DNA of 64,000 bases from Bolinopsis microptera (taxonomy: Eukaryota > Ctenophora > Tentaculata > Lobata > Bolinopsidae), in assembly GCF_026151205.1 (NCBI RefSeq), contig NC_087082.1:10052901-10116900 (forward strand), given 5' to 3'. The translations under genes and the position numbers were made by a program. Positions 1 to 64,000 of this stretch are shown in pieces (position 1 is the stretch's first letter; the number at the start of each line of letters is the position of its first letter). The notes under the pieces were generated by a model that worked only from the letters and a program-made list of their open reading frames with translations, was not told where the DNA came from and did not search any database.

Positions 1-1173
1 CAGTACCAACACTGCTGCACTGGTTGTCTACTTGCTCGCTGTAAAGTGGCTGCAGTACCAACAGTGCTGCACTGATTGTCTACTTGCTCGCTATAGAGTG
101 GCTGCAGTACCAACACTGCTGCACTGGTTGTCTACTTGCTCGCTGTAAAGTGGCTGCAGTACCAACAGTGCTGCACTGGTTGTCTACTTGCTCGCTGTAG
201 AGTGGCTGCAGTACCAACACTGCTGCACTGGTTGTCTACTTGCTCACTGTAGAGTGGCTGCAGTACCAACACTGCTGCACTGATTGTCTACTTGCTCGCT
301 ATAGTGGCTGCAGTACCAACACTGCTGCACTGGTTGTCTACTTGCTCGCTGTAGAGTGGCTGCAGTACCAACACTGCTGCACTGGTTGTCTACTTGCTCG
401 CTGTAGAGTGGCTGCAGTACCAACACTGCTGCACTGGTTGTCTACTTGCTCGCTGTAGAGTGGCTGCAGTACCAACACTGCTGCACTGGTTGTCTACTTG
501 CTCGCTGTAGAGTGGCTGCAGTACCAACACTGCTGCACTGATTGTCTACTTGCTCGCTATAGAGTGGCTGCAGTACCAACACTGCTGCACTGGTTGTCTA
601 CTTGCTCACTGTAGAGTGGCTGCAGTACCAACACTGCTGCACCGATTGTCTACTTGCTCGCTGTAGAGAGGTGCTGCAGTACCACAGTGACTGCACTGGT
701 TGGTCTACTTGCTCGCTGTAGAGTGGCTGCAGTACCAACAGCTGCTGCACTGTTGTCTACTTGCTCGCTGTAGAGTGGCTGCAGTAACAACAGTGCTGCA
801 CCGATTGTCTACTTGCTCGCTGTAGAGAGGCTGCAGTACCAACAGTGCTGCACCGATTGTCTACTTGCTCGCTGTAGAGAGGCTGCAGTACCAACAGTGC
901 TGCACTGGTTGTCTACTTGCTCGCTGTAGAGTGGCTGCAGTACCAACAGTGCTGCACTGGTTGTCTACTTGCTCGCTGTAGAGTGGCTGCAGTACCAACA
1001 GTGCTGCACTGGTTGTCTACTTGCTCTCTGTAGAGTGGCTGCAGTACCAGTAACAACAGTGCTGCACCGATTGTCTACTTGCTCGCTGTAGAGTGGCTGC
1101 AGTACCAACAGTGCTGCACTGGCTGTCTACTTGCTCGCTGTAGAGTGGCTGCACTACCAACAGTGGTGCACAA
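1..1173. repeat. 52-bp tandem satellite, about 22 copies, cut by the window edge
   Basis: A unit beginning GTAGAGTGGCTGCAG and ending CTACTTGCTCGCT repeats head to tail. Spacing is 52 bp where I measured it (for example unit starts at 351 and 403). Copies differ by a few substitutions and small indels. The array continues past position 1, so its full length is unknown. Each unit contains CTGCAG and a short self-complementary stretch (CAGTACCAACACTGCTG). The open frames through it are a by-product of the repeat and not a gene. Confidence 0.97.
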
Positions 1174-3093
1174 TTTGTCGTCCCCTGTGGTACTGGTATA
1201 TAGCCAGCTTCTGTTTCTATGATATACCGTTTTGGTGATTTTTTAATAAGTGTTTTACTCTTTTTCTGAACTCTATAATGTGATTGAGGAGTGATTATAT
1301 TTGTCCTAGTATACTAATAAGCTAATATATTAATCGGCTACACACATATCTACGCATATATAGGGACACACACTAAAATTAATAGAAATAATTACCAGAC
1401 TTTATTATTCACGGACCTTATATAATGCCACAGGCATTATTTTCACGGACATAACTATTCACGCTCAGGTCTTCAGCGCAAAAGTAATGTCTGTGATAAT
1501 TTGACCGATAAGGTATTGCGTTGAAATTTATATCTTGTTTCGATCAGTCCCCTTGGGCTGCAATATTACGTACTCACACTTCACAGTCACATACAACTTT
1601 TTTGCCCGATATAATTACTGCTTGCTATATTCTGAGGTATTGAAACACGCCTCTCTACCTATATATACTTAGTGACTATTGGTCCTCAGTTTTCTGAACT
1701 AATAATCCTATTGGAGGGATGATATATACACACTGCTAGTCTGCACAGTATACCTTAATCTCCTCTGCAGCATTGATTATATAAGTTTTTGTCGTGCTTT
1801 ATGCTTTATTCTTTATTCTCATAGCAGAGTTGATGGTATACTATCTCCTAACGTCTAAACATTAAACCTGCTAATAGTTATTACAATTATTTCACCTGGT
1901 GGATTCGTGTAGTGTTATTGAGTCTCATGATTTGATAGTTCTTTCATTCAAATTTCTGATTGTTTCTGAATAGACTCAGTGAAGACAGATTCTAATAGAA
2001 ATAAATAGCTGAATAACGTTTCGACATTTCTACGTCATACTCATATTTTCAGTAAATGTTATAAATTTGTAGTGTTATAATTAGTTTAAACAGATATAAT
2101 CTTGTACCAGATATGATCCTGTATCAGATATATCCCCTAACATCAGGATTAATAACCCAATATCAGAATATCCTCTGTACCTTCTAACCACCAGAAACTT
2201 AGCATCTCTCAGCCCCAATATAGGACCTCTTGTCATATCATGGATCAAGTAGGTTCCACCGGGATCTAATTGTACAACTCATTATTCTGCAGCCTCTATG
2301 TATCTCGCTAAGAAAAGCTAAATAAGAAAAATATGTCATATTCATGACGTGAACATTTTCCAGAACTTTCCATAATTCAACATGGATTGAGTTAACAGCC
2401 CTACCTTTATTTTATTCCTATTTCCTACCATATAGATGAGCCATGAGGTGGGTATATTGAGCCCTTTATAAAATTCAATACATACGGAGTTAATTTCACG
2501 ATGAATTCAAAAGTGGAGACACATGGTTATTAAGTTATTAAACCATGAAAGTATTTAAAAATACTTTCATATCCCATTTTACACTACGCAGTACGCTGTA
2601 ATACACTTTTTATTTGCGTCATTCGTTAACTGTTTTTCATAGTTTGCCATAGTTCCATGATTATCACAGTGCTTGCAAGCCCCTCTATAACTACCACATT
2701 TATCTCACAATACTAGGTAACGACCCGAAAGTAACCTAAAGAGATTTTTACAGTATGTGATTGATGTAATGAATCGAAACTTATTACAATTCGTAAGCCG
2801 TGAATGAATGGGAAAAGCGAGCGACCGATTCCATTCTCGATATCATTTTTGATTTTGCATTTGCCCAAAACAAATGAATTGCCCAAAACACATAAGATGT
2901 CTATTTAACATGTCCATAACAGATAACATGAAGCATTCAAATTGTCCGTTATACCGTCATTCTGTTAATTGAATTGGGATATTTGCCAAGTATGGGGACT
3001 GGATTTCAATAAGACCGTTCAATTTAACAACTTTTAGTTATTGTATTCAGATGATTTGTTTGGCGTTGAAAAGTTCTTTGGCATTTCTTTAGC
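1174..3093. other. AT-rich intergenic sequence
   Basis: I see no convincing coding exon, RNA gene or repeat structure here. Confidence 0.6.
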
Positions 3094-3498
3094 GTATCTT
3101 ATCTTATCTTATGAGGATTCGTTGCGACGCAACAAGGCCATCAAATGAGTCGACCACCTTTGTTATTTTACTTCGGCATTACCTGCATTACAATGTAAAC
3201 CAGCACTTTCAAGGAAGAGCTTTACAAGAAGGCCCTAAGGCCAGCAACGGTTAAGGCACTATGCCACACTTTCTTCGCCCGAGGCTTCGCTGTGTTGATA
3301 AAGCACAGCTCCTCATTTAACCCTCACACCCGATTTCTCGAGCATTCGGCTGAGTGAACCGTGGGGCTACATAGACCACTCGGGATCCTTAGCAGAGCGT
3401 CAACGACGCTCACCCCACGACTAGGCAGGCAGTGGGATTCGAACTCGCAATCTTACGATTACAAATCCGATGATCAACCAACTACGCTACCTGGCCGC
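3094..3498 (-). mobile_element. tRNA-derived SINE
   Basis: Read on the minus strand from 3498, the sequence opens with a tRNA-like head. It has an A-box-like GGTAGCGTAGTTGG, an anticodon-like TTTGTAA loop, and a B-box-like GAGTTCGAATCCC. A body of about 300 bp follows. It contains the hairpin GAGCGTCGTTGACGCTC and ends in an AAGAT-type short repeat (TTATC repeats at 3097-3112 on the plus strand). The same body recurs at 54770-55810. The head has poor stems, so it is a Pol III promoter relic and not a functional tRNA. Confidence 0.85.
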
Positions 3499-3804
3499 AC
3501 AGTTTAAGTTTTTTAAGTTAAGTTTTTGTAATAACTATCAGGCTTTAGTAGTTAGGATAAACTGCTCTTATTTCAATTTCTTTTATTCTGAAAATCATTT
3601 GTCAAGAAAAACCTTAGGGATGAAAATACGGGGATACGTCCATTAGGAAGTGATAATATTTTACGTTGTAATCGAGGGGAAGTTTCGAAATAGCTAAATA
3701 ATGTTGTCAACGTATTTTCTACACTAAACCTGTATCAGTAGGTAAACGTCCTGATTAAGTCTGTCAGACAACCTGACCGTCGTATGGCAGCGCTTATTAA
3801 CTCT
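3499..3804. other. Short intergenic spacer
   Basis: This spacer separates the SINE from the TTAA-flanked element. I see nothing in it. Confidence 0.5.
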
Positions 3805-4599
3805 TTAAGGGGGCATACCCCAAAACAGTGGTTTGTGCCGTCCAGACCTAATGACCCTGATTTTTTGGCTTATTGCAGATAAAAAATCACATTTTCTCCC
3901 ATAACTTGAAAGAGAAGCATTTTAGGATGTTTTGTTGTTCATAACTTATATATAACATTATAAGTTGTTTATAACTTATATATATATATAAATGTGCTAG
4001 TTGCGGTTGTTTTGCACCCTTCAAAAAGTCACTAGCACAAATTCCTATCAAAATTTATAAAAATCAGTAAATATTAAAAACGAAAAATGTGCCTAAATTT
4101 GTTGTTTGGCTTTGAGGTCCAATAGATCAGAAGGTGAATGAGTAAAAACGTTTTTGAGGGCATCAAAAACTGCGCCAGAATTCAGAGAACAATTTGATGT
4201 CAAGCATCAAATAATCCGATCTTCCCTGACTGACTTTTTGTTAAAATAAGCCTGAAAAGGACAATTTTAGCTTTTTGACTTTAAAAATTCATAACACACC
4301 AGCCTTTATAGATACGATATCAAGATTTTACACACACCTTGACATAGATGTGAATAAACGGCGAGCAAAATTTCAACCCGATACCCGGATACCGCAAGAA
4401 ATGATTAACTTATAGTTATAGCGTCTCAACCACAAAATAATTTTTTCCGAAAATTGCACTCTTAACCAGGAAATGCTCGATTACAAAAATAGGTATTCTC
4501 AAAATAATTTTTTTTTGGTGTGGAAACGGTGCGCTAGAAGGTCACTGAACTGCCTATGAGGTCATTAGGTCTGGACAGATTTGGGGTTTGCCCCCTTAA
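3805..4599. mobile_element. MITE-like element with TTAA target duplication
   Basis: The element spans 3809-4595 between TTAA copies at 3805-3808 and 4596-4599. The ends are inverted repeats: GGGGGCATACCCCAAA at the left, and GGGGGCAAACCCCAAA when the right end is read in reverse. The sub-terminal block CCAGACCTAATGACC is shared by both ends. There is no transposase ORF. TTAA duplication is the hallmark of the piggyBac superfamily, so this is probably a non-autonomous relative. A shorter relative lies at 20327-20593. Confidence 0.85.
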
Positions 4600-5219
4600 T
4601 TAAAGGTTACACCAGCAGGTACAACGAGTCCAGAGGACAGCGGTGAGGGAAGGGGTTTTCTGAGGGCGTTATTATTACATGTTTATAATTATCTAATGAA
4701 TGCATAACAATTATAGTCTAAGAAATATTTAGGGTTATATTGCCAAAAGCAAAAGTGATTAGTAGTGATTGGTTTCTGGATTTATTACAATGTTGTTGTA
4801 ACAAACTATGTATCTTATATAATATATGTATATGTATCTTATATATATAATATGTTTGTTGTTTGTTTGTTTGTACAACCCGTCCCAATCTATTACATAT
4901 CTTTAGTCTATATATTATGTAGAACTATAACCTATTTATTACCTATAAACTACCAATCTAATATCTATACTACGAGTATTCAGTGTAGCTACATCCTATT
5001 TATGAGTAGTTACTAGTTAGTACCTACTTCTTTTGATTGGTCGGCGTCGACAGTAAGCCTTCCTTACGGTGGCTTTCGCAACGCGTCCCCATTCTCCAAC
5101 TCCTGCTGCTGGAGAGAGAGACTCCCAAATTATATACCATAAAAATATTAAACATAAATATCGACAACAGACTCCGAGAGTCTGTTACCACCGCCCCTGG
5201 TGCAACCCCGCCGGGTTAA
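4600..5219. other. AT-rich spacer
   Basis: The stretch 4780-4990 is rich in TATA and TTTG simple sequence. No gene is supported. Confidence 0.5.
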
Positions 5220-6400
5220 CGACAGAGAGACAGTGACTTCCAGGGGAGGTCATGGCCTGCTACGTGCAACTCGTAGGAGTATGCAATGTTCCTGTAACGT
5301 CACTGTAGACCGCTCCTCTTTCGTTTTTTTGAGTGGCCAACCCATAACCAAATCCTGGAGTTACACGAGACATGGTAGCCTGTGAGCATGTAGACCGCTC
5401 CTCTAACGTTGTTTTGAGTGTCCGATCCATAACCAAATCCTGGGGTTACACGAGACGTGGTAGCCTGTGAACGTGTCAAATCCTGGGGTTACACGAGACA
5501 TGGTAGCCTGTGATCGTGTAGACCGCTCCTCTATCGTTGTTTTGAGTGTCCGATCCAAAACCAAATCCTAGGGTACACGAGACGTGGAAGCCTGTGAGGC
5601 GTGAGCGTGTTAGAGTCTGTTAAGTGTTAGAGTCCTATGGTTACACGAGACGTGGTAGCCTGTGAGTGTGTCAAATCCTGGGATTACGCGAGCGTGCTAA
5701 ATCACTCTACAGTCGATCTTCGAGATTGTTCTAAAAGGACCCCCAACAGTTGTAATTAACTTCAATCGATGTATTTTCGGACGCTGATTCCGAATCACCC
5801 CCCATGACATAGGGGTAAAATGCTCCCCTGACGAGATATTGGCGAAAAACTGTCTCGATCACGTGATATGACCGTATAAGGAAGTTAGTCTAATTTCTCG
5901 TTAGGGTTAGGGTTTCAGCACATGCTTTTGCTAAGGATTGGGTTAGGGTTAGGGTTGGGATCAGATTAGAGGGTTAGGATTTCGAATAGTCGTTCAGGAC
6001 CAGCTAGAGAACGGGTTGAAAAAGTCACGTGACAGTCGAGTGTAGAGTGATTAATCATCATCCGGGATTACGCGAGACGTGGTAGCCTGTGAGCGTGTTA
6101 AATTCTGGGGTTACACGAGACATGGTAGCCTGTGAGCGTGTAGACCGCTCCTCTATCGTTGTTTTGACTTTGAGTGTCCGATCCAAAACCAAATCCTAGG
6201 GTACACGAGACGTGGAAGCCTGTGAGCGTGTTAGAGTCTGTTAAGTGTTAGAGTCCTAGGGTTACACGAGACGTGGTAACCTGTGAAGTGTGAGCGTGTT
6301 AAATCCTGGAGTTACGCGAGACATGGTAGCCTGTGAGCGTGTAGACCGCTCCTCTATCGTTGTTTTGAGTGTCTGATCCAAAACCAAATCCTGGAAGTAC
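5220..6400. repeat. Degenerate tandem array (blocks of roughly 90-180 bp)
   Basis: The modules GGTTACACGAGACRTGG-TAGCCTGTGAGCGTG, GTAGACCGCTCCTCTATCG, TTGTTTTGAGTGTCCGATCC and AACCAAATCCTGG recur many times in varying order and spacing. Large blocks such as 5515-5690 and 6137-6300 are close copies of each other. The array is interrupted by the element at 5697-6054. Confidence 0.85.
5697..6054. mobile_element. Small TIR element carrying TTAGGG-like repeats
   Basis: The left end TAAATCACTCTACAGTCGA matches the reverse of the right end (TTAATCACTCTACACTCGA), giving inverted termini of about 19 bp. The interior contains a cluster of GTTAGGGTTAGGG motifs at about 5902-5960. A truncated relative sits at about 9016-9215 in the glutaminase intron. 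There is no coding capacity. Because the TTAGGG motifs lie inside the element, they are better read as part of it than as an interstitial telomere scar. Confidence 0.75.
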
Positions 6401-6848
6401 CTTATAAGATAAAGATATGTAATAGATATGTAATATAGACGTGTGGCATGATTCCAGTTTTTGCACACTCTAACTCCCACATTCCCCCATAATTTAATTT
6501 TACACAAAGGAGCTGGCCGGAGACATTCATACGTGGATCTTTTTGTTTAATCGTACTTTTTGTTCGGTGCCACCTATCCAAATGACGTACACATCTTGCT
6601 GTAGTTGCAGAGAGTGATCGTCCAGACTGAACTTCCATTTGCTATTAATCCGTTTATCGCTGTAGTTTGTAAGTTGAATCGCCCTCTTACCCTCTACTCT
6701 ACACTCACTAACTCTGACAGAGAACTTTATACAAGGAGGGAACGATATTCAGGTCGCTATTCATAAAAGTGGACGGTGATTGACAATAAAAACCGCCTTG
6801 ATTTACACTAAAATTCCCAATGAATAATCTTCATCATCCCTGATAGCC
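6401..6848. promoter_or_regulatory. Region upstream of the glutaminase start
   Basis: This is the sequence between the tandem array and the proposed glutaminase start. It must hold the 5' UTR and possibly the promoter if the gene starts here. No clear TATA box or initiator can be assigned from sequence alone. Confidence 0.3.
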
Positions 6849-9800
6849 ATGACAGACACAAAGAAAGGAGATGTGAAACTGGAAGAAGTGAAGAAGAGCC
6901 CTAGTAAAGAGACCCTGCAAAAGGAGGGGGTCAAGAAGAGCAAGAGTAAGGACGCAGTAGCGAAAAAGGATAAAGGAAAGTCCCCTGAAAAACCGGTGAA
7001 ACCAGGTAAAGTTTTGCGGACCTTTACCGATAGTTGAAATACGGCATCTAGCAATGCCGATATAAGATGACGCTATCTAGCGTCATCTAGTGCTAGATGT
7101 CGAATTTCAACTATCGGTAAACAACTAGTTTTGCAAGTATTGGCCAAACACAGTTTCACTGATCGTGATTTTGTATCTGTTGAAACAAATTCTAAATATT
7201 ATTTATCACGAATCCTAACTTTATGTTTTGGTTTCAATCCATTGTATTTTTCAGAGATTACAGTAAACAAACCCTCGATTGTAGTAAACACCCCCTCGAT
7301 TGTAGTAAACACACCTTCAACCAAACCAAAAGAAAAGCGGAGCACCAACGGCATTAAACTCAGTGGTACAGCTGATGATACTGACTACGAAAGTAAAATC
7401 ATGAAATGGGACACTAGCCCGGATCCAGTTAATCCTTCCAAAAAAGCCCGTAAGTAATACATATTTCTTTGCATTTTGTTACAGTGAGGAGAATGGAAAT
7501 ATTTTCTGGATGGCTGTTTTAACTGACAGTAGTTTTAGACTTATTGTTAGTTTCACCCCAAAGAGTTACATACGGTATAACTGTGTCTCATGTCCGCATT
7601 TTAAGGGGGGGGGGGGGGGGGGGGGGGGACAATGGATATTTTTTTGTGAAACTTGATTTCGAGATAGCAGTTGACCAACAAACTAGGACCAGTGACCGAA
7701 CTTTTGAGGGGGTCCCGGACCCCAACCGCCAAACGGTGCCCGCGGGGCAGCCACGCCCATATTTGGTCCAAATTAGGCCCAATTAAGCCAAATACCCTGA
7801 ACATGCCCAAAACATAGATTTTAGGTGCTCTACTTGTAGCTAGTGGTCTCCTGAACTCGTATATGAAATATCATCAAGATTGGACAAAAAATGACTGAGT
7901 TATGAGCCAAAAACCATATGCCCATATTTGGGCATACGCACCAAATTTGGTAGATTTCGTCCCATAAATTGGTCAAATATCAATATTATTGAATGAAACT
8001 TACTTTATATGAAAGGTAAGCCTAAACTACATATTCTCTATAAGTTATAGCTTTATATCTGTTTAAATGTGGATACTAAGGCGAAAAAAACACAAAAAAT
8101 GAACTAAATTGCCCGTATCTTGGTTCGCGATACTTGCGGAATTGATCTCATTAAAATTGTAACAACTCAATCAGTTTTCAAAATTTTTCCATGAAATTTT
8201 CGGAATCGACTCGAAATCGCATTTCCACCTTATTTTGAGAACAGATTTTTGATTTAGGCCTCCAAAAAAATTTGGCGGCCAAATTCCAAAATTCTCCCGG
8301 AAAAATTCAGAATTTGGCCGCCAAATTTTTTTGGAGGCCTAAATCAAAAATCTGTTCTCAAAATAAGGTGGAAATGCAATTTCGAGTCGATTCCGAAAAT
8401 TTCATGGAAAAATTTTGAAAACTGATTGAGTTGTTACAATTTTAATGAGATCAATTCCGCAAGTATCGCGAACCAAGATACGGGCAATTTAGTTCATTTT
8501 TTGTGGTTTTTTCGCCTTAGTATCCACATTTAAACAGATATAAAGCTATAACTTATAGAGAATATGTAGTTTAGGCTTACCTTTCATATAAAGTAAGTTT
8601 CATTCAATAATATTGATATTTGACCAATTTATGGGACGAAATCTACCAAATTTGGTGCGTATGCCCAAATATGGGCATATGGTTTTTGGCTCATAACTCA
8701 GTCATTTTTTGTCCAATCTTGATGAAATTTCAAATACGAGTTCAGGAGACCACTAGCTACAAGTAGAGCACCTAAAATCTATGTTTTGGGCATGTTCAGG
8801 GTATTTGGCTTAATTGGGCCTAATTTGGACCAAATATGGGCGTGGCTGCCCCGCGGGCACCGTTTGGCGGTTGGGGTCCGGGACCCCCTCAAAAGTTCGG
8901 TCACTGGTCCTAGTTTGTTGGTCAACTGCTATCTCGAAATCAAGTTTCACAAAAAAATATCCATTGTCCCCCCCCCCCCCCCCCCCCCCCTTAAATACAG
9001 TATTGTTACATAACGTGCTAAATCAATCTCTACAATCGAACTAAAAGGCCCCCCAACCGTTGAAATCAACCTTGAATCAATATGTTTTTGAGCGCTGTGT
9101 CCAAATAACCTCACATGACAATGCTCACCCGGGGAGTTATCGGCAAAAACTGTCTTGATCACTTGACATGACCTTATAAGGAAGTTGGTCTAATTTCTCG
9201 TTAGGGTCAGAATTTTAGTCATCATCTGTACTGTTTCGTACTCCAAACTTCCAAGAGGTATCCTTAGTCCAAAGTGCCTAATTATTGCTGTCGTGTCTAC
9301 TGTCTAACAGTGAGATATTGACTACTACGAACAGTATGACGAGTCATTCAAACAAGGCACGCTTGAGAAGTTGAGAGAACCATTCAAACTATGCTGTTGT
9401 TTTTGGTCCGTTTTGCTAATTCTGCTTGTAAATCTCGGTATAAACATAATATTTGCACTACGGTTACTATTAATTCAATTAATTTAGATTAATTTAATCG
9501 AAAAATCACCAACCGGCGGAAAAATATTATGCAAGCCACTCAAGTTTCCTTTTATTTTGATCATTTTTTAAAAGAGTTGCTTACCATCGACAATTCTCAG
9601 GTCTTTTTATGGTTAAACAGTTTCTTCATCATGCGCCATTGTTTCCTAAATCACTCACGCGAAGAGTCCATAAAAAAGTACAAAGGAAACAAACTCAAGA
9701 TATGTTTGTTCATAGCTTATTCATAACCTATTTGGCAGAATTTGGTACCGCTAGAAGGTTCGCTGAGTTACTAGACACAGTCTTACAAATTAAGACTAGA

Positions 9801-12800
9801 TTAATCGAATTAAACTAAATTACAGTTTGCCAGGCGTATTGAACATTTAAAAAGATAAGAATTCCGATTGGTTCGCTAGGCCACCGATGCTTACGAACAC
9901 TATGCTACAGATAGAGGGTCAGTAATTTTCTTGAATGACCACCAAAGTTTTCTTCTATTTTGGTTTTAAGTTCAGCTTACTATCGACTATTTCCTGGAAT
10001 CTTTTTGAAACCCAGGCACCTTCGTTATGCGCAATTAATAGATCACTCTCTAGCCACAAAACTATTAACATATGTTTATTCATTACCTATTCATATATCA
10101 TAAACCTGGAATTTGCCGGTTTGTGGACCACAAGTTTAAGATCATTTGGTGGATCAGTGGACACAATGTAACAAATTGAGAGTTCATTAGTCAAATCCTG
10201 AATAAACAAATCCCAGTTTGTCACGGGGCTAATAAGTTTAAAGTGGGTTGAATTCCTATCGCTTTGCTGAGCTGCACCGATGCTTGCCAACTCAGGACCG
10301 CACATTATATGGACTCGCTTTAGTGGATGAGCTGGTAAAGCTTCCGGGCAAATTTCTGACTCTTTTTGGGACATTCAGACAGAATTATAATAATATGGGT
10401 GGAGCCCAAATATTCATGTTGTCTGGAAACGTGGAATTAGCCATGCAAGGCGGCAAGTGTGCATACCATGATTGGGATCAATTTGTGTTATAACTCAAGT
10501 AATCCAAGATTGATTGGTATTGGTAAACTATAACAGGTCAAATAATAATACAGGTGCATGATTCAATGTTTTGTTGGCCCACACTCTTTTAATCCTACAT
10601 AACTCTTATATAACTTATCCCTCTTCAATCTCGGCCGGACAAACTGATTCAGCCACAGCCCGCTATGGCGCTATTATAAGTACACTCAACGCATGAATAT
10701 ACCTACAAATATTTAACGTGGTTTCATATATTCATGTTAGATATTACGAATAATCCTATATAATAGGACATGACGCAACAAGAAACACATAGTTCGTCTC
10801 TCCTCGGTCTTCTTTTTTGTGTGCGTTACATATTTTGCTTTGTGGCTGTTTACTTTTTATAAATACAATCAAGATCAGTTGTAATACCGAATATATCACG
10901 CGCCGAGAATATCACGTGACCACTGTTTTAGTTCCTACGGTGATGGTGGAGACTGTGGAGCACGTGACACCCCAAGCTGCTGGTAGTAATGGGAACCTTG
11001 AATACTCCAAGAAACGTAAGGGAACCAGGCTGCTGTACAATGTACATGTACTAGTACTACACGTTAAATGTGCACCACTTAGTAATTGGAATGTGCTAGT
11101 GAGTGTATACTATTGTTTATGTTTGAGGTTTCGTGCGTGTATGTGATCCTCATGAAGATCTCGAAACATATCATAACATAACAATGGTAATGTGCATCAT
11201 GATGCTCAGCTTTCACGTCAGGCTGTTTGATTTCGGAGTTAATGTTAACAATTTGCTTGTCAGAATCTGTTTGCTGAAATGTCGGAACCTATTATTAGTC
11301 ACTGTCATTAATTATGTATGGTGTGAATTTGTTTGCTGAAATGTCGGAAGCTATTATTGGTCAATGTCATTAATTATGTATGGTGTGAAATTGCATTACC
11401 CGATGTGTGTTATTATAATTTGCATGTGCATCTGCCATGTATTTGCTCGTTAATTTATAATTAAGTTTTGATTGGTATTTTAATTGGTACAACCTGATGA
11501 AACACAATTATTCGTTGTTGTCGTTTGCATGAAATTTGAGAATATTCAGAGCTACTTAGAAATACCACTTCATTAAGAGGAGGCCGGAAGCCGCTATAAC
11601 TCTTTCCACAAAATGCCGGTGAATTCATTATTTTAATTAACTGCCAGAAAATAATTGTCCGATAATCAACAAGAAATTTCCACTTTTCTAGTTCAAAAGT
11701 TCATACTCCTACCTATAAAAACTTGTAACTAGCTCTGCCCGGTTATGGTTAATAACATAATCCAATTATTGTTTTCACAGAATATGCTTAATGCCACTTG
11801 GCTGGGTTCTAATGGAACAAAAACATTTTTTATCACGTTGGTATAGGTTTGTGAACAGTTGTTTTGTGAACAGTTTGACTTGTTTGGACAAAAAAATACA
11901 AATTGTCTACATGTGCATCGCTTTGTGAATATGTTTTTATAATTTTATGTGATTTTTAGTCATTTATTATTCGGAATTTGGTCGGATCTAGCAATATTTT
12001 GGTTTGCTTAAAATAGGAACCGACCGGACAAATCCGGTTCCACCCGGATATCCGACTTTTATATCCGGTTCTGGTTCTGGTCAAGTTTCCGAAAATTTGA
12101 CTTTTATTTGGATGACAATTGATAGGGCATGAAAACTGTTAGTTAGACTGTAAACAATAAACATTGTCTTATTGTGTAACTTCAAATGGATTTTACTAAA
12201 ACAAAAAGTTTTAGTATTGTTAAAACTAAAAGCCCAAAAAAAGGGATTAATTTAAAATTTTCGGCGAGATACGACAACTTAATATTTTTCTTCCTAACAT
12301 CCGGTTCACTTCCGGTTAAATCCGGCTAACCGAAAAATAGATTGATATCCGGCAAAATCCGGTCTGGCAACCAAAACCTGAGACCGGTCGGTTTCTATAG
12401 CTTTAAACAATATACACTTTTTTGTGTTTATGTTTGAATTTTGTCAGGGGAAACCTCACCAATGGCCGATAAGATCAAGAGTGACCTCAAGAACACGGAC
12501 TTGGGAAAAGTAAACCAGCCATCTTCCAAATCAGGTAGCGTTTTAAACCGCTGTATTTTTATTTATCATTCAGTTAACAGCTAGTTTATTTAGTGTACTT
12601 AATAAGTCAACTATAAAAATTACTATCGGAATTGGAAAAGCCGCCCTAAATTACAAATTGTGGTTATTCCATTGATCCACAGTTCTACTTTTCAGCTGTT
12701 AAAAGCGGAAGCCTTCGTAAAATTCATATTTGCAATAGAAGAATAAATTAATAACAATCAAAGCCATTTACTGATTAAGTGATTGGTAAACATTTTAAAA

Positions 12801-15800
12801 TCGAAGGCAGAAATGTACCGAAATAGAATTTGTGGTCATATATTCCATTTTGCTTGTCATAAGCGATTCAAATGTTTTCTAACATGTCATATGTTTCCTA
12901 TTTTGCGAATCTTCATTTTTGGAAAAATACACATCTTTCATCACGAAAAAGTAGTTTTTTAAAAAGGATTTCTTTCTAAAAATGTACAAATTAATTTAAT
13001 AATGGATAGATCTTAACATAATCGTTTAAGAAAAATCACAACAAATCATTTGACGTTTATCGTTTAATGGTAAGACTAAGTGGCAGGATGCCAACCTTGC
13101 ATGAGTCTGGCGTTTACTACCACTTGCCAATAATATATAAATATAAGAAGAATTACGCAAGAATGAAAAATGCCAATTTTATGAAATATTTGACAAAATA
13201 ATCAAACGCTTATGTATCTTATCGAGTTTAGATAAGATTATCCGGCCATAATGTTTCATATTAAGTATTAAATCTGTTTCATTGCCTTTTTCCTGACTCA
13301 GATTCAGGCGTGCAGTGTGAGTTTCATGCCCACATGGATTGAGTTGAGGATCGAATTATTTTATGATCCGTTTACATACCACGTACAATATTATATGTTA
13401 CACGGCCACTGCTGCAGTCTTCCAAGTTTTAAACGTAGAATTCTTAGGACAACCTCAGTTTGTTTGCATTTAGCAGTATTCATGAGCGTTAACTTTATAA
13501 TATTGTAATAAACTAATTTTGCAGTTTAACAATGATCATTTCCATTAACTTCTCAATAATCAATTTTTCATTGAGTTTAAACTGTTTAAACTGTTTTCGA
13601 TTGAAAAATGAAATAACACAAGCGATTATGGATAAACATGCTCTGAAGTGATGGTGCAACGTCCAGAAGACATTGATAATCATTAAGTAAAGTAAATGAA
13701 GTACTTACTACTTAGTTAAAGTATAAAAGTATAGTACTAAAAACCTGACAAGCGATTGTATACTCATAAGACTAAATACGATTTTACTCTTTAGCTAGCA
13801 GTTCAGCGACGCCAAATAAAGATCTAAAAGGTAAATCCTGATTTGTGACTATCATAAGTATGGGTCATATTTACCTACAGGTAAATTATACGGTAAGTAA
13901 GCAGAGATCATTTCAGATCATTAAAGAAACCTTGGAACTCTTGAAGCATGATAAAACTTGTAAGCAATGCACAAACTTGAAATCCCGCTGTTAGGTTGTG
14001 CTCTGGCTAAAATTAATTAGTAATTAATTAGTAATTAATTAGTAATTAATTAGTAATCAATTAGTAATTAATTAGTAATTAATTAGGTCTTGAAGGCTGA
14101 CCTTGAAGCAGTGCTCAGTTCCTCTATTTTCATCGGAAACTATTTTTCGAACTTTTTGAGACTTAGAATTGACATTGGTTAGGAAATCTGTTAATAAGAT
14201 TATCTCAATTTTCTCTTCAATATTATGTTCTTTTTGGTAATAAGTGATAACGAACAACATGATGAGTTGTTTATAGTTTTCAAGGTAGTTGCTAAGATAG
14301 TAAGATGGGTTTTTGCTTTCTGCACATTTTTGGCTGCAAAGGTGTCAATAATAAATCAATTTTACATCAAGCTGTTAAACATTGCGTTGAACTATTAACG
14401 TAACATAAGCACACTTTTAGCCAATAATCTACCAAGAAAGCAAGACAGCTGGCTGTGATTATTTCATAAACGTTATCTCATAACTTATCTCATAACTTTA
14501 TTTACTGTACCTTACAAGTAACGAAAATATTGATGCCGTTTTTGTTTGGAATGGTGCAACTGATTTGTAATGGTGAGACTTATTTGGAATGATGATTAGC
14601 TTTACAAAATAGTTTTGCTATCTATTTTATTTGGCCATCGGGAAGCTTTCAAACGATTTCGCTGCAAATCGGGATACCACTCCAGACATTTGCACTTACC
14701 CTTATCATAAAAGCGCAGTTGAGATGAAAACCTTTCATCCTTTACAATCTAGGTTATGTTTCTGGCTGATTTATAATATCTTATGTAGAGTTTCCATCTA
14801 AAACATAAAGCTCATTACAAATTGAACTAATTAATACCCTCCCGGCCTCCCCCTCCAGGGAGCAGCACGCCCAACAGTAAAGGTAGCAGTATACTGGATC
14901 AACTAGCCGCCATGTCCAACACAGACGACAAGAAGACGCTCTCTCCTAGCCTACTCAGACTCTACATCGACGAGATGGATCAGAATGGTCAGGTTAGTAA
15001 TGTGATTATTTGGGGGAAGCGGGTTTTCAGGTGTTTATGGTGAGTTGGTCAGTGTAGTAGCCACCACTGAGTTAAGAACATTTTCCAAGGGAGGCTTCTC
15101 CAATATTCCTTGCACAACCTTCCACAACTCAGATCTCATTCAGATGGGAATCCAATTGGTGGTAACCATCATATAAGTATTCGATCTATTCTCGTTTTTT
15201 ATTTTGTTGAATATCGTAGATGCCTGCTGTACAATATGCATTCCGCTTATTGAACAAACAGAAATCTTGTCTCTATGTATACCCGGGGTTGATTCCTAGT
15301 ATAATCCGACGTAATATACTTTGTGGAATTTGTGGAATACCGTCGATCTAGCCCAATTAATTTGTCTTTAAAATGTATTAAAACTTCCTTTATTTTGTCA
15401 AAAACCGGGTCAGTCCGTGTTTAAGCAATCCATCCTGACAGATTGAGATTCTAATTTTAGGGAGATGAAAGGAATACATGCAATTCACATGACTAAGACC
15501 GGAACATTTAATTTTGTTAAGGGCCAATCCGTGGTATTCAGCTACGGCTACATGCTCTACTGACTGAGGCGCGTCAAGTTCTTTTGTAGAATTTAGAACT
15601 TATAGCTGCAGATTCAATAATCCATGAAAAATCAAAGAATTATTTTATACTTTTCCGAGTTTCCAAGAAATTAAATGAGACATCAAGTAAGGGTTATTTA
15701 TTTAGTAATATACCAAATGAGGTTTTTCAGAAGTCAATATCTTATATTGGAAACAGATAAAGTAAGAAAGTAATGCAGTTATTCATGGAATTTGTTTTAT

Positions 15801-18800
15801 GATTGTCCACTGCCCTTCAGCAGACTCCGAGTCAAGTTTAGTCGAAAGTTTTAGAGGGAAGGAGGGTTAGAACAAAAAGAAAGCTAAAAAGAAATTTGGA
15901 TGAGCGAGCGGGGTTTTTGCAGTTTTGTCATATTATTGTATCCTATGTGAGTTCTCTATAATTGCTAAGCTAACCATACAAACCTCTAATCACTTCACCC
16001 ACAGGTGTGTATCAGGGACTTCCTCCGTCATCTTAAGAGAACAGGGCTGCAGCCCTTTAGGGATCCACGTCTCACCGACCTCATGAACAACTTGTCTAAC
16101 GATCCGTCTGGAGTCCTAACCATCAACAGTGAAATTGGTACAATTAATATGTTGAATATTTTCAGCAACCCCATTTTAAGAGATTCAATTTAATTGTGTT
16201 TTAAACCTGACATACAAAACCAAATTCTCACCAATCCGACGGAACCTAGATTTTAGTGGAGGCATTATAGGTAAGACATTGTGGTACCATTTACTTATTT
16301 ACTTATTAATTACATCGTGACAGGTTGTAAGAAGTATATGGATGTGGAGAGTTTTATTGAAGCCACCTCTCCTGTTGCCTACATTCTCAACAAAGCACTC
16401 AGTTCCAATCTCATTATCCCCGAGTTCTCAGACTTTTGTGAGTTTCCTAAAATCTCTTATAAGTTTTAACCTCGTTTTAACCCCGTTTTAACACGTCGAT
16501 AGATCACAGTCTATAAATGTTATTTATTTAACTGGTGATGTTTGTTTCGAAAGTGATATTTGATCCGCGTGAAAGGTTCTAAAGACATGTATATAAATTA
16601 CAATAAACTATAATCAAATACAATAAACTACAATCAATTACAATCAATTACAGGCAATCACAATCAATTACAATCATCACTCCACAGGCAAGGAGATTGC
16701 AGCTATTTACAAGACACTGCTGCCTATTAAAGGAGGCCTCAACGCTCAGTACATTCCGCAGCTCGCTCGAGTCAACCCTGATTTTCTTGGTAAGTGCTGA
16801 AGTGGGGAGGGGGGCGTCCAGCTTGAAGTGGTTAATTATGTAACTCAAAACTCTACCATAATTCCTGGTCACCTTGTTCATATTGCCTTATGAACAGTAA
16901 AATTACTCACTAATTTCCACAGGTATCTCTATCTGTACAGTGGACGGTCAAAGGTTTAACATAGGAGACACTGATATCCCCTTCTGCATCCAGTCATGCA
17001 GCAAAGCTCTGAACTATGCTATATGTGTGGCTGAGTTGGGTCCTAAGAAGGTCCATCAGCATCTGGGGAAGGAGCCCAGTGGTATTGGTTTCAACCAAAT
17101 ATCGGTTAGTAGCCTAGGTTCTGGGTGATTGCTCGCTTCGCAAATAAACTGGTCAAAGTTTCATTTTTCTTTGTTTATTGGCAAAATCCAGGTTATAAAA
17201 ATAGTAGTAATTAACTAACAAGTCAGGAAATCCATACCAACGCTCAAAAAACATTTAACTTCAGCTCGATAAGAACGGTCTTCCTCACAACCCTATGATC
17301 AACCCGGGGGCTATATCTTGCTGCAGTGTACTTAAGAATGGAATGAGTCTTGACGACAGATTTGACTTCGCCATCGGTCAGTCAAACATAAAAATGCCTA
17401 CTTATTTGGCCATTTAATGGTCTGCTGGTGATTTTGACTTACAAATCAAAAATCAAATAAAAAATACAGATAAATGCAAAATTTATTTTTTTGCCGATTC
17501 ATTTCCCTGCAAAATAGCTGTTCAAAGCTCGAACTGTAAATTTATTAATAAATTGATTAATGATCTGCATCTGAAAACAGGCGAGTACAAGAAAATGGCA
17601 GGAAATGAGTTTGTTGGGTTCAGCAATGCTACCTTTTTGTCTGAGAAGTCTTGTGCTGATCAGAACTTTGCTATCGGATACTTCCTCAAGGAACACGGTG
17701 TCTTCCCACCAGGTCTAGTTTATTTTAAAGTTTTTGTTTTCACAAAAGATTTAGTTGGCCTGCATATTTCGAGAAATTCCATCAGCAACTTGACTGGATT
17801 GTGCTCAGTACTTTCATTATATTTAACTTTATAAAGATGCAACAAGGTTCATTAAACATGTTTTGCAGGCACTGAGTTGAAGCAGACACTAGATCTTTAC
17901 TTCCAGCTATGCTCGGTGGAGGCCACAGCTGAGTCCGCTGCTGTCATTGCTGCTACTCTAGCTAACGGTCAGTCCAACACGCTGTAAATTTGATTAACCA
18001 CTTTAACCCTGCTCGACGTGCCAGTTGCAGATACTTTAATAGATATCGCGACTGAGAGCTAAAGACGTTATAACTGAAAGCATTATTTTATTGATGTTTT
18101 GGGACAAACTGAGAGTCTCCAATCAGTCTCCCATTCAAAAGAGCGAAAACAGGTTATTATCATTATGAAAGCATTATTGTACCTATTCGTTACCACAGGT
18201 GGAGTTTGTCCAACAACTCAAGCTTCCTGCATAACTCCGGACGCTGTACGGAACACTTTGTCTCTCATGTACTCCTGTGGTCTGTACGACTACTCGGGAG
18301 AGTGGGCCTTTGAAGTGGGACTCCCTGGAAAATCTGGTTAGTTTAACTTATTTTAATTCATTAATTATTTTGATAAATTGTTTCTAATTGTTGCTCGATG
18401 ATCAGGCTCAATCAACAATTGAATTATATTAGAATAAATAGTTGCACTCTCGTGCCCCTGTTGTTGGATTTAACCTGTTTATCTTCTAGATCCGTAACAA
18501 AACGGAGGTTGAAGGCGGGACCGTACTAGATGTTAAGCATATCTTATCTTAACAATTCTTCCTCTTGTTCAGGTGTTGCAGGTTCTATTTTCATTGTGGT
18601 CCCCAATTTAATGGGTATCTGTGTGTGGTCGCCTCCTCTAGACTCCCTTGGTAACAGCTACAGGGGTATTCAGTTCGCTAAGATGCTCTGTCAAAGATTC
18701 AGCTTCCATCAGGTATCAGCTTCCAGCTCTTTTATTAGAAATCATGACGTTAAAGCTTATCTTTAGCGACGTCTAACAAATCATGCCTAGCATGTTCATC

Positions 18801-19789
18801 ACAATCATCGTGAAGTTTATCAAAGCTGTACGGTAATAAGATAGTAACATATTTTATTGCCCAGTACGACTGCATTAGTGGAGGAGCAAGCAACAAGATA
18901 GACCCAAGACGCTACCAGACCAGTGAGACTAAAGAGTCTCAGATCGTCAACATGCTGTTTGCAGCTTCAGCTTCTGACTCTGTGCTTCTCCAAAAGTACC
19001 TTCAGGTAACCCAAACCGTTCATCTGACACGTTTTGTTTGTGATCGTCAGCTATTCGAATTTGTTAGAGTTGTCTGACATTTAACCGTGCTCTTGAAGTA
19101 AGCTGAGAAGGTACCAAAACGTCTCCGACAGCGAATGTTGTCCCACTATACAGCGACTGTTTTCCGACAGCGACTGTTTTCCGAAGACCCTAATTTTGGA
19201 TTTGGACAAGATTCGCTGTCGGACATGAGTCAGCCAATCAGCTGAGAGGTGTTATATTCTTCAATCAGATCTAACCCAACCTTTCACAGACGGGAGTAGA
19301 TTTCAACATGCCTGACTACGACGGAAGGACTGCACTCCATTTGGCGGTGTGTGGTGGTAACATGGCGGTAGTGAGGTTCCTGGTTGACAAGGCTAAGTGT
19401 AATGTTAACCCCCTTGACAGGTGGAACTCTACCCCTCTTGATGATGGGTGAGTTAAATATTCCTTTAATCTTAGCGGCAACTTCCTCATTAAGTCGTTAT
19501 AATATATACATCGCACAATCTACAATTTCTATTTGAAGAGGTAAGAGGCGTGATTGCAGTGGAATAGTTCGATATGATGCAGTGTTCATAATACTACTTC
19601 CATTTGCTACTATAACTGCCTCAATCATGCTATTTTATAATTATTCGCTTGATGGAGATTTTGTGTTCAAGTGCTACAAAATCATCCCCCAGGTACAAGT
19701 ACGAACAAGACGAGATCATTCGTTTCCTGGAGAAGAAAGGAGGTGTAAAAGGAGAAGTTCTCATCAAGGCGGCCTCTGAACAGTACTGA
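6849..19789 (+). CDS. GLS-like: Glutaminase, animal type with C-terminal ankyrin repeats, 18 exons
   Basis: It hydrolyses L-glutamine to glutamate and ammonia; animal homologues are usually mitochondrial. Exons: 6849-7005, 7255-7449, 10932-11015, 12448-12534, 13795-13830, 14859-14992, 16005-16137, 16324-16437, 16688-16789, 16923-17104, 17265-17376, 17581-17712, 17869-17967, 18199-18336, 18573-18712, 18865-19005, 19290-19447, 19693-19789. All junctions obey GT-AG, phases agree, and the total is 747 codons including the stop. Residues 1 to about 200 are Lys/Ser/Pro-rich and unlike a normal targeting peptide. Residues about 210-290 match the family's EF-hand-like N-terminal helical domain ([12 protein letters not shown]). 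The serine-dependent glutaminase domain follows ([18 protein letters not shown] with the S-x-x-K pair, [56 protein letters not shown]). The C-terminus has ankyrin repeats ([12 protein letters not shown]). [10 protein letters not shown] has Pro where human GLS, from memory, has Ala. The domain is intact; the N-terminal exons and the start codon are less certain. Confidence 0.92.
7023..7121. repeat. 99-bp inverted-repeat hairpin in glutaminase intron 1
   Basis: The ends TTTACCGATAGTTGAAAT and ATTTCAACTATCGGTAAA are exact reverse complements. Inner blocks (CATCTAGC/GCTAGATG, GATGACGCTA/TAGCGTCATC) also pair. It is a compact fold-back element or miniature MITE. Confidence 0.85.
7601..8994. mobile_element. 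1.39-kb palindromic element with poly-G/poly-C ends, TTAA-flanked
   Basis: TTAA at 7601-7604 is followed by 24 G. The left arm runs to about 8286, the spacer is only about 23 bp (8287-8309), and the right arm (8310-8990) is its reverse complement. It closes with 23 C and TTAA at 8991-8994. Arms of about 680 bp match with only scattered mismatches. No protein is encoded; open frames in the arms are mirror artefacts. A single arm of the same family occurs at 40239-40925 and again at 44970-45655. It lies in glutaminase intron 2, so the primary transcript could fold into a very long hairpin. Confidence 0.93.
9016..9215. mobile_element. Truncated copy of the 5697-6054 element
   Basis: The start GCTAAATCAATCTCTACAATCG, the AAAAGGCCCCCCAACCGTTG block and the ATAAGGAAGTTGGTCTAATT block align in order with 5695-5905. 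The right terminus is absent. Confidence 0.7.
9660..10175. repeat. Diverged duplicate blocks in glutaminase intron 2
   Basis: The block around 9680-9800 (ATATGTTTGTTCAT, TTCATAACCTATT, then GACACAGTCTTACAAATTAAGA) resembles 10065-10180 (ATATGTTTATTCAT, TTCATATATC, GACACAATGTAACAAATTGAGA). Divergence is high, so this is an old duplication. Confidence 0.4.
11269..11392. repeat. Two-copy 62-bp tandem repeat in intron 3
   Basis: GTTTGCTGAAATGTCGGAA starts copies at 11269 and 11331. Both run through TGTCATTAATTATGTATGG. They differ at only a few positions. Confidence 0.85.
12014..12397. mobile_element. MITE-like element with CCGG-rich inverted ends in intron 3
   Basis: The left terminus TAGGAACCGACCGG and the reverse of the right terminus TAGAAACCGACCGG pair. 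ATCCGG and TCCGGTT motifs are repeated inside both ends. The flanks are compatible with a TA target duplication. There is no ORF. Confidence 0.75.
14008..14085. repeat. AT-rich short tandem repeat, unit about TAATTAATTAG
   Basis: About seven near-identical 11-bp units lie in glutaminase intron 5. Confidence 0.9.
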
Positions 19790-19916
19790 TGATTGTATGA
19801 AGCGAGGTTGTTTTTTGGGAGTTGTCGGCATTGCATTGACGAACATTTTACGTGGCTCATAACTTGCTATTTATCACAAAGTGCTCGAACATACTACCGT
19901 AAAATACGGCCATAGA

Positions 19917-19922
19917 AATAAA
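19917..19922 (+). terminator. Likely glutaminase polyadenylation signal
   Basis: A canonical AATAAA lies about 130 bp past the stop codon in otherwise non-coding sequence. Confidence 0.5.
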
Positions 19923-19978
19923 TGAAATTTGTAGTTATAATTGTGCTGTGTGCACTTAATACCTTAGCGGACGTAAAT

Positions 19979-20676
19979 TGACTGGACATTAAAATATGAA
20001 CGCTTAAGGCAAATCAGAAATTTTCCATATAATGTCCGTTCAAATAAAGTTCGATTAGGTAGGTGAATATGAGTAAATATACGGCAGGTAAACCTATTTT
20101 AAGGTTGATACATTGAAACATGTTATGACTACTGACCAACAGTATTTTATAGCCTACTACGTTTTATTTTAAGCATGACCAAAAGCATGCGCGGACATAA
20201 TTCTGCACGGACATTGAAATATGAACGCTAGAAGGCAAATCAGAAATTTTCCATATAATGTCCGTTCAAATAAAGTCCGATTAGTTAGGTGAATATGAGT
20301 AAATACGGCAGGTAGACCTATTTTAAGGGGGTATACACCAAAATTGGTCAACCCAAATGACCTCACAGGAAGTTCAGTGACCTGCATCTAGCGCACCAAT
20401 TCCAACCCAAAAAATTTGCAGTTATTTTGCACCCTTCCAAAAGTCTCTAGCACATTCCTATGTTTTGACATTTGCACTTTGACTAGGAAATGGTCGATTA
20501 CAGAAATGAGTGTTCTCGAAATCAAATTGTTTGGGTTGGCATCGGTGCAATTTTAGTTGGTCGACACAAACCCCTGTTTTTGTGTATGCCTGCTTAAGGT
20601 TGATGCATTGAAACGTGTAATGACTACTGACTAACAGTATTTTTTAACCTACTACGTTTTATTTTAAGCATGACCA
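19979..20676. repeat. Direct duplication of about 200 bp, second copy split by a MITE
   Basis: The block 19979-20181 (GACATTAAAATATGAACGCT through TTTTAAGCATGACCA) is repeated from 20207. The second copy is interrupted at 20327-20593 by the TTAA element, then resumes with GGTTGATGCATTGAAACG and ends at 20676. The uninterrupted first copy supplies the empty-site sequence. Confidence 0.85.
20327..20593. mobile_element. 267-bp TTAA-flanked MITE
   Basis: TTAA occurs at 20323-20326 and 20594-20597. The ends are related to the 3809-4595 element (GGGGGTATACACCAAA and sub-terminal GACCTCA...AGTTCAGTGACCTG). Comparison with the neighbouring uninterrupted repeat (TTTTAAGGTTGATAC) confirms insertion at a single TTAA. 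Confidence 0.88.
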
Positions 20677-21854
20677 AATACATAAATGTATTGTATTCTA
20701 TTACATATTAGTAATATGATATTCGTTAAATTCATACATTCAAGATCAAAGTATGAGGTAGACTCAGACACGTTCACATTTTTATTTAGATTTTTACACA
20801 AATTTACGTCATATAAGCTAGCTCCCAAATGTATTAGATAATCTTGAATGTAGAACTGCACGAATTATCTAGAACTGGTTAAATAAGCTATAGAATAACG
20901 TGACTGCAGCATTTAATATTAAGTTAATTGTGTCATGGACATGATATGTGATTATGAATTTCAGAGATTTCTGGTAATATTTCATAATTCAAATTATATA
21001 ATTTTGTTCAATTTCATATTCAGCTTTCACCAATAGATAATATATAACGTTTTGATGTGATCTTTGTATAAGGTTCTCTAAATTGAGTTTTAAAAAGAAT
21101 ATGGAGTATAATTTGGCTTCGGAATAACAAATTCTCTGAAAATTATCGTTTCGGTACAAAAAACATTCGCGTTATCAAATCAACGGCTAATTTGTAATTC
21201 AGAAAAACAATTATGAAGCAATATTATAGAAGCATGATATACCCTTGAATAAATCGGGGCACATTATAAATGATTTGCTACACGTTATATAATAAGGCCC
21301 CTTCCAGCCATTGCCACTGCGAATTTAACCTAAAACCTGCCCAGTTAATAGCGAAATCTGCGAAATTACCACTCCTGCCTAGTAATCTAATTTACCCAGT
21401 GCAGATCAGCAGTATATTACACTAAATCCGCAGGCTAGGTTTTCTCTTAATTTTTTATGGCAAAACCTGCCTCATTAACTAGTGATCCTGCATCAACAGC
21501 GCAGGTATTTGTTATTTGGCAGGCTTTCTATTAACTTGGCAGGATTTGTTATAAAATTATCAATCCATGCCAAATACATTATAATGCTATTATGGTAGAC
21601 GGTAGTGTATCTGTGTAAAATTATCTTTATCCCGGTTGTTGCGACAAGTGAAAATACTCTTATTAGGGAAAGGAGTTTACTCGACGTTTCAATGTAACTA
21701 CATCGTATTCATGATCCAAAAACAAGTGTTAACAAGAATTTCGCCGCGGTTAAACCACGCACGATCAATTTTCCCTACGATGTACTTGTACCATCAATTC
21801 TTTTGAGTGAAAAATGTGACTAGGACTGGAAAAAAGTGCAACATATTTACATAC
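20677..21854. other. AT-rich intergenic sequence
   Basis: No gene is supported. The stretch 21300-21560 repeats CCTGC and GGCAGG motifs loosely, without a clear unit. Confidence 0.5.
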
Positions 21855-22317
21855 TATAAATCAAGAGGCTTGCATATAATGAACATATTGACACGGGTGC
21901 AGAGTTGAGTCTGTACGGAACCTAGTAGTTTCAGATCCTTGTTTAACTTGCCGTACAGCAAGGTCATCCACTACTTTAGCCCGGCGAGGCACATAACTCC
22001 CTCTACAACTCCATATCAAATGTTTCATATATACTAGCCAGGTTTACAAGATATATCCTTGTGTTTGAGAAGAGCTCGTTAGAACTGCTTCCTTTCCCTT
22101 CAGTATCCCACAGTCTCTCGAGTTTCGTAACTGCCAGAGAACTCTCTTAAACAATTACTAGACTCGGTGATTATAAATCAAGAGGCTTGCATATAATGAA
22201 CATATTGACACGGGTGCAGAGTTGAGTCTGTGCGGAACCTAGTAGTTTCAGATCCTTGTTTAACTTGCCGTACAGCAAGGTCATCCACTACTTTAGCCCG
22301 GCGAGGCACATAACTCC
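21855..22317. repeat. Pair of 146-bp direct repeats around a 171-bp core
   Basis: 21855-22000 and 22172-22317 are nearly identical (TATAAATCAAGAGGCTTGC through GGCGAGGCACATAACTCC). I noticed one substitution. The core 22001-22171 is unique here. The size is compatible with a tiny terminal-repeat retroelement (TRIM) or a simple tandem duplication. No primer-binding site or TG...CA ends are obvious. Confidence 0.85.
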
Positions 22318-23114
22318 TATGCAATGCTTTTTTATAAATGAGAAGGATTTGTGCATGGTAAAAATTGAAGATTTATTTCACCAATGCAGCGCCGCGCATA
22401 AACATTTAATAAATCCAGAAAATTGCGGAAAATAACTTTGCGAAGGAGGAATTTCACTGTAATTAATTAACACATGGCTATCGTCGCGCGCAGCATAACA
22501 TATGCTTCCTATACACTTAATTATAGGGGAGTGGTCTATATTGCGAAGGAGCAGACTTTTGTCGACACCGTAGGTTCATCGGGCCACCTCATATATCCAA
22601 ACCCGATTACTTATTCCCTACGATCTTTTTGCCTTCGGCAAGAGTAGGGAAAAAAATTCAAAACGTAAAAACATATATCTGAGGCAAAATTTGTGTACAT
22701 TAATTTATTTTTAATCAATCAACTTTATCCAAAAATTCGATACAAAAAAGTCATAACAAAATTCATAACAAAATTAGTTTATACGACGACAAACTTTTAT
22801 AGTAAATACTGTACATTCCTAAAACTACTACTAAATATACTACACATGATACAGAGGCATGGAGTGCTACAACAGTGAACAGGTGCATGACGTGAAGTGT
22901 GTACTGTGTAGGTATGTATCTAGTGTGGAGTGAAAATGGTGGGAATGGAACTGACCAATGAGAAGTGCGAAACGTGGGAGCCTAATATGGTTTGATTGAT
23001 GTTAAGGGTTAGTGTGTTGAATGCGAGGCGGAAGTGTGCGTGTGTGAGATGTGGTCCCTGTACTCAGAAAGTAAACAAAACCTATAAATATCACTGAATA
23101 TCACTACATGTGTA
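22318..23114. other. Intergenic sequence
   Basis: No gene is supported. A GATCTTTTTGCCTTCGGCAAGAGTAGGG segment at about 22620 forms a small hairpin (TTGCCTTCGGCAA). Confidence 0.45.
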
Positions 23115-23289
23115 GACGATCCCCTGTCTGTAAAGTATAAAATATGTTACACCCTGTTTATTATGTACTTGTTACTAATAAACGTTTAATGGTTTCTAAC
23201 TCATATCCCTTGTTAATGTTAGGTTTGAACTTCAAAATAAGCATATTATGTATGTAACATATTTTTTACTTTACAGACAGGGGATCGTC
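23115..23289. mobile_element. 175-bp MITE with long inverted ends
   Basis: The left end GACGATCCCCTGTCTGTAAA and the right end TTTACAGACAGGGGATCGTC are exact reverse complements. Pairing continues with one offset through AAATATGTTAC/GTAACATATTT, to about 36 bp in all. There is no ORF. Confidence 0.92.
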
Positions 23290-24884
23290 AGTGATGCTAT
23301 TATCATGAAACAGCGTAGTCTAGTACTACTGTTATAGTTCACAAATCCAAAATTTATCCAAATAATTGTTAGTCAAAGCTTATCTGTCGTTTATAATTAG
23401 GGCTATATTAAGGCTTAATAATGTCGGTATCCTATACCCTCTGGAGGATTATAAGTTAAGTTGAGGCTAACTTTCAAAGTCGAATAAAACATTTTTAAAG
23501 GCCTATCTCAAAATTCTGTCTTGCTCATCTCTTCTAAATGATCCCTAGAACATATTCTGAACGTTTCAGCCTTCAGGGTGATTGCTCAAAAAATGTAGAA
23601 GAAGATAGATTTTTAGACTCGATTTTCAGGGCACACGAGTTGAGAACCCCATTAGGACCAATTTACGAAATTTTGGAAAACTGCCAAAAATCAACCAAAT
23701 TATGAGTTAGAATCAAATGAGAGGCAAGAATGAAATTTGTAACGTTTATGAACTGATAGCAATTCACATTTCAAAATTTACTCCTTCATAAACAAAATTA
23801 TCGATTTTTACATTCTACACACTATTTTCAACTCACCCTGTATATCCAGGTGGATGCGGATCGATAAAACGGAGTACGACGGAGACTTGAAGTCGTCTAT
23901 TGTGCGATAGGCATATTTTAGTTTAGGTACATATTATTATTTAAGAATAGGATTAGATTGAAATTTAGAATAACTTTAATCTTTATGTAATCACGTTCTT
24001 ATCCTAATGAAGTAATTGCTCAGTAGTATTTATATAGTTTATATTTTGTTTGTTGTAAATTATCATGAGTCATCTTCACCTCAAATTGTACCGTTAAGAT
24101 TCCACAGTTTCAGCACCTCAAATCATATAAGTTCTCATTTCCCAGCAGTTAGTTTCATACCTGTCATTAAGTTCTGTAGACGCATTTCACTTCAACCAGT
24201 AAGCTTCACTCAATTAATTAGCGATCCTATCAGGCCTATTTAATTTATCACGTGACACACCATCCCATTTATAATCTTCCGCTTTAGTTCACCTTGTTGA
24301 AAGAGTTTGTCACCATTAGTCTGCTTACTCCTTCCTAAACTCATTCCACTTTCATGTCACATGACCATTCCTCACAAGTTTTAGATTCACGAGTATTTCA
24401 TCTTTCTTCCACGAAACTCTTTATTTAAAGTCTTTATTTGTAAAACCTACCACTAAGTCGAGCAGCTAGGTACACCTAGTGTGCATTACAGTTACACTAT
24501 TCTCGGTCAGCGTGCCTTAAGGAATCTCTAATACAAAGCCGAACCGCATGGAGAACGGCACTATATGCACAAGAGAACGACACCTTGTCTTTATGTTTAG
24601 CTTGTACTACTACTAGCTATTGTATGAGTTGCTGGGATGGAACTCATACAACCTGTACTTCGTTTTATAGATCTATATTATAGCGTACGCTTATAGCTGT
24701 ATATTGACCACATTTGATATAATCACATACAACTATAGGAACTCAAGAACCGAGTACCTATCTAGGGATTTGGCTGCAGGACTGGAATCGGTCAGATATC
24801 AATCAATCTTCCTTTTTTCAAACCGGAACCGAGTGGCAAACAGGAGAATTAAAATCTTATTAAAATATTGGAGATTTAAGTATT
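23290..24884. other. Intergenic sequence
   Basis: No coding exon with codon-like composition is recognisable. The short open frames here look random. Confidence 0.5.
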
Positions 24885-25283
24885 CCTGAAACGAAAAATT
24901 CACCAAGTTTTTTTAAAAGCATTTTTCTCCGCGTTTCATGCAATTTGGTCACTTTTGGCGAAAAATAATATTTTGAATTTTCAGTCTCAAAAAAATGTAA
25001 GTGAAAAATCTTCAAAGTTTTTTTCTAAAAACTACTTTTCTCCGTGTTTTAAACTATTCCGATCATTTTGAGCCAATAAAAATTTTGCTTATTAGCTAAT
25101 TGATAATTATCCAATTAACTGATAGTCTGACGTAAAAATTGTCTTACAAAAGTTTTTCCTCCTGATAAGATGAACACCCTCGATTAATCTGCAAGCTTTT
25201 ACGATGTTCAAAACTAAAGATATTCGACAAACAAGAAAGGTGGTAAAAAGTGGTAAAAGTGGCAAAATGTGGCCTTAAGACAC
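24885..25283. repeat. Dispersed repeat, copy 1
   Basis: GAAACGAAAAATTCAC, TTTCTCCGCGTTTCATGCAA, TTTTGAGCCAATAAAA, GCTAATTGATAATTATCCAA and ATATTCGACAAACAAGAAA occur in the same order at 39031-39364 and 43755-44092. This copy has about 100 bp extra before the last block. Confidence 0.85.
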
Positions 25284-26120
25284 GTAAAACTAAACCGATG
25301 GCGGGTTTGATCCATGAAATTCAAATTCGATATTGAAATTGAAAATGATTTGACATCAGTTTTTTTGGAATCAATTTTTAAACGATGGCGGGCCTGAGCC
25401 ACCATTATTAGCCCAAACGTTTTCACGCTGACTTATTCCCCACGATGCATATTTATTTAGTTCACGACAAGTTCTTATCCCAAGATTATTAACAATTTTA
25501 GAGTACATTTTAAAAAATCATTTTAAACACTTAGTTGGGATACTTTGGATTGAAATAACCTTGCTGGTGAGTGTGAATATTTCACCAGCACTATGGTAAC
25601 TGATAGCATACACACTATAAGTATAATAAACGCACTGCCAATGCAGTGCTGCCCCATTTTTAGCAGAAATTTAAATAACGGATTTTACACAAATTGTTGT
25701 AGCACCTATTTGAGTTGTTTTAATTTGAAGCAAATAGAACAAGAAATCAAACCTCAAAAATTAAACAGTCAAAATTCATTATCAGCCTAATACGAGCGTT
25801 CTACTACTTTGATGACTTAGCAATATAACAACTTTAGATCATTCTAATAGCTCTTAAACATTAAAGTTTTTCAATTGCGACCCTAGCCATGGTAATTAAA
25901 ATGTATATCATAACTTATACTATGCAACCATGATCTCTGCCAGATCAAATTTATATGGATGATCATATCTTGATTTCGGTAATGAAACACCTTGTCGGTC
26001 TGATAAACCCTCAACAACGATTTTCTAGCAAAATGCCATTACCAAGAGCTTACCAATAAATAGCCGCAATCGTCGTTGTAATATAGCTGATTTGAATCTG
26101 ATCACATGATCAAGTCTCCG
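25284..26120. other. 3' flank of the PH-domain gene
   Basis: No gene is seen. The region would hold the 3' UTR of the minus-strand gene ending at 26121. Confidence 0.45.
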
Positions 26121-29104
26121 CTAAGAAGGTCGCCTGGGCGGTAAATTTCGGGGTGGTAAGGGAGCTAGAGCCACATTTTGGGGGACTCTCAGTGGAAAAG
26201 GTGGGACAAAGTTTTGTTGCACATCTACTCTGAGCGTTGGAGGTGCAGCATAGATATCATCATCCTTGATTGTACAGGACGCAAATTCGTCGTGATCAAT
26301 GTAAAGGTTTTCCTCATCACTGAACACTTCATCTATTCGTAGGTTGTGGTAAAGAGGCATCGTGGATGCAGATTCTCCTCTATCTACTGACACGGAATGA
26401 GAACCCATCGGAGGGAGATAGTGTTTATCTGATTCAAGAAAAGAAGGAGGTCTGCTCGCTGGCAGAGCAGGAGCTTCCAGAGGAGCACTACTGGACATCT
26501 TCAATGAGAACCCATCCATGTATGTATCGTCATCATCTGCAGCTTGTGGTGGAAACATTATTGGTTCACCTCCCAAAGACATCTGAACTGAGAGTGTGGA
26601 GGATCCACCTACATCACCTGCTGCCATGTAAGTGTCATCCTCTTCCTCTTCAGTGATGATAGGGTTTACTGATTTTCTGCTTTCAAGATCAGGGATGATG
26701 TTGTGGGTTGTGCTGGCTTTTCTGTCGAGCGAGCCTCTCCTTGGTTCATGTAGTGACATCACCTTCATGGCGGAGGCTGTTTCGGCCTGACATAAAAGTG
26801 TAGTGATATTAATATACAGATTAATAAAGAGTATAAGGTTAATGGGATAATTTCAGGTATTTTCCAGGCATTCGGAACGATCCTTGACGATTGAAGGTAT
26901 CCACTTTTCTCTTATATTATATACTTGAGATTTTAGAGACTTAAAGCGAATCTGATTTCTTACCATCTCATATTGAGATATCGTTAAACCGGGATCAAAT
27001 TCTCCGTATATGTCATCGTCAGGTTCTGCTATTTGGGGTACTAGTCTCAGTGATCTTTGGATACCGGGTTGGTAAACATCATCCGAATCAGAGTCATAAT
27101 CTGAGTTAGATGACGATGTGTTGCATTCGTTTTCTTGTTCGTCTGAATTTTGGTAGCCAAGGTATTCTTTCGTTTGTACATTCACATCACTGAAACATGG
27201 ATGTCAGCGAGGCAATAACAACCATGCATCTCACAATCGTCATAATAATCCGACTATAAAACTCAAAACCTTTTCAGGATAATGCACTTACGTCACTGAT
27301 GGTTTGCAGTGGTTATCAATGTGCCAGCCTAGGGAAACCATCCACTTTTTCCGTTCATACTCCGACTCAGCTGCTAAAAACCAAGCTTTTGCGGAGAGGT
27401 CGTCACTTTTCAAACAGAAAAAGTATCGGGGATCTTTGTTTGTGATGTCTGGAACACCTGCTTGCAGCTCACATCTGGATTTGGGTTTTATTTTTAATCA
27501 GCCATAATTTAATTACCAGTATCTAAATTACAAATTGGCGCTTAGTTGATGAATAGAATCTCCTTAACCAAAAACAGTTAAACTTTTATGAAAGCGGCAA
27601 TTTGAATGTGAGAATTTTTGAAATCGTTTGCAAATTCACCTGAATCTTTTTTTAAATTTTTCTTTTCACCTGAATCTTTATGAATATGCTTTACCGTGTT
27701 TTCAAACAGTTTTATGAAAGTAGCAACGTGAATCCATTTTTAAAATTCACCTCATAAAGTCGAGACAAATGTCGCCAATTGGGGAGGTCGCTTTGTCTTG
27801 TTCGTTTTTATAGATCCTCAGACCACCCTCCGTGCTCAGTCGAAAGTGGCGCTTAGTTTTGTAATCTGGTAATGTTAAATCATGTTAATTAACCAGCACT
27901 TGTCACGATGGATGTTATAAATTTTAAGAAAGCTAGTGATCATTTATGATGGCAAAGTACAATTTGGACTAATAATGTTGATATAAAAGGTTGTGTGAGG
28001 TTGAGGAATGAGGAAAGATAATTTATCTGAAATGTGCTGACAAAATATGGAGAACTTATTTTCTCACCATTTCCTTCCCTTTTATAGAGATATCCAACTT
28101 TGAACGATTGCGGCTTCAAGTGGTTAGGATCTGAAAATAAATGGAATAATATTTTTCGAAATCGAACGGTTTATTGCCAATTTAATAAAAAATTTTAAAA
28201 TATACCTGTAATTTGTCATCGTTGTAGTCTACACTCTACAGGCCATAATTTTTCAATATGGGATAGATCGCTGATAGGGGAATTAGTATGACAGGATGAA
28301 TTTAGATATTTAGCGAGGAGCAACTCAGTGCAGATTTGAACATTCGAGAAACTTTTTTATTCTGTAAACAAGGACAGTTTCCAAAAAATAATCAGGTTGA
28401 TTATTTGTCTAATTGGATAAAGAACCATCAAATAACTTAAGTTTTAAGCCTAACTTGATGTTTCAAGAATATTCAAATAGTAAAACACAATTAGAATTCA
28501 CTAATTAAATGGCAAATAAACTTAGAAACGGATTCAATGCTGCTGAACTGCCTTTTCCTTACAGATGGCTGATCCTTCAAACATAACTTCTGAATACAAC
28601 ACTGCAATCTCTTGCAAGGAAAATAGTTAAACCACCGTGTTAAATTTGATTGAGCCCCACATGTTGATAAATTGAAAGTTTACACACCCTATCGCACGAA
28701 CCTATATTAATAATTAACGGTTCCATTCCATATCCATTTCCCTCCGTCCCCATCATGGCATTGGCTGTTCTTGTCAAAGATTTTGTTGTCCCAAGTTGAG
28801 ATCTTCGTTTCGCTACCTTTTTCCGCTTATCCTTGCTGTCCAGTTGCTTGTTCGAATTATCTCTAAATCTAATAGTTGCACCTGATTTATGTTCAAAGCG
28901 GAGCGAGGATGGCGGAGAATTTTGAGAAACAGGTGGACGTTCTGGCTCATATAAGTTGGTGGGGCTTTCGTCCGTCGCTGGTCGAACAATAGTTTGTCCT
29001 TTGTTATTGAAACGAAGCTTTTGTGTAGGCGATAGATTTCCTCCTTCATTTGACGAACTGTCTTTTTTAATCTTTTTCTTGCGCTTTTTACCAAACAACT
29101 CCAT
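26121..29104 (-). CDS. PH-domain adaptor-like protein with tyrosine and proline motifs, 6 exons
   Basis: Exons (minus strand): 29104-28702, 28140-28069, 27865-27751, 27474-27292, 27189-26964, 26786-26121. Phases agree and give 554 residues. ATG 29104 follows an in-frame TAA three codons upstream. Residues 1-134 are basic (FGKKRKKKIKK). Residues about 140-260 form a PH domain: KVGYLYKREGN for strand 1, HFRLSTEGGLRIYK, then YFFCLKSDD and the closing helix AESEYERKKWMVSLGWHI. The tail is acidic with candidate phosphotyrosine sites (DDVYQPG, DDIYGEFD, DDTYMAAG, DDTYMDGF, ENLYIDHD, DDDIYAAP) and ends in a PLPPRNLPPRRPS SH3-ligand-like segment. This layout suits a membrane-recruited signalling scaffold (compare GAB, DOK, SKAP), but I cannot assign orthology. 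The first donor (GTTCGT) is weak. Exon 2 could also be entered from the 31245 exon upstream. Confidence 0.82.
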
Positions 29105-30163
29105 GTGCAATTAACGAGTTCGTGTGGGGTAAATTCTCTAGATCATGCATCTAACAGCACTTGTTTACTGTCAAATTTAAAAGTTAGGACCAATTTTATG
29201 AAAAAATTGAGTGGCTTATATAATAAATTCAAATAAAAATGAGAAACTCAATTTACTTCCCCTAACAGTTACATCTGTTACAAAGCAAGTTTTTGGCCAT
29301 ACAGACAATGTTAACTTGGTGACGGTTAGATATCGTTCACAATTTGCTAAAGCCAAATTGTAGCTGTTTAACTAAGACAATAGGTAGCAACAAAAATAAA
29401 ATACATATTGTTAGCACTGTATCAGTACAGTTTACCAAGCATTCTCCTTCCTATTGAGAGTTGCGACTGGCAATGATCTGTGATCAGTAATGTGTAGATA
29501 ATTACGTCTATATTACTATATTAGGACGCAATGAAACTACCGGACCACGATGTATGGGGACTTGCCACCCCAATCCCCATGGCAACATAGGTGAAAATAG
29601 TATACCATTAGTACTACGTCATTTTTAACTTAAATGCAAAAGCTGATGCAAAACAAACCCATGAAATTCAATGAAAACAAAAAAATGCTTTTTAAAGATT
29701 GGATCACCTCAGCAAACTCAAGTTTTACTATTACAAAGTACATACTCACTATATAGAACACTGTACTCGAGTATAGAATTGACAGAGGCCCTCATCAAAC
29801 CCACAACTCAATAGATTATCAAAGCTTAATGATGTTACAAGAATGTCATAACCACAGGAACACTGAGAAGTATCCAATTTCAAAACATATTACATGCTTA
29901 CATGTACATTGTACAGTCAGATCACAAGTGGCACTAAAGCACTAATATCAGCGAGTGAAATCCTAATCTAAGGAATTATAAGCCAAATATTCGTTACATC
30001 GTTATTCTAATTTGAAGTGTGATTATTAACCTTTCTTGATAATAGTAAATGAGATTTTATTACAATTATGACTTACAGGAACTACAAATTTTAAGTTAAG
30101 TGTGATTCGTGACGTCTAATCTGCAGGGTGATCTTAACATATCTTGTAAATGAAATTAGATTT
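29105..30163. other. 5' flank of the PH gene or intron of a longer gene
   Basis: No exon is recognised. It is either the promoter region of the 29104 start or part of a long intron if the upstream exons splice into the PH exons. Confidence 0.45.
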
Positions 30164-30966
30164 AGGGGTGTAGGAATGATTCTCTTCATGAGGGGGCCAA
30201 AATCTTAGAGCATTTTAATTTAGCACGCGCTTTGGCCACAGCCTGAATTTCAAAAACAGCAACACGTGTAATATGCCTACCTGAGAAATTTGGCAATAGA
30301 GATCATTTTCAAACACAGTTGAATATTAGGGCCTGCAATCAGCTCTTGCGAAATAAGTGTACCTTGAAAAAGGGATGCATATTGCATTTTCTCGAATAGA
30401 ATTCCAGGAAATTTGCTTCCAGAATTGAAATCTGGCGATGTGAAATGATAAATCCAGAAAGATTTTGTTGTGCCAATTTAATTATTAAGGGTCAAAGGAA
30501 AAGTCCTGCAAATTTTGAAAAATATTCTTACAGTAAAAGGTCTCACTCTCAAAGAGGGTACAACATGCAAGGAGGGAGAAACTGGAACAATTCTTGGAGA
30601 ATCTGTTTTAAGGAATGAATTCTAGCAATGAGGTCATGTAAATTTGGACTACAAGGGGCAAACTGTGTCCTGCTAATTTACTCCCACGGCATAAAAGAGT
30701 AATGTTATCTGATTTTTATACTCGCTAGGCTTCTGAACTTCTGATGAATACGTCTCTTATTAAGTTAAAAAATCAGGGGTGCAGCCGTTGTACTTTAATT
30801 AAAATAATTGATCACGCCGGATAACGATTTTTTTTTATCAAAATCAGCCACCCGTTAAATATCAGAATATGCATAATATAAATTATCAGATTTTGGTTCA
30901 TGCCAGCTCACAGCTGGATTGTATCCTGCTAATTTACTTGAAAAAGTTGGCCCCTTTTCGCCCCTT

Positions 30967-30999
<33 letters not shown>

Positions 31000-31022
31000 T
31001 ACCCCCCTCTTCCTACACCCCT
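30164..31022. mobile_element. 859-bp TIR element with a long poly-C tract
   Basis: The left end AGGGGTGTAGGAA and the right end TTCCTACACCCCT are perfect reverse complements. The 5-bp GATTT occurs immediately outside both ends and looks like a target duplication. An uninterrupted C run (about 30 bases) begins at 30968, close to the right end. There is no transposase frame. Confidence 0.88.
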
Positions 31023-31244
31023 GATTTAATTACACATATGACTGACAGGTGCAAATAAGTAGAATTGTAAAATTCCCCTTCGAAACTAACAGTAATTCAG
31101 GCACTGGATCCTTTAGAATGCTAATTCCTCGTGAAATTAATGAAGGGCTGTAATCCTTCAATAGTTTGCTGATTAGGGGTCCTTGCTATGGCTCTAGCGC
31201 TGTCAATTTCAATGACCGTTACAACTGAACAAGTAATAACTGAC

Positions 31245-34200
31245 CTGCTTCTCGTTTGAGAGCAGCCCTTCGAGCTTCGTTCCTTTTTCTTTTCGACACC
31301 GGACTTGGAGAAGGAGACTTACGGGATCTATCTGAGTCTGACTCACCTGCAAAATATCAAAACTGAGCAAAAATAAATATGCGTATAAATCTTTCTTGTG
31401 GATTTACCTTTATAGAAATGTTTTGTCATGATAGCAAAGCAAATGTAGATGAACAACACGATTTTACAGCTGCAAGAATTTAAATTAACTTGATGCTGTT
31501 TGAACTATATATGAACTATTTTTTTCAGTGAAGCTAGAATTGTCAAACATAAACTCCACAAGAATGTTCATCAAAAATGCTTCACATCAAAAACCATCCC
31601 TCTTATATCATACAAACAACTACGGCTTTAAAAGGTGCTCTCAAATCGTATGTATATTGCTTCACGGCCCAAAAAGATTCTTCCCGGCCATTTCAAAACA
31701 AACATGCTCCCTAGCTAACAAAGATGCTATCCGCAGTGTTGCAGCTTCTACCTTTAGGTTGAGATGAGAGATACAATTTCCCTCTTTCACCGTGCAATTC
31801 CATACTAACCCTACTCTTCTTTTTTCTCTTCGACGTAGGGGTGATATGAATTGAGGGAACTCTCATGGGCTTGCTTTCTTTGGCTCTTTCATTGGCTGGG
31901 TTGTCATCATAATCAGGGTCGTCCTTAGAGAGTGAATTTTCCAATTTTAATCCATTCGATTTTGTTGATGAATCTGATATTTTTGGTTGTTTGAAATCAT
32001 TTTCTGATCTATCTCTTGTGCCATTTCCTTTTAGCTCTTTGCTTTTTCTCAAGTTAGGCATCCCAGAAAGATGAATTTTACTTTTGGATAAATGGATCGT
32101 ATTCGTATCGTTTTCTTTTGAGCCATCTCTGCCAGGACTTTTGTTCTTTGTACAGGGGAGGGCAGTGCCAAAACCTTCTGGAATTTCCCCACCGTCAATC
32201 TCTATGCTGTTTAGAACGGTAGTTACATTGACTTTCTGTTCAGCCGGAGGAGGCAAAGATTCTGTTTCTATTTGAAGAGTTGGCGAGTCTGATTCATCAT
32301 CTATAGTTGTTTCACCACTTTGTTCTGCTTTCCTTATTTTTTGATTCCCCCTTAATCTGGCTGTGAACCACGAAAACTTGGATATCTTTGCAGCGTTCCT
32401 TCTTGTTTCGTCGGATGTACCTTCTTTAAGGCTAAATATAAATCTATCATCATTTGGTACTGTCCCGACTAAATTCAAATTAACAGGCTTAGTACCTTCA
32501 GGTTCGATGAATGCTGTTTTCTTGTCCTCCTTGAAGGGTCTTGGAGGAACGTTTGGCCGGATCCTCTCTGCCGCCATTACTACTTTAGTTGCTGCTCTGA
32601 AATCAATCGCGCTCTCTTTGTGGTCACCTTTTGAAACTTCCTTCCGTTTTGATGATTTATTACTTGATTTTTTTACTTTTGGTGTTTTCTCCGGCACTTC
32701 AACTTCAAAGAGTGGTCCCCGCTGGTCTTAGAGGAACGTTTGGCCTTTGTTTCATCGCTTTAATTCCCGCTACAGCATTACTGGCTGCTTTTAGTTTTAG
32801 AACACCTTGAGGTCTTTTAGGTACCTCGGGCCGTACTTTCTTTTTATTGGCCTTATTAATCTCAACTTCATTTTTTGTTAAAACAGTGACTTGTTCTTGA
32901 ATTCTGAGGTCCACATTTGCAGTGGGCTCCTGGGATTTCTTGGTATCCAGTGAAACTGAATGACTTGGTACTGGAGCATTAATATTCCCGGATACTACTA
33001 CCTTATTTTGTGACCTCCTCTTTCCTGATATCTTATTAATCCCCCTCCTAAATGAAGCAGTAAGCTTACTTTTCCCTCTTGAAAAGCCTCCCAACGACTC
33101 ATTCGAAAGAATGAAACTGCGTTTGGATCCTGTTGGAGAGCTATCAGGAGCAAGCTTACAATCATCGACATGAATTACATCTGAAACATGTCCAGATATT
33201 TCACTCGTCGACACCGCATAATTTCCTGTGGTCAAAGGAATACTTTTTCACCTCAGATAATGGCTTTGGAGTCCTTCTGAAGCTCCAGATTTTCTTCTGA
33301 GATTTCTTAGCTTTTATTTCAGTTGAACTAGATATAGTGCTATCAGGCACCTCGTTGATTTGGTGCTGAGGATGTTTGCATTCAATTTCGTATTCATTGG
33401 TACCTTTTCTATCAATAAATTCCGAAACAGGTCTTTTGGTGTCACTTGTTGATTTTGAGCCATTCTCTGAAGTTGAGGGACAACTTTTTGTTCTAGCCAC
33501 AGATTTGGAGGACCTTCCGAATACACGTTTTGAACTTTTCTTAGGTTGACTGGCTGGTAGGTTGCTGATTTGTTGTTGAGATTGCTGGCTTTTAGTTTCA
33601 TCCATTTTGACGTCTTCAGAGGGAATTTTCTCCAAGGAATTCTGAATATCCTGAATTGGCTCAGCAGCTGGTTTACCTTGCACAGATTTCTGAACGTTAT
33701 CCGGTATATCGATCTGGGGCCGTTGTTTAGCTGACCTTTTAGACATCCTCGCAACTACACGAAGGAACCCCCATTTTGTACCAAAATTGGTATCTTCAGG
33801 AATAGTTACGATGGGTTTTGCAGGCTGGTTTGTATTCTTAGTTAGGTCAGCATCCCGTGAGTCTGACATCTTTACAGTAGCAGTTTCGTTAGTGTCTGAC
33901 TTTTCCACCAGACGCGAAAAGCTTACAGGATCAATGTAAATTGGATCAAATTCTTTCTTAGATTCGATTAAAGTATTTGCAGTTGCACCACTGCCTCTGA
34001 CTGCTTCCTCATAGAATTTGGCGTCAGATTCATCAGTGGGTGAACCATCCACAGTTTTCTTTTTTCTTTTTGAGGATTTTGATTTGACGTTACTTTTCGA
34101 TTTTGTTCCTTTATCTGTAGATGACAAATTAGACTTAGATTTTGACTTCGGTGGTTTAGGCTTGTATTTCGGAGGGCTTGGTTTTGAAGAACTTTCTGTC

Positions 34201-36048
34201 GTAACATTAAAGCCGTACTCTTCTTGCTTATTTATTAATTCTTCAGCATTTGCTTTCAAGTCGTTTTTGTTGAAGGTTAACATTTCCTTTTCTAGTTGTA
34301 CCCTTAGACTTAATCTTTGGTGGTTCAGGATTGTACTTTGGAGGTGGTGGTTTCGGACTCCTAGGAAGAGAGATTTTTGGTGTCTCTGTTTTATCCACCT
34401 TCCTATTCTTCACTTCTTTCATAACTTTTAATAATGAGGACCAAGCTCCGTAACCAGCTCCCAGATTTACATGTTCTACAATAAAATGGTAGATCATTAT
34501 AATGTACTAATGTAGCTGTTGAGAAAATAACTATATCGCTTGGAGACGTAAGCAGGTATAAAGCTGTAAGAGCTAGATCGTGGTGTTATTGTTAAGTACC
34601 ACCTACAGCTTGCCTCTCAGACTAAGTATGTTCTCGTATGCCAAATAGTTAGTACTTTAGTACAGCGATATACCTAAAATCACGCACGCTCTTTGATTTA
34701 ACGGATATCACTAACTATTTCACTAGTATAAGTACCAATCTTTAATATGATCTGGGATGATATAAACAGAAACAAACGAACAGAAACGAACGAATAGAAA
34801 TAATTGGCAATTGGCATTCGAAATTTAAAGTAGAAGAGTTTGAACCGTCAAAGTTCAAAATTTTAAACATGATAAAAATTAAGCCCGCCCAGGTCATTTT
34901 CGTGCGAATTAGAACTGCACAAATTGTCGAGTAAGTCGAATGGGATGCATCAGTTTGTCACCACCTCACTATTACTTCTAAAAAATAGTTCAAATGTGCA
35001 TGTCGACCAAATGACAGTCCCTTCTGATCAAGAAAGTACTGAGGGCCCGAGTGTTTTCATCGGGGGTCAAATCTGAAAACAACAAAAACAACAACAGAAA
35101 ATAAATAAAATTAATTGAGAAATAATAATTCCACTTTTATAAACTCACACTGTGAACGACTTTGGGGCTTAAGAAGAAAGCTCGAATCAAGGGTGATAAA
35201 AGCGGTCCGATCGCGAGAAACAGCACTCTCATTTCGATTTGCTTGAAAATCTATATTTCTGCATGTCTTCTGTTGAGAATCTACATCTCTGCAAGTCTTT
35301 TGCTGAGGCTTTAAAATCGAACTCTGAAATGCACCGGAAGGGGCAAATAAAGGGGATATCATAAGATCAAAAGAAGGATTTATTAAAGAAGCTTGGGGAT
35401 CTGTTGGTTCTTCAGTCTTTCCAGGTGGAAGTTCAGGGGGAGGAGACTTAGGAAAGGAGCGGGAAGTGTTTGTGAGTGTAATCTTGATGCCATGTCTGGT
35501 TTAAATACCTGTGGTATACTACTTGGAGGACTACTCGGACATGAAGTCAAAGGTGGTCTACGTGGTAAAGACATGGACTTGCTGTGTTTTGGGACGAAGG
35601 TTGGTGATTTACTTATCTGCAGAGACATGGATGAGGCACGAGGAATGGGATTATAGTCAGACTCAGAATCTGCTTCTTCTGCATCTTCATCCTTCAGGAC
35701 AGATGAAGAGCTGGGAGGTGTAACAAATCTCCTTGGAGTGGGAACAGGCTTCATTTTCCCCTTGGTATTGGTACCTCGGGAAACCTCTAAACAAAATCTT
35801 CCAGGCTGCTCAATACTAACAGTTCCTATGTCAGTAAATTCACTGGAAGATACATCGATCAACTGACTTTGCTGGTATTTCGCAAGAATTTTTGCATCCG
35901 GAGGAGTATGTTGAACCTCGATATCAAGCCGCTTTTTCGCATGCTTCTGGAGCTTGGCGCCAGATTTGGTCAGACCTTTTAGAGTTGATAATGTTGATAG
36001 TGTATGACTACGAGATTTGGTTTCAGAAGAGGATTCTTGGTTGCTCAT
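31245..36048 (-). CDS. Large Lys/Ser/Pro-rich putative scaffold protein, possibly the 5' part of the PH gene
   Basis: Proposed exons (minus): 36048-35509, 35446-35149 (after a 62-bp intron with a pyrimidine-rich acceptor), 35072-35040 (33 nt), 34475-31752, 31346-31245. The product, about 1,230 residues, is low-complexity and basic. It has repeated PPKYNPEPPK/PPKYKPKPPK blocks and three PxVPxRP motifs (RPNVPPRP, RPEVPKRP, RPNVPLRP) typical of SH3 ligands. The big exon changes frame three times, each needing one base to be skipped: near 34300, near 33230 and near 32715. These may be sequence errors, missed introns or decay. The last exon ends in phase 1 (GCAG|GTCAGT). That phase suits the PH exon at 28140; read-through instead gives a stop after eight further codons. 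The start at MSNQESSS is a guess. No catalytic domain is visible. Confidence 0.6.
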
Positions 36049-37834
36049 GCAGTTCAAATACCTGAATGGCATTGTTAGCAAACAAATTATGCTGAGCTGT
36101 GACTGATTGCGATTTTCGACGACAAAATTCCTAAGTGGGCAAAAAACAGTTTCAGAAACACTGTTGGGATGAACGCGAATATATTTTACTGTATCAAACT
36201 TCATTCGGTTCTAATCGGATTAAAGTAGTGTATAATCAGGTTAGAGCCATTGTGGCCATGGTTTCAAATATTCTGTGACCTAGATATAGATATGTCTAAT
36301 TCAATCCATTATTCACAAATAAAAATTCTGCTGTCATTCAACTTATATAATTATATAATAGTGCAAATCATTGATCTATCGATTACTTATCAAGAATTTG
36401 CTATTTCAGCCTCATTTTTACAAGGAAAACGTGACTAGTTCAAAATGCTCAAAAGTAGGGTTGACAGCTACACAATACATACAAGTACTCAACAACTACG
36501 CGACTAAACAAATATACCTAGGATGCTAAAAAATGGCAAAACAAACAGTTTACACTGCAATGATGGCACAACATTTTTGGGTCGACATTATCAAGATACC
36601 CAATCTATCATAAGTTCGGTGCAAATAATTGCTGGTAATTTACACTTACTTTACGTACGTACTTCCGCACAAAACATATCACTGAAAATAAAGTGTTAGC
36701 TTTTACGTGTTTTTGATAAGATTTTGTACCAACAACAAAAACAACTTTATAAATTTAAAATGGAATGATATTCTAGGCATTAATCAAAATACGGATCCTA
36801 TCAAACAAGTGCAATATATGAGTATTAGTCAGTCTCGTGAAAAATACCTAAATCAGTTTGGAAATGCTCATCACACCTCACGATTCATATTTCTGTCCTT
36901 TTTTTCTGTTCTAATGGTTCATTATAATCCATACCTTGCGAGTGCATCTTGTTGTGTGAATGTGTGTGTTCGTGATTTAGCTCAGCTACCCGTCTGCATC
37001 TTTGACTGGTAAAGTGTTAACGTACTGTATAGTGCTACACCTGAAGTGTGGCAAGACCACCCTCTGTCGCAATAGAGTTCGTGTCGCACTACAGCCCAGG
37101 TAACGTACTTAGAGTGAAACACCTAACCTGCCATATTTCCAAGCTCAGATCTGATCCTTCTAATTAGGACCATATTAGGTAGTGATTACTTGATCCAGTG
37201 CATTAGCAGGCTAAAGATATAAGGCTATTCACCAAGTATCTTTCTCCTAATCGCAGCGTTGAACGCAGAATGAGCCTCTAGTCTGCTATTAGTATTTAGT
37301 CGCTGATCAGGATTCATGACCTGATTTATACAGCTAGATCACATAATTAGATGCAATATTATGGCGATTTTTGGTTTTTTACCGAATTTCGTATAACAGT
37401 GCTGGTGCGTATTTTGCGCAAATTTCTTTAAAATCTCCACATAACTATTTTTTATTCTTTCATCTTTGACATTGAATTAGAATTTTTTCCCCGCACTCTT
37501 ACCGAATTAAAAAAACCTCTCTATGCCGGGTCTCTCGCGGTATAAAGCGTTTCATATACCGCATTAAGGGCCATATAATATACAGGTATTGTGTCGTATT
37601 GTGATTGAATACAGCTCGATATGTACTTACATCACCCACCAAATGCAATATGAACTACGATAAATCACATTTCTTGCACAACTCGGTTTGATTGTTGAGA
37701 AAAAGAAGAGGTCTGGTAATCCAGGTAGGCCGGTTTAGATTAGCACAATTGACAGTACAGAGAGGTTTTATTTATTACCAATGTGATTATCTTAACACCA
37801 CTGATTCATAGTTGAAATCAATAAAATGATAGTA
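36049..37834. other. Intergenic spacer
   Basis: This sequence lies between the scaffold gene (transcribed leftward) and the duplicated block. No gene is seen. Confidence 0.45.
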
Positions 37835-37920
37835 GTAGTACAGCTGCAGGCGATCGGTTCGATCTTGACTGTGCCTTTGGTGCAGTTTCTGTGAAAATCG
37901 ATAAGGCTGTACTGCAATTA

Positions 37921-38893
37921 GGGGTCATTCACATATTACGTAATCACTGTTTGAACAATTTTTACCCCCCCCCCCCCTCCCTCCCCAAGGACAAAAGCAA
38001 AAAGATCGGGAGAGACTTTAGGATCGAGGGACAATTATAGTCTTACATGTTCTGGAATTGCCGCTCACACACTACACAGTACACATTCTCGACAATCTCC
38101 AGTCACCTTAATCACATACTATTACTACACACTACACATTCTTAAATGATAATATCAAGTGTCTAAACGTACTCCATGCCATGTGATGGTTCATACTACC
38201 CTGATCATTATGATCGCCTAACATGTTTTCTTTTCGGTTTTCTGAAGTCAGTACCTAGTACAATTACATACGCCTCGATGTTTGTACGATTTTGGAGTCG
38301 ATGCTTTCCCATTGTAATGCGATCTCGGAAGGCAGGCCTCCCCTTTGCAGTGCCAGGAAGCGGTAGCTCTGCCTTCAGAGGTACATACCTATCGAGGATG
38401 ACTCGGACCGAACATTTTATAAGTCAACATTTTTTCAAAGTTTTTCTAGAAACTACTTTTGTTCACGATTCATTTATTTATGCTACCCTGATCATTATTA
38501 CTATTAGCCGAAATGTTTTTTCGATTTTCGAAGTCCGTACCTACATTCAGATTTCGGAAGGCTGTGGACGTGATTGGTTCCATACCTATACTTATTGAGA
38601 ACGTGATATTTGACCCGCAGATTTAAAAGAAAATACGAAAATTTTAAGGGAAAATGCGCGATTATATGTCGAGGAGAACTTTTAAAATCGCGAATTGTCG
38701 CGAGAATGGAGAAAATCTCGATTCCGCACGTGCCGCGATTTCCTTTTGTCCTTGCCCCCCCCCCCCCCCCCCCCCCCTTCCGTAATCAGTTTTATACACA
38801 GCTATTGTGTCAAAATTACATTAGCGTAATCATTTGGAACCCCCCCCCCCCCCCCCCCCCCCTTGACTGGTTACGTAATATGTGAACGACCCC
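37921..38893. mobile_element. 973-bp TIR element with poly-C tracts, copy A
   Basis: The ends GGGGTCATTCACATATTACG and CGTAATATGTGAACGACCCC are inverted repeats with one mismatch. Flanking TA on both sides fits a 2-bp duplication. Long C runs lie near both ends (about 37966 and about 38840) and at about 38756. The internal open frames have no recognisable transposase motif. The terminus resembles MITEs common in invertebrates; superfamily not assigned. Confidence 0.85.
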
Positions 38894-39030
38894 TACGGAC
38901 CCCTTAGTTATGAGTTATGAAACTCTAATATCGTGTGGTGAACTTTTCCACTGAGTAATTTCTGATTACTAAAATCTGCCGCCATTTACTGAACTCCAAC
39001 TACAAATATTGGTGATTTTAGTATTTAATT

Positions 39031-39364
39031 CTGGAAACGAAAAATTCACGGAGTTAATTTTAAAATCATTTTTCTCCACGTTTCATGCAATTTGATCACT
39101 TTTGGCGAGACGTTTTTTTTGAATTTTCGAAATTTTCGAAAGTCTCGAAAAAAAACGTCAGTGAAAAATGTTCAAAGTTTTTCTGAAAACTACTTTTCTC
39201 CGTGTTTTAAGCTATTTCGATCATTTTGAGCCAATAAAACAATTTTTGCTAATTAGCTAATTGATAATTATCCAATTAACTATAATTGTCTGACTAAAAA
39301 TATTCGACAAACAAGAAATGTGGTTAAAAGTGGCAAAAAGTGGCCTTAAGCATTAAGACACGTG
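39031..39364. repeat. Dispersed repeat, copy 2
   Basis: Same ordered blocks as 24885-25283, here inside duplication copy A. Confidence 0.85.
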
Positions 39365-40238
39365 GAAAACATATCAAAAATAAAGAAATGGTTTTAAAAT
39401 AAAAAATGTGCACGGATTATGGATATTAAGTCACAGCTTACTTTTAGGAAATCTTTCAAGAAATATATTATAAACAAAATTTCTAGTCTCAATAATGTAG
39501 TCCTCCTCAGATAATTTACTGAATTGTCTATTTTTGAGCAGGTTGCGAAGTTCGGTGCTATTTCTCTGTAAAAATCGTTTGAAAATCACGATTATTTAGG
39601 CAAAGTTCGAACTTACTACTAAGTTTTAGTTCAGTCTACCGCTTGGGAGTTCAGCTTTTCTCTAGATAATAAAAACCCACCCATAAGATACCGTAAGTTA
39701 ATCCTAAAACCGTTATGAACACTGGAAATGCCGCTGCTATTGTTTAAACCCAAGATCTGCCAAACATTAAAAAGCCACTCATTATATAAGCCACATTAAA
39801 AAGCCACTCATTATACAAGACGCATACAGGCTTTGTCATTTATAACTGTAAAGGTAAAGAGCTCATCACGTGCCATCCTATCTTAATGGGGGGGGGGGTT
39901 TACCCTGAATTTTTTGTGAATAGTGATGTGATAGTGAAAATACAGTTGCGCAATGGAGGTGTGGATAATATGAAAATGAGTAGCTGACGCAGGGAACATG
40001 ATCCCCGATCGCCCCATCGCGTGACTTGTAGTTGTAGTAGATCATAGTTGGGAGGTGGTACATTGTTAGCCAGCATCGTGTGACCATTGGTTTCAATTTA
40101 CAATTTACATGTTCGTTCTTTAGTTAGGTGAATTGTCAACTATGTCTTTGGCAATGGCTCCCTCCCTCCGTACTTTGATTGAAACATTTTATATCTTCTC
40201 ATCAGGTAAATTTGTCTTCTTTGAAATTAAACTTAAAA
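39365..40238. other. Non-coding stretch with a short poly-G tract
   Basis: A run of ten G at 39889-39898 is followed by TTTACCCTGAATTTTTTGTGAA. This resembles the terminus of the half-palindrome at 40239 (poly-G, TTCACCCAGATTTTTTTGTGAA), so it is probably a relic of the same family. Confidence 0.5.
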
Positions 40239-40242
40239 TTAA

Positions 40243-40277
<35 letters not shown>

Positions 40278-40925
40278 CACCCAGATTTTTTTGTGAAACT
40301 TGGTTTCGATATAGCAGTTGACCAACAAGCTTGGACCGGTGACCGAACTTTTGAGGGGTCCCAGACCCCAACCGCCAAACGGTGCCCGCGCGCGGGGCAG
40401 CCACGCCCATATTTGGTCCAAATTAGGCCCAATTTAGCCAAATACCCTGAACATGCCCAACATACTTGTAGCTAGTGGTCCCCTGAACTCGTATATGAAT
40501 TTTCATCAAGATTGGACAAAAAATGAGTTATGAGCCAAAAACCATATGCCCATATTTGGGCATACGCACCAAATTTGATCGATTTTGGCCCATAAATTGA
40601 TCAAATATCAATATTTTTGAATGAAACCAACTTTATATGGAAGGTAAGCCTATACTACACATTCTTTACGATTATCAGCTTAGTATCTACCTAACTGTGG
40701 ATTCTATGTTCAAATAATCGCAAAAATGAACAGAATTTCCCATATCTCAGTTCGCGATATTTGCAAAACTAATTTCGTTCAAAGCAATAGAACTCAATAG
40801 GGTTTCGATATTTTCTCATGAAATTTTCAGAATCAACGTAAAATCGCATTTCGACCTTAAGTTTTGGGACTAGGCCTTTTAAAAAATTTGGTGGCCAAAT
40901 TCTGAAATTCGCATTGAAGTCACAT
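40239..40925. mobile_element. Single arm of the palindromic poly-G element, copy A
   Basis: TTAA and 33 G start an arm homologous to 7601-8286 (GATAGCAGTTGACCAACAA, CCAACCGCCAAACGGTGCCC, CATATTTGGGCATACGCACC). Homology stops near the palindrome centre (TTTGGTGGCCAAATTCTG). No mirror arm follows. Confidence 0.88.
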
Positions 40926-41274
40926 ATTTATGCTCACCTGCTTGGTATCTTTATCACATATAAAAGAAAATGGGTTACATAAAAGGGCCAATGTTAACCT
41001 TTAGGGGCCATTATCTCGAAACTTTTTTTAACATTCGACCTTTAAAAAAAACCATGACGATATTGTTTTCGGTTTACTTTAGTGAAGTCCGTACCTAGTA
41101 AGAGCATCTAGTTCAGTTCTGCAAAATCTTCTGCAAACGTACCGCGATTTCCTTTTGTCATTGCTTCATACAATCATACTGTTTCAAAAGTTATAGAATC
41201 AATTATCCATCTAACTCAGTTACTGTTTTTTAGGTTGATACATGTTTTAAGTTGAGTTTCGTTAGCATCGAAGA

Positions 41275-42342
41275 ATGACTCCAACACCTAAAAGGGGCTC
41301 TGTACAACAAACTGAACCGGAACTAGCCAATGATTTGAAAAGGAAAGACGACCTGCTGTCGAAAATATGTCTTGATCTGTTTACAGCTGATGTGGAGGAA
41401 TACAAAACAGTTGAAAAAGGAAAAAAGAAACGACTTAAGGAATTAGATTTGTTTGTCTTGGACAACTCAATCAGGGAAACTACTGTAGGGTCCCTTCGGG
41501 GTCACACTCTGGAGAACAAGATAGCAATATTCGAGGAAATAAAGAAGTGTGGGTTTAAGAACTATGTAATTGAGGCTTTTAACAACGAGCGCAGAGTTGG
41601 AGACCATTTCTTGGAGACACTAAATGCTGCTGGGGAAGATCTAAGTGGGGCTTTTGCTTTCTGTGAAACCTGGGATGCAGTTGAAGATGAAGTCCCTCAG
41701 GAAGAGCCTATTCCGATAGGTATGAGAAAATGCAAGCAATTTGGAGTTCCTAACTTGATCATAGAGCTAGACTTAGTCTACTACAAAGTTGATTACACTA
41801 GATTTGATGCGTCGGATATATGTCAGCTGTTGAAGAAACGGATAGACTGGATAAGAGAACAAGTGTCAAAAGATTCGATGATATTCGTCAACCTGAGAGA
41901 CGTGTCCGATGCTATAGCAAAGCACCCAGAAAGAGTTTGGGAAGTTGTTAACTTTCTTTCCACTCTTTCAATTGATGATCGGATATTTGGAATTCTTATT
42001 GAAGATCTGGGAAAGTACGACCAAGACCATCTAGGGGGTATGACCAAGGCAATAAGGAGCGAGATGATTAGATGTGGGTGGGAGGATGGACAGCTGTTGG
42101 TGCATGTGCACGAACAGTGGGGTCTCATGCACGGGATAGTCCTGGAAATGTTAGCTATGGGAGGTACAGGCATATGGGCTGGGGTATGCATAGAGGGCGC
42201 AGCTATGGGACATGCGGACACCTGCACCACAATCATCAATCTGATAAGACTGGGGAACACGAAGGTCCTTAACAGTTTTAACCGATATACGAATAGAAAC
42301 TTGCCTTGTTTTGACACCGCCAGTAAAAGGATGTTTTTGTGA
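41275..42342 (+). CDS. DRE-TIM metallolyase (HMGL-like), 3'-truncated copy A
   Basis: An uninterrupted, intronless 355-codon frame. Residues about 58-70 read FVLDNSIRETTVG, the place of the DRE-TIM barrel signature (D-x-x-RE). Residues near 276-283 (LVHVHEQWG) supply the HxH metal-binding pair typical of 2-isopropylmalate, homocitrate and citramalate synthases, HMG-CoA lyase and pyruvate carboxylase. These enzymes form or break C-C bonds next to a metal-bound enolate. A charged N-terminal segment of about 55 residues precedes the barrel. After NSFN (position 42282) the sequence leaves the duplicated block and ends with 19 unrelated codons. Copy B shows the original continuation with an EF-hand-like region, so this copy has lost its C-terminal half. 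Substrate is unknown; activity of the bare barrel is doubtful. Confidence 0.85.
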   Translation: MTPTPKRGSVQQTEPELANDLKRKDDLLSKICLDLFTADVEEYKTVEKGKKKRLKELDLFVLDNSIRETTVGSLRGHTLENKIAIFEEIKKCGFKNYVIEAFNNERRVGDHFLETLNAAGEDLSGAFAFCETWDAVEDEVPQEEPIPIGMRKCKQFGVPNLIIELDLVYYKVDYTRFDASDICQLLKKRIDWIREQVSKDSMIFVNLRDVSDAIAKHPERVWEVVNFLSTLSIDDRIFGILIEDLGKYDQDHLGGMTKAIRSEMIRCGWEDGQLLVHVHEQWGLMHGIVLEMLAMGGTGIWAGVCIEGAAMGHADTCTTIINLIRLGNTKVLNSFNRYTNRNLPCFDTASKRMFL

Positions 42343-42558
42343 ATTTTACGTTATACTAGTACTCTCACGTTTTCTCCGTTTCAAACTCTCCTGGTAACTT
42401 TAGAACTTTAGTCGTAGATGCTTAGTCTTACAGTTGACAAACTCACACTCAACGATTTTTACCCCCCCCCCCCCCCCCCCCCCCCAAGGACAAAAGCAAA
42501 AAGATCGGGAGAGACTTTAGGATCGAGGGACAATTATAGTCTTACATGTTCTGGAATT
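42283..42558. mobile_element. Junction segment with a fragment of the GGGGTC element
   Basis: 42283-42450 is unique sequence following the duplication breakpoint. From about 42452 (GATTTTTACCCC) the poly-C tract, CAAGGACAAAAGCAAAAAGA and the block through GTTCTGGAATTG repeat 37958-38058. A third, partial copy of the element therefore sits exactly at the junction of the two 4.45-kb copies. Confidence 0.8.
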
Positions 42559-42643
42559 GTAGTACAGCTGCAGGCTATCGGTTCGATCTTGACTGTGCCT
42601 TTGGTGCAGTTTTGTGAAAATCGATAAGGCTGTACTGCAATTA

Positions 42644-43617
42644 GGGATCATCCACATATTACGTAATCACTGTTTGAACAATTTTTACCCCCCCCCCCCC
42701 CCCCCTCCCCAAGGACAAAAGCAAAAAGATCGGGAGAGACTTTAGGATCGAGGGACAATTATAGTCTTACATGTTCTGGAATTGCCGCTCACACACTACA
42801 CAGTACACATTCTCGACAATCTCCAGTCACCTTAATCACATACTATTACTACACACTACACATTCTTAAATGATAATATCAAGTGTCTAAACGTACTCCA
42901 TGCCATGTGATGGTTCATACTACCCTGATCATTATGATCGCCTAACATGTTTTCTTTTCGGTTTTCTGAAGTCAGTACCTAGTACAATTACATACGCCTC
43001 GATGTTTGTACGATTTTGGAGTCGATGCTTTCCCATTGTAATGCGATCTCGGAAGGCAGGCCTCCCCTTTGCAGTGCCAGGAAGCGGTAGCTCTGCCTTC
43101 AGAGGTACATACCTATCGAGGATGACTCGGACCGAACATTTTATAAGTCAACATTTTTTCAAAGTTTTTCTAGAAACTACTTTTGTTCACGATTCATTTA
43201 TTTATGCTACCCTGATCATTATTACTATTAGCCGAAATGTTTTTTCGATTTTCGAAGTCCGTACCTACATTCAGATTTCGGAAGGCTGTGGACGTGATTG
43301 GTTCCATACCTATACTTATTGAGAACGTGATATTTGACCCGCAGATTTAAAAGAAAATACGAAAATTTTAAGGGAAAATGCGCGATTATATGTCGAGGAG
43401 AACTTTTAAAATCGCGAATTGTCGCGAGAATGGAGAAAATCGCGATTCCGCACGTGCCGCGATTTCCTTTTGTCCTTGCCCCCCCCCCCCCCCCCCCCTT
43501 CCGTAATCAGTTTTATACACAGCTATTGTGTCAAAATTACATTAGCGTAATCATTTGGAACCCCCCCCCCCCCCCCCCCCCCCCCCTTGACTGGTTACGT
43601 AATATGTGAACGACCCC
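42644..43617. mobile_element. TIR element with poly-C tracts, copy B
   Basis: Duplicate of 37921-38893. The left end has changed to GGGATCATCCACATATTACG, while the right end is unchanged. C tracts differ in length from copy A. Confidence 0.85.
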
Positions 43618-43754
43618 TACGGACCCCTTAGTTATGAGTTATGAAACTCTAATATCGTGTGGTGAACTTTTCCACTGAGTAATTTCTGATTACTAAAATC
43701 TGCCGCCATTTACTGAACTCCAACTACAAATATTGGTGATTTTAGTATTTAATT

Positions 43755-44092
43755 CTGGAAACGAAAAATTCACGGAGTTAATTTTAAAATCATTTTTCTC
43801 CACGTTTCATGCAATTTGATCACTTTTGGCGAGACGTTTTTTTTTGAATTTTCGAAATTTTCGAAAGTCTCGAAAAAAAACGTCAGTGAAAAATGTTCAA
43901 AGTTTTTCTGAAAACTACTTTTCTCCGTGTTTTAAGCTATTTCGATCATTTTGAGCCAATAAAACAATTTTTGCTAATTAGCTAATTGATAATTATCCAA
44001 TTAACTAATTGTCTGACTAAAAATATTCGACAAACAAGAAATGTGGTTAAAAGTGGCAAAAAGTGGCCTTATTAAGCATTAAGACACGTGGA
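43755..44092. repeat. Dispersed repeat, copy 3
   Basis: Same as 39031-39364, carried along in duplication copy B. Confidence 0.85.
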
Positions 44093-44969
44093 AAACATAT
44101 CAAAAATAAAGAAATGGTTTTAAAATAAAAAATGTGCACGGATTATGGATATTTATAAGTCACAGCTTACTTTTAGGAAATCTCTCAAGAAATATATTAT
44201 AAACAAAATTTCTAGTCTCAATAATGTAGGTAGTCCTCCTCAAATAATTTACTGAATTGTCTATTTTTGAGCAGGTTGCGAAGTTCCGTGCTGTTTCTCT
44301 GTAAAAATCGTTTGAAAATCGCGATTATTTAGGCAAAGTTCGAACTTACGTTTAGTTCAGTCTACCGCTTGGGAGTTCAGCTTTTCTCTAGATAATAAAA
44401 ACCCACCCATAAGATACCGTAAGTTAATCCTAAAACCGTTATGAACACTGAAAATGCCGCTGCTATTGTTTAAACCCAAGATCTGCCAAACATTAAAAAG
44501 CCACTCATTATATAAGCCACATTAAAAAGCCACTCATTATACAAGACGCATACAGGCTTTGTCATTTATAACTGTAAAGGTAAAGAGCTCATCACGTGCC
44601 ATCCTATCTTAATGGGGGGGGGGGGGGGGTTTACCCTGAATTTTTTGTGAATAGTGATGTGATAGTGAAAATACAGTTGCGCAATGGAGGTGTGGATAAT
44701 ATGAAAATGAGTAGCTGACGCAGGGAACATGATCCCCGATCGCCCCATCGCGTGACTTGTAGTTGTAGTAGATCATAGTTGGGAGGTGGTACATTGTTAG
44801 CCAGCATCGTGTGACCATTGGTTACAATTTACAATTTACATGTTCGTTCTTTAGTTAGGTGAATTGTCAACTATGTCTTTGGCAATGGCTCCCTCCCTCC
44901 GTACTTTGATTGAAACATTTTATATCTTCTCATCAGGTAAATTTGTCTTCTTTGAAATTAAACTTAAAA
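44093..44969. other. Non-coding stretch with a poly-G tract, copy B
   Basis: It corresponds to 39365-40238. The G tract at 44613 onward is longer (about 17 G) than in copy A. Confidence 0.5.
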
Positions 44970-45655
44970 TTAAGGGGGGGGGGGGGGGGGGGTTCACCCA
45001 GATTTTTTTGTGAAACTTGGTTTCGATATAGCAGTTGACCAACAAGCTTGGACCGGTGACCGAACTTTTGAGGGGTCCCAGACCCCAACCGCCAAACGGT
45101 GCCCGCGGGGCAGCCACGCCCATATTTGGTCCAAATTAGGCCCAATTTAGCCAAATACCCTGAACATGCCCAACATACTTGTAGCTAGTGGTCCCCTGAA
45201 CTCGTATATGAATTTTCATCAAGATTGGACAAAAAATGAGTTATGAGCCAAAAACCATATGCCCATATTTGGGCATACGCACCAAATTTGATCGATTTTG
45301 GCCCATAAATTGATCAAATATCAATATTTTTGAATGAAACCAACTTTATATGGAAGGTAAGCCTATACTACACATTCTTTACGATTATCAGCTTAGTATC
45401 TACCTAACTGTGGATTCTATGTTCAAATAATCGCAAAAAATGAACAAAATTTCCCATATCTAGTCTCAGTTCGCGATATTTGCAAAACTGATTTCGTTTA
45501 AAGCAATAGAACTCAATAGGGTTTCGATATTTTCTCATGAAATTTTCAGAATCAACGTAAAATCGCATTTCGACCTTAAGTTTTGGGACTAAGCCTTTTA
45601 AAAAATTTGGTGGCCAAATTCTGAAATTCGCATTGAAGTCACATATTTATGCTTA
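44970..45655. mobile_element. Single arm of the palindromic poly-G element, copy B
   Basis: Duplicate of 40239-40925 with 19 G instead of 33. Confidence 0.88.
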
Positions 45656-46000
45656 CCTGCTTGGTATCTTTATCACATATAAAAGAAAATGGGTTACATA
45701 AAAGGGCCAATGTTAACCTTTAGGGGCCATTATCTCGAAACTTTTTTTAACATTCGACCTTTAAAAAAAACCATGACGATATTGTTTTCGGTTTACTTTA
45801 GTGAAGTCCGTACCTAGCTAGTAAGAGCATCTAGTTCAGTTCTGCAAAATCTTCTGCAAACGTACCGCGATTTCCTTTTGTCCTTGCTTCATACAATCAT
45901 ACTGCTTCAAAAGTTATAGAATCAATTATCCATCTAACTCAGTTACTGTTTTTTAGGTTGATACAATATGTTTTAAGTTGAGTTTCGTTAGCATCGAAGA

Positions 46001-47796
46001 ATGACTCCAACACCTAAAAGGGGCTCTGTACAACAAAATGAACCGGAACTAGCCAATGATTTGAAAAGGAAAGACGACCTGCTGTCGAAAATATGTCTTG
46101 ATCTGTTCACAGCTGATGTGGAGGAATACAAAACAGTTGACAAAGGAAAAAAGAAACGACTTAAGGAATAAGATTTGTTTGTCTTGGACAACTCAATCAG
46201 GGAAACTACTGTAGGGTCCCTTCGGGGTCACACTCTGGAGAACAAGATAGCAATATTCGAGGAAATAAAGAAGTGTGGGTTTAAGAACTATGTAATTGAG
46301 GCTTTTAACAACGAGCGCAGAGTTGGAGACCATTTCTTGGAGACACTAAATGCTGCTGGGGAAGATCTAAGTGGGGCTTTTGCTTTCTGTGAAACCTGGG
46401 ATGCAGTTGAAGATGAAGTCCCTCAGGAAGAGCCTATTCCGATAGGTATGAGAAAATGCAAGCAATTTGGAGTTCCTAACTTGATCATAGAGCTAGACTT
46501 AGTCTACTACAAAGTTGATTACACTAGATTTGATGCGTCGGATATATGTCAGCTGTTGAAGAAACGGATAGACTGGATAAGAGAACAAGTGTCAAAAGAT
46601 TCGATGATATTCGTCAACCTGAGAGACGTGTCCGATGCTATAGCAAAGCACCCAGAAAGAGTTTGGGAAGTTGTTAACTTTCTTTCCACTCTTTCAATTG
46701 ATGATCGGATATTTGGAATTCTTATTGAAGATCTGGGAAAGTACGACCAAGACCATCTAGGGGGTATGACCAAGGCAATAAGGAGCGAGATGATTAGATG
46801 TGGGTGGGAGGATGGACAGCTGTTGGTGCATGTGCACGAACAGTGGGGTCTCATGCACGGGATAGTCCTGGAAATGTTAGCTATGGGAGGTACAGGCATA
46901 TGGGCTGGGGTATGCATAGAGGGCGCAGCTATGGGACATGCGGACACCTGCACCACAATCATCAATCTGATAAGACTGGGGAACACGAAGGTCCTTAACA
47001 GTTTTAACTGCAAATATTTGCGTGATGCAGCCATAAATGTTACAAAGATCGTTACCACTGACAAACCGTGAAACAACCTATTTACGGAGAAAGAGCCACT
47101 GACATGGTTTTTGGCTTCCTTTTCAATCAAATCTCTGAAACAGGTCCCGTAAAAATGGCGGCCGACTCTGAATTTGATTTGGTCGAATTCTTGGGAATTA
47201 AATCAGAGATGCGTATAACAACGATAGCTTCACCAGAAATGATTCTAATAAAGTTGAGGACAGTTTTTGGAGAGGATCCAAATTTTACTCTTGAGTGTGC
47301 CCAAAAAATGAAGGCTACCATTGTGAGCAACATGTCAGCCGGAAGGAAAGAAGAATACAACAGCAAGTCAGGCCTTGCCATGCTTTTTGATCAAGCTGGC
47401 GGTAAAATCACTCCTGAAATTGCACAAATCATCGTATCTGCCAATGAAAACAAACTTAACATCGACAGACTGATCGCGGAAGTCAAAGAAAGATGGGACT
47501 TTTATGACTCCAAAGATGGTGTGGAGGATGACTCCGTCAAGTTTCACCACTTCTACGAAGGTTTTATGGCTCCTTACTTTGGATGCTACAGATGTGAAGA
47601 TAGTCAGGCTAGGCTAAGAGCACTAGACATGGATCTTGACGGCAATATAAGTTGGTTGGAGTTTAAATACTTTCTGATTTGGGCGGGCCGAGAGTATCCT
47701 GACGTACAGAACGTGGCCGAACTTCTGGATAAAACCTTTAGGAACGGACTTATTCCTGCCATGATGGATGAACTGGACTTGATGAAGAGAAAATAA
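46001..47796 (+). pseudogene. DRE-TIM metallolyase with C-terminal EF-hand-like region, copy B, broken
   Basis: It starts at the same ATG context as copy A. Codon 57, TTA in copy A, is TAA here (46169-46171), just before the DNSIRE signature. The barrel then runs open to a TGA at 47069-47071. Just there the frame must shift back by one base (consistent with loss of one C in a CC run) to enter a 242-codon continuation. The continuation begins KQPIYGERATDMVF and ends MDELDLMKRK at 47796. It contains a calcium-loop-like DMDLDGNISWLEF (about 47629-47667), the pattern of an EF-hand. The ancestral protein was therefore about 600 residues, barrel plus EF-hand region, in one exon. Two lesions argue for a pseudogene. 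Sequencing error at one site, readthrough or internal initiation at 46262 or later cannot be excluded. Confidence 0.8.
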
Positions 47797-48052
47797 GAAG
47801 GTTTGGAAACGGTCTTATTCCTGCCGTGACCTAAGACGAACTATGACTTGATGGAGAATTTTTGACTTAATTTTTGTTTTACAAAATTACTTAAACTATA
47901 ACTTTTCGGCTTGAATGTATGTTAAGCTCAGTGATTTGGCAATCCTGATTTATGCATGAATGAACTATACTTGATGGAATAACTTTGAGAGTGGGCTTGA
48001 ATTTATGTTTAGCTTGATCATAGAGCCTTTTAGTTTTTAATCTTTTTATCTG

Positions 48053-48058
48053 AATAAA
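48053..48058 (+). terminator. Possible polyadenylation signal of the metallolyase locus
   Basis: AATAAA lies about 260 bp downstream of the 47796 stop. Confidence 0.4.
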
Positions 48059-48698
48059 ATTCCATCCAACTTTACTGAATCGGTGTTCGTAAACATTTAA
48101 TAAATAATTATTCTTGGTTTAAATGTAATATGTTAATTTCGATGTAGCTTATAATGTAAAATTGATTGCTATCGTGACATCAAATCATTGGGTATAGGAT
48201 ATAACGCATGTTATAATTCTATCATAGTTATCATGGACGTCCTAAATTCAATGGAAGATTTTACATCATTTTTAATTTAGTACTATAGCTGAAAACTGAC
48301 CAGTCTGATTAACAATAATTGTTAAATAATTTGACAGCTGTCATCTGTGGGTACATGTCTGTACAAAGATTTACAAAAAATTGGTGCAGATTTTGTTAAT
48401 TGAGCTGCATGTGTGCTTAAATCTTGAAAATTCATCTGTTAGAATCAGTTAGCGAGTTGTAGTGCGAATCGCGATGCACTGCTTTGAGTAACTATAACTC
48501 ATAAGTTGTTCAGAAAAACACTGAGACCCCCTAATGTTTGGGCAGCAAACTTTTGTTCAATTTTAATTTCCAACTGAAGGCCACTACTGAAGATAACAGT
48601 GGAACTTTGTACTCTTAGCTCTGATGATGTACAATGTACTCATGTATTTTCCAAAAAAAGTACGAAAAAGTCTCCACCCACAAAGTATAACCAAAGTA
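48059..48698. other. Intergenic sequence
   Basis: I see nothing beyond AT-rich spacer. Confidence 0.45.
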
Positions 48699-49011
48699 TC
48701 TTACTATATATAAAGCGAGACGATATATATGGAGGGTTCCTTACCATTTTACTGACACCACGGCATCAACTTTAACGCGACTTTCCGCAAAAACCGTAAA
48801 AGATATACAATTGAAACGTTTTTGACTGGGTCAAATGCTTTAATGGCCTCCAAATCAGCATGAAAAAATAAAAAATTGGCCAAGAAATAGGAGTTTTAGA
48901 CCCCAAAATGTGGACCCCCAAGTGGTGTCAAAAACGCGAATTAAATAGGTAATAATTATTTTAGTCTCTTGAGTCTTGACACCATTTTAGGGTTATACGG
49001 GTTCCTGCTAG
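48699..49011 (+). mobile_element. Candidate non-autonomous Helitron-like element
   Basis: It starts TCTTACTATATATAAAGCG, ends CTAG at 49008-49011, and sits between A and T. These are the Helitron termini rule (5' TC, 3' CTRG, A/T insertion). A clear hairpin just before CTAG is not visible, so the call is tentative. Confidence 0.4.
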
Positions 49012-49245
49012 TAATAACCTAAAGTATAACTATAAGTATAAGTATAGTTTGTATAGTATAGTTTGTTTTGTTGACCGATTCAGCGCTTGGCGGAAAAGAT
49101 GGCCAACATAAAGACACACCCCTGAAGATTTGAAGCAGTTCAAAGCTTGATAGAGCTCATTGAGCAGTGAGCACGCCTTGATATTCTAAAGCAGTGGCGA
49201 AGATATTAATAAGGACTATAACTCTACAAGTGTTGCTGACAGACC

Positions 49246-50630
49246 ATGAGTTACGATCTAATCCTCTACTTCAATTGTGGCTGTACGGGAAATATTCACA
49301 ACTTTGATTGCTCCGTTCAGGTAATTCAAAATTGGTCTTTGTCATATGTAATGCGGTTCTACTACTATAAATCTATTACATTTATTGAGGAAGTTACAGA
49401 AGGAATATATTTAATGTAGTCCGAGGAGTCCTCACTCTTCTGGCATCCTAAGACGCGGTGTTTCTATTGTCGCCTATGAATGTTTAATGATAAAAACTGG
49501 TTCTCCTTCAGCAACGTCTCCGTATAACAGTGGAGACACCTCCCGGTTACTGCTGTGTCAAGCTGGGTAGTTTCGCTATTCCTGACCTGGAGGAAATTCG
49601 TGAGAAGGCTCTTACGTCGTGGAGAATGTACGAGTTTGATATCGCGGTAAGCTTACAAATGTATTCATCTTACAATCTATCTGAAAATGTTGACCATATA
49701 CAATTTGCACCTTGTACATTGTACAACAAGATGTTTTATCTCGAAGTTTTAACCTTTTCGAAAGAGAAACATGTAAATATCACACTAGATCTCGAGTCAA
49801 CAATGCAACATTTCCATAATGTTCCAGGTGGAAGCTCCGCTGAAGAAGTTTGAGGGAAACGGCAGGAAAACGTACGTAGCCCTGATCAGCTTGGAGCAGG
49901 ACCACATGAGCAGACTTAACGATCTTATAGTAGAGATGGAACAGTTCTTCGGACCCATCAGGGACTACCAACCGTACCTTATAGATGTTAGCTAATTCAG
50001 GAAATATTCTGAAATATTTTTCTTGTAGTGCAGTAGGATCATTTAAGAAATTTGGGACAAGTTTTAAGATTTCTTAAGTTCCAATGTAATTGTGACTTGT
50101 GAGGTATACAATAGTTCGTCTCCAGATTTGTGAACGAGATCCCGAGAAGCCAAAGAAGCACCCTGAATTGCTATTATTTGACGAATTCGCAATAAAGGTA
50201 CGTCCATACAGATTATATAGATTACATTTAACTACCAACATGACGTTATAACTACTGATCTAACTGGCTTGAATGTCAATTTAGCAAAATCAAAACTATG
50301 AAACTGATATGATAAATCGAGGCCGATAATTTTGTTGAACCGTGACTCTGATGTTTCGATAGTTTGTGGTAATTTGGTGGTATGCAGTATTACAGCTGCA
50401 CTTAATTAATGAATAATTATTTCACAGATCGAATATTTCTCCTTCAGGTGAGTGAGGTACGACTGGTGGAGTACGAGTCAGCCCGCACCAACAGTCCCCC
50501 GCTCAGCCCAACACCTAGCCCCAAACCAGAACCCTTTGTACTTGACGGACAGGACACTTTCAAAACCATCTGGAGGCTCAAACTTCACAATGAGAAGACG
50601 GATCCTGTAGTTATTCAGCAAATGAGTCAG
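49246..50630 (+). CDS. Unrecognised five-exon gene, 3' end lost or unseen
   Basis: Exons 49246-49320, 49512-49646, 49828-49986, 50126-50197 and 50448-50630 all join in phase 0 with GT-AG borders, giving 208 codons. The first reads MSYDLILYFNCGC. Later segments include EEIREKALTSWRMYEFDIA, ALISLEQDHMSRLNDLIVEM and a proline-rich NSPPLSPTPSPKPEP, then FKTIWRLKLH. Mixed charge and codon-like composition across five phase-consistent exons support a real gene, but I do not recognise the family. No signal peptide or membrane segment is clear. After the donor at 50631 the next acceptor (50782) lies in LINE-derived sequence and would add 18 codons ending CLLCMH. The true last exon may have been displaced by the LINE. 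Confidence 0.7.
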
Positions 50631-51375
50631 GTATGTGCTATCAACCCCCATTGTCGCAGTAATGGTGTATTATGCATTGGAAATTGGATATTTAAAAAGC
50701 TGAACAAAATTTCTCCGAATCAAAGTGATCAAAAGTAGTAGTTCACACAACTAAACAATTATATACCCGCCTGCTCCTCAGATGAAAATGAAGAAACACT
50801 CCCGTCGACAGTCCCGCTGCTTACTCTGCATGCATTGATCGAGAAGAACGCTCCTGAAGACCAGATCAGGAATATCAGAAATAAAGTTTCCCTTCTTCAG
50901 TACGACATCAAATGTTCACACTCGAATAAACTGGATGAAAGAGAAAGTAAAGTTGTTCAAAAGATCAAAACCAACCCGAAGTTTTTCTACAGCTTCGCCG
51001 AATCTCTGTCGAAGATAAAGTCCACTATCAACATAACATGTTGATTGACAGCAACCAGGATATTACTACGGACCCCCAATAGATGGCTGATCTTTTGCAG
51101 GAGCAGTTTAGCTCAGTGTTTAGTAATCCTAACTCCCCAGATGTCTGGGATCCTGAGTTCCCCTCACCACCGATCCAACACTTACAGGAGTCGGAGCACT
51201 TCAAATTTAGTGACGAGGATATCGTGTCTGCTATCACTAGTATACCCCCTAATTCTGCTAGTGGACCTGATGGGGTACCTTCAATTCTCCTGAAGAACTG
51301 TGCTAAAAATCTGTGCTGCCCAATTATAATAATCAGGGAGGAATCTTTTGAGTGCGGTATAACAGTAGTCAGTAC

Positions 51376-51485
51376 TGTGGGTTATGAAGAGATGGTTCGC
51401 AGTCGCAGAGCACCACTTGTGGGTTATGAAAAGATGGTTCGCAGTCGCAGAGCACCACTTATGGGTTATGAAGAGATGGTTGATC
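51376..51485. repeat. 42-bp tandem repeat, about 2.5 copies
   Basis: GTGGGTTATGAAGAGATGG followed by TTCGCAGTCGCAGAGCACCACTT repeats with one or two substitutions. Confidence 0.9.
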
Positions 51486-51637
51486 GTACCTAGGTTTGAG
51501 ATATGTTGATTAGGTTCAGGACTTTAGTTCCAACAGACTATCTGTCTGTTCCCACAATGGAACTTGGAAGTTGCGTTGTGTTTTAGTTAGAATGAGTTGA
51601 CCAAATAATACGACTTGAAATCGGGTTGGTTGTAGCT

Positions 51638-52225
51638 ATGTATCAATGTATCAATGTATCAATGTATCAATGTATCAATGTATCAATGTATCAATGTATC
51701 AATGTATCAATGTATCAATGTATCAATGTATCAATGTATCAATGTATCAATGTATCAATGTATCAATGTATCAATGTATCAATGTATCAATGTATCAATG
51801 TATCAATGTATCAATGTATCAATGTATCAATGTATCAATGTATCAATGTATCAATGTATCAATGTATCAATGTATCAATGTATCAATTTGTATCAATGTA
51901 TCAATGTATCAATGTATCAATGTATCAATGTATCAATGTATCAATTTGTATCAATGTATCAATGTATCAATTTGTATCAATGTATCAATGTATCAATGTA
52001 TCAATGTATCAATGTATCAATGTATCGATGTATCAATGTATCAATGTATCAATGTATCAATGTACCAATGTATCAATGTATCAATGTATCAATGTATCAA
52101 TGTATCAATGTATCAATGTATCAATGTATCAATGTATCAATGTATCAATGTATCAATTTATCAATGTATCAATGTATCAATGTATCAATGTATCAATGTA
52201 TCAATGTATCAATGTATCAATGTAT
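51638..52225. repeat. TATCAATG octamer microsatellite, about 73 copies
   Basis: Nearly pure 8-bp repeat with a few TTTGTATCAA interruptions and single substitutions. Because 8 is not a multiple of 3, all three plus frames are open and encode a 24-nt-period MYQCINVS string. This is not a gene. Confidence 0.98.
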
Positions 52226-54330
52226 TAACAATTAGGAAAGATGATAGGTTTTACTATGTCTTTGGGATGCGGTCAGGAAGTGGTGAATTATGGGTGTGCC
52301 CAGGGGTTTTATAGGTTGGATCACATGTCCATCACGGGACTGCTACGTGTGACCCATACGGTAAGTTTGGAGGTCCTGATTGGTGGGGACTATTGACGTA
52401 GGATTTACACACACGGAAACGATTATATTGGTCATCGTTTCCGCTAGCAGCATGAGCTGGACCATTACCCCATTAATGGATCAGTGCGTTATAAATCACC
52501 TTAACGTTTTCAAGCCAGGGTTTTTTTACTTCTGGCGTCACAATCACTTAAGTGGATTGTTCTCATTAACGTCTTAATCATTTAAGTGGATCCACTCCTT
52601 TTGCGGTTGGCTGGCAGAGGTGCTGTCGGGAAACACATGTGCATGAGCTGGCTCATTAACTTCTGGCGCCATGCCCAGCACCGGTAGACAGCTGGCAACA
52701 TACCAACAAGGGATGGACTTATTATAAGGACTAAGGCGGGCAAAGGTATGGTCCCACAGTACCAAAGTTCTACAAGGAAACACATATTACTCCAATCTTC
52801 AAAAAAGGTGACAGAGCCAGAGCTGCGAATTACCGGCCAGTTGCTCTCACGTCTCCATATCATAAAAGTGTGTGAACGTGTTCTCCGGGTCGAGTAATGG
52901 TTGATTTCATAGAGAAGAATCAGCTACTCGCCTACTCTGTGACAACCAGCATGGGTTCCGTTCAGGGAGGAGCTGTCTGACCCAACTGCTGAGTCATGTG
53001 GATGACATAGTACAAGGCTTGGTTAACAATGCTGACACGGACGCCATTTACCTGGACTTCGCGAAAGCTTTTGATAAAGTGGATCACTGGTTGCTTCTTC
53101 TGAAAATGAAACGGATGGGGTTCCACGAAAAGCTGATAAAATGAATCGAATCCTTCTTGACTAACCGCAAGCAGTTTGTAGTACTGAATGGAGTGTCATC
53201 ACTTGCTGCTGTAATCCTGAGCGGAGTGCCTCAAGGAACTGTTTTGAGTCCGTTGCTTTTTATACTTTTTTATTAACGAAATGAAGTTGTGAGTCACCGG
53301 ATCAATCATCAGGTTCTTTGCAGTACAGATGATACCCGAATTCTAATTCTACGACACATCTATAATAGTCTAGCAGATGTTGAGATATTACAGCATGATC
53401 TCAACTGTGTCGTTAAGTGGGGAAAATGCAACAACATGGCACTTCACGAGGATAAATTTGAGCTACTTGTCTACAAACATTGTCCTCAAAACACCTTGCT
53501 AGACCACCCATTTGCCATCCTAACCCAATTATACCAAGTCTCAGACGGCAACATGTTTTACCTTTCCAAAATAGTTGAAGTTTTAGGCCTTAGGGGTGAT
53601 GGTTTCAGCTGACTTATTTTGAAGCCCCCACGTTACTCTTATAGCCGAACGTGCGCGCGTGCTCGTAAATTTGCTGCTTGGGTTCTGTGTGTGTTTAAAA
53701 CGAGAAACAAAGTCACCATGCTGACTCTCCAAAAATCTCTCATCAGAATCCATTTCACATTTCGAGTACTGTTGTGGCCCCTTATGGAATATTTCAAAGA
53801 GTGCAGACGTCAAACAACTGGAAGGGGTTCAGCGCACGTTCACAACGATCGAATAAATGGCCTACAACATCTAAAATACTGACAGAGACTTAAGGCCTTA
53901 AATTTGATGTCATGTCGTTGCAACGGAGGAGAGAACGATATACCTGCATCATCCATATATGGAAAGTGCTGCACGGCAAGTGCCCAAATGATGTCAACAT
54001 CCAGTTCTCCGCAACACTCCGACCGCCGACGCGACATGGCCAAAAGGCAGTTATTCCCACTCTGAATAAATCTTGACATACGTTGCATGCCACTTTTCGT
54101 GCGCGAAATATTTGGGATACGTAACATGTATCAAAATAAATCTAACTAGCAGTCAGCGCAACCAAACGCTCTACGATAATTCGTGTGCAGTAATTGGACC
54201 TCGATTGTGGAACTTAATTCCACCAAACATGCATACTATCGAAGATCCCCTGCAGTTTAAAGAAATGCTTACAACGTTTGTGAAATCATTCCGGGAGAAG
54301 CCTCTAATGCTCTAATGGCAGGATACAGCT

Positions 54331-54769
54331 GTCGAAATGGAAACTCGTTACTGGACTGGATTGGAATAAAGCCAGCGATCTCGCTGTCCGGGTGGTCAGC
54401 AACTCTTATGACCCGATAGCGGATAGAGAATTCAATGAAGCACACCAAAGTAACCAAAGTAAGTAAATGCCAAATTAAAAGCGAGGTCTCCACCAACAGA
54501 GAATATAGGATCGTCTCCCAAATTATCAGCATCATCAGCAATTGACTCCTGGATTGGCCCTCCTTGAGTAACAATTTATCTTCCCGGGTTCGTGATTTAC
54601 AGCCCGAACCTGAACAAAGTTATCAAAAACTTATAATCTCTGAAAACCTATAAGAAGATTTTGATTTGAATAGAGTTTATGGCAGACTACAAGTTGAGGT
54701 GGTATTATATATAACAATCCGTGCTGAGGCTTATATATATAGACATGTTACTTATGTGATGCTTTAGCT
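54331..54769. other. Spacer between LINE and SINE
   Basis: I see no gene. Confidence 0.45.
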
Positions 54770-55810
54770 GCACTGCAGCAGGGCCATCAAGTAAAATGAC
54801 CACTCTTATGCTTTACTTCGGACAACCATGGCTTTATAGTCACGGCATGTAACCGGCACTTACAGGAAACCGAAGGATCAAGTCTAACGCCAGCGACGGT
54901 TAAGGTATTATAAACCCCTCCGGGTCAGAATAAGATTCTGATAATCCCGGCTCCCGCTGTTAGTTTTTTCCCGCTGAATAAATAACCCCGGCACAGCTTC
55001 TATAATCCCGCCCTGGTTATTTGGCTCAACTAGATTTGTTCTGTTTTGATATTACATGAGAATTTCAACCGCGCACTGTCACGTGTTTTGATGACGTGTA
55101 TCACGTGACTAACTACTACGACGCGCATTGGTAAAACATGTCACGTGACCTATGGCTTAACGTAAGAACTATTTAATACACTTGATCTACGTATCGGTCT
55201 AACTGCAGGCGCTGGCAAAACTCCAACACACTGCTTACATTACTTAAACTCTTACATTAATTGGACCAGTTCCAGAACTTGTCTCGACGGTTACATTTGA
55301 TTTTGTCCGGTTAATTTTGTCGTGTTTGTTATAAGCCATGTATTATATTATATATAGTCGTCTACTTTGATGGACTTCATGACACGATATCATTATTAGC
55401 TCCACCTTTTATCGCTTGCCAGGCTTAACTCGACGCCCCTTATCGATATTCATATTCATTCAACGTTCTGACTGAGGAATAATGTTTAGATATAACGCCA
55501 ATTTCAAAAAAAAAATTGAAATATAATCCCTGCGCTTGCCGGGGTTATGTGTGTTATACCACACTTTCTTCGCCCGAAGCTTCGCTGTATTGATCATATA
55601 CAGCTCCTCATTCAACCCTCACACACGATTTCTCGAGCATTCGGCTGAGTAGACCGGGGGGCTGCATAGGTTCAACGGAACCCTCAGCAGAGCGTCAACG
55701 ACGCTCACCCCATGGCTAGCGGCACAGACGGGAATCGTACTTGGGACCCTGTGAATCATGAATGCGAGGTATTTCACAAGCAGGCCGACTAACGAACTGC
55801 GCCACATATG
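54770..55810 (-). mobile_element. tRNA-derived SINE, second copy, interrupted
   Basis: The body matches 3094-3498 in two pieces, 54780-54912 and 55554-55700 (CACACTTTCTTCGCCCGA, GATTTCTCGAGCATTCGGCTGAGT, AGCAGAGCGTCAACGACGCTCACC). The tRNA-like head on the minus strand (TGGCGCAGTTCGTTAG, then CTTGTGAAATACC, then GTACGATTCCCG) differs from the first SINE's head. Confidence 0.85.
54913..55553. mobile_element. 641-bp insertion in the SINE with TTATA duplication
   Basis: TTATA occurs at 54908-54912 and 55554-55558; the intact SINE at 3250 shows the uninterrupted order. The ends are AACCCCTCCGGG and GCCGGGGTTATGTGTG, weakly inverted (AACCCC/GGGGTT). There is no ORF. Confidence 0.75.
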
Positions 55811-56883
55811 GGTCTATATTGTGCATTATCATTATCTCCTCTGTCAGAAGAAACTATAGAGTCGGTTTCGAGAGAAGACCTCCCCCCTCGGCCCCCTTAA
55901 AAATATCAGGCAAGATGCAGTATGTCAGTTAGCATTAAACCAAGTAGAATGGAGTAACCTGCAGCTACTTTGTACAAGAGATTTGTGTGATGCATGCCAC
56001 TCCAACGATCAGGAGGATACCTCTTCATGTAGCATGTATATATGTAGCTAATTTGAGTTAATTTGAGCTGTGATATATTGTTTGATTATTGAATTTGTTC
56101 AAGATTCTTACCAGATCTTCTTTTATAAGTTTTAAGTATACTGGCCAATTTTTGTTAGGATTAGAGTGTATTGTAACAAAATTAGTGTTACAATAACCAT
56201 CTGAGTTCCGATATGCGTGGCTCACTGTCAATGGCGCCCTCTTTGTTAAACGTAGCTTAGGCACATGGGTAGTGTAGGTGAAAGGTATAGGGTTAGGATA
56301 ACAAAAATCAGGTTATTTTTTATTGTTATTGAGCAGATTCAGTTATTCTCGATACTTTTGTTCATCTATTTTAAAGTGCTCATGCTTATGAATCAGTTGA
56401 AAAAATGTTATACAATTTCAAAAAGTGAAATGGCCAGGAGTCGACTAAAACATTTGGATGATTTCTAATTAATAAGTAAATTTTACTATATGGCATAAAC
56501 ATCAACATTCTAATATTCTACACACTAACTTCAATTTGATAAGGAGAAAAACTGAATAATTACTAAACTCAACAGTAAACAATTCCCATTTAAAAATTAC
56601 ATGACATGCTTAAACTGTATTTTTAGTTCTAAAAATTGTTCCGGACTATTTCATTCTTCGCCATGAGGCATGATGCTGAATCATAAATCCCAAGCATAAA
56701 TCAAATTTATTCGAATATATATTTATTGATTGTGCATGAATTGATGATAAATAATAAAATTGTCTTTTCTCAAAAAATTGTCTTTTCTCTCCAAATAGGC
56801 AAATAATAATATTATACCCTTTCGTTGGTTTAAACTATCGTATCTTAATCTACGTCCATGCTGTTCTTTTAGCCCGACATCGC
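55811..56883. other. 3' flank of the fucolectin gene
   Basis: No independent gene is seen. TTTATT (AATAAA on the minus strand) at about 56718 could be the polyadenylation signal of the gene above. Confidence 0.4.
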
Positions 56884-58568
56884 TTATTCAACTGAAATTA
56901 AAGTTGCAAATTGGAAATCGTTTTTTGAATAAGTAAAAAGAAAGGAGGTATACATATTTTGGAATGAAATTTCAAATAACCAAGCATGTATAATGATAAC
57001 ATGATTGAATTATAGTTTACCTCTTTCGCCATAAGTTTCCACCTCGCAAAGAGTTAATTTTTTCCCAGAAGTTTGAATGATTTTAATCATATCTGCGATT
57101 GTATCCCCATTGTGTCTGCATTCGATGGTGTAAGATAGTTTTCCACTTTGATAGTCTATTCGACCACAAATTTTAACCAAACTGCTTCCATGAAAGGCTT
57201 GAACCTTAAAAATTATGGGGTTATTGATATAGTTAATAAACTTACAATAATTTTTCTCCTTTAAATATCATTATTAAATATCTGTGTTGTAGTTAGGAAC
57301 TTTTAATGTGTTAGAATAACAGATTTAATCGTATCTGGAAAAACTAAGAAGGAACTATGTTTGAGAAAAACTTTGCTTTATCAGTTCTACTTTGATACCT
57401 GGCTGCTCTAATATATATTATATTATAATGCACAGTAGGCTACCATGCTAGCATAGGCCTAAAATCGACTTTCTTAAATTTCTTTGAAAATAAGCTTTTC
57501 TTATTGTAAAAAGCTAGCCCGATGATTGGAATCGTATTTTTGTACCCAAATTACCTTAAAAACAAAGTTAGGGGCATGTGTGATGGTCTAAAATACCCTA
57601 TGCTAGCATGACCCCCACTCACAGCCCACTGTGTAATGTGTATATGAAAATTAAATTGAAGGTGACATAAATTGAAAAAGCGTCAAGCGATGGTACAATT
57701 GCATACAGGACTGACCTTATAGCTCTATAATTTACTTGTATATGAGTTATGACCAACCTGAGCTCCATCAAGTCTGTCTCCACAACAGTCCATTCTGTTG
57801 TAGATAACGACCTTGTGCACTTTGTAAAGTACTCCTAGGTTGACCTTCCACCATGCGGTACCTGAAGCCTTTGTATGTGTACAGGAACTGAAAGATGAGT
57901 TTTAACTGTGAATCCAGCCATGGTGAAGTAATGAGTTCAACATATATGATACTAGTGTAACCCGTGCCTACGGCCGGGACTTGACTACTGCAGTTGAATT
58001 GCAAAGGTTTAGTCCCTCCAAGAGATACCTGCCACCAGGCACGATCTCCGCAGTTTGTTCTGTAGGTATGAGTGCAAGAGCTGAAAGCCAATACAGAGTT
58101 AGAAACTTAGAAACTTTTCCAATGCCTGATTTAAATTTTAACATGAAATAAGCATCAAATGAAAATAGACCTTCATTCTGAAAATTTCATGCACAAATAT
58201 TGAAGAATTGTTCAAATGTTCAGTGCTAATCTGAATAATTTTAGCGACCCAAAATTGCACGTATTGCAGCTCATAAGTATCAAAATTCAAATATACCTTT
58301 ATTCTGAAAATTTCATGCACAAATATTGAAGAATTGTTCATTTGTTCAGTGCTAATCTGAATCATTTTAGCGCCCTGGGATAGTGACTAGTGAGATAGTG
58401 GCGATTTTAATCGATCCTTGGAAGAGGTACAAAGCGTAACTTACTTTTGGGTCCAACTATTAGCTGTGTTGCCATCAATTGCTCTTGCCGCATTGCCTCC
58501 CCATCCGGTACTACTTTGAGAGGCCTGCCTGTCATCAGAGTCTATAAGTTGATATTTGCTGAAAGTCA
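56884..58568 (-). CDS. Fucolectin-like (F-type lectin) protein, gene 1, 5' exon not found
   Basis: Exons (minus): about 58558/58568-58445, 57887-57758, 57204-57021, 56891-56884. Phases agree. Exon 1 reads DDRQASQSSTGWGGNAARAI then DGNTANSWTQ, the conserved opening of the F-type lectin fold. Exon 2 has SCTHTKASGTAWWKVNLG and VVIYNRMDCCGDRLDGAQ, including the WW-V-LG core and the CCGDRLDGA turn. Exon 3 ends with LTLCEVETYGE, the usual last strand. The family binds fucose through a His and two Arg on loop tips and often acts as secreted innate-immune or recognition lectins. A signal-peptide exon should lie upstream but is not identified. The last exon contributes only VE before TAA. A partial duplicate of exon 2 lies at 58080. 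Confidence 0.85.
58014..58080 (-). pseudogene. Duplicated lectin exon fragment between exons 1 and 2
   Basis: After a TTTCAG acceptor with the same phase as exon 2, it reads SCTHTYRTNCGDRAWWQVSLG, matching the start of exon 2. Homology then stops; the downstream sequence lacks the VVIYNR-CCGDRLDG half. It is either a decayed duplicate or an alternative exon using the GTATCT donor right after WWQ. Confidence 0.6.
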
Positions 58569-58639
58569 CTGAAAGATGGATAAAGTCTTGAGATGACAGT
58601 CATCATGTTGTTTTTATTTGAAATCTCTAATTGTAAATA

Positions 58640-58800
58640 TTTTGTGTGTGTGTGTGTCTGTGTGTGTCTGTAATTTACGAATGGTTAAATCAAGAATCAG
58701 ATAACCTTGTGACGCATTGAGGCACTGAGGCACTGAAGGCACCACTTTGAGGCCCTTGAGGTACCAGTTTTGAGACCCTGAGGCACCTGAGGCAACAATT
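58640..58800. repeat. TG microsatellite and GAGGCAC degenerate repeats
   Basis: TGTGTGTG-type sequence at 58640-58672 is followed by several GAGGCACTGAGGCACTGA-like copies. Confidence 0.75.
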
Positions 58801-59485
58801 TGCAACACTTGATGGCACTAAATGATGATAATTATGGGATAAATTTGCTACCCTAGGCTTATCATGAATTGAAAGGCCTAACAATTCATTAAAAAATGTC
58901 AGAAAGGTGCTAAACTGTCCTAAGGACATGATGGTGTGATAAGAGTTGGGATGTCTTAAACGGTTCTAAATTGGTTCGTCACTACTTGGGTGGATAATTA
59001 TGGATGGTAATGTGGCACCTTCTTCATCCAAAGATCTCGTACAATATGCTTGTGATATTATATTATAATTATTACCATTTTTATTAAGTTGTTAACTAAT
59101 TAATAAAACAAATATTTAATAAAACAAATATTTATTTTTACGGCACAATCAAACAATATAAATAATAAATAAATCAGGGGAGGTTTGAAGAGGTTTCAAG
59201 TGCCGAAGGCCACTGCTTATCTTTAGGATTTGAGAGTGACCTGTGCTTAAAATCCCCTCAACCATCCACTACGTCAATATACTTATTATACAAATGTAGA
59301 AAAATATAATAATCTAAAATTGCTTATTGGTCTAGTTTGGTGACATAGAAGAGCCCAGTTGAGTTTTAGTTTAGGTTTATGTTTTAAATCATAGTTTGAA
59401 AGGTTAGCCATGTTTCATGGCAGAGAGAGATATCATGTGTGCAGAGCCGTACCGGATGTAGAATTTGAGATATAATATAGATTAG
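58801..59485. other. Non-coding stretch downstream of LINE 2
   Basis: AT-rich sequence includes tandem AATAAAACAAATATTTAAT at 59100-59130. It may include the LINE's 3' UTR and the missing first intron of the lectin gene. Confidence 0.4.
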
Positions 59486-62458
59486 TTACCATATATTGGG
59501 GTCACCTCGATTTTGGAGGGATAGCAAGTGCTTTTTAAGGTTAGATTTAATAATACCTGACGAGGCTGATAAGTCTGAATTTTTGGAAGAACCCGGGATT
59601 ATTATCCCATCTTCATTAGCATCACATATTTCGAATACATAGGGGATGAGATCATTCCAAATTTTCGTAGAGGTGTACAAAACGTTCTGTTGGGAGATAT
59701 CTAACCTCAGTTATAGGAAAATCAGACGAAGTTTTTCATTTCTAGGACAGAACTTGAGAAGATCTGTAATCGACTGGGGGACATCAAATTTAAGAATTTT
59801 GAATAGTTCCATAAATGTATGGTACATGTGCAGATTCTCCAGGTTCATAATTTTCTGCTCAGTGAATAGCGGTTTAGTGTGTTCAAGACAGTAGTTCTTG
59901 CTAGCCATGTGTTCGTTATAAGTTAATGATGATATTATACAATTAAGTACATCATTATTCATTAAATACAATACTAACGTAATTTAATCCATTCTAGGAA
60001 AATGATGTGATCTCGGAGGCTATTCGTCTACTCGACGTTGGTGGTTGCTCTACGGTGTACCAGTGCTGCTAGCCACGCCAGTTGCGGTTGTATGTTGGTG
60101 GACTTGTGTTAGGAGTCGTGTTCTTCGGTGTGACAAGTGTGTACTATCGGTGAGAAGATAGATTACAGTTGCAGTGTACGGTCGGTGTGACCAGTGTTTG
60201 TACTATCGGTGAAAAGATAGATTACAGTGTACGGTCGGTGTGACCAGTGTGGACTATCGGTGAATATAAGTCAATTGGATTGTACTTAAGATAGATTCCA
60301 GTACGAAGAACTTCAGAGAAGAACTCCACAGATCTCAACAGAAGACAAGTAATAGTGTCGGTGTATTGTAGAGATCTCAACAGAAGACAAGTAATAGTGT
60401 CGGTATATTGTAGTAGAGAAGTTACATTGATTGATAGTGATTTGGATACTTTATATAATTGAAGTGATTGAGTTATTATATATATTGAATTACTATTTAC
60501 CTTTGTTAGTCATTGCAGTGCGAGTGCGTAGTGGAGTGTGTTAGTTTGGAAAGCAATTGACTAGGAAAGATTCACTTAGTACAATATTGTGTATTATCTC
60601 ATTATCAGTGTTCAAGTAGATAGTATTGTGTATTATCTAAATTTACTTATTCCAGTTTTATAATATCGTGTTTATCTTATTATCACTTGAACGTGCACAG
60701 GTTAAGTTGTATTATTTATGATCAAAATTGGGAATGTTACCAAATAGCAGTCTTATACATCGTTTTTGAATTGCAAAGATTTTATTCAGCTTATGTTTAG
60801 GGATCCCACCCAAGCAACTTATACAATAGCTAAGATGTGACATAAAAAGAGCATTGTATAGTTTCAAATATTCAGATTTGGGAATAAATTTGCAAATTCT
60901 CTTAATCGATACAATACTGGAGTTCAGCTTCAAAGATAAATGATTAAGATGTGGTTCCCAACTTAGCTGTTCGTCTATTATCACCCCAAGAAGCTTTGTA
61001 CATTGAACTTTTTTTAGCCTTTTTTTCATCTATTGAAATCGTTAGATTCCTGTTAAAGGGCCGTGTTCTGGCACAGGTCTGTGTTGCTCTTGACAAACCT
61101 GGCTGAAAATGCATATAACATAAACAACTTTTCCCTGCATTTATATGTAACTTGTTAGACTCCATATAGTTACTGACTTGTTTCATTACATGATTAGCTT
61201 TTTCAAAATCTTCCTGTGCTGAACGACCAGTCACAAAAATATTTGTATCATCAGCAAAAAGGACGAATTCAGCCAAGCTTGAGGAGCTCACAATATCATT
61301 TATATAAATCAGAAATGGTAGAGGTCCTAACACTGACCCCTGGGGTACACCATACTCAACTGAACACTTGTCCGATTTTTCAGTTTGAAAAGAAGTTACT
61401 CGGCTACGGTTTGTAAGATAACTAGCAAGAGTTTTTAGTGCAATACCTCTTACTCCATAGTGTTCAAGTTTATGCAGAAGTTTGTCGTGCTCAATTGTGT
61501 CAAATGCTTTACTTAGATCAATAAATATTCCAATTACATGATTTTTCTGTTCAATCTCATTAAGTATTTTATTGACAGAATAGTTTACGGCATGAGATGT
61601 TGAGTGTTGTTTTCTAAAACCAAATTGTCGATCATAAATCACGTTCATAGCACTGAGGTATAATATATAATTATATAACCTATTATAGATTATTTTTTCA
61701 AGTATTTTTCCAAACATCGGTAATGTAGAAACAGGTCGATAGTTATCAAGGCATCGTGAGTCTCCTTTTTTATAAATTGGTGTAATAGAGCCCGTTTTAA
61801 GCTTGTTTGGAAAGACCCCATTGTCCAAGAACCAATTAAAGAATCTAGAGATATGACCAGACAGATAATTTACACTCTTTTTTAAGACTTTAACAGAGAT
61901 ATCACTTGCCTTCCCATTTTCAAGGCTACCAATAATTTTACTTATCTCTTCCTCGTCACAGGGGCTGAGAAAAAAAGAGTTCACTATTCTTTCTCTGCCC
62001 TGGAGGTATTGTTTAAACTTCGTTTTATTGAAATTGCCATCAGTTACCGTACGAGATGGTACAGAAGATTGAACTTTTGAATTAAGATTACGAGCAATAG
62101 TTGTAGACGAGAAGTAGATGTTAAATCCGTTTGCAATCTCACGGCGTTCAGTTACAATTCTACCATCAATTAAGAATGATGCTTTTATATCTTTTTTAGA
62201 TTTTCACCTGAGTTCGTTAATCAATTCCCAGGTTTTTTAAATATTGCCTTTAGCAAGTTCAAATTTTTTCCCATAGTGGGCTTTTTTCGCAGATTTTATA
62301 GCTCTGTTTAAGATAGAACGATACTCCTTATTCTTAAGATATAAAGTTTCCCCACCTAATGGGTTGATTTTGGTACACGAAACCTTCCATCGCTTGTAGT
62401 GAAAGCATTTAGTAAACACAGATTTAATCAACGCAGAAGTGATCCATGGATTCATCAA
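59486..62458 (-). mobile_element. Non-LTR retrotransposon with RT domain, partly open, 5'-truncated
   Basis: Read leftward from 62458: the linker region (NRAIKSAKKAHYGKKFELAK), then a long RT frame 61984-60944. The frame contains LKTGSITPIYKKGDSRCLDN, YRPVSTLPMFGKILEKIIYN, FGFRKQHSTSHAV, IFIDLSKAFDTIEHDKLL, YGVPQGSVLGPL and the catalytic FVLFADDTN. A frameshift near 61020 leads to LLGVIIDEQLSWEPHLNHL (61000-60940), then LFMSHLSYCISCLGGIPKHK. After a non-homologous gap of about 0.7 kb, the C-terminal part resumes (HTKPLFTEQKIMNLENLHMY at about 59900, SNLKKHLLSLQNRGDPNIW ending at 59486). The RT catalytic motifs are intact, so it is younger than the 50770 LINE. The endonuclease is not seen in the window. 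Confidence 0.9.
59990..60710. repeat. Foreign segment inside LINE 2, with short tandem repeats
   Basis: This interval lacks RT homology. CGGTGTGACCAGTGT...ACTATCGGTGA-AAGATAGATTACAG is repeated about three times (60124-60265, unit about 56 bp). CTCAACAGAAGACAAGTAAT...GTGTCGGT is repeated twice (about 60330-60420). Confidence 0.65.
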
Positions 62459-63668
62459 TCTATTGCGTTTTGATTGAATCTAATCACTAGTTTCTTATTT
62501 AGAGAGTTGATAACTGTTCTGTTTACTCATGAACTCATGTTTGGGTTGACACAGAATTAGTTCCAAGATACTCTTATCAAATTTAAGTTGATGAAATGAA
62601 ACAAAACCAAATTTAAATTTCCATCCTTTAACGACAAATTAATGACAGCTTTGAAAACTATACTCAGTAAATCTATTTGGGATCACCTGGTTAAAAAGTG
62701 AGTTTTCGGTCTTTCTTGTCAAGCATATCAATACGAACGGTATCAATATGAACAATAGATGTGATTCCAAATTACAATGGGCATTTTCTTTGGGCTTATT
62801 TGCGCTATTCTATATCATTGGGCCATGACTTTTGGTATCATTCCAACAACCAATCAATTAACTTTGCTGTTTTTATTACATCTTTCAAAACATTCGATGA
62901 CTGGTTATAACATTATCCATACCATTACCAACTACAAAGTTATCTGCCTCTTGGTATTAGAACTTTTAACGGGTGAGGGAAACGTTCAGTTACTTCAAAT
63001 TCATCGAAGCAACCCACTCACCCACTGACAGTGACAAAAATAAATTTTAAACCTGGCAGCACCGCATATTCAATCTGAACCGAAAATTATACTTCTATTT
63101 AATTAATTACACAAATGTGTTTCCTTACGTCGAGCAGTTGCCTAAAAACTTCCATTACCCTGATAAAATTGAGAACCAAAGCAATCACATGGGCAGCTGA
63201 CTTAAAAGATACCTGGACTCCAAACAAATTTAAATTACAGTAATCTAATTGCAGCGGCACTTACTTGCTTACTATTACTATCATGATTGTACTATATTCT
63301 GAAAAGCTCTCAGATCTATTTTGGGCGTTTTTAACGACTTTTTTTATCAAAAATTTGTTCACAAGATCGAATTTATAACTGATAATTCATTCGATAGTTT
63401 AGTTTATTTGATATCGATATTGATAATTGATATTGTTATTGTTATTGTTGAATGAGTAAACTCCTACGATAAATGAAAAAAAAAAACCTTTTTTACGAAG
63501 GGACTTGGAGTATAAACCATTAACGACTAAGTTCGCATAAATGCCTATCCAACCAAGAATTCAGAAGTTTAAAAATAAGTTATAAGAAAGGAGGTATAAA
63601 TATTCTGAAATGAAAAACTTGATATTTCAAATATTGCGTAATGGTAAGATGATTATATTTTAGTTTAC
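62459..63668. other. Spacer or intron between LINE 2 and lectin gene 2
   Basis: No convincing exon. The 5' exon of lectin gene 1, or the last exon of gene 2, could lie here. Confidence 0.4.
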
Positions 63669-63843
63669 CTTTTTCGCCATAAGTTTCCACCTCGCAAAGA
63701 GTCAAGGCATCGCCAGAAGTTTGAATGATTTTAATCAAGTCTGCGATTGTATCCCCGCATTCGATGGTGTAAGAGTCTTTTCCGCTTTGATAGTCTATTT
63801 GACCACACTGTTTAACAAAATTGCTTCCACTAAAGGCTTCAAC
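63669..63843 (-). CDS. Fucolectin-like gene 2, C-terminal exon (gene continues past the window)
   Basis: The exon reads VEAFSGSNFVKQCGQIDYQS to LTLCEVETYGEK. It is homologous to exon 57204-57021 of gene 1, with the same AAG acceptor, the same phase-1 GTAAAC donor and no HN insertion (ECGDT against ECRHNGDT). Intron sequence upstream also matches (ACAGATTTAATCGTATCTGG at 57325 and 63965). The genes are therefore tandem duplicates. Other exons lie beyond 64000. Confidence 0.82.
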
Positions 63844-64000
63844 CTTAAAAATGGTGGGGTCATTGATATAGTTAATAAGCTTATAATAATTTTCCTCCCT
63901 TAAATACCTTTATTAAATATCTGTGTTGTTGTAATATAAGGAACTTTAAATTTGTTAAAATAACAGATTTAATCGTATCTGGAAAAACTGAGAAGGAACT

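Follow-up and report, generated by a model that had tools for sequence, protein, structure and literature searches.

Ilborin is described in PMC8864356 as a TIM-barrel/EF-hand protein of 560–610 aa, found in several groups of marine invertebrates and in two cyanobacteria (Okeania hirsuta and Moorea producens), with several paralogues per species being common. All ilborin orthologues are described there as carrying the EF-hand, and the roles of the motif residues discussed below (one Arg, one Glu and two His) are taken from the same description. Literature searches for HMGL-like proteins with an EF-hand and horizontal gene transfer together, and for a DRE-TIM metallolyase together with an EF-hand, found no such combination.

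The window, i.e. the whole stretch of 64,000 nucleotides from Bolinopsis microptera that was analysed, contains a partial tandem duplication of a gene that, as judged from its predicted protein, is a homologue of the ilborin gene. The features of the locus are as follows.

37835–42282, forward strand: first unit of the duplication, copy A (4,448 bp; repeat-bearing upstream DNA and codons 1–336; BLASTN self-comparison)
37919–38895, no strand assigned: putative MITE-like repeat inside the unit (inverted ends at 37921 and 38893, flanked by TA)
41275–42342, forward strand: open reading frame of copy A, truncated ilborin homologue (355 aa, stop TGA; ORF list and homology)
42283–42450, no strand assigned: junction filler (168 bp; short-word BLASTN of 42271–42575 against the window)
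42451–42558, forward strand: third, partial copy of unit-internal sequence (equals 37954–38060 and 42677–42784)
42559–47008, forward strand: copy B of the unit (4,450 bp; BLASTN self-comparison and letter-by-letter list)
46001–47071, forward strand: 5' portion of the ilborin gene in copy B (codon 57 is TAA; ends with TGA at 47069–47071)
47068–47796, forward strand: 3' portion of the gene in copy B, read in the next frame (242 codons; contains the EF-hand loop DMDLDGNISWLEF)

Copies A and B are direct copies with sharp edges and 98.04% identity over 4,481 columns (BLASTN self-comparison), and the letter-by-letter list gave 24 substitutions and 17 indels (gap openings), in agreement with the preliminary description of a tandem copy with few differences. 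Ten of the 17 indels lie outside homopolymer runs, and five of these ten are exact extra copies of the adjacent 2–4 bp. The unit comprises about 3.4 kb upstream of the ilborin gene and codons 1–336, and the coding sequence accounts for four differences (two replacements, one stop and one silent change). The repeat inside the unit is present also in copy B; its ends read GGGGTC[AG]TTCACATATTACGTAA, from which its MITE-like class would follow.

The reading frame of copy A represents the first 56% of the gene: residues 1–336 are encoded within the unit, the last 19 residues are unrelated and encoded by the junction, and the gene part stops about 60 bases before the site of the frame shift in copy B. 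An open barrel cut at the duplication breakpoint had been proposed for copy A, and this was confirmed. Copy B, in turn, covers the gene from end to end (about 598 codons) and carries the two lesions that had been reported for it. Codon 57 (46169–46171) is TAA in copy B and TTA in copy A. Of six bacterial relatives, five have Leu at this position, four of them closely related to one another, and one has Phe. The frame shift, at about 47068, lies outside the duplicated stretch; the Okeania ilborin aligned to copy B in two frames (46154–47065 and 47074–47685; E 1e-58) that meet at the breakpoint named in the preliminary description. The tail (47068–47796) is fully open, and 0 of 20,000 letter shuffles of it stayed open. 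The two copies are thus nested, A being a fragment of what B spans, and the earlier picture of 'complementary broken halves', with only the 3' half kept in copy B, does not hold. A single open frame of 560–610 aa is found neither in copy A (355 aa) nor in copy B (stop and frame shift), so the gene is a homologue of the ilborin gene and not an intact ilborin gene; no intact copy was found within the 64-kb window.

The homology to known ilborins was established via cyanobacterial proteins, and the animal ilborins were compared by their description in PMC8864356. Three cyanobacterial relatives (Okeania and Moorena) are 35–36% identical to copy A (E about 1e-48), and the Okeania and Moorena proteins matched the tail of copy B with E 1.5e-10 to 5.2e-9. 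The predicted barrel is followed by one EF-hand loop, D-M-D-L-D-G-N-I-S-W-L-E (encoded in 47068–47796), with D at positions 1, 3 and 5 and E at 12; the Pfam EF-hand matches to the tail (E 0.01 and 0.029) are below the cut-offs. Neither part of the protein matched NCBIfam, and a sequence search of the PDB gave one chance-level match (E 0.87). No relatives were found in the viral contigs with copy A or alignment A2, in the genome collection with copy A, or in the plasmid collection with either part; pattern-based scans overlook distant relatives, as was evident from the Okeania and Moorena matches to copy A. Scanning the window for Rfam families (at gathering scores) and for tRNA genes gave no matches.

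The profile comparison puts the barrel with the HMGL-like (DRE-TIM) enzymes and not with triosephosphate isomerase. Seven ilborin heads aligned to 13 HMGL-like proteins with a probability of 96.7% (hhalign; E 4.5e-10, 249 columns, 14% identity), against 0.3% for the control with six triosephosphate isomerases; the window protein alone reached 14.7% against the HMGL-like proteins, and with E. coli LeuA as the only partner alignment A2 reached 27.6%. All seven A2 sequences share the residues D63, R67, E68, H277 and H279 (copy A numbering), and the D-x-x-x-R-E and H-x-H motifs are in register with the HMGL motifs; all five, D63 included, are counted among the residues for metal binding and catalysis. 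Pfam HMGL-like matched two bacterial ilborins below the cut-off (E 0.0088 and 0.015), with FlpD scoring better, and no Pfam match to the window barrel was obtained at E 0.1. The AlphaFold2 model of copy A alone had a mean pLDDT of 47 and a pTM of 0.44, so the Foldseek list gives no more than a hint: ranks 1 and 2 were triosephosphate isomerases, ranks 3, 4 and 6 citramalate synthase, HMG-CoA lyase and isopropylmalate synthase, and nothing reached E 0.001. The protein type that had been named at the outset, a metal-dependent barrel with an EF-hand, was right.

The locus is best explained, with a probability of roughly 0.55, by a real, non-homologous partial tandem duplication after which the full-length copy B decayed, leaving copy A as a truncated fragment; it looks like an ordinary gene duplication with decay, an assembly error being less likely. 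Among the matches listed for the junction, the 168-bp filler has none in the window. The third partial copy includes a 24-nt C tract (42462–42485) and is connected to the beginning of copy B through a single shared base pair. Unequal crossing-over between repeats was rejected because the breakpoints have only this 1 bp in common; the near-absence of breakpoint homology, the copied piece and the filler would fit template switching during replication, or end joining that involved a templated insertion. The ilborin gene (a DRE-TIM barrel followed by a single EF-hand) would thereby have been duplicated in part, with its upstream DNA. Copy B, at the original 3' end, would have lost its function later, by the nonsense change just ahead of the first catalytic motif and the frame shift ahead of the EF-hand part; copy A would have kept an open barrel and lost the rest of the protein. 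We infer that the animal's chromosome carries the duplication, that copy B is dead, and that copy A is a fragment with no selected role.

The explanations listed in the preliminary description, which included one allele assembled as two, were well chosen, and this one is the foremost competitor, less probable yet with some weight: A and B would be alleles of a single ilborin gene that the assembly set one after the other, and the lesions in B allele-specific or consensus errors. False duplications are a known problem in assemblies of heterozygous genomes. The 0.5% substitutions and the short repeat-type indels look allelic. The filler and the third partial copy adjoin near the C tract in the junction, a typical site of assembly failure; the defects in B amount to one substitution and one frame change, single-letter events that could be consensus errors. 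Against an artefact, the window contains no Ns, the junction has its own third partial copy, and copy B has a clean start at the unit's first base, beside an unrelated join, with the left flank of A missing there, whereas a haplotype misjoin would be expected more often within shared sequence. When related repeats elsewhere in the window were used as outgroup for 40280–40910, four changes appeared to be derived in A and two in B, with one site undecided; this suggests derived changes in both copies, and speaks for two distinct sequences, not for a single one with errors in two readings. No substitution falls in the final 838 bp of the unit (chance 0.007 under an even spread, for a stretch picked after inspection of the data), which suggests conversion or another uneven process over simple divergence; taken by itself, the widest interval free of substitutions is not unusual (P 0.16).

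It is unlikely that copy A is a live gene for a barrel-only ilborin, expressed from the duplicated promoter while B decays. Its 336 codons without a stop, the retention of all five motif residues, the same start context as in B and nearly the same 3.4 kb upstream would fit such a gene; however, no AATAAA or ATTAAA occurs within 1.6 kb past its stop (the first is at 43958), an EF-hand is present in all ilborin orthologues according to PMC8864356, and four coding differences between A and B are too few to reveal selection. More doubtful still is the fuller version, i.e. a living EF-hand-free ilborin whose barrel has been cut from its calcium switch under the same promoter, with the calcium-binding version being lost.

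Joint use of both pieces, through readthrough of the stop at codon 57 plus a frameshift at 47068 in copy B, or through splicing from A to B, is highly improbable despite the open tail of B: it needs two independent recoding events per message, no slippery heptamer was seen by eye at GAC AAA CCG TGA, and in two cyanobacterial relatives a single frame encodes the complete protein. Programmed frameshifting in B was accordingly set aside.

Genomes commonly contain decaying partial tandem copies, and as a duplication the locus is ordinary. It retains some value, since little is known of ilborin as an animal protein and since, provided that the locus is real, barrel and EF-hand have here been separated by nature; should copy A be alive, it would be a natural test of the role of the EF-hand in this little-known family.

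Compared with the HMGL-like/DRE-TIM metallolyases (2-isopropylmalate synthase, citramalate synthase, HMG-CoA lyase; PF00682), the protein shares the motifs D-x-x-x-R-E and H-x-H, and differs in the low identity (14%) and in the lack of a Pfam match for its barrel; barrel homology and motif residues place it in this group, and a divalent-metal-dependent lyase or condensing activity is putative. The cyanobacterial ilborin-like proteins (Okeania hirsuta L020/L032, Moorena sp. L018/L019) have a barrel 35–36% identical and the same order of tail and EF-hand, and lack the N-terminal extension of the window protein; their genes differ in that they adjoin ovoA, and those of L018 and L020 are open in one frame, while that of L019 contains two TAA. 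The cyanobacterial ilborin gene lies directly after ovoA, which encodes the sulfoxide synthase and putative methyltransferase (NCBIfam name) of ovothiol synthesis, in four genomes, and an ilborin remnant is found there in a fifth. This adjacency in a few cyanobacteria is a lead that may outweigh the locus itself, since a connection of ilborin with ovothiol can thereby be tested directly. With ilborin as described for Halisarca dujardini and its homologues in PMC8864356, the window protein has in common the aldolase-type TIM barrel on the N-terminal side, the single C-terminal DxDxDG-type EF-hand, the Arg-Glu and two His motif residues, and the length (about 598 codons in B against 560–610 aa); the difference is that here a truncated copy stands beside a full-length copy with two lesions.

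Self-comparison of the window returned a single long direct repeat, and the near-identical tandem copies of the preliminary description were recovered from it at 98.04% identity over 4,481 columns. The duplicated unit comprises approx. 3.4 kb of repeat-rich upstream DNA and codons 1-336 of a gene for ilborin, a TIM-barrel/EF-hand protein; copy B, unlike copy A, runs on into the remainder of the gene.

37835-42282, copy A of the direct repeat (self-comparison of the window)
42559-47008, copy B of the direct repeat (self-comparison of the window)
42451-42558, third, partial copy of unit-internal sequence (compared with 37954-38060 and 42677-42784)

The copies differ by 24 substitutions (15 of them transitions) and 17 indels; seven indels are homopolymer-run changes, and five of the other ten duplicate the neighboring 2-4 bp exactly. 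Copy A is followed by 168 bp that matched nothing in the rest of the window and then by the third copy, which joins copy B at its first base; the two share 1 bp at this join.

Copy A encodes a product of 355 aa, 336 of which are derived from the unit. Copy B starts at 46001 and is closed by TAA at codon 57; its frame ends at 47069-47071, and 242 open codons follow in the next frame, up to 47796, so that both the stop and the change of frame first reported for this copy are seen in its reading frames. The coding differences between the copies are four (codons 13, 36, 47 and 57), i.e. two replacements, one silent change and the stop. The ilborin of Okeania hirsuta aligns with copy B at 46154-47065 and then, in a different frame, at 47074-47685 (E 1e-58); both lesions thus fall within a single ancestral ilborin gene. 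In an alignment of the copy A protein with six bacterial ilborins (four of these being close kin of one another), the residue at codon 57 is Leu in copy A and in five bacterial rows and Phe in the sixth, and D63, R67, E68, H277 and H279 are invariant in 7/7 sequences. Membership in the family was examined in cyanobacterial genomes found via a Moorena plasmid gene: copy A had matches in four of the nine genomes searched, three at 35-36% identity (E about 1e-48) and one at 31% (E 9e-26), and the tail of copy B had matches in three of these four.

Differences between the copies within 40280-40910 were polarized with the repeat at 7600-8995, which is about 81% identical to 40252-40910 inside the unit, and whose two arms are concordant but not independent as outgroup. 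This repeat is a near-perfect (98.6%) inverted pair whose ends carry 23-24-nt G/C tracts. Four changes were assigned to copy A (gain of CGCG, a lost A and two substitutions) and two to copy B (a 5-bp gain and one substitution), with one site undecided; a second, poorer outgroup (24863-25139) assigned to copy A a gain of TA and possibly the loss of a T. Each copy thus seems to carry changes of its own, which argues against a single sequence having been read twice, once wrongly; such changes fit paralogues as well as alleles. The final 838 bp of the unit contain no substitution (chance 0.007 under even spread, in a test chosen post hoc), and the spacing variance of the 24 substitutions is higher than in 99% of 20,000 random placements (P 0.009); the longest substitution-free gap, taken by itself, is unremarkable (P 0.16). 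The uneven spread would be accounted for by conversion between the copies, but also by other causes.

We favor a genuine duplication and subsequent loss of copy B (probability roughly 0.55). The breakpoints have no more than 1 bp in common, and part of the unit is present once more at the junction. Little homology together with templated insertion is characteristic of template switching or of polymerase-theta-type end joining. An assembly or haplotype artefact appears unlikely; a 24-nt C tract, a place where an assembler could err, begins about ten bases past the join of filler and extra piece. That the truncated copy A, open as its frame is, is live seems improbable.

By its content the window appears eukaryotic. 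Only three ORFs of at least 110 aa overlap the first 31.7 kb, LINE-type reverse-transcriptase ORFs were recognized by eye, and the duplicated gene is of animal type.

60944-61984, minus strand, LINE-type reverse-transcriptase ORF (by eye)

A long array of tandem repeats of about 52 bp each (1-1179) begins at or before the window start. The array of an 8-bp unit, ATGTATCA (51626-52314; by eye from ORFs), is open in three frames with MYQCINVS repeats and is very likely not a protein gene. Unusually long C/G runs, up to 33 nt, were observed at 30968-30999, 38755-38777, 38840-38862 and 40243-40275, several at or near repeat ends.

In Okeania and three other cyanobacterial genomes, ilborin is located 99-308 bp downstream of ovoA on the same strand; a fifth genome retains a remnant.

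L032:4430-8829, ovoA-ilborin locus (Okeania)
L033:7866-12029, ovoA-ilborin locus
L034:4952-9110, ovoA-ilborin locus
L035:6995-11261, ovoA-ilborin locus
L038:4871-7546, ovoA-ilborin locus, ilborin as 3' remnant

Two ovoA neighbors, scanned in part, matched NCBIfam TIGR04344 and TIGR04345, TIGR04344 below its cut-off because the loci in this first scan were incomplete; in a later scan the cut-off was passed in 5/5 genomes. Two of the five genomes likewise have an ilborin gene that looks decayed: at L034:7374-9110 it has two TAA codons (483-484) beside an open ovoA frame, and in the fifth genome (G255, L038:7265-7546) no more than the last 94-98 codons survive, a stop among them, next to an ovoA frame that is intact. 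Of 388 genomes in the order, 5 have ilborin at an identity of at least 85%, and 137 have TIGR04344 above cut-off. TIGR04344 frames of at least 700 codons, as expected for ovoA with the methyltransferase part, were counted in seven genomes by reading of the listed places, including all five with ilborin; the genomes G252 and G268, with such frames, gave no ilborin match. Two genomes (G207, G004) have distant relatives only (30% and 25%), with no ovoA beside them among the ORFs compared. A phylum-wide sample (4/386 with a match) and a sample of relatives (5/196) added solely a marginal match (G521, E 7e-4). The five genomes are close relatives (85-100% identity to Okeania ilborin), and the adjacency may therefore be one evolutionary event. 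It suggests a possible functional link for ilborin, and we put forward, as a hypothesis from gene order, a role of this protein in or close to ovothiol metabolism. The accessible part of PMC8864356 does not mention ovothiol, and the name ilborin was not found outside that paper in the literature searched.

The initial label 'metallolyase/EF-hand' proved right. With hhalign, seven ilborin heads matched 13 HMGL-like proteins (12 from cyanobacterial genomes and one E. coli LeuA) at 96.7% probability (E 4.5e-10, 249 columns, motifs in register), versus 0.3% for a control of six triosephosphate isomerases; the values were 97.2% versus 0.1% without the window protein, 14.7% versus 1.2% for the window protein alone, and 27.6% for the seven-sequence alignment against E. 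coli LeuA alone. Two bacterial ilborins scored below cut-off with the HMGL-like model (E 0.0088 and 0.015; FlpD slightly better), and two scored far below the cut-off of the NCBIfam leuA model (E 5.6e-5 and 1.1e-4). In a Foldseek search with a poor model, triosephosphate isomerases came first; citramalate synthase ranked 3, HMG-CoA lyase 4 and isopropylmalate synthase 6, and no hit reached significance. The profile result for the barrel agrees with the remote relatives of ilborin by HHpred, homocitrate synthase and HMG-CoA lyase, that are given in PMC8864356.
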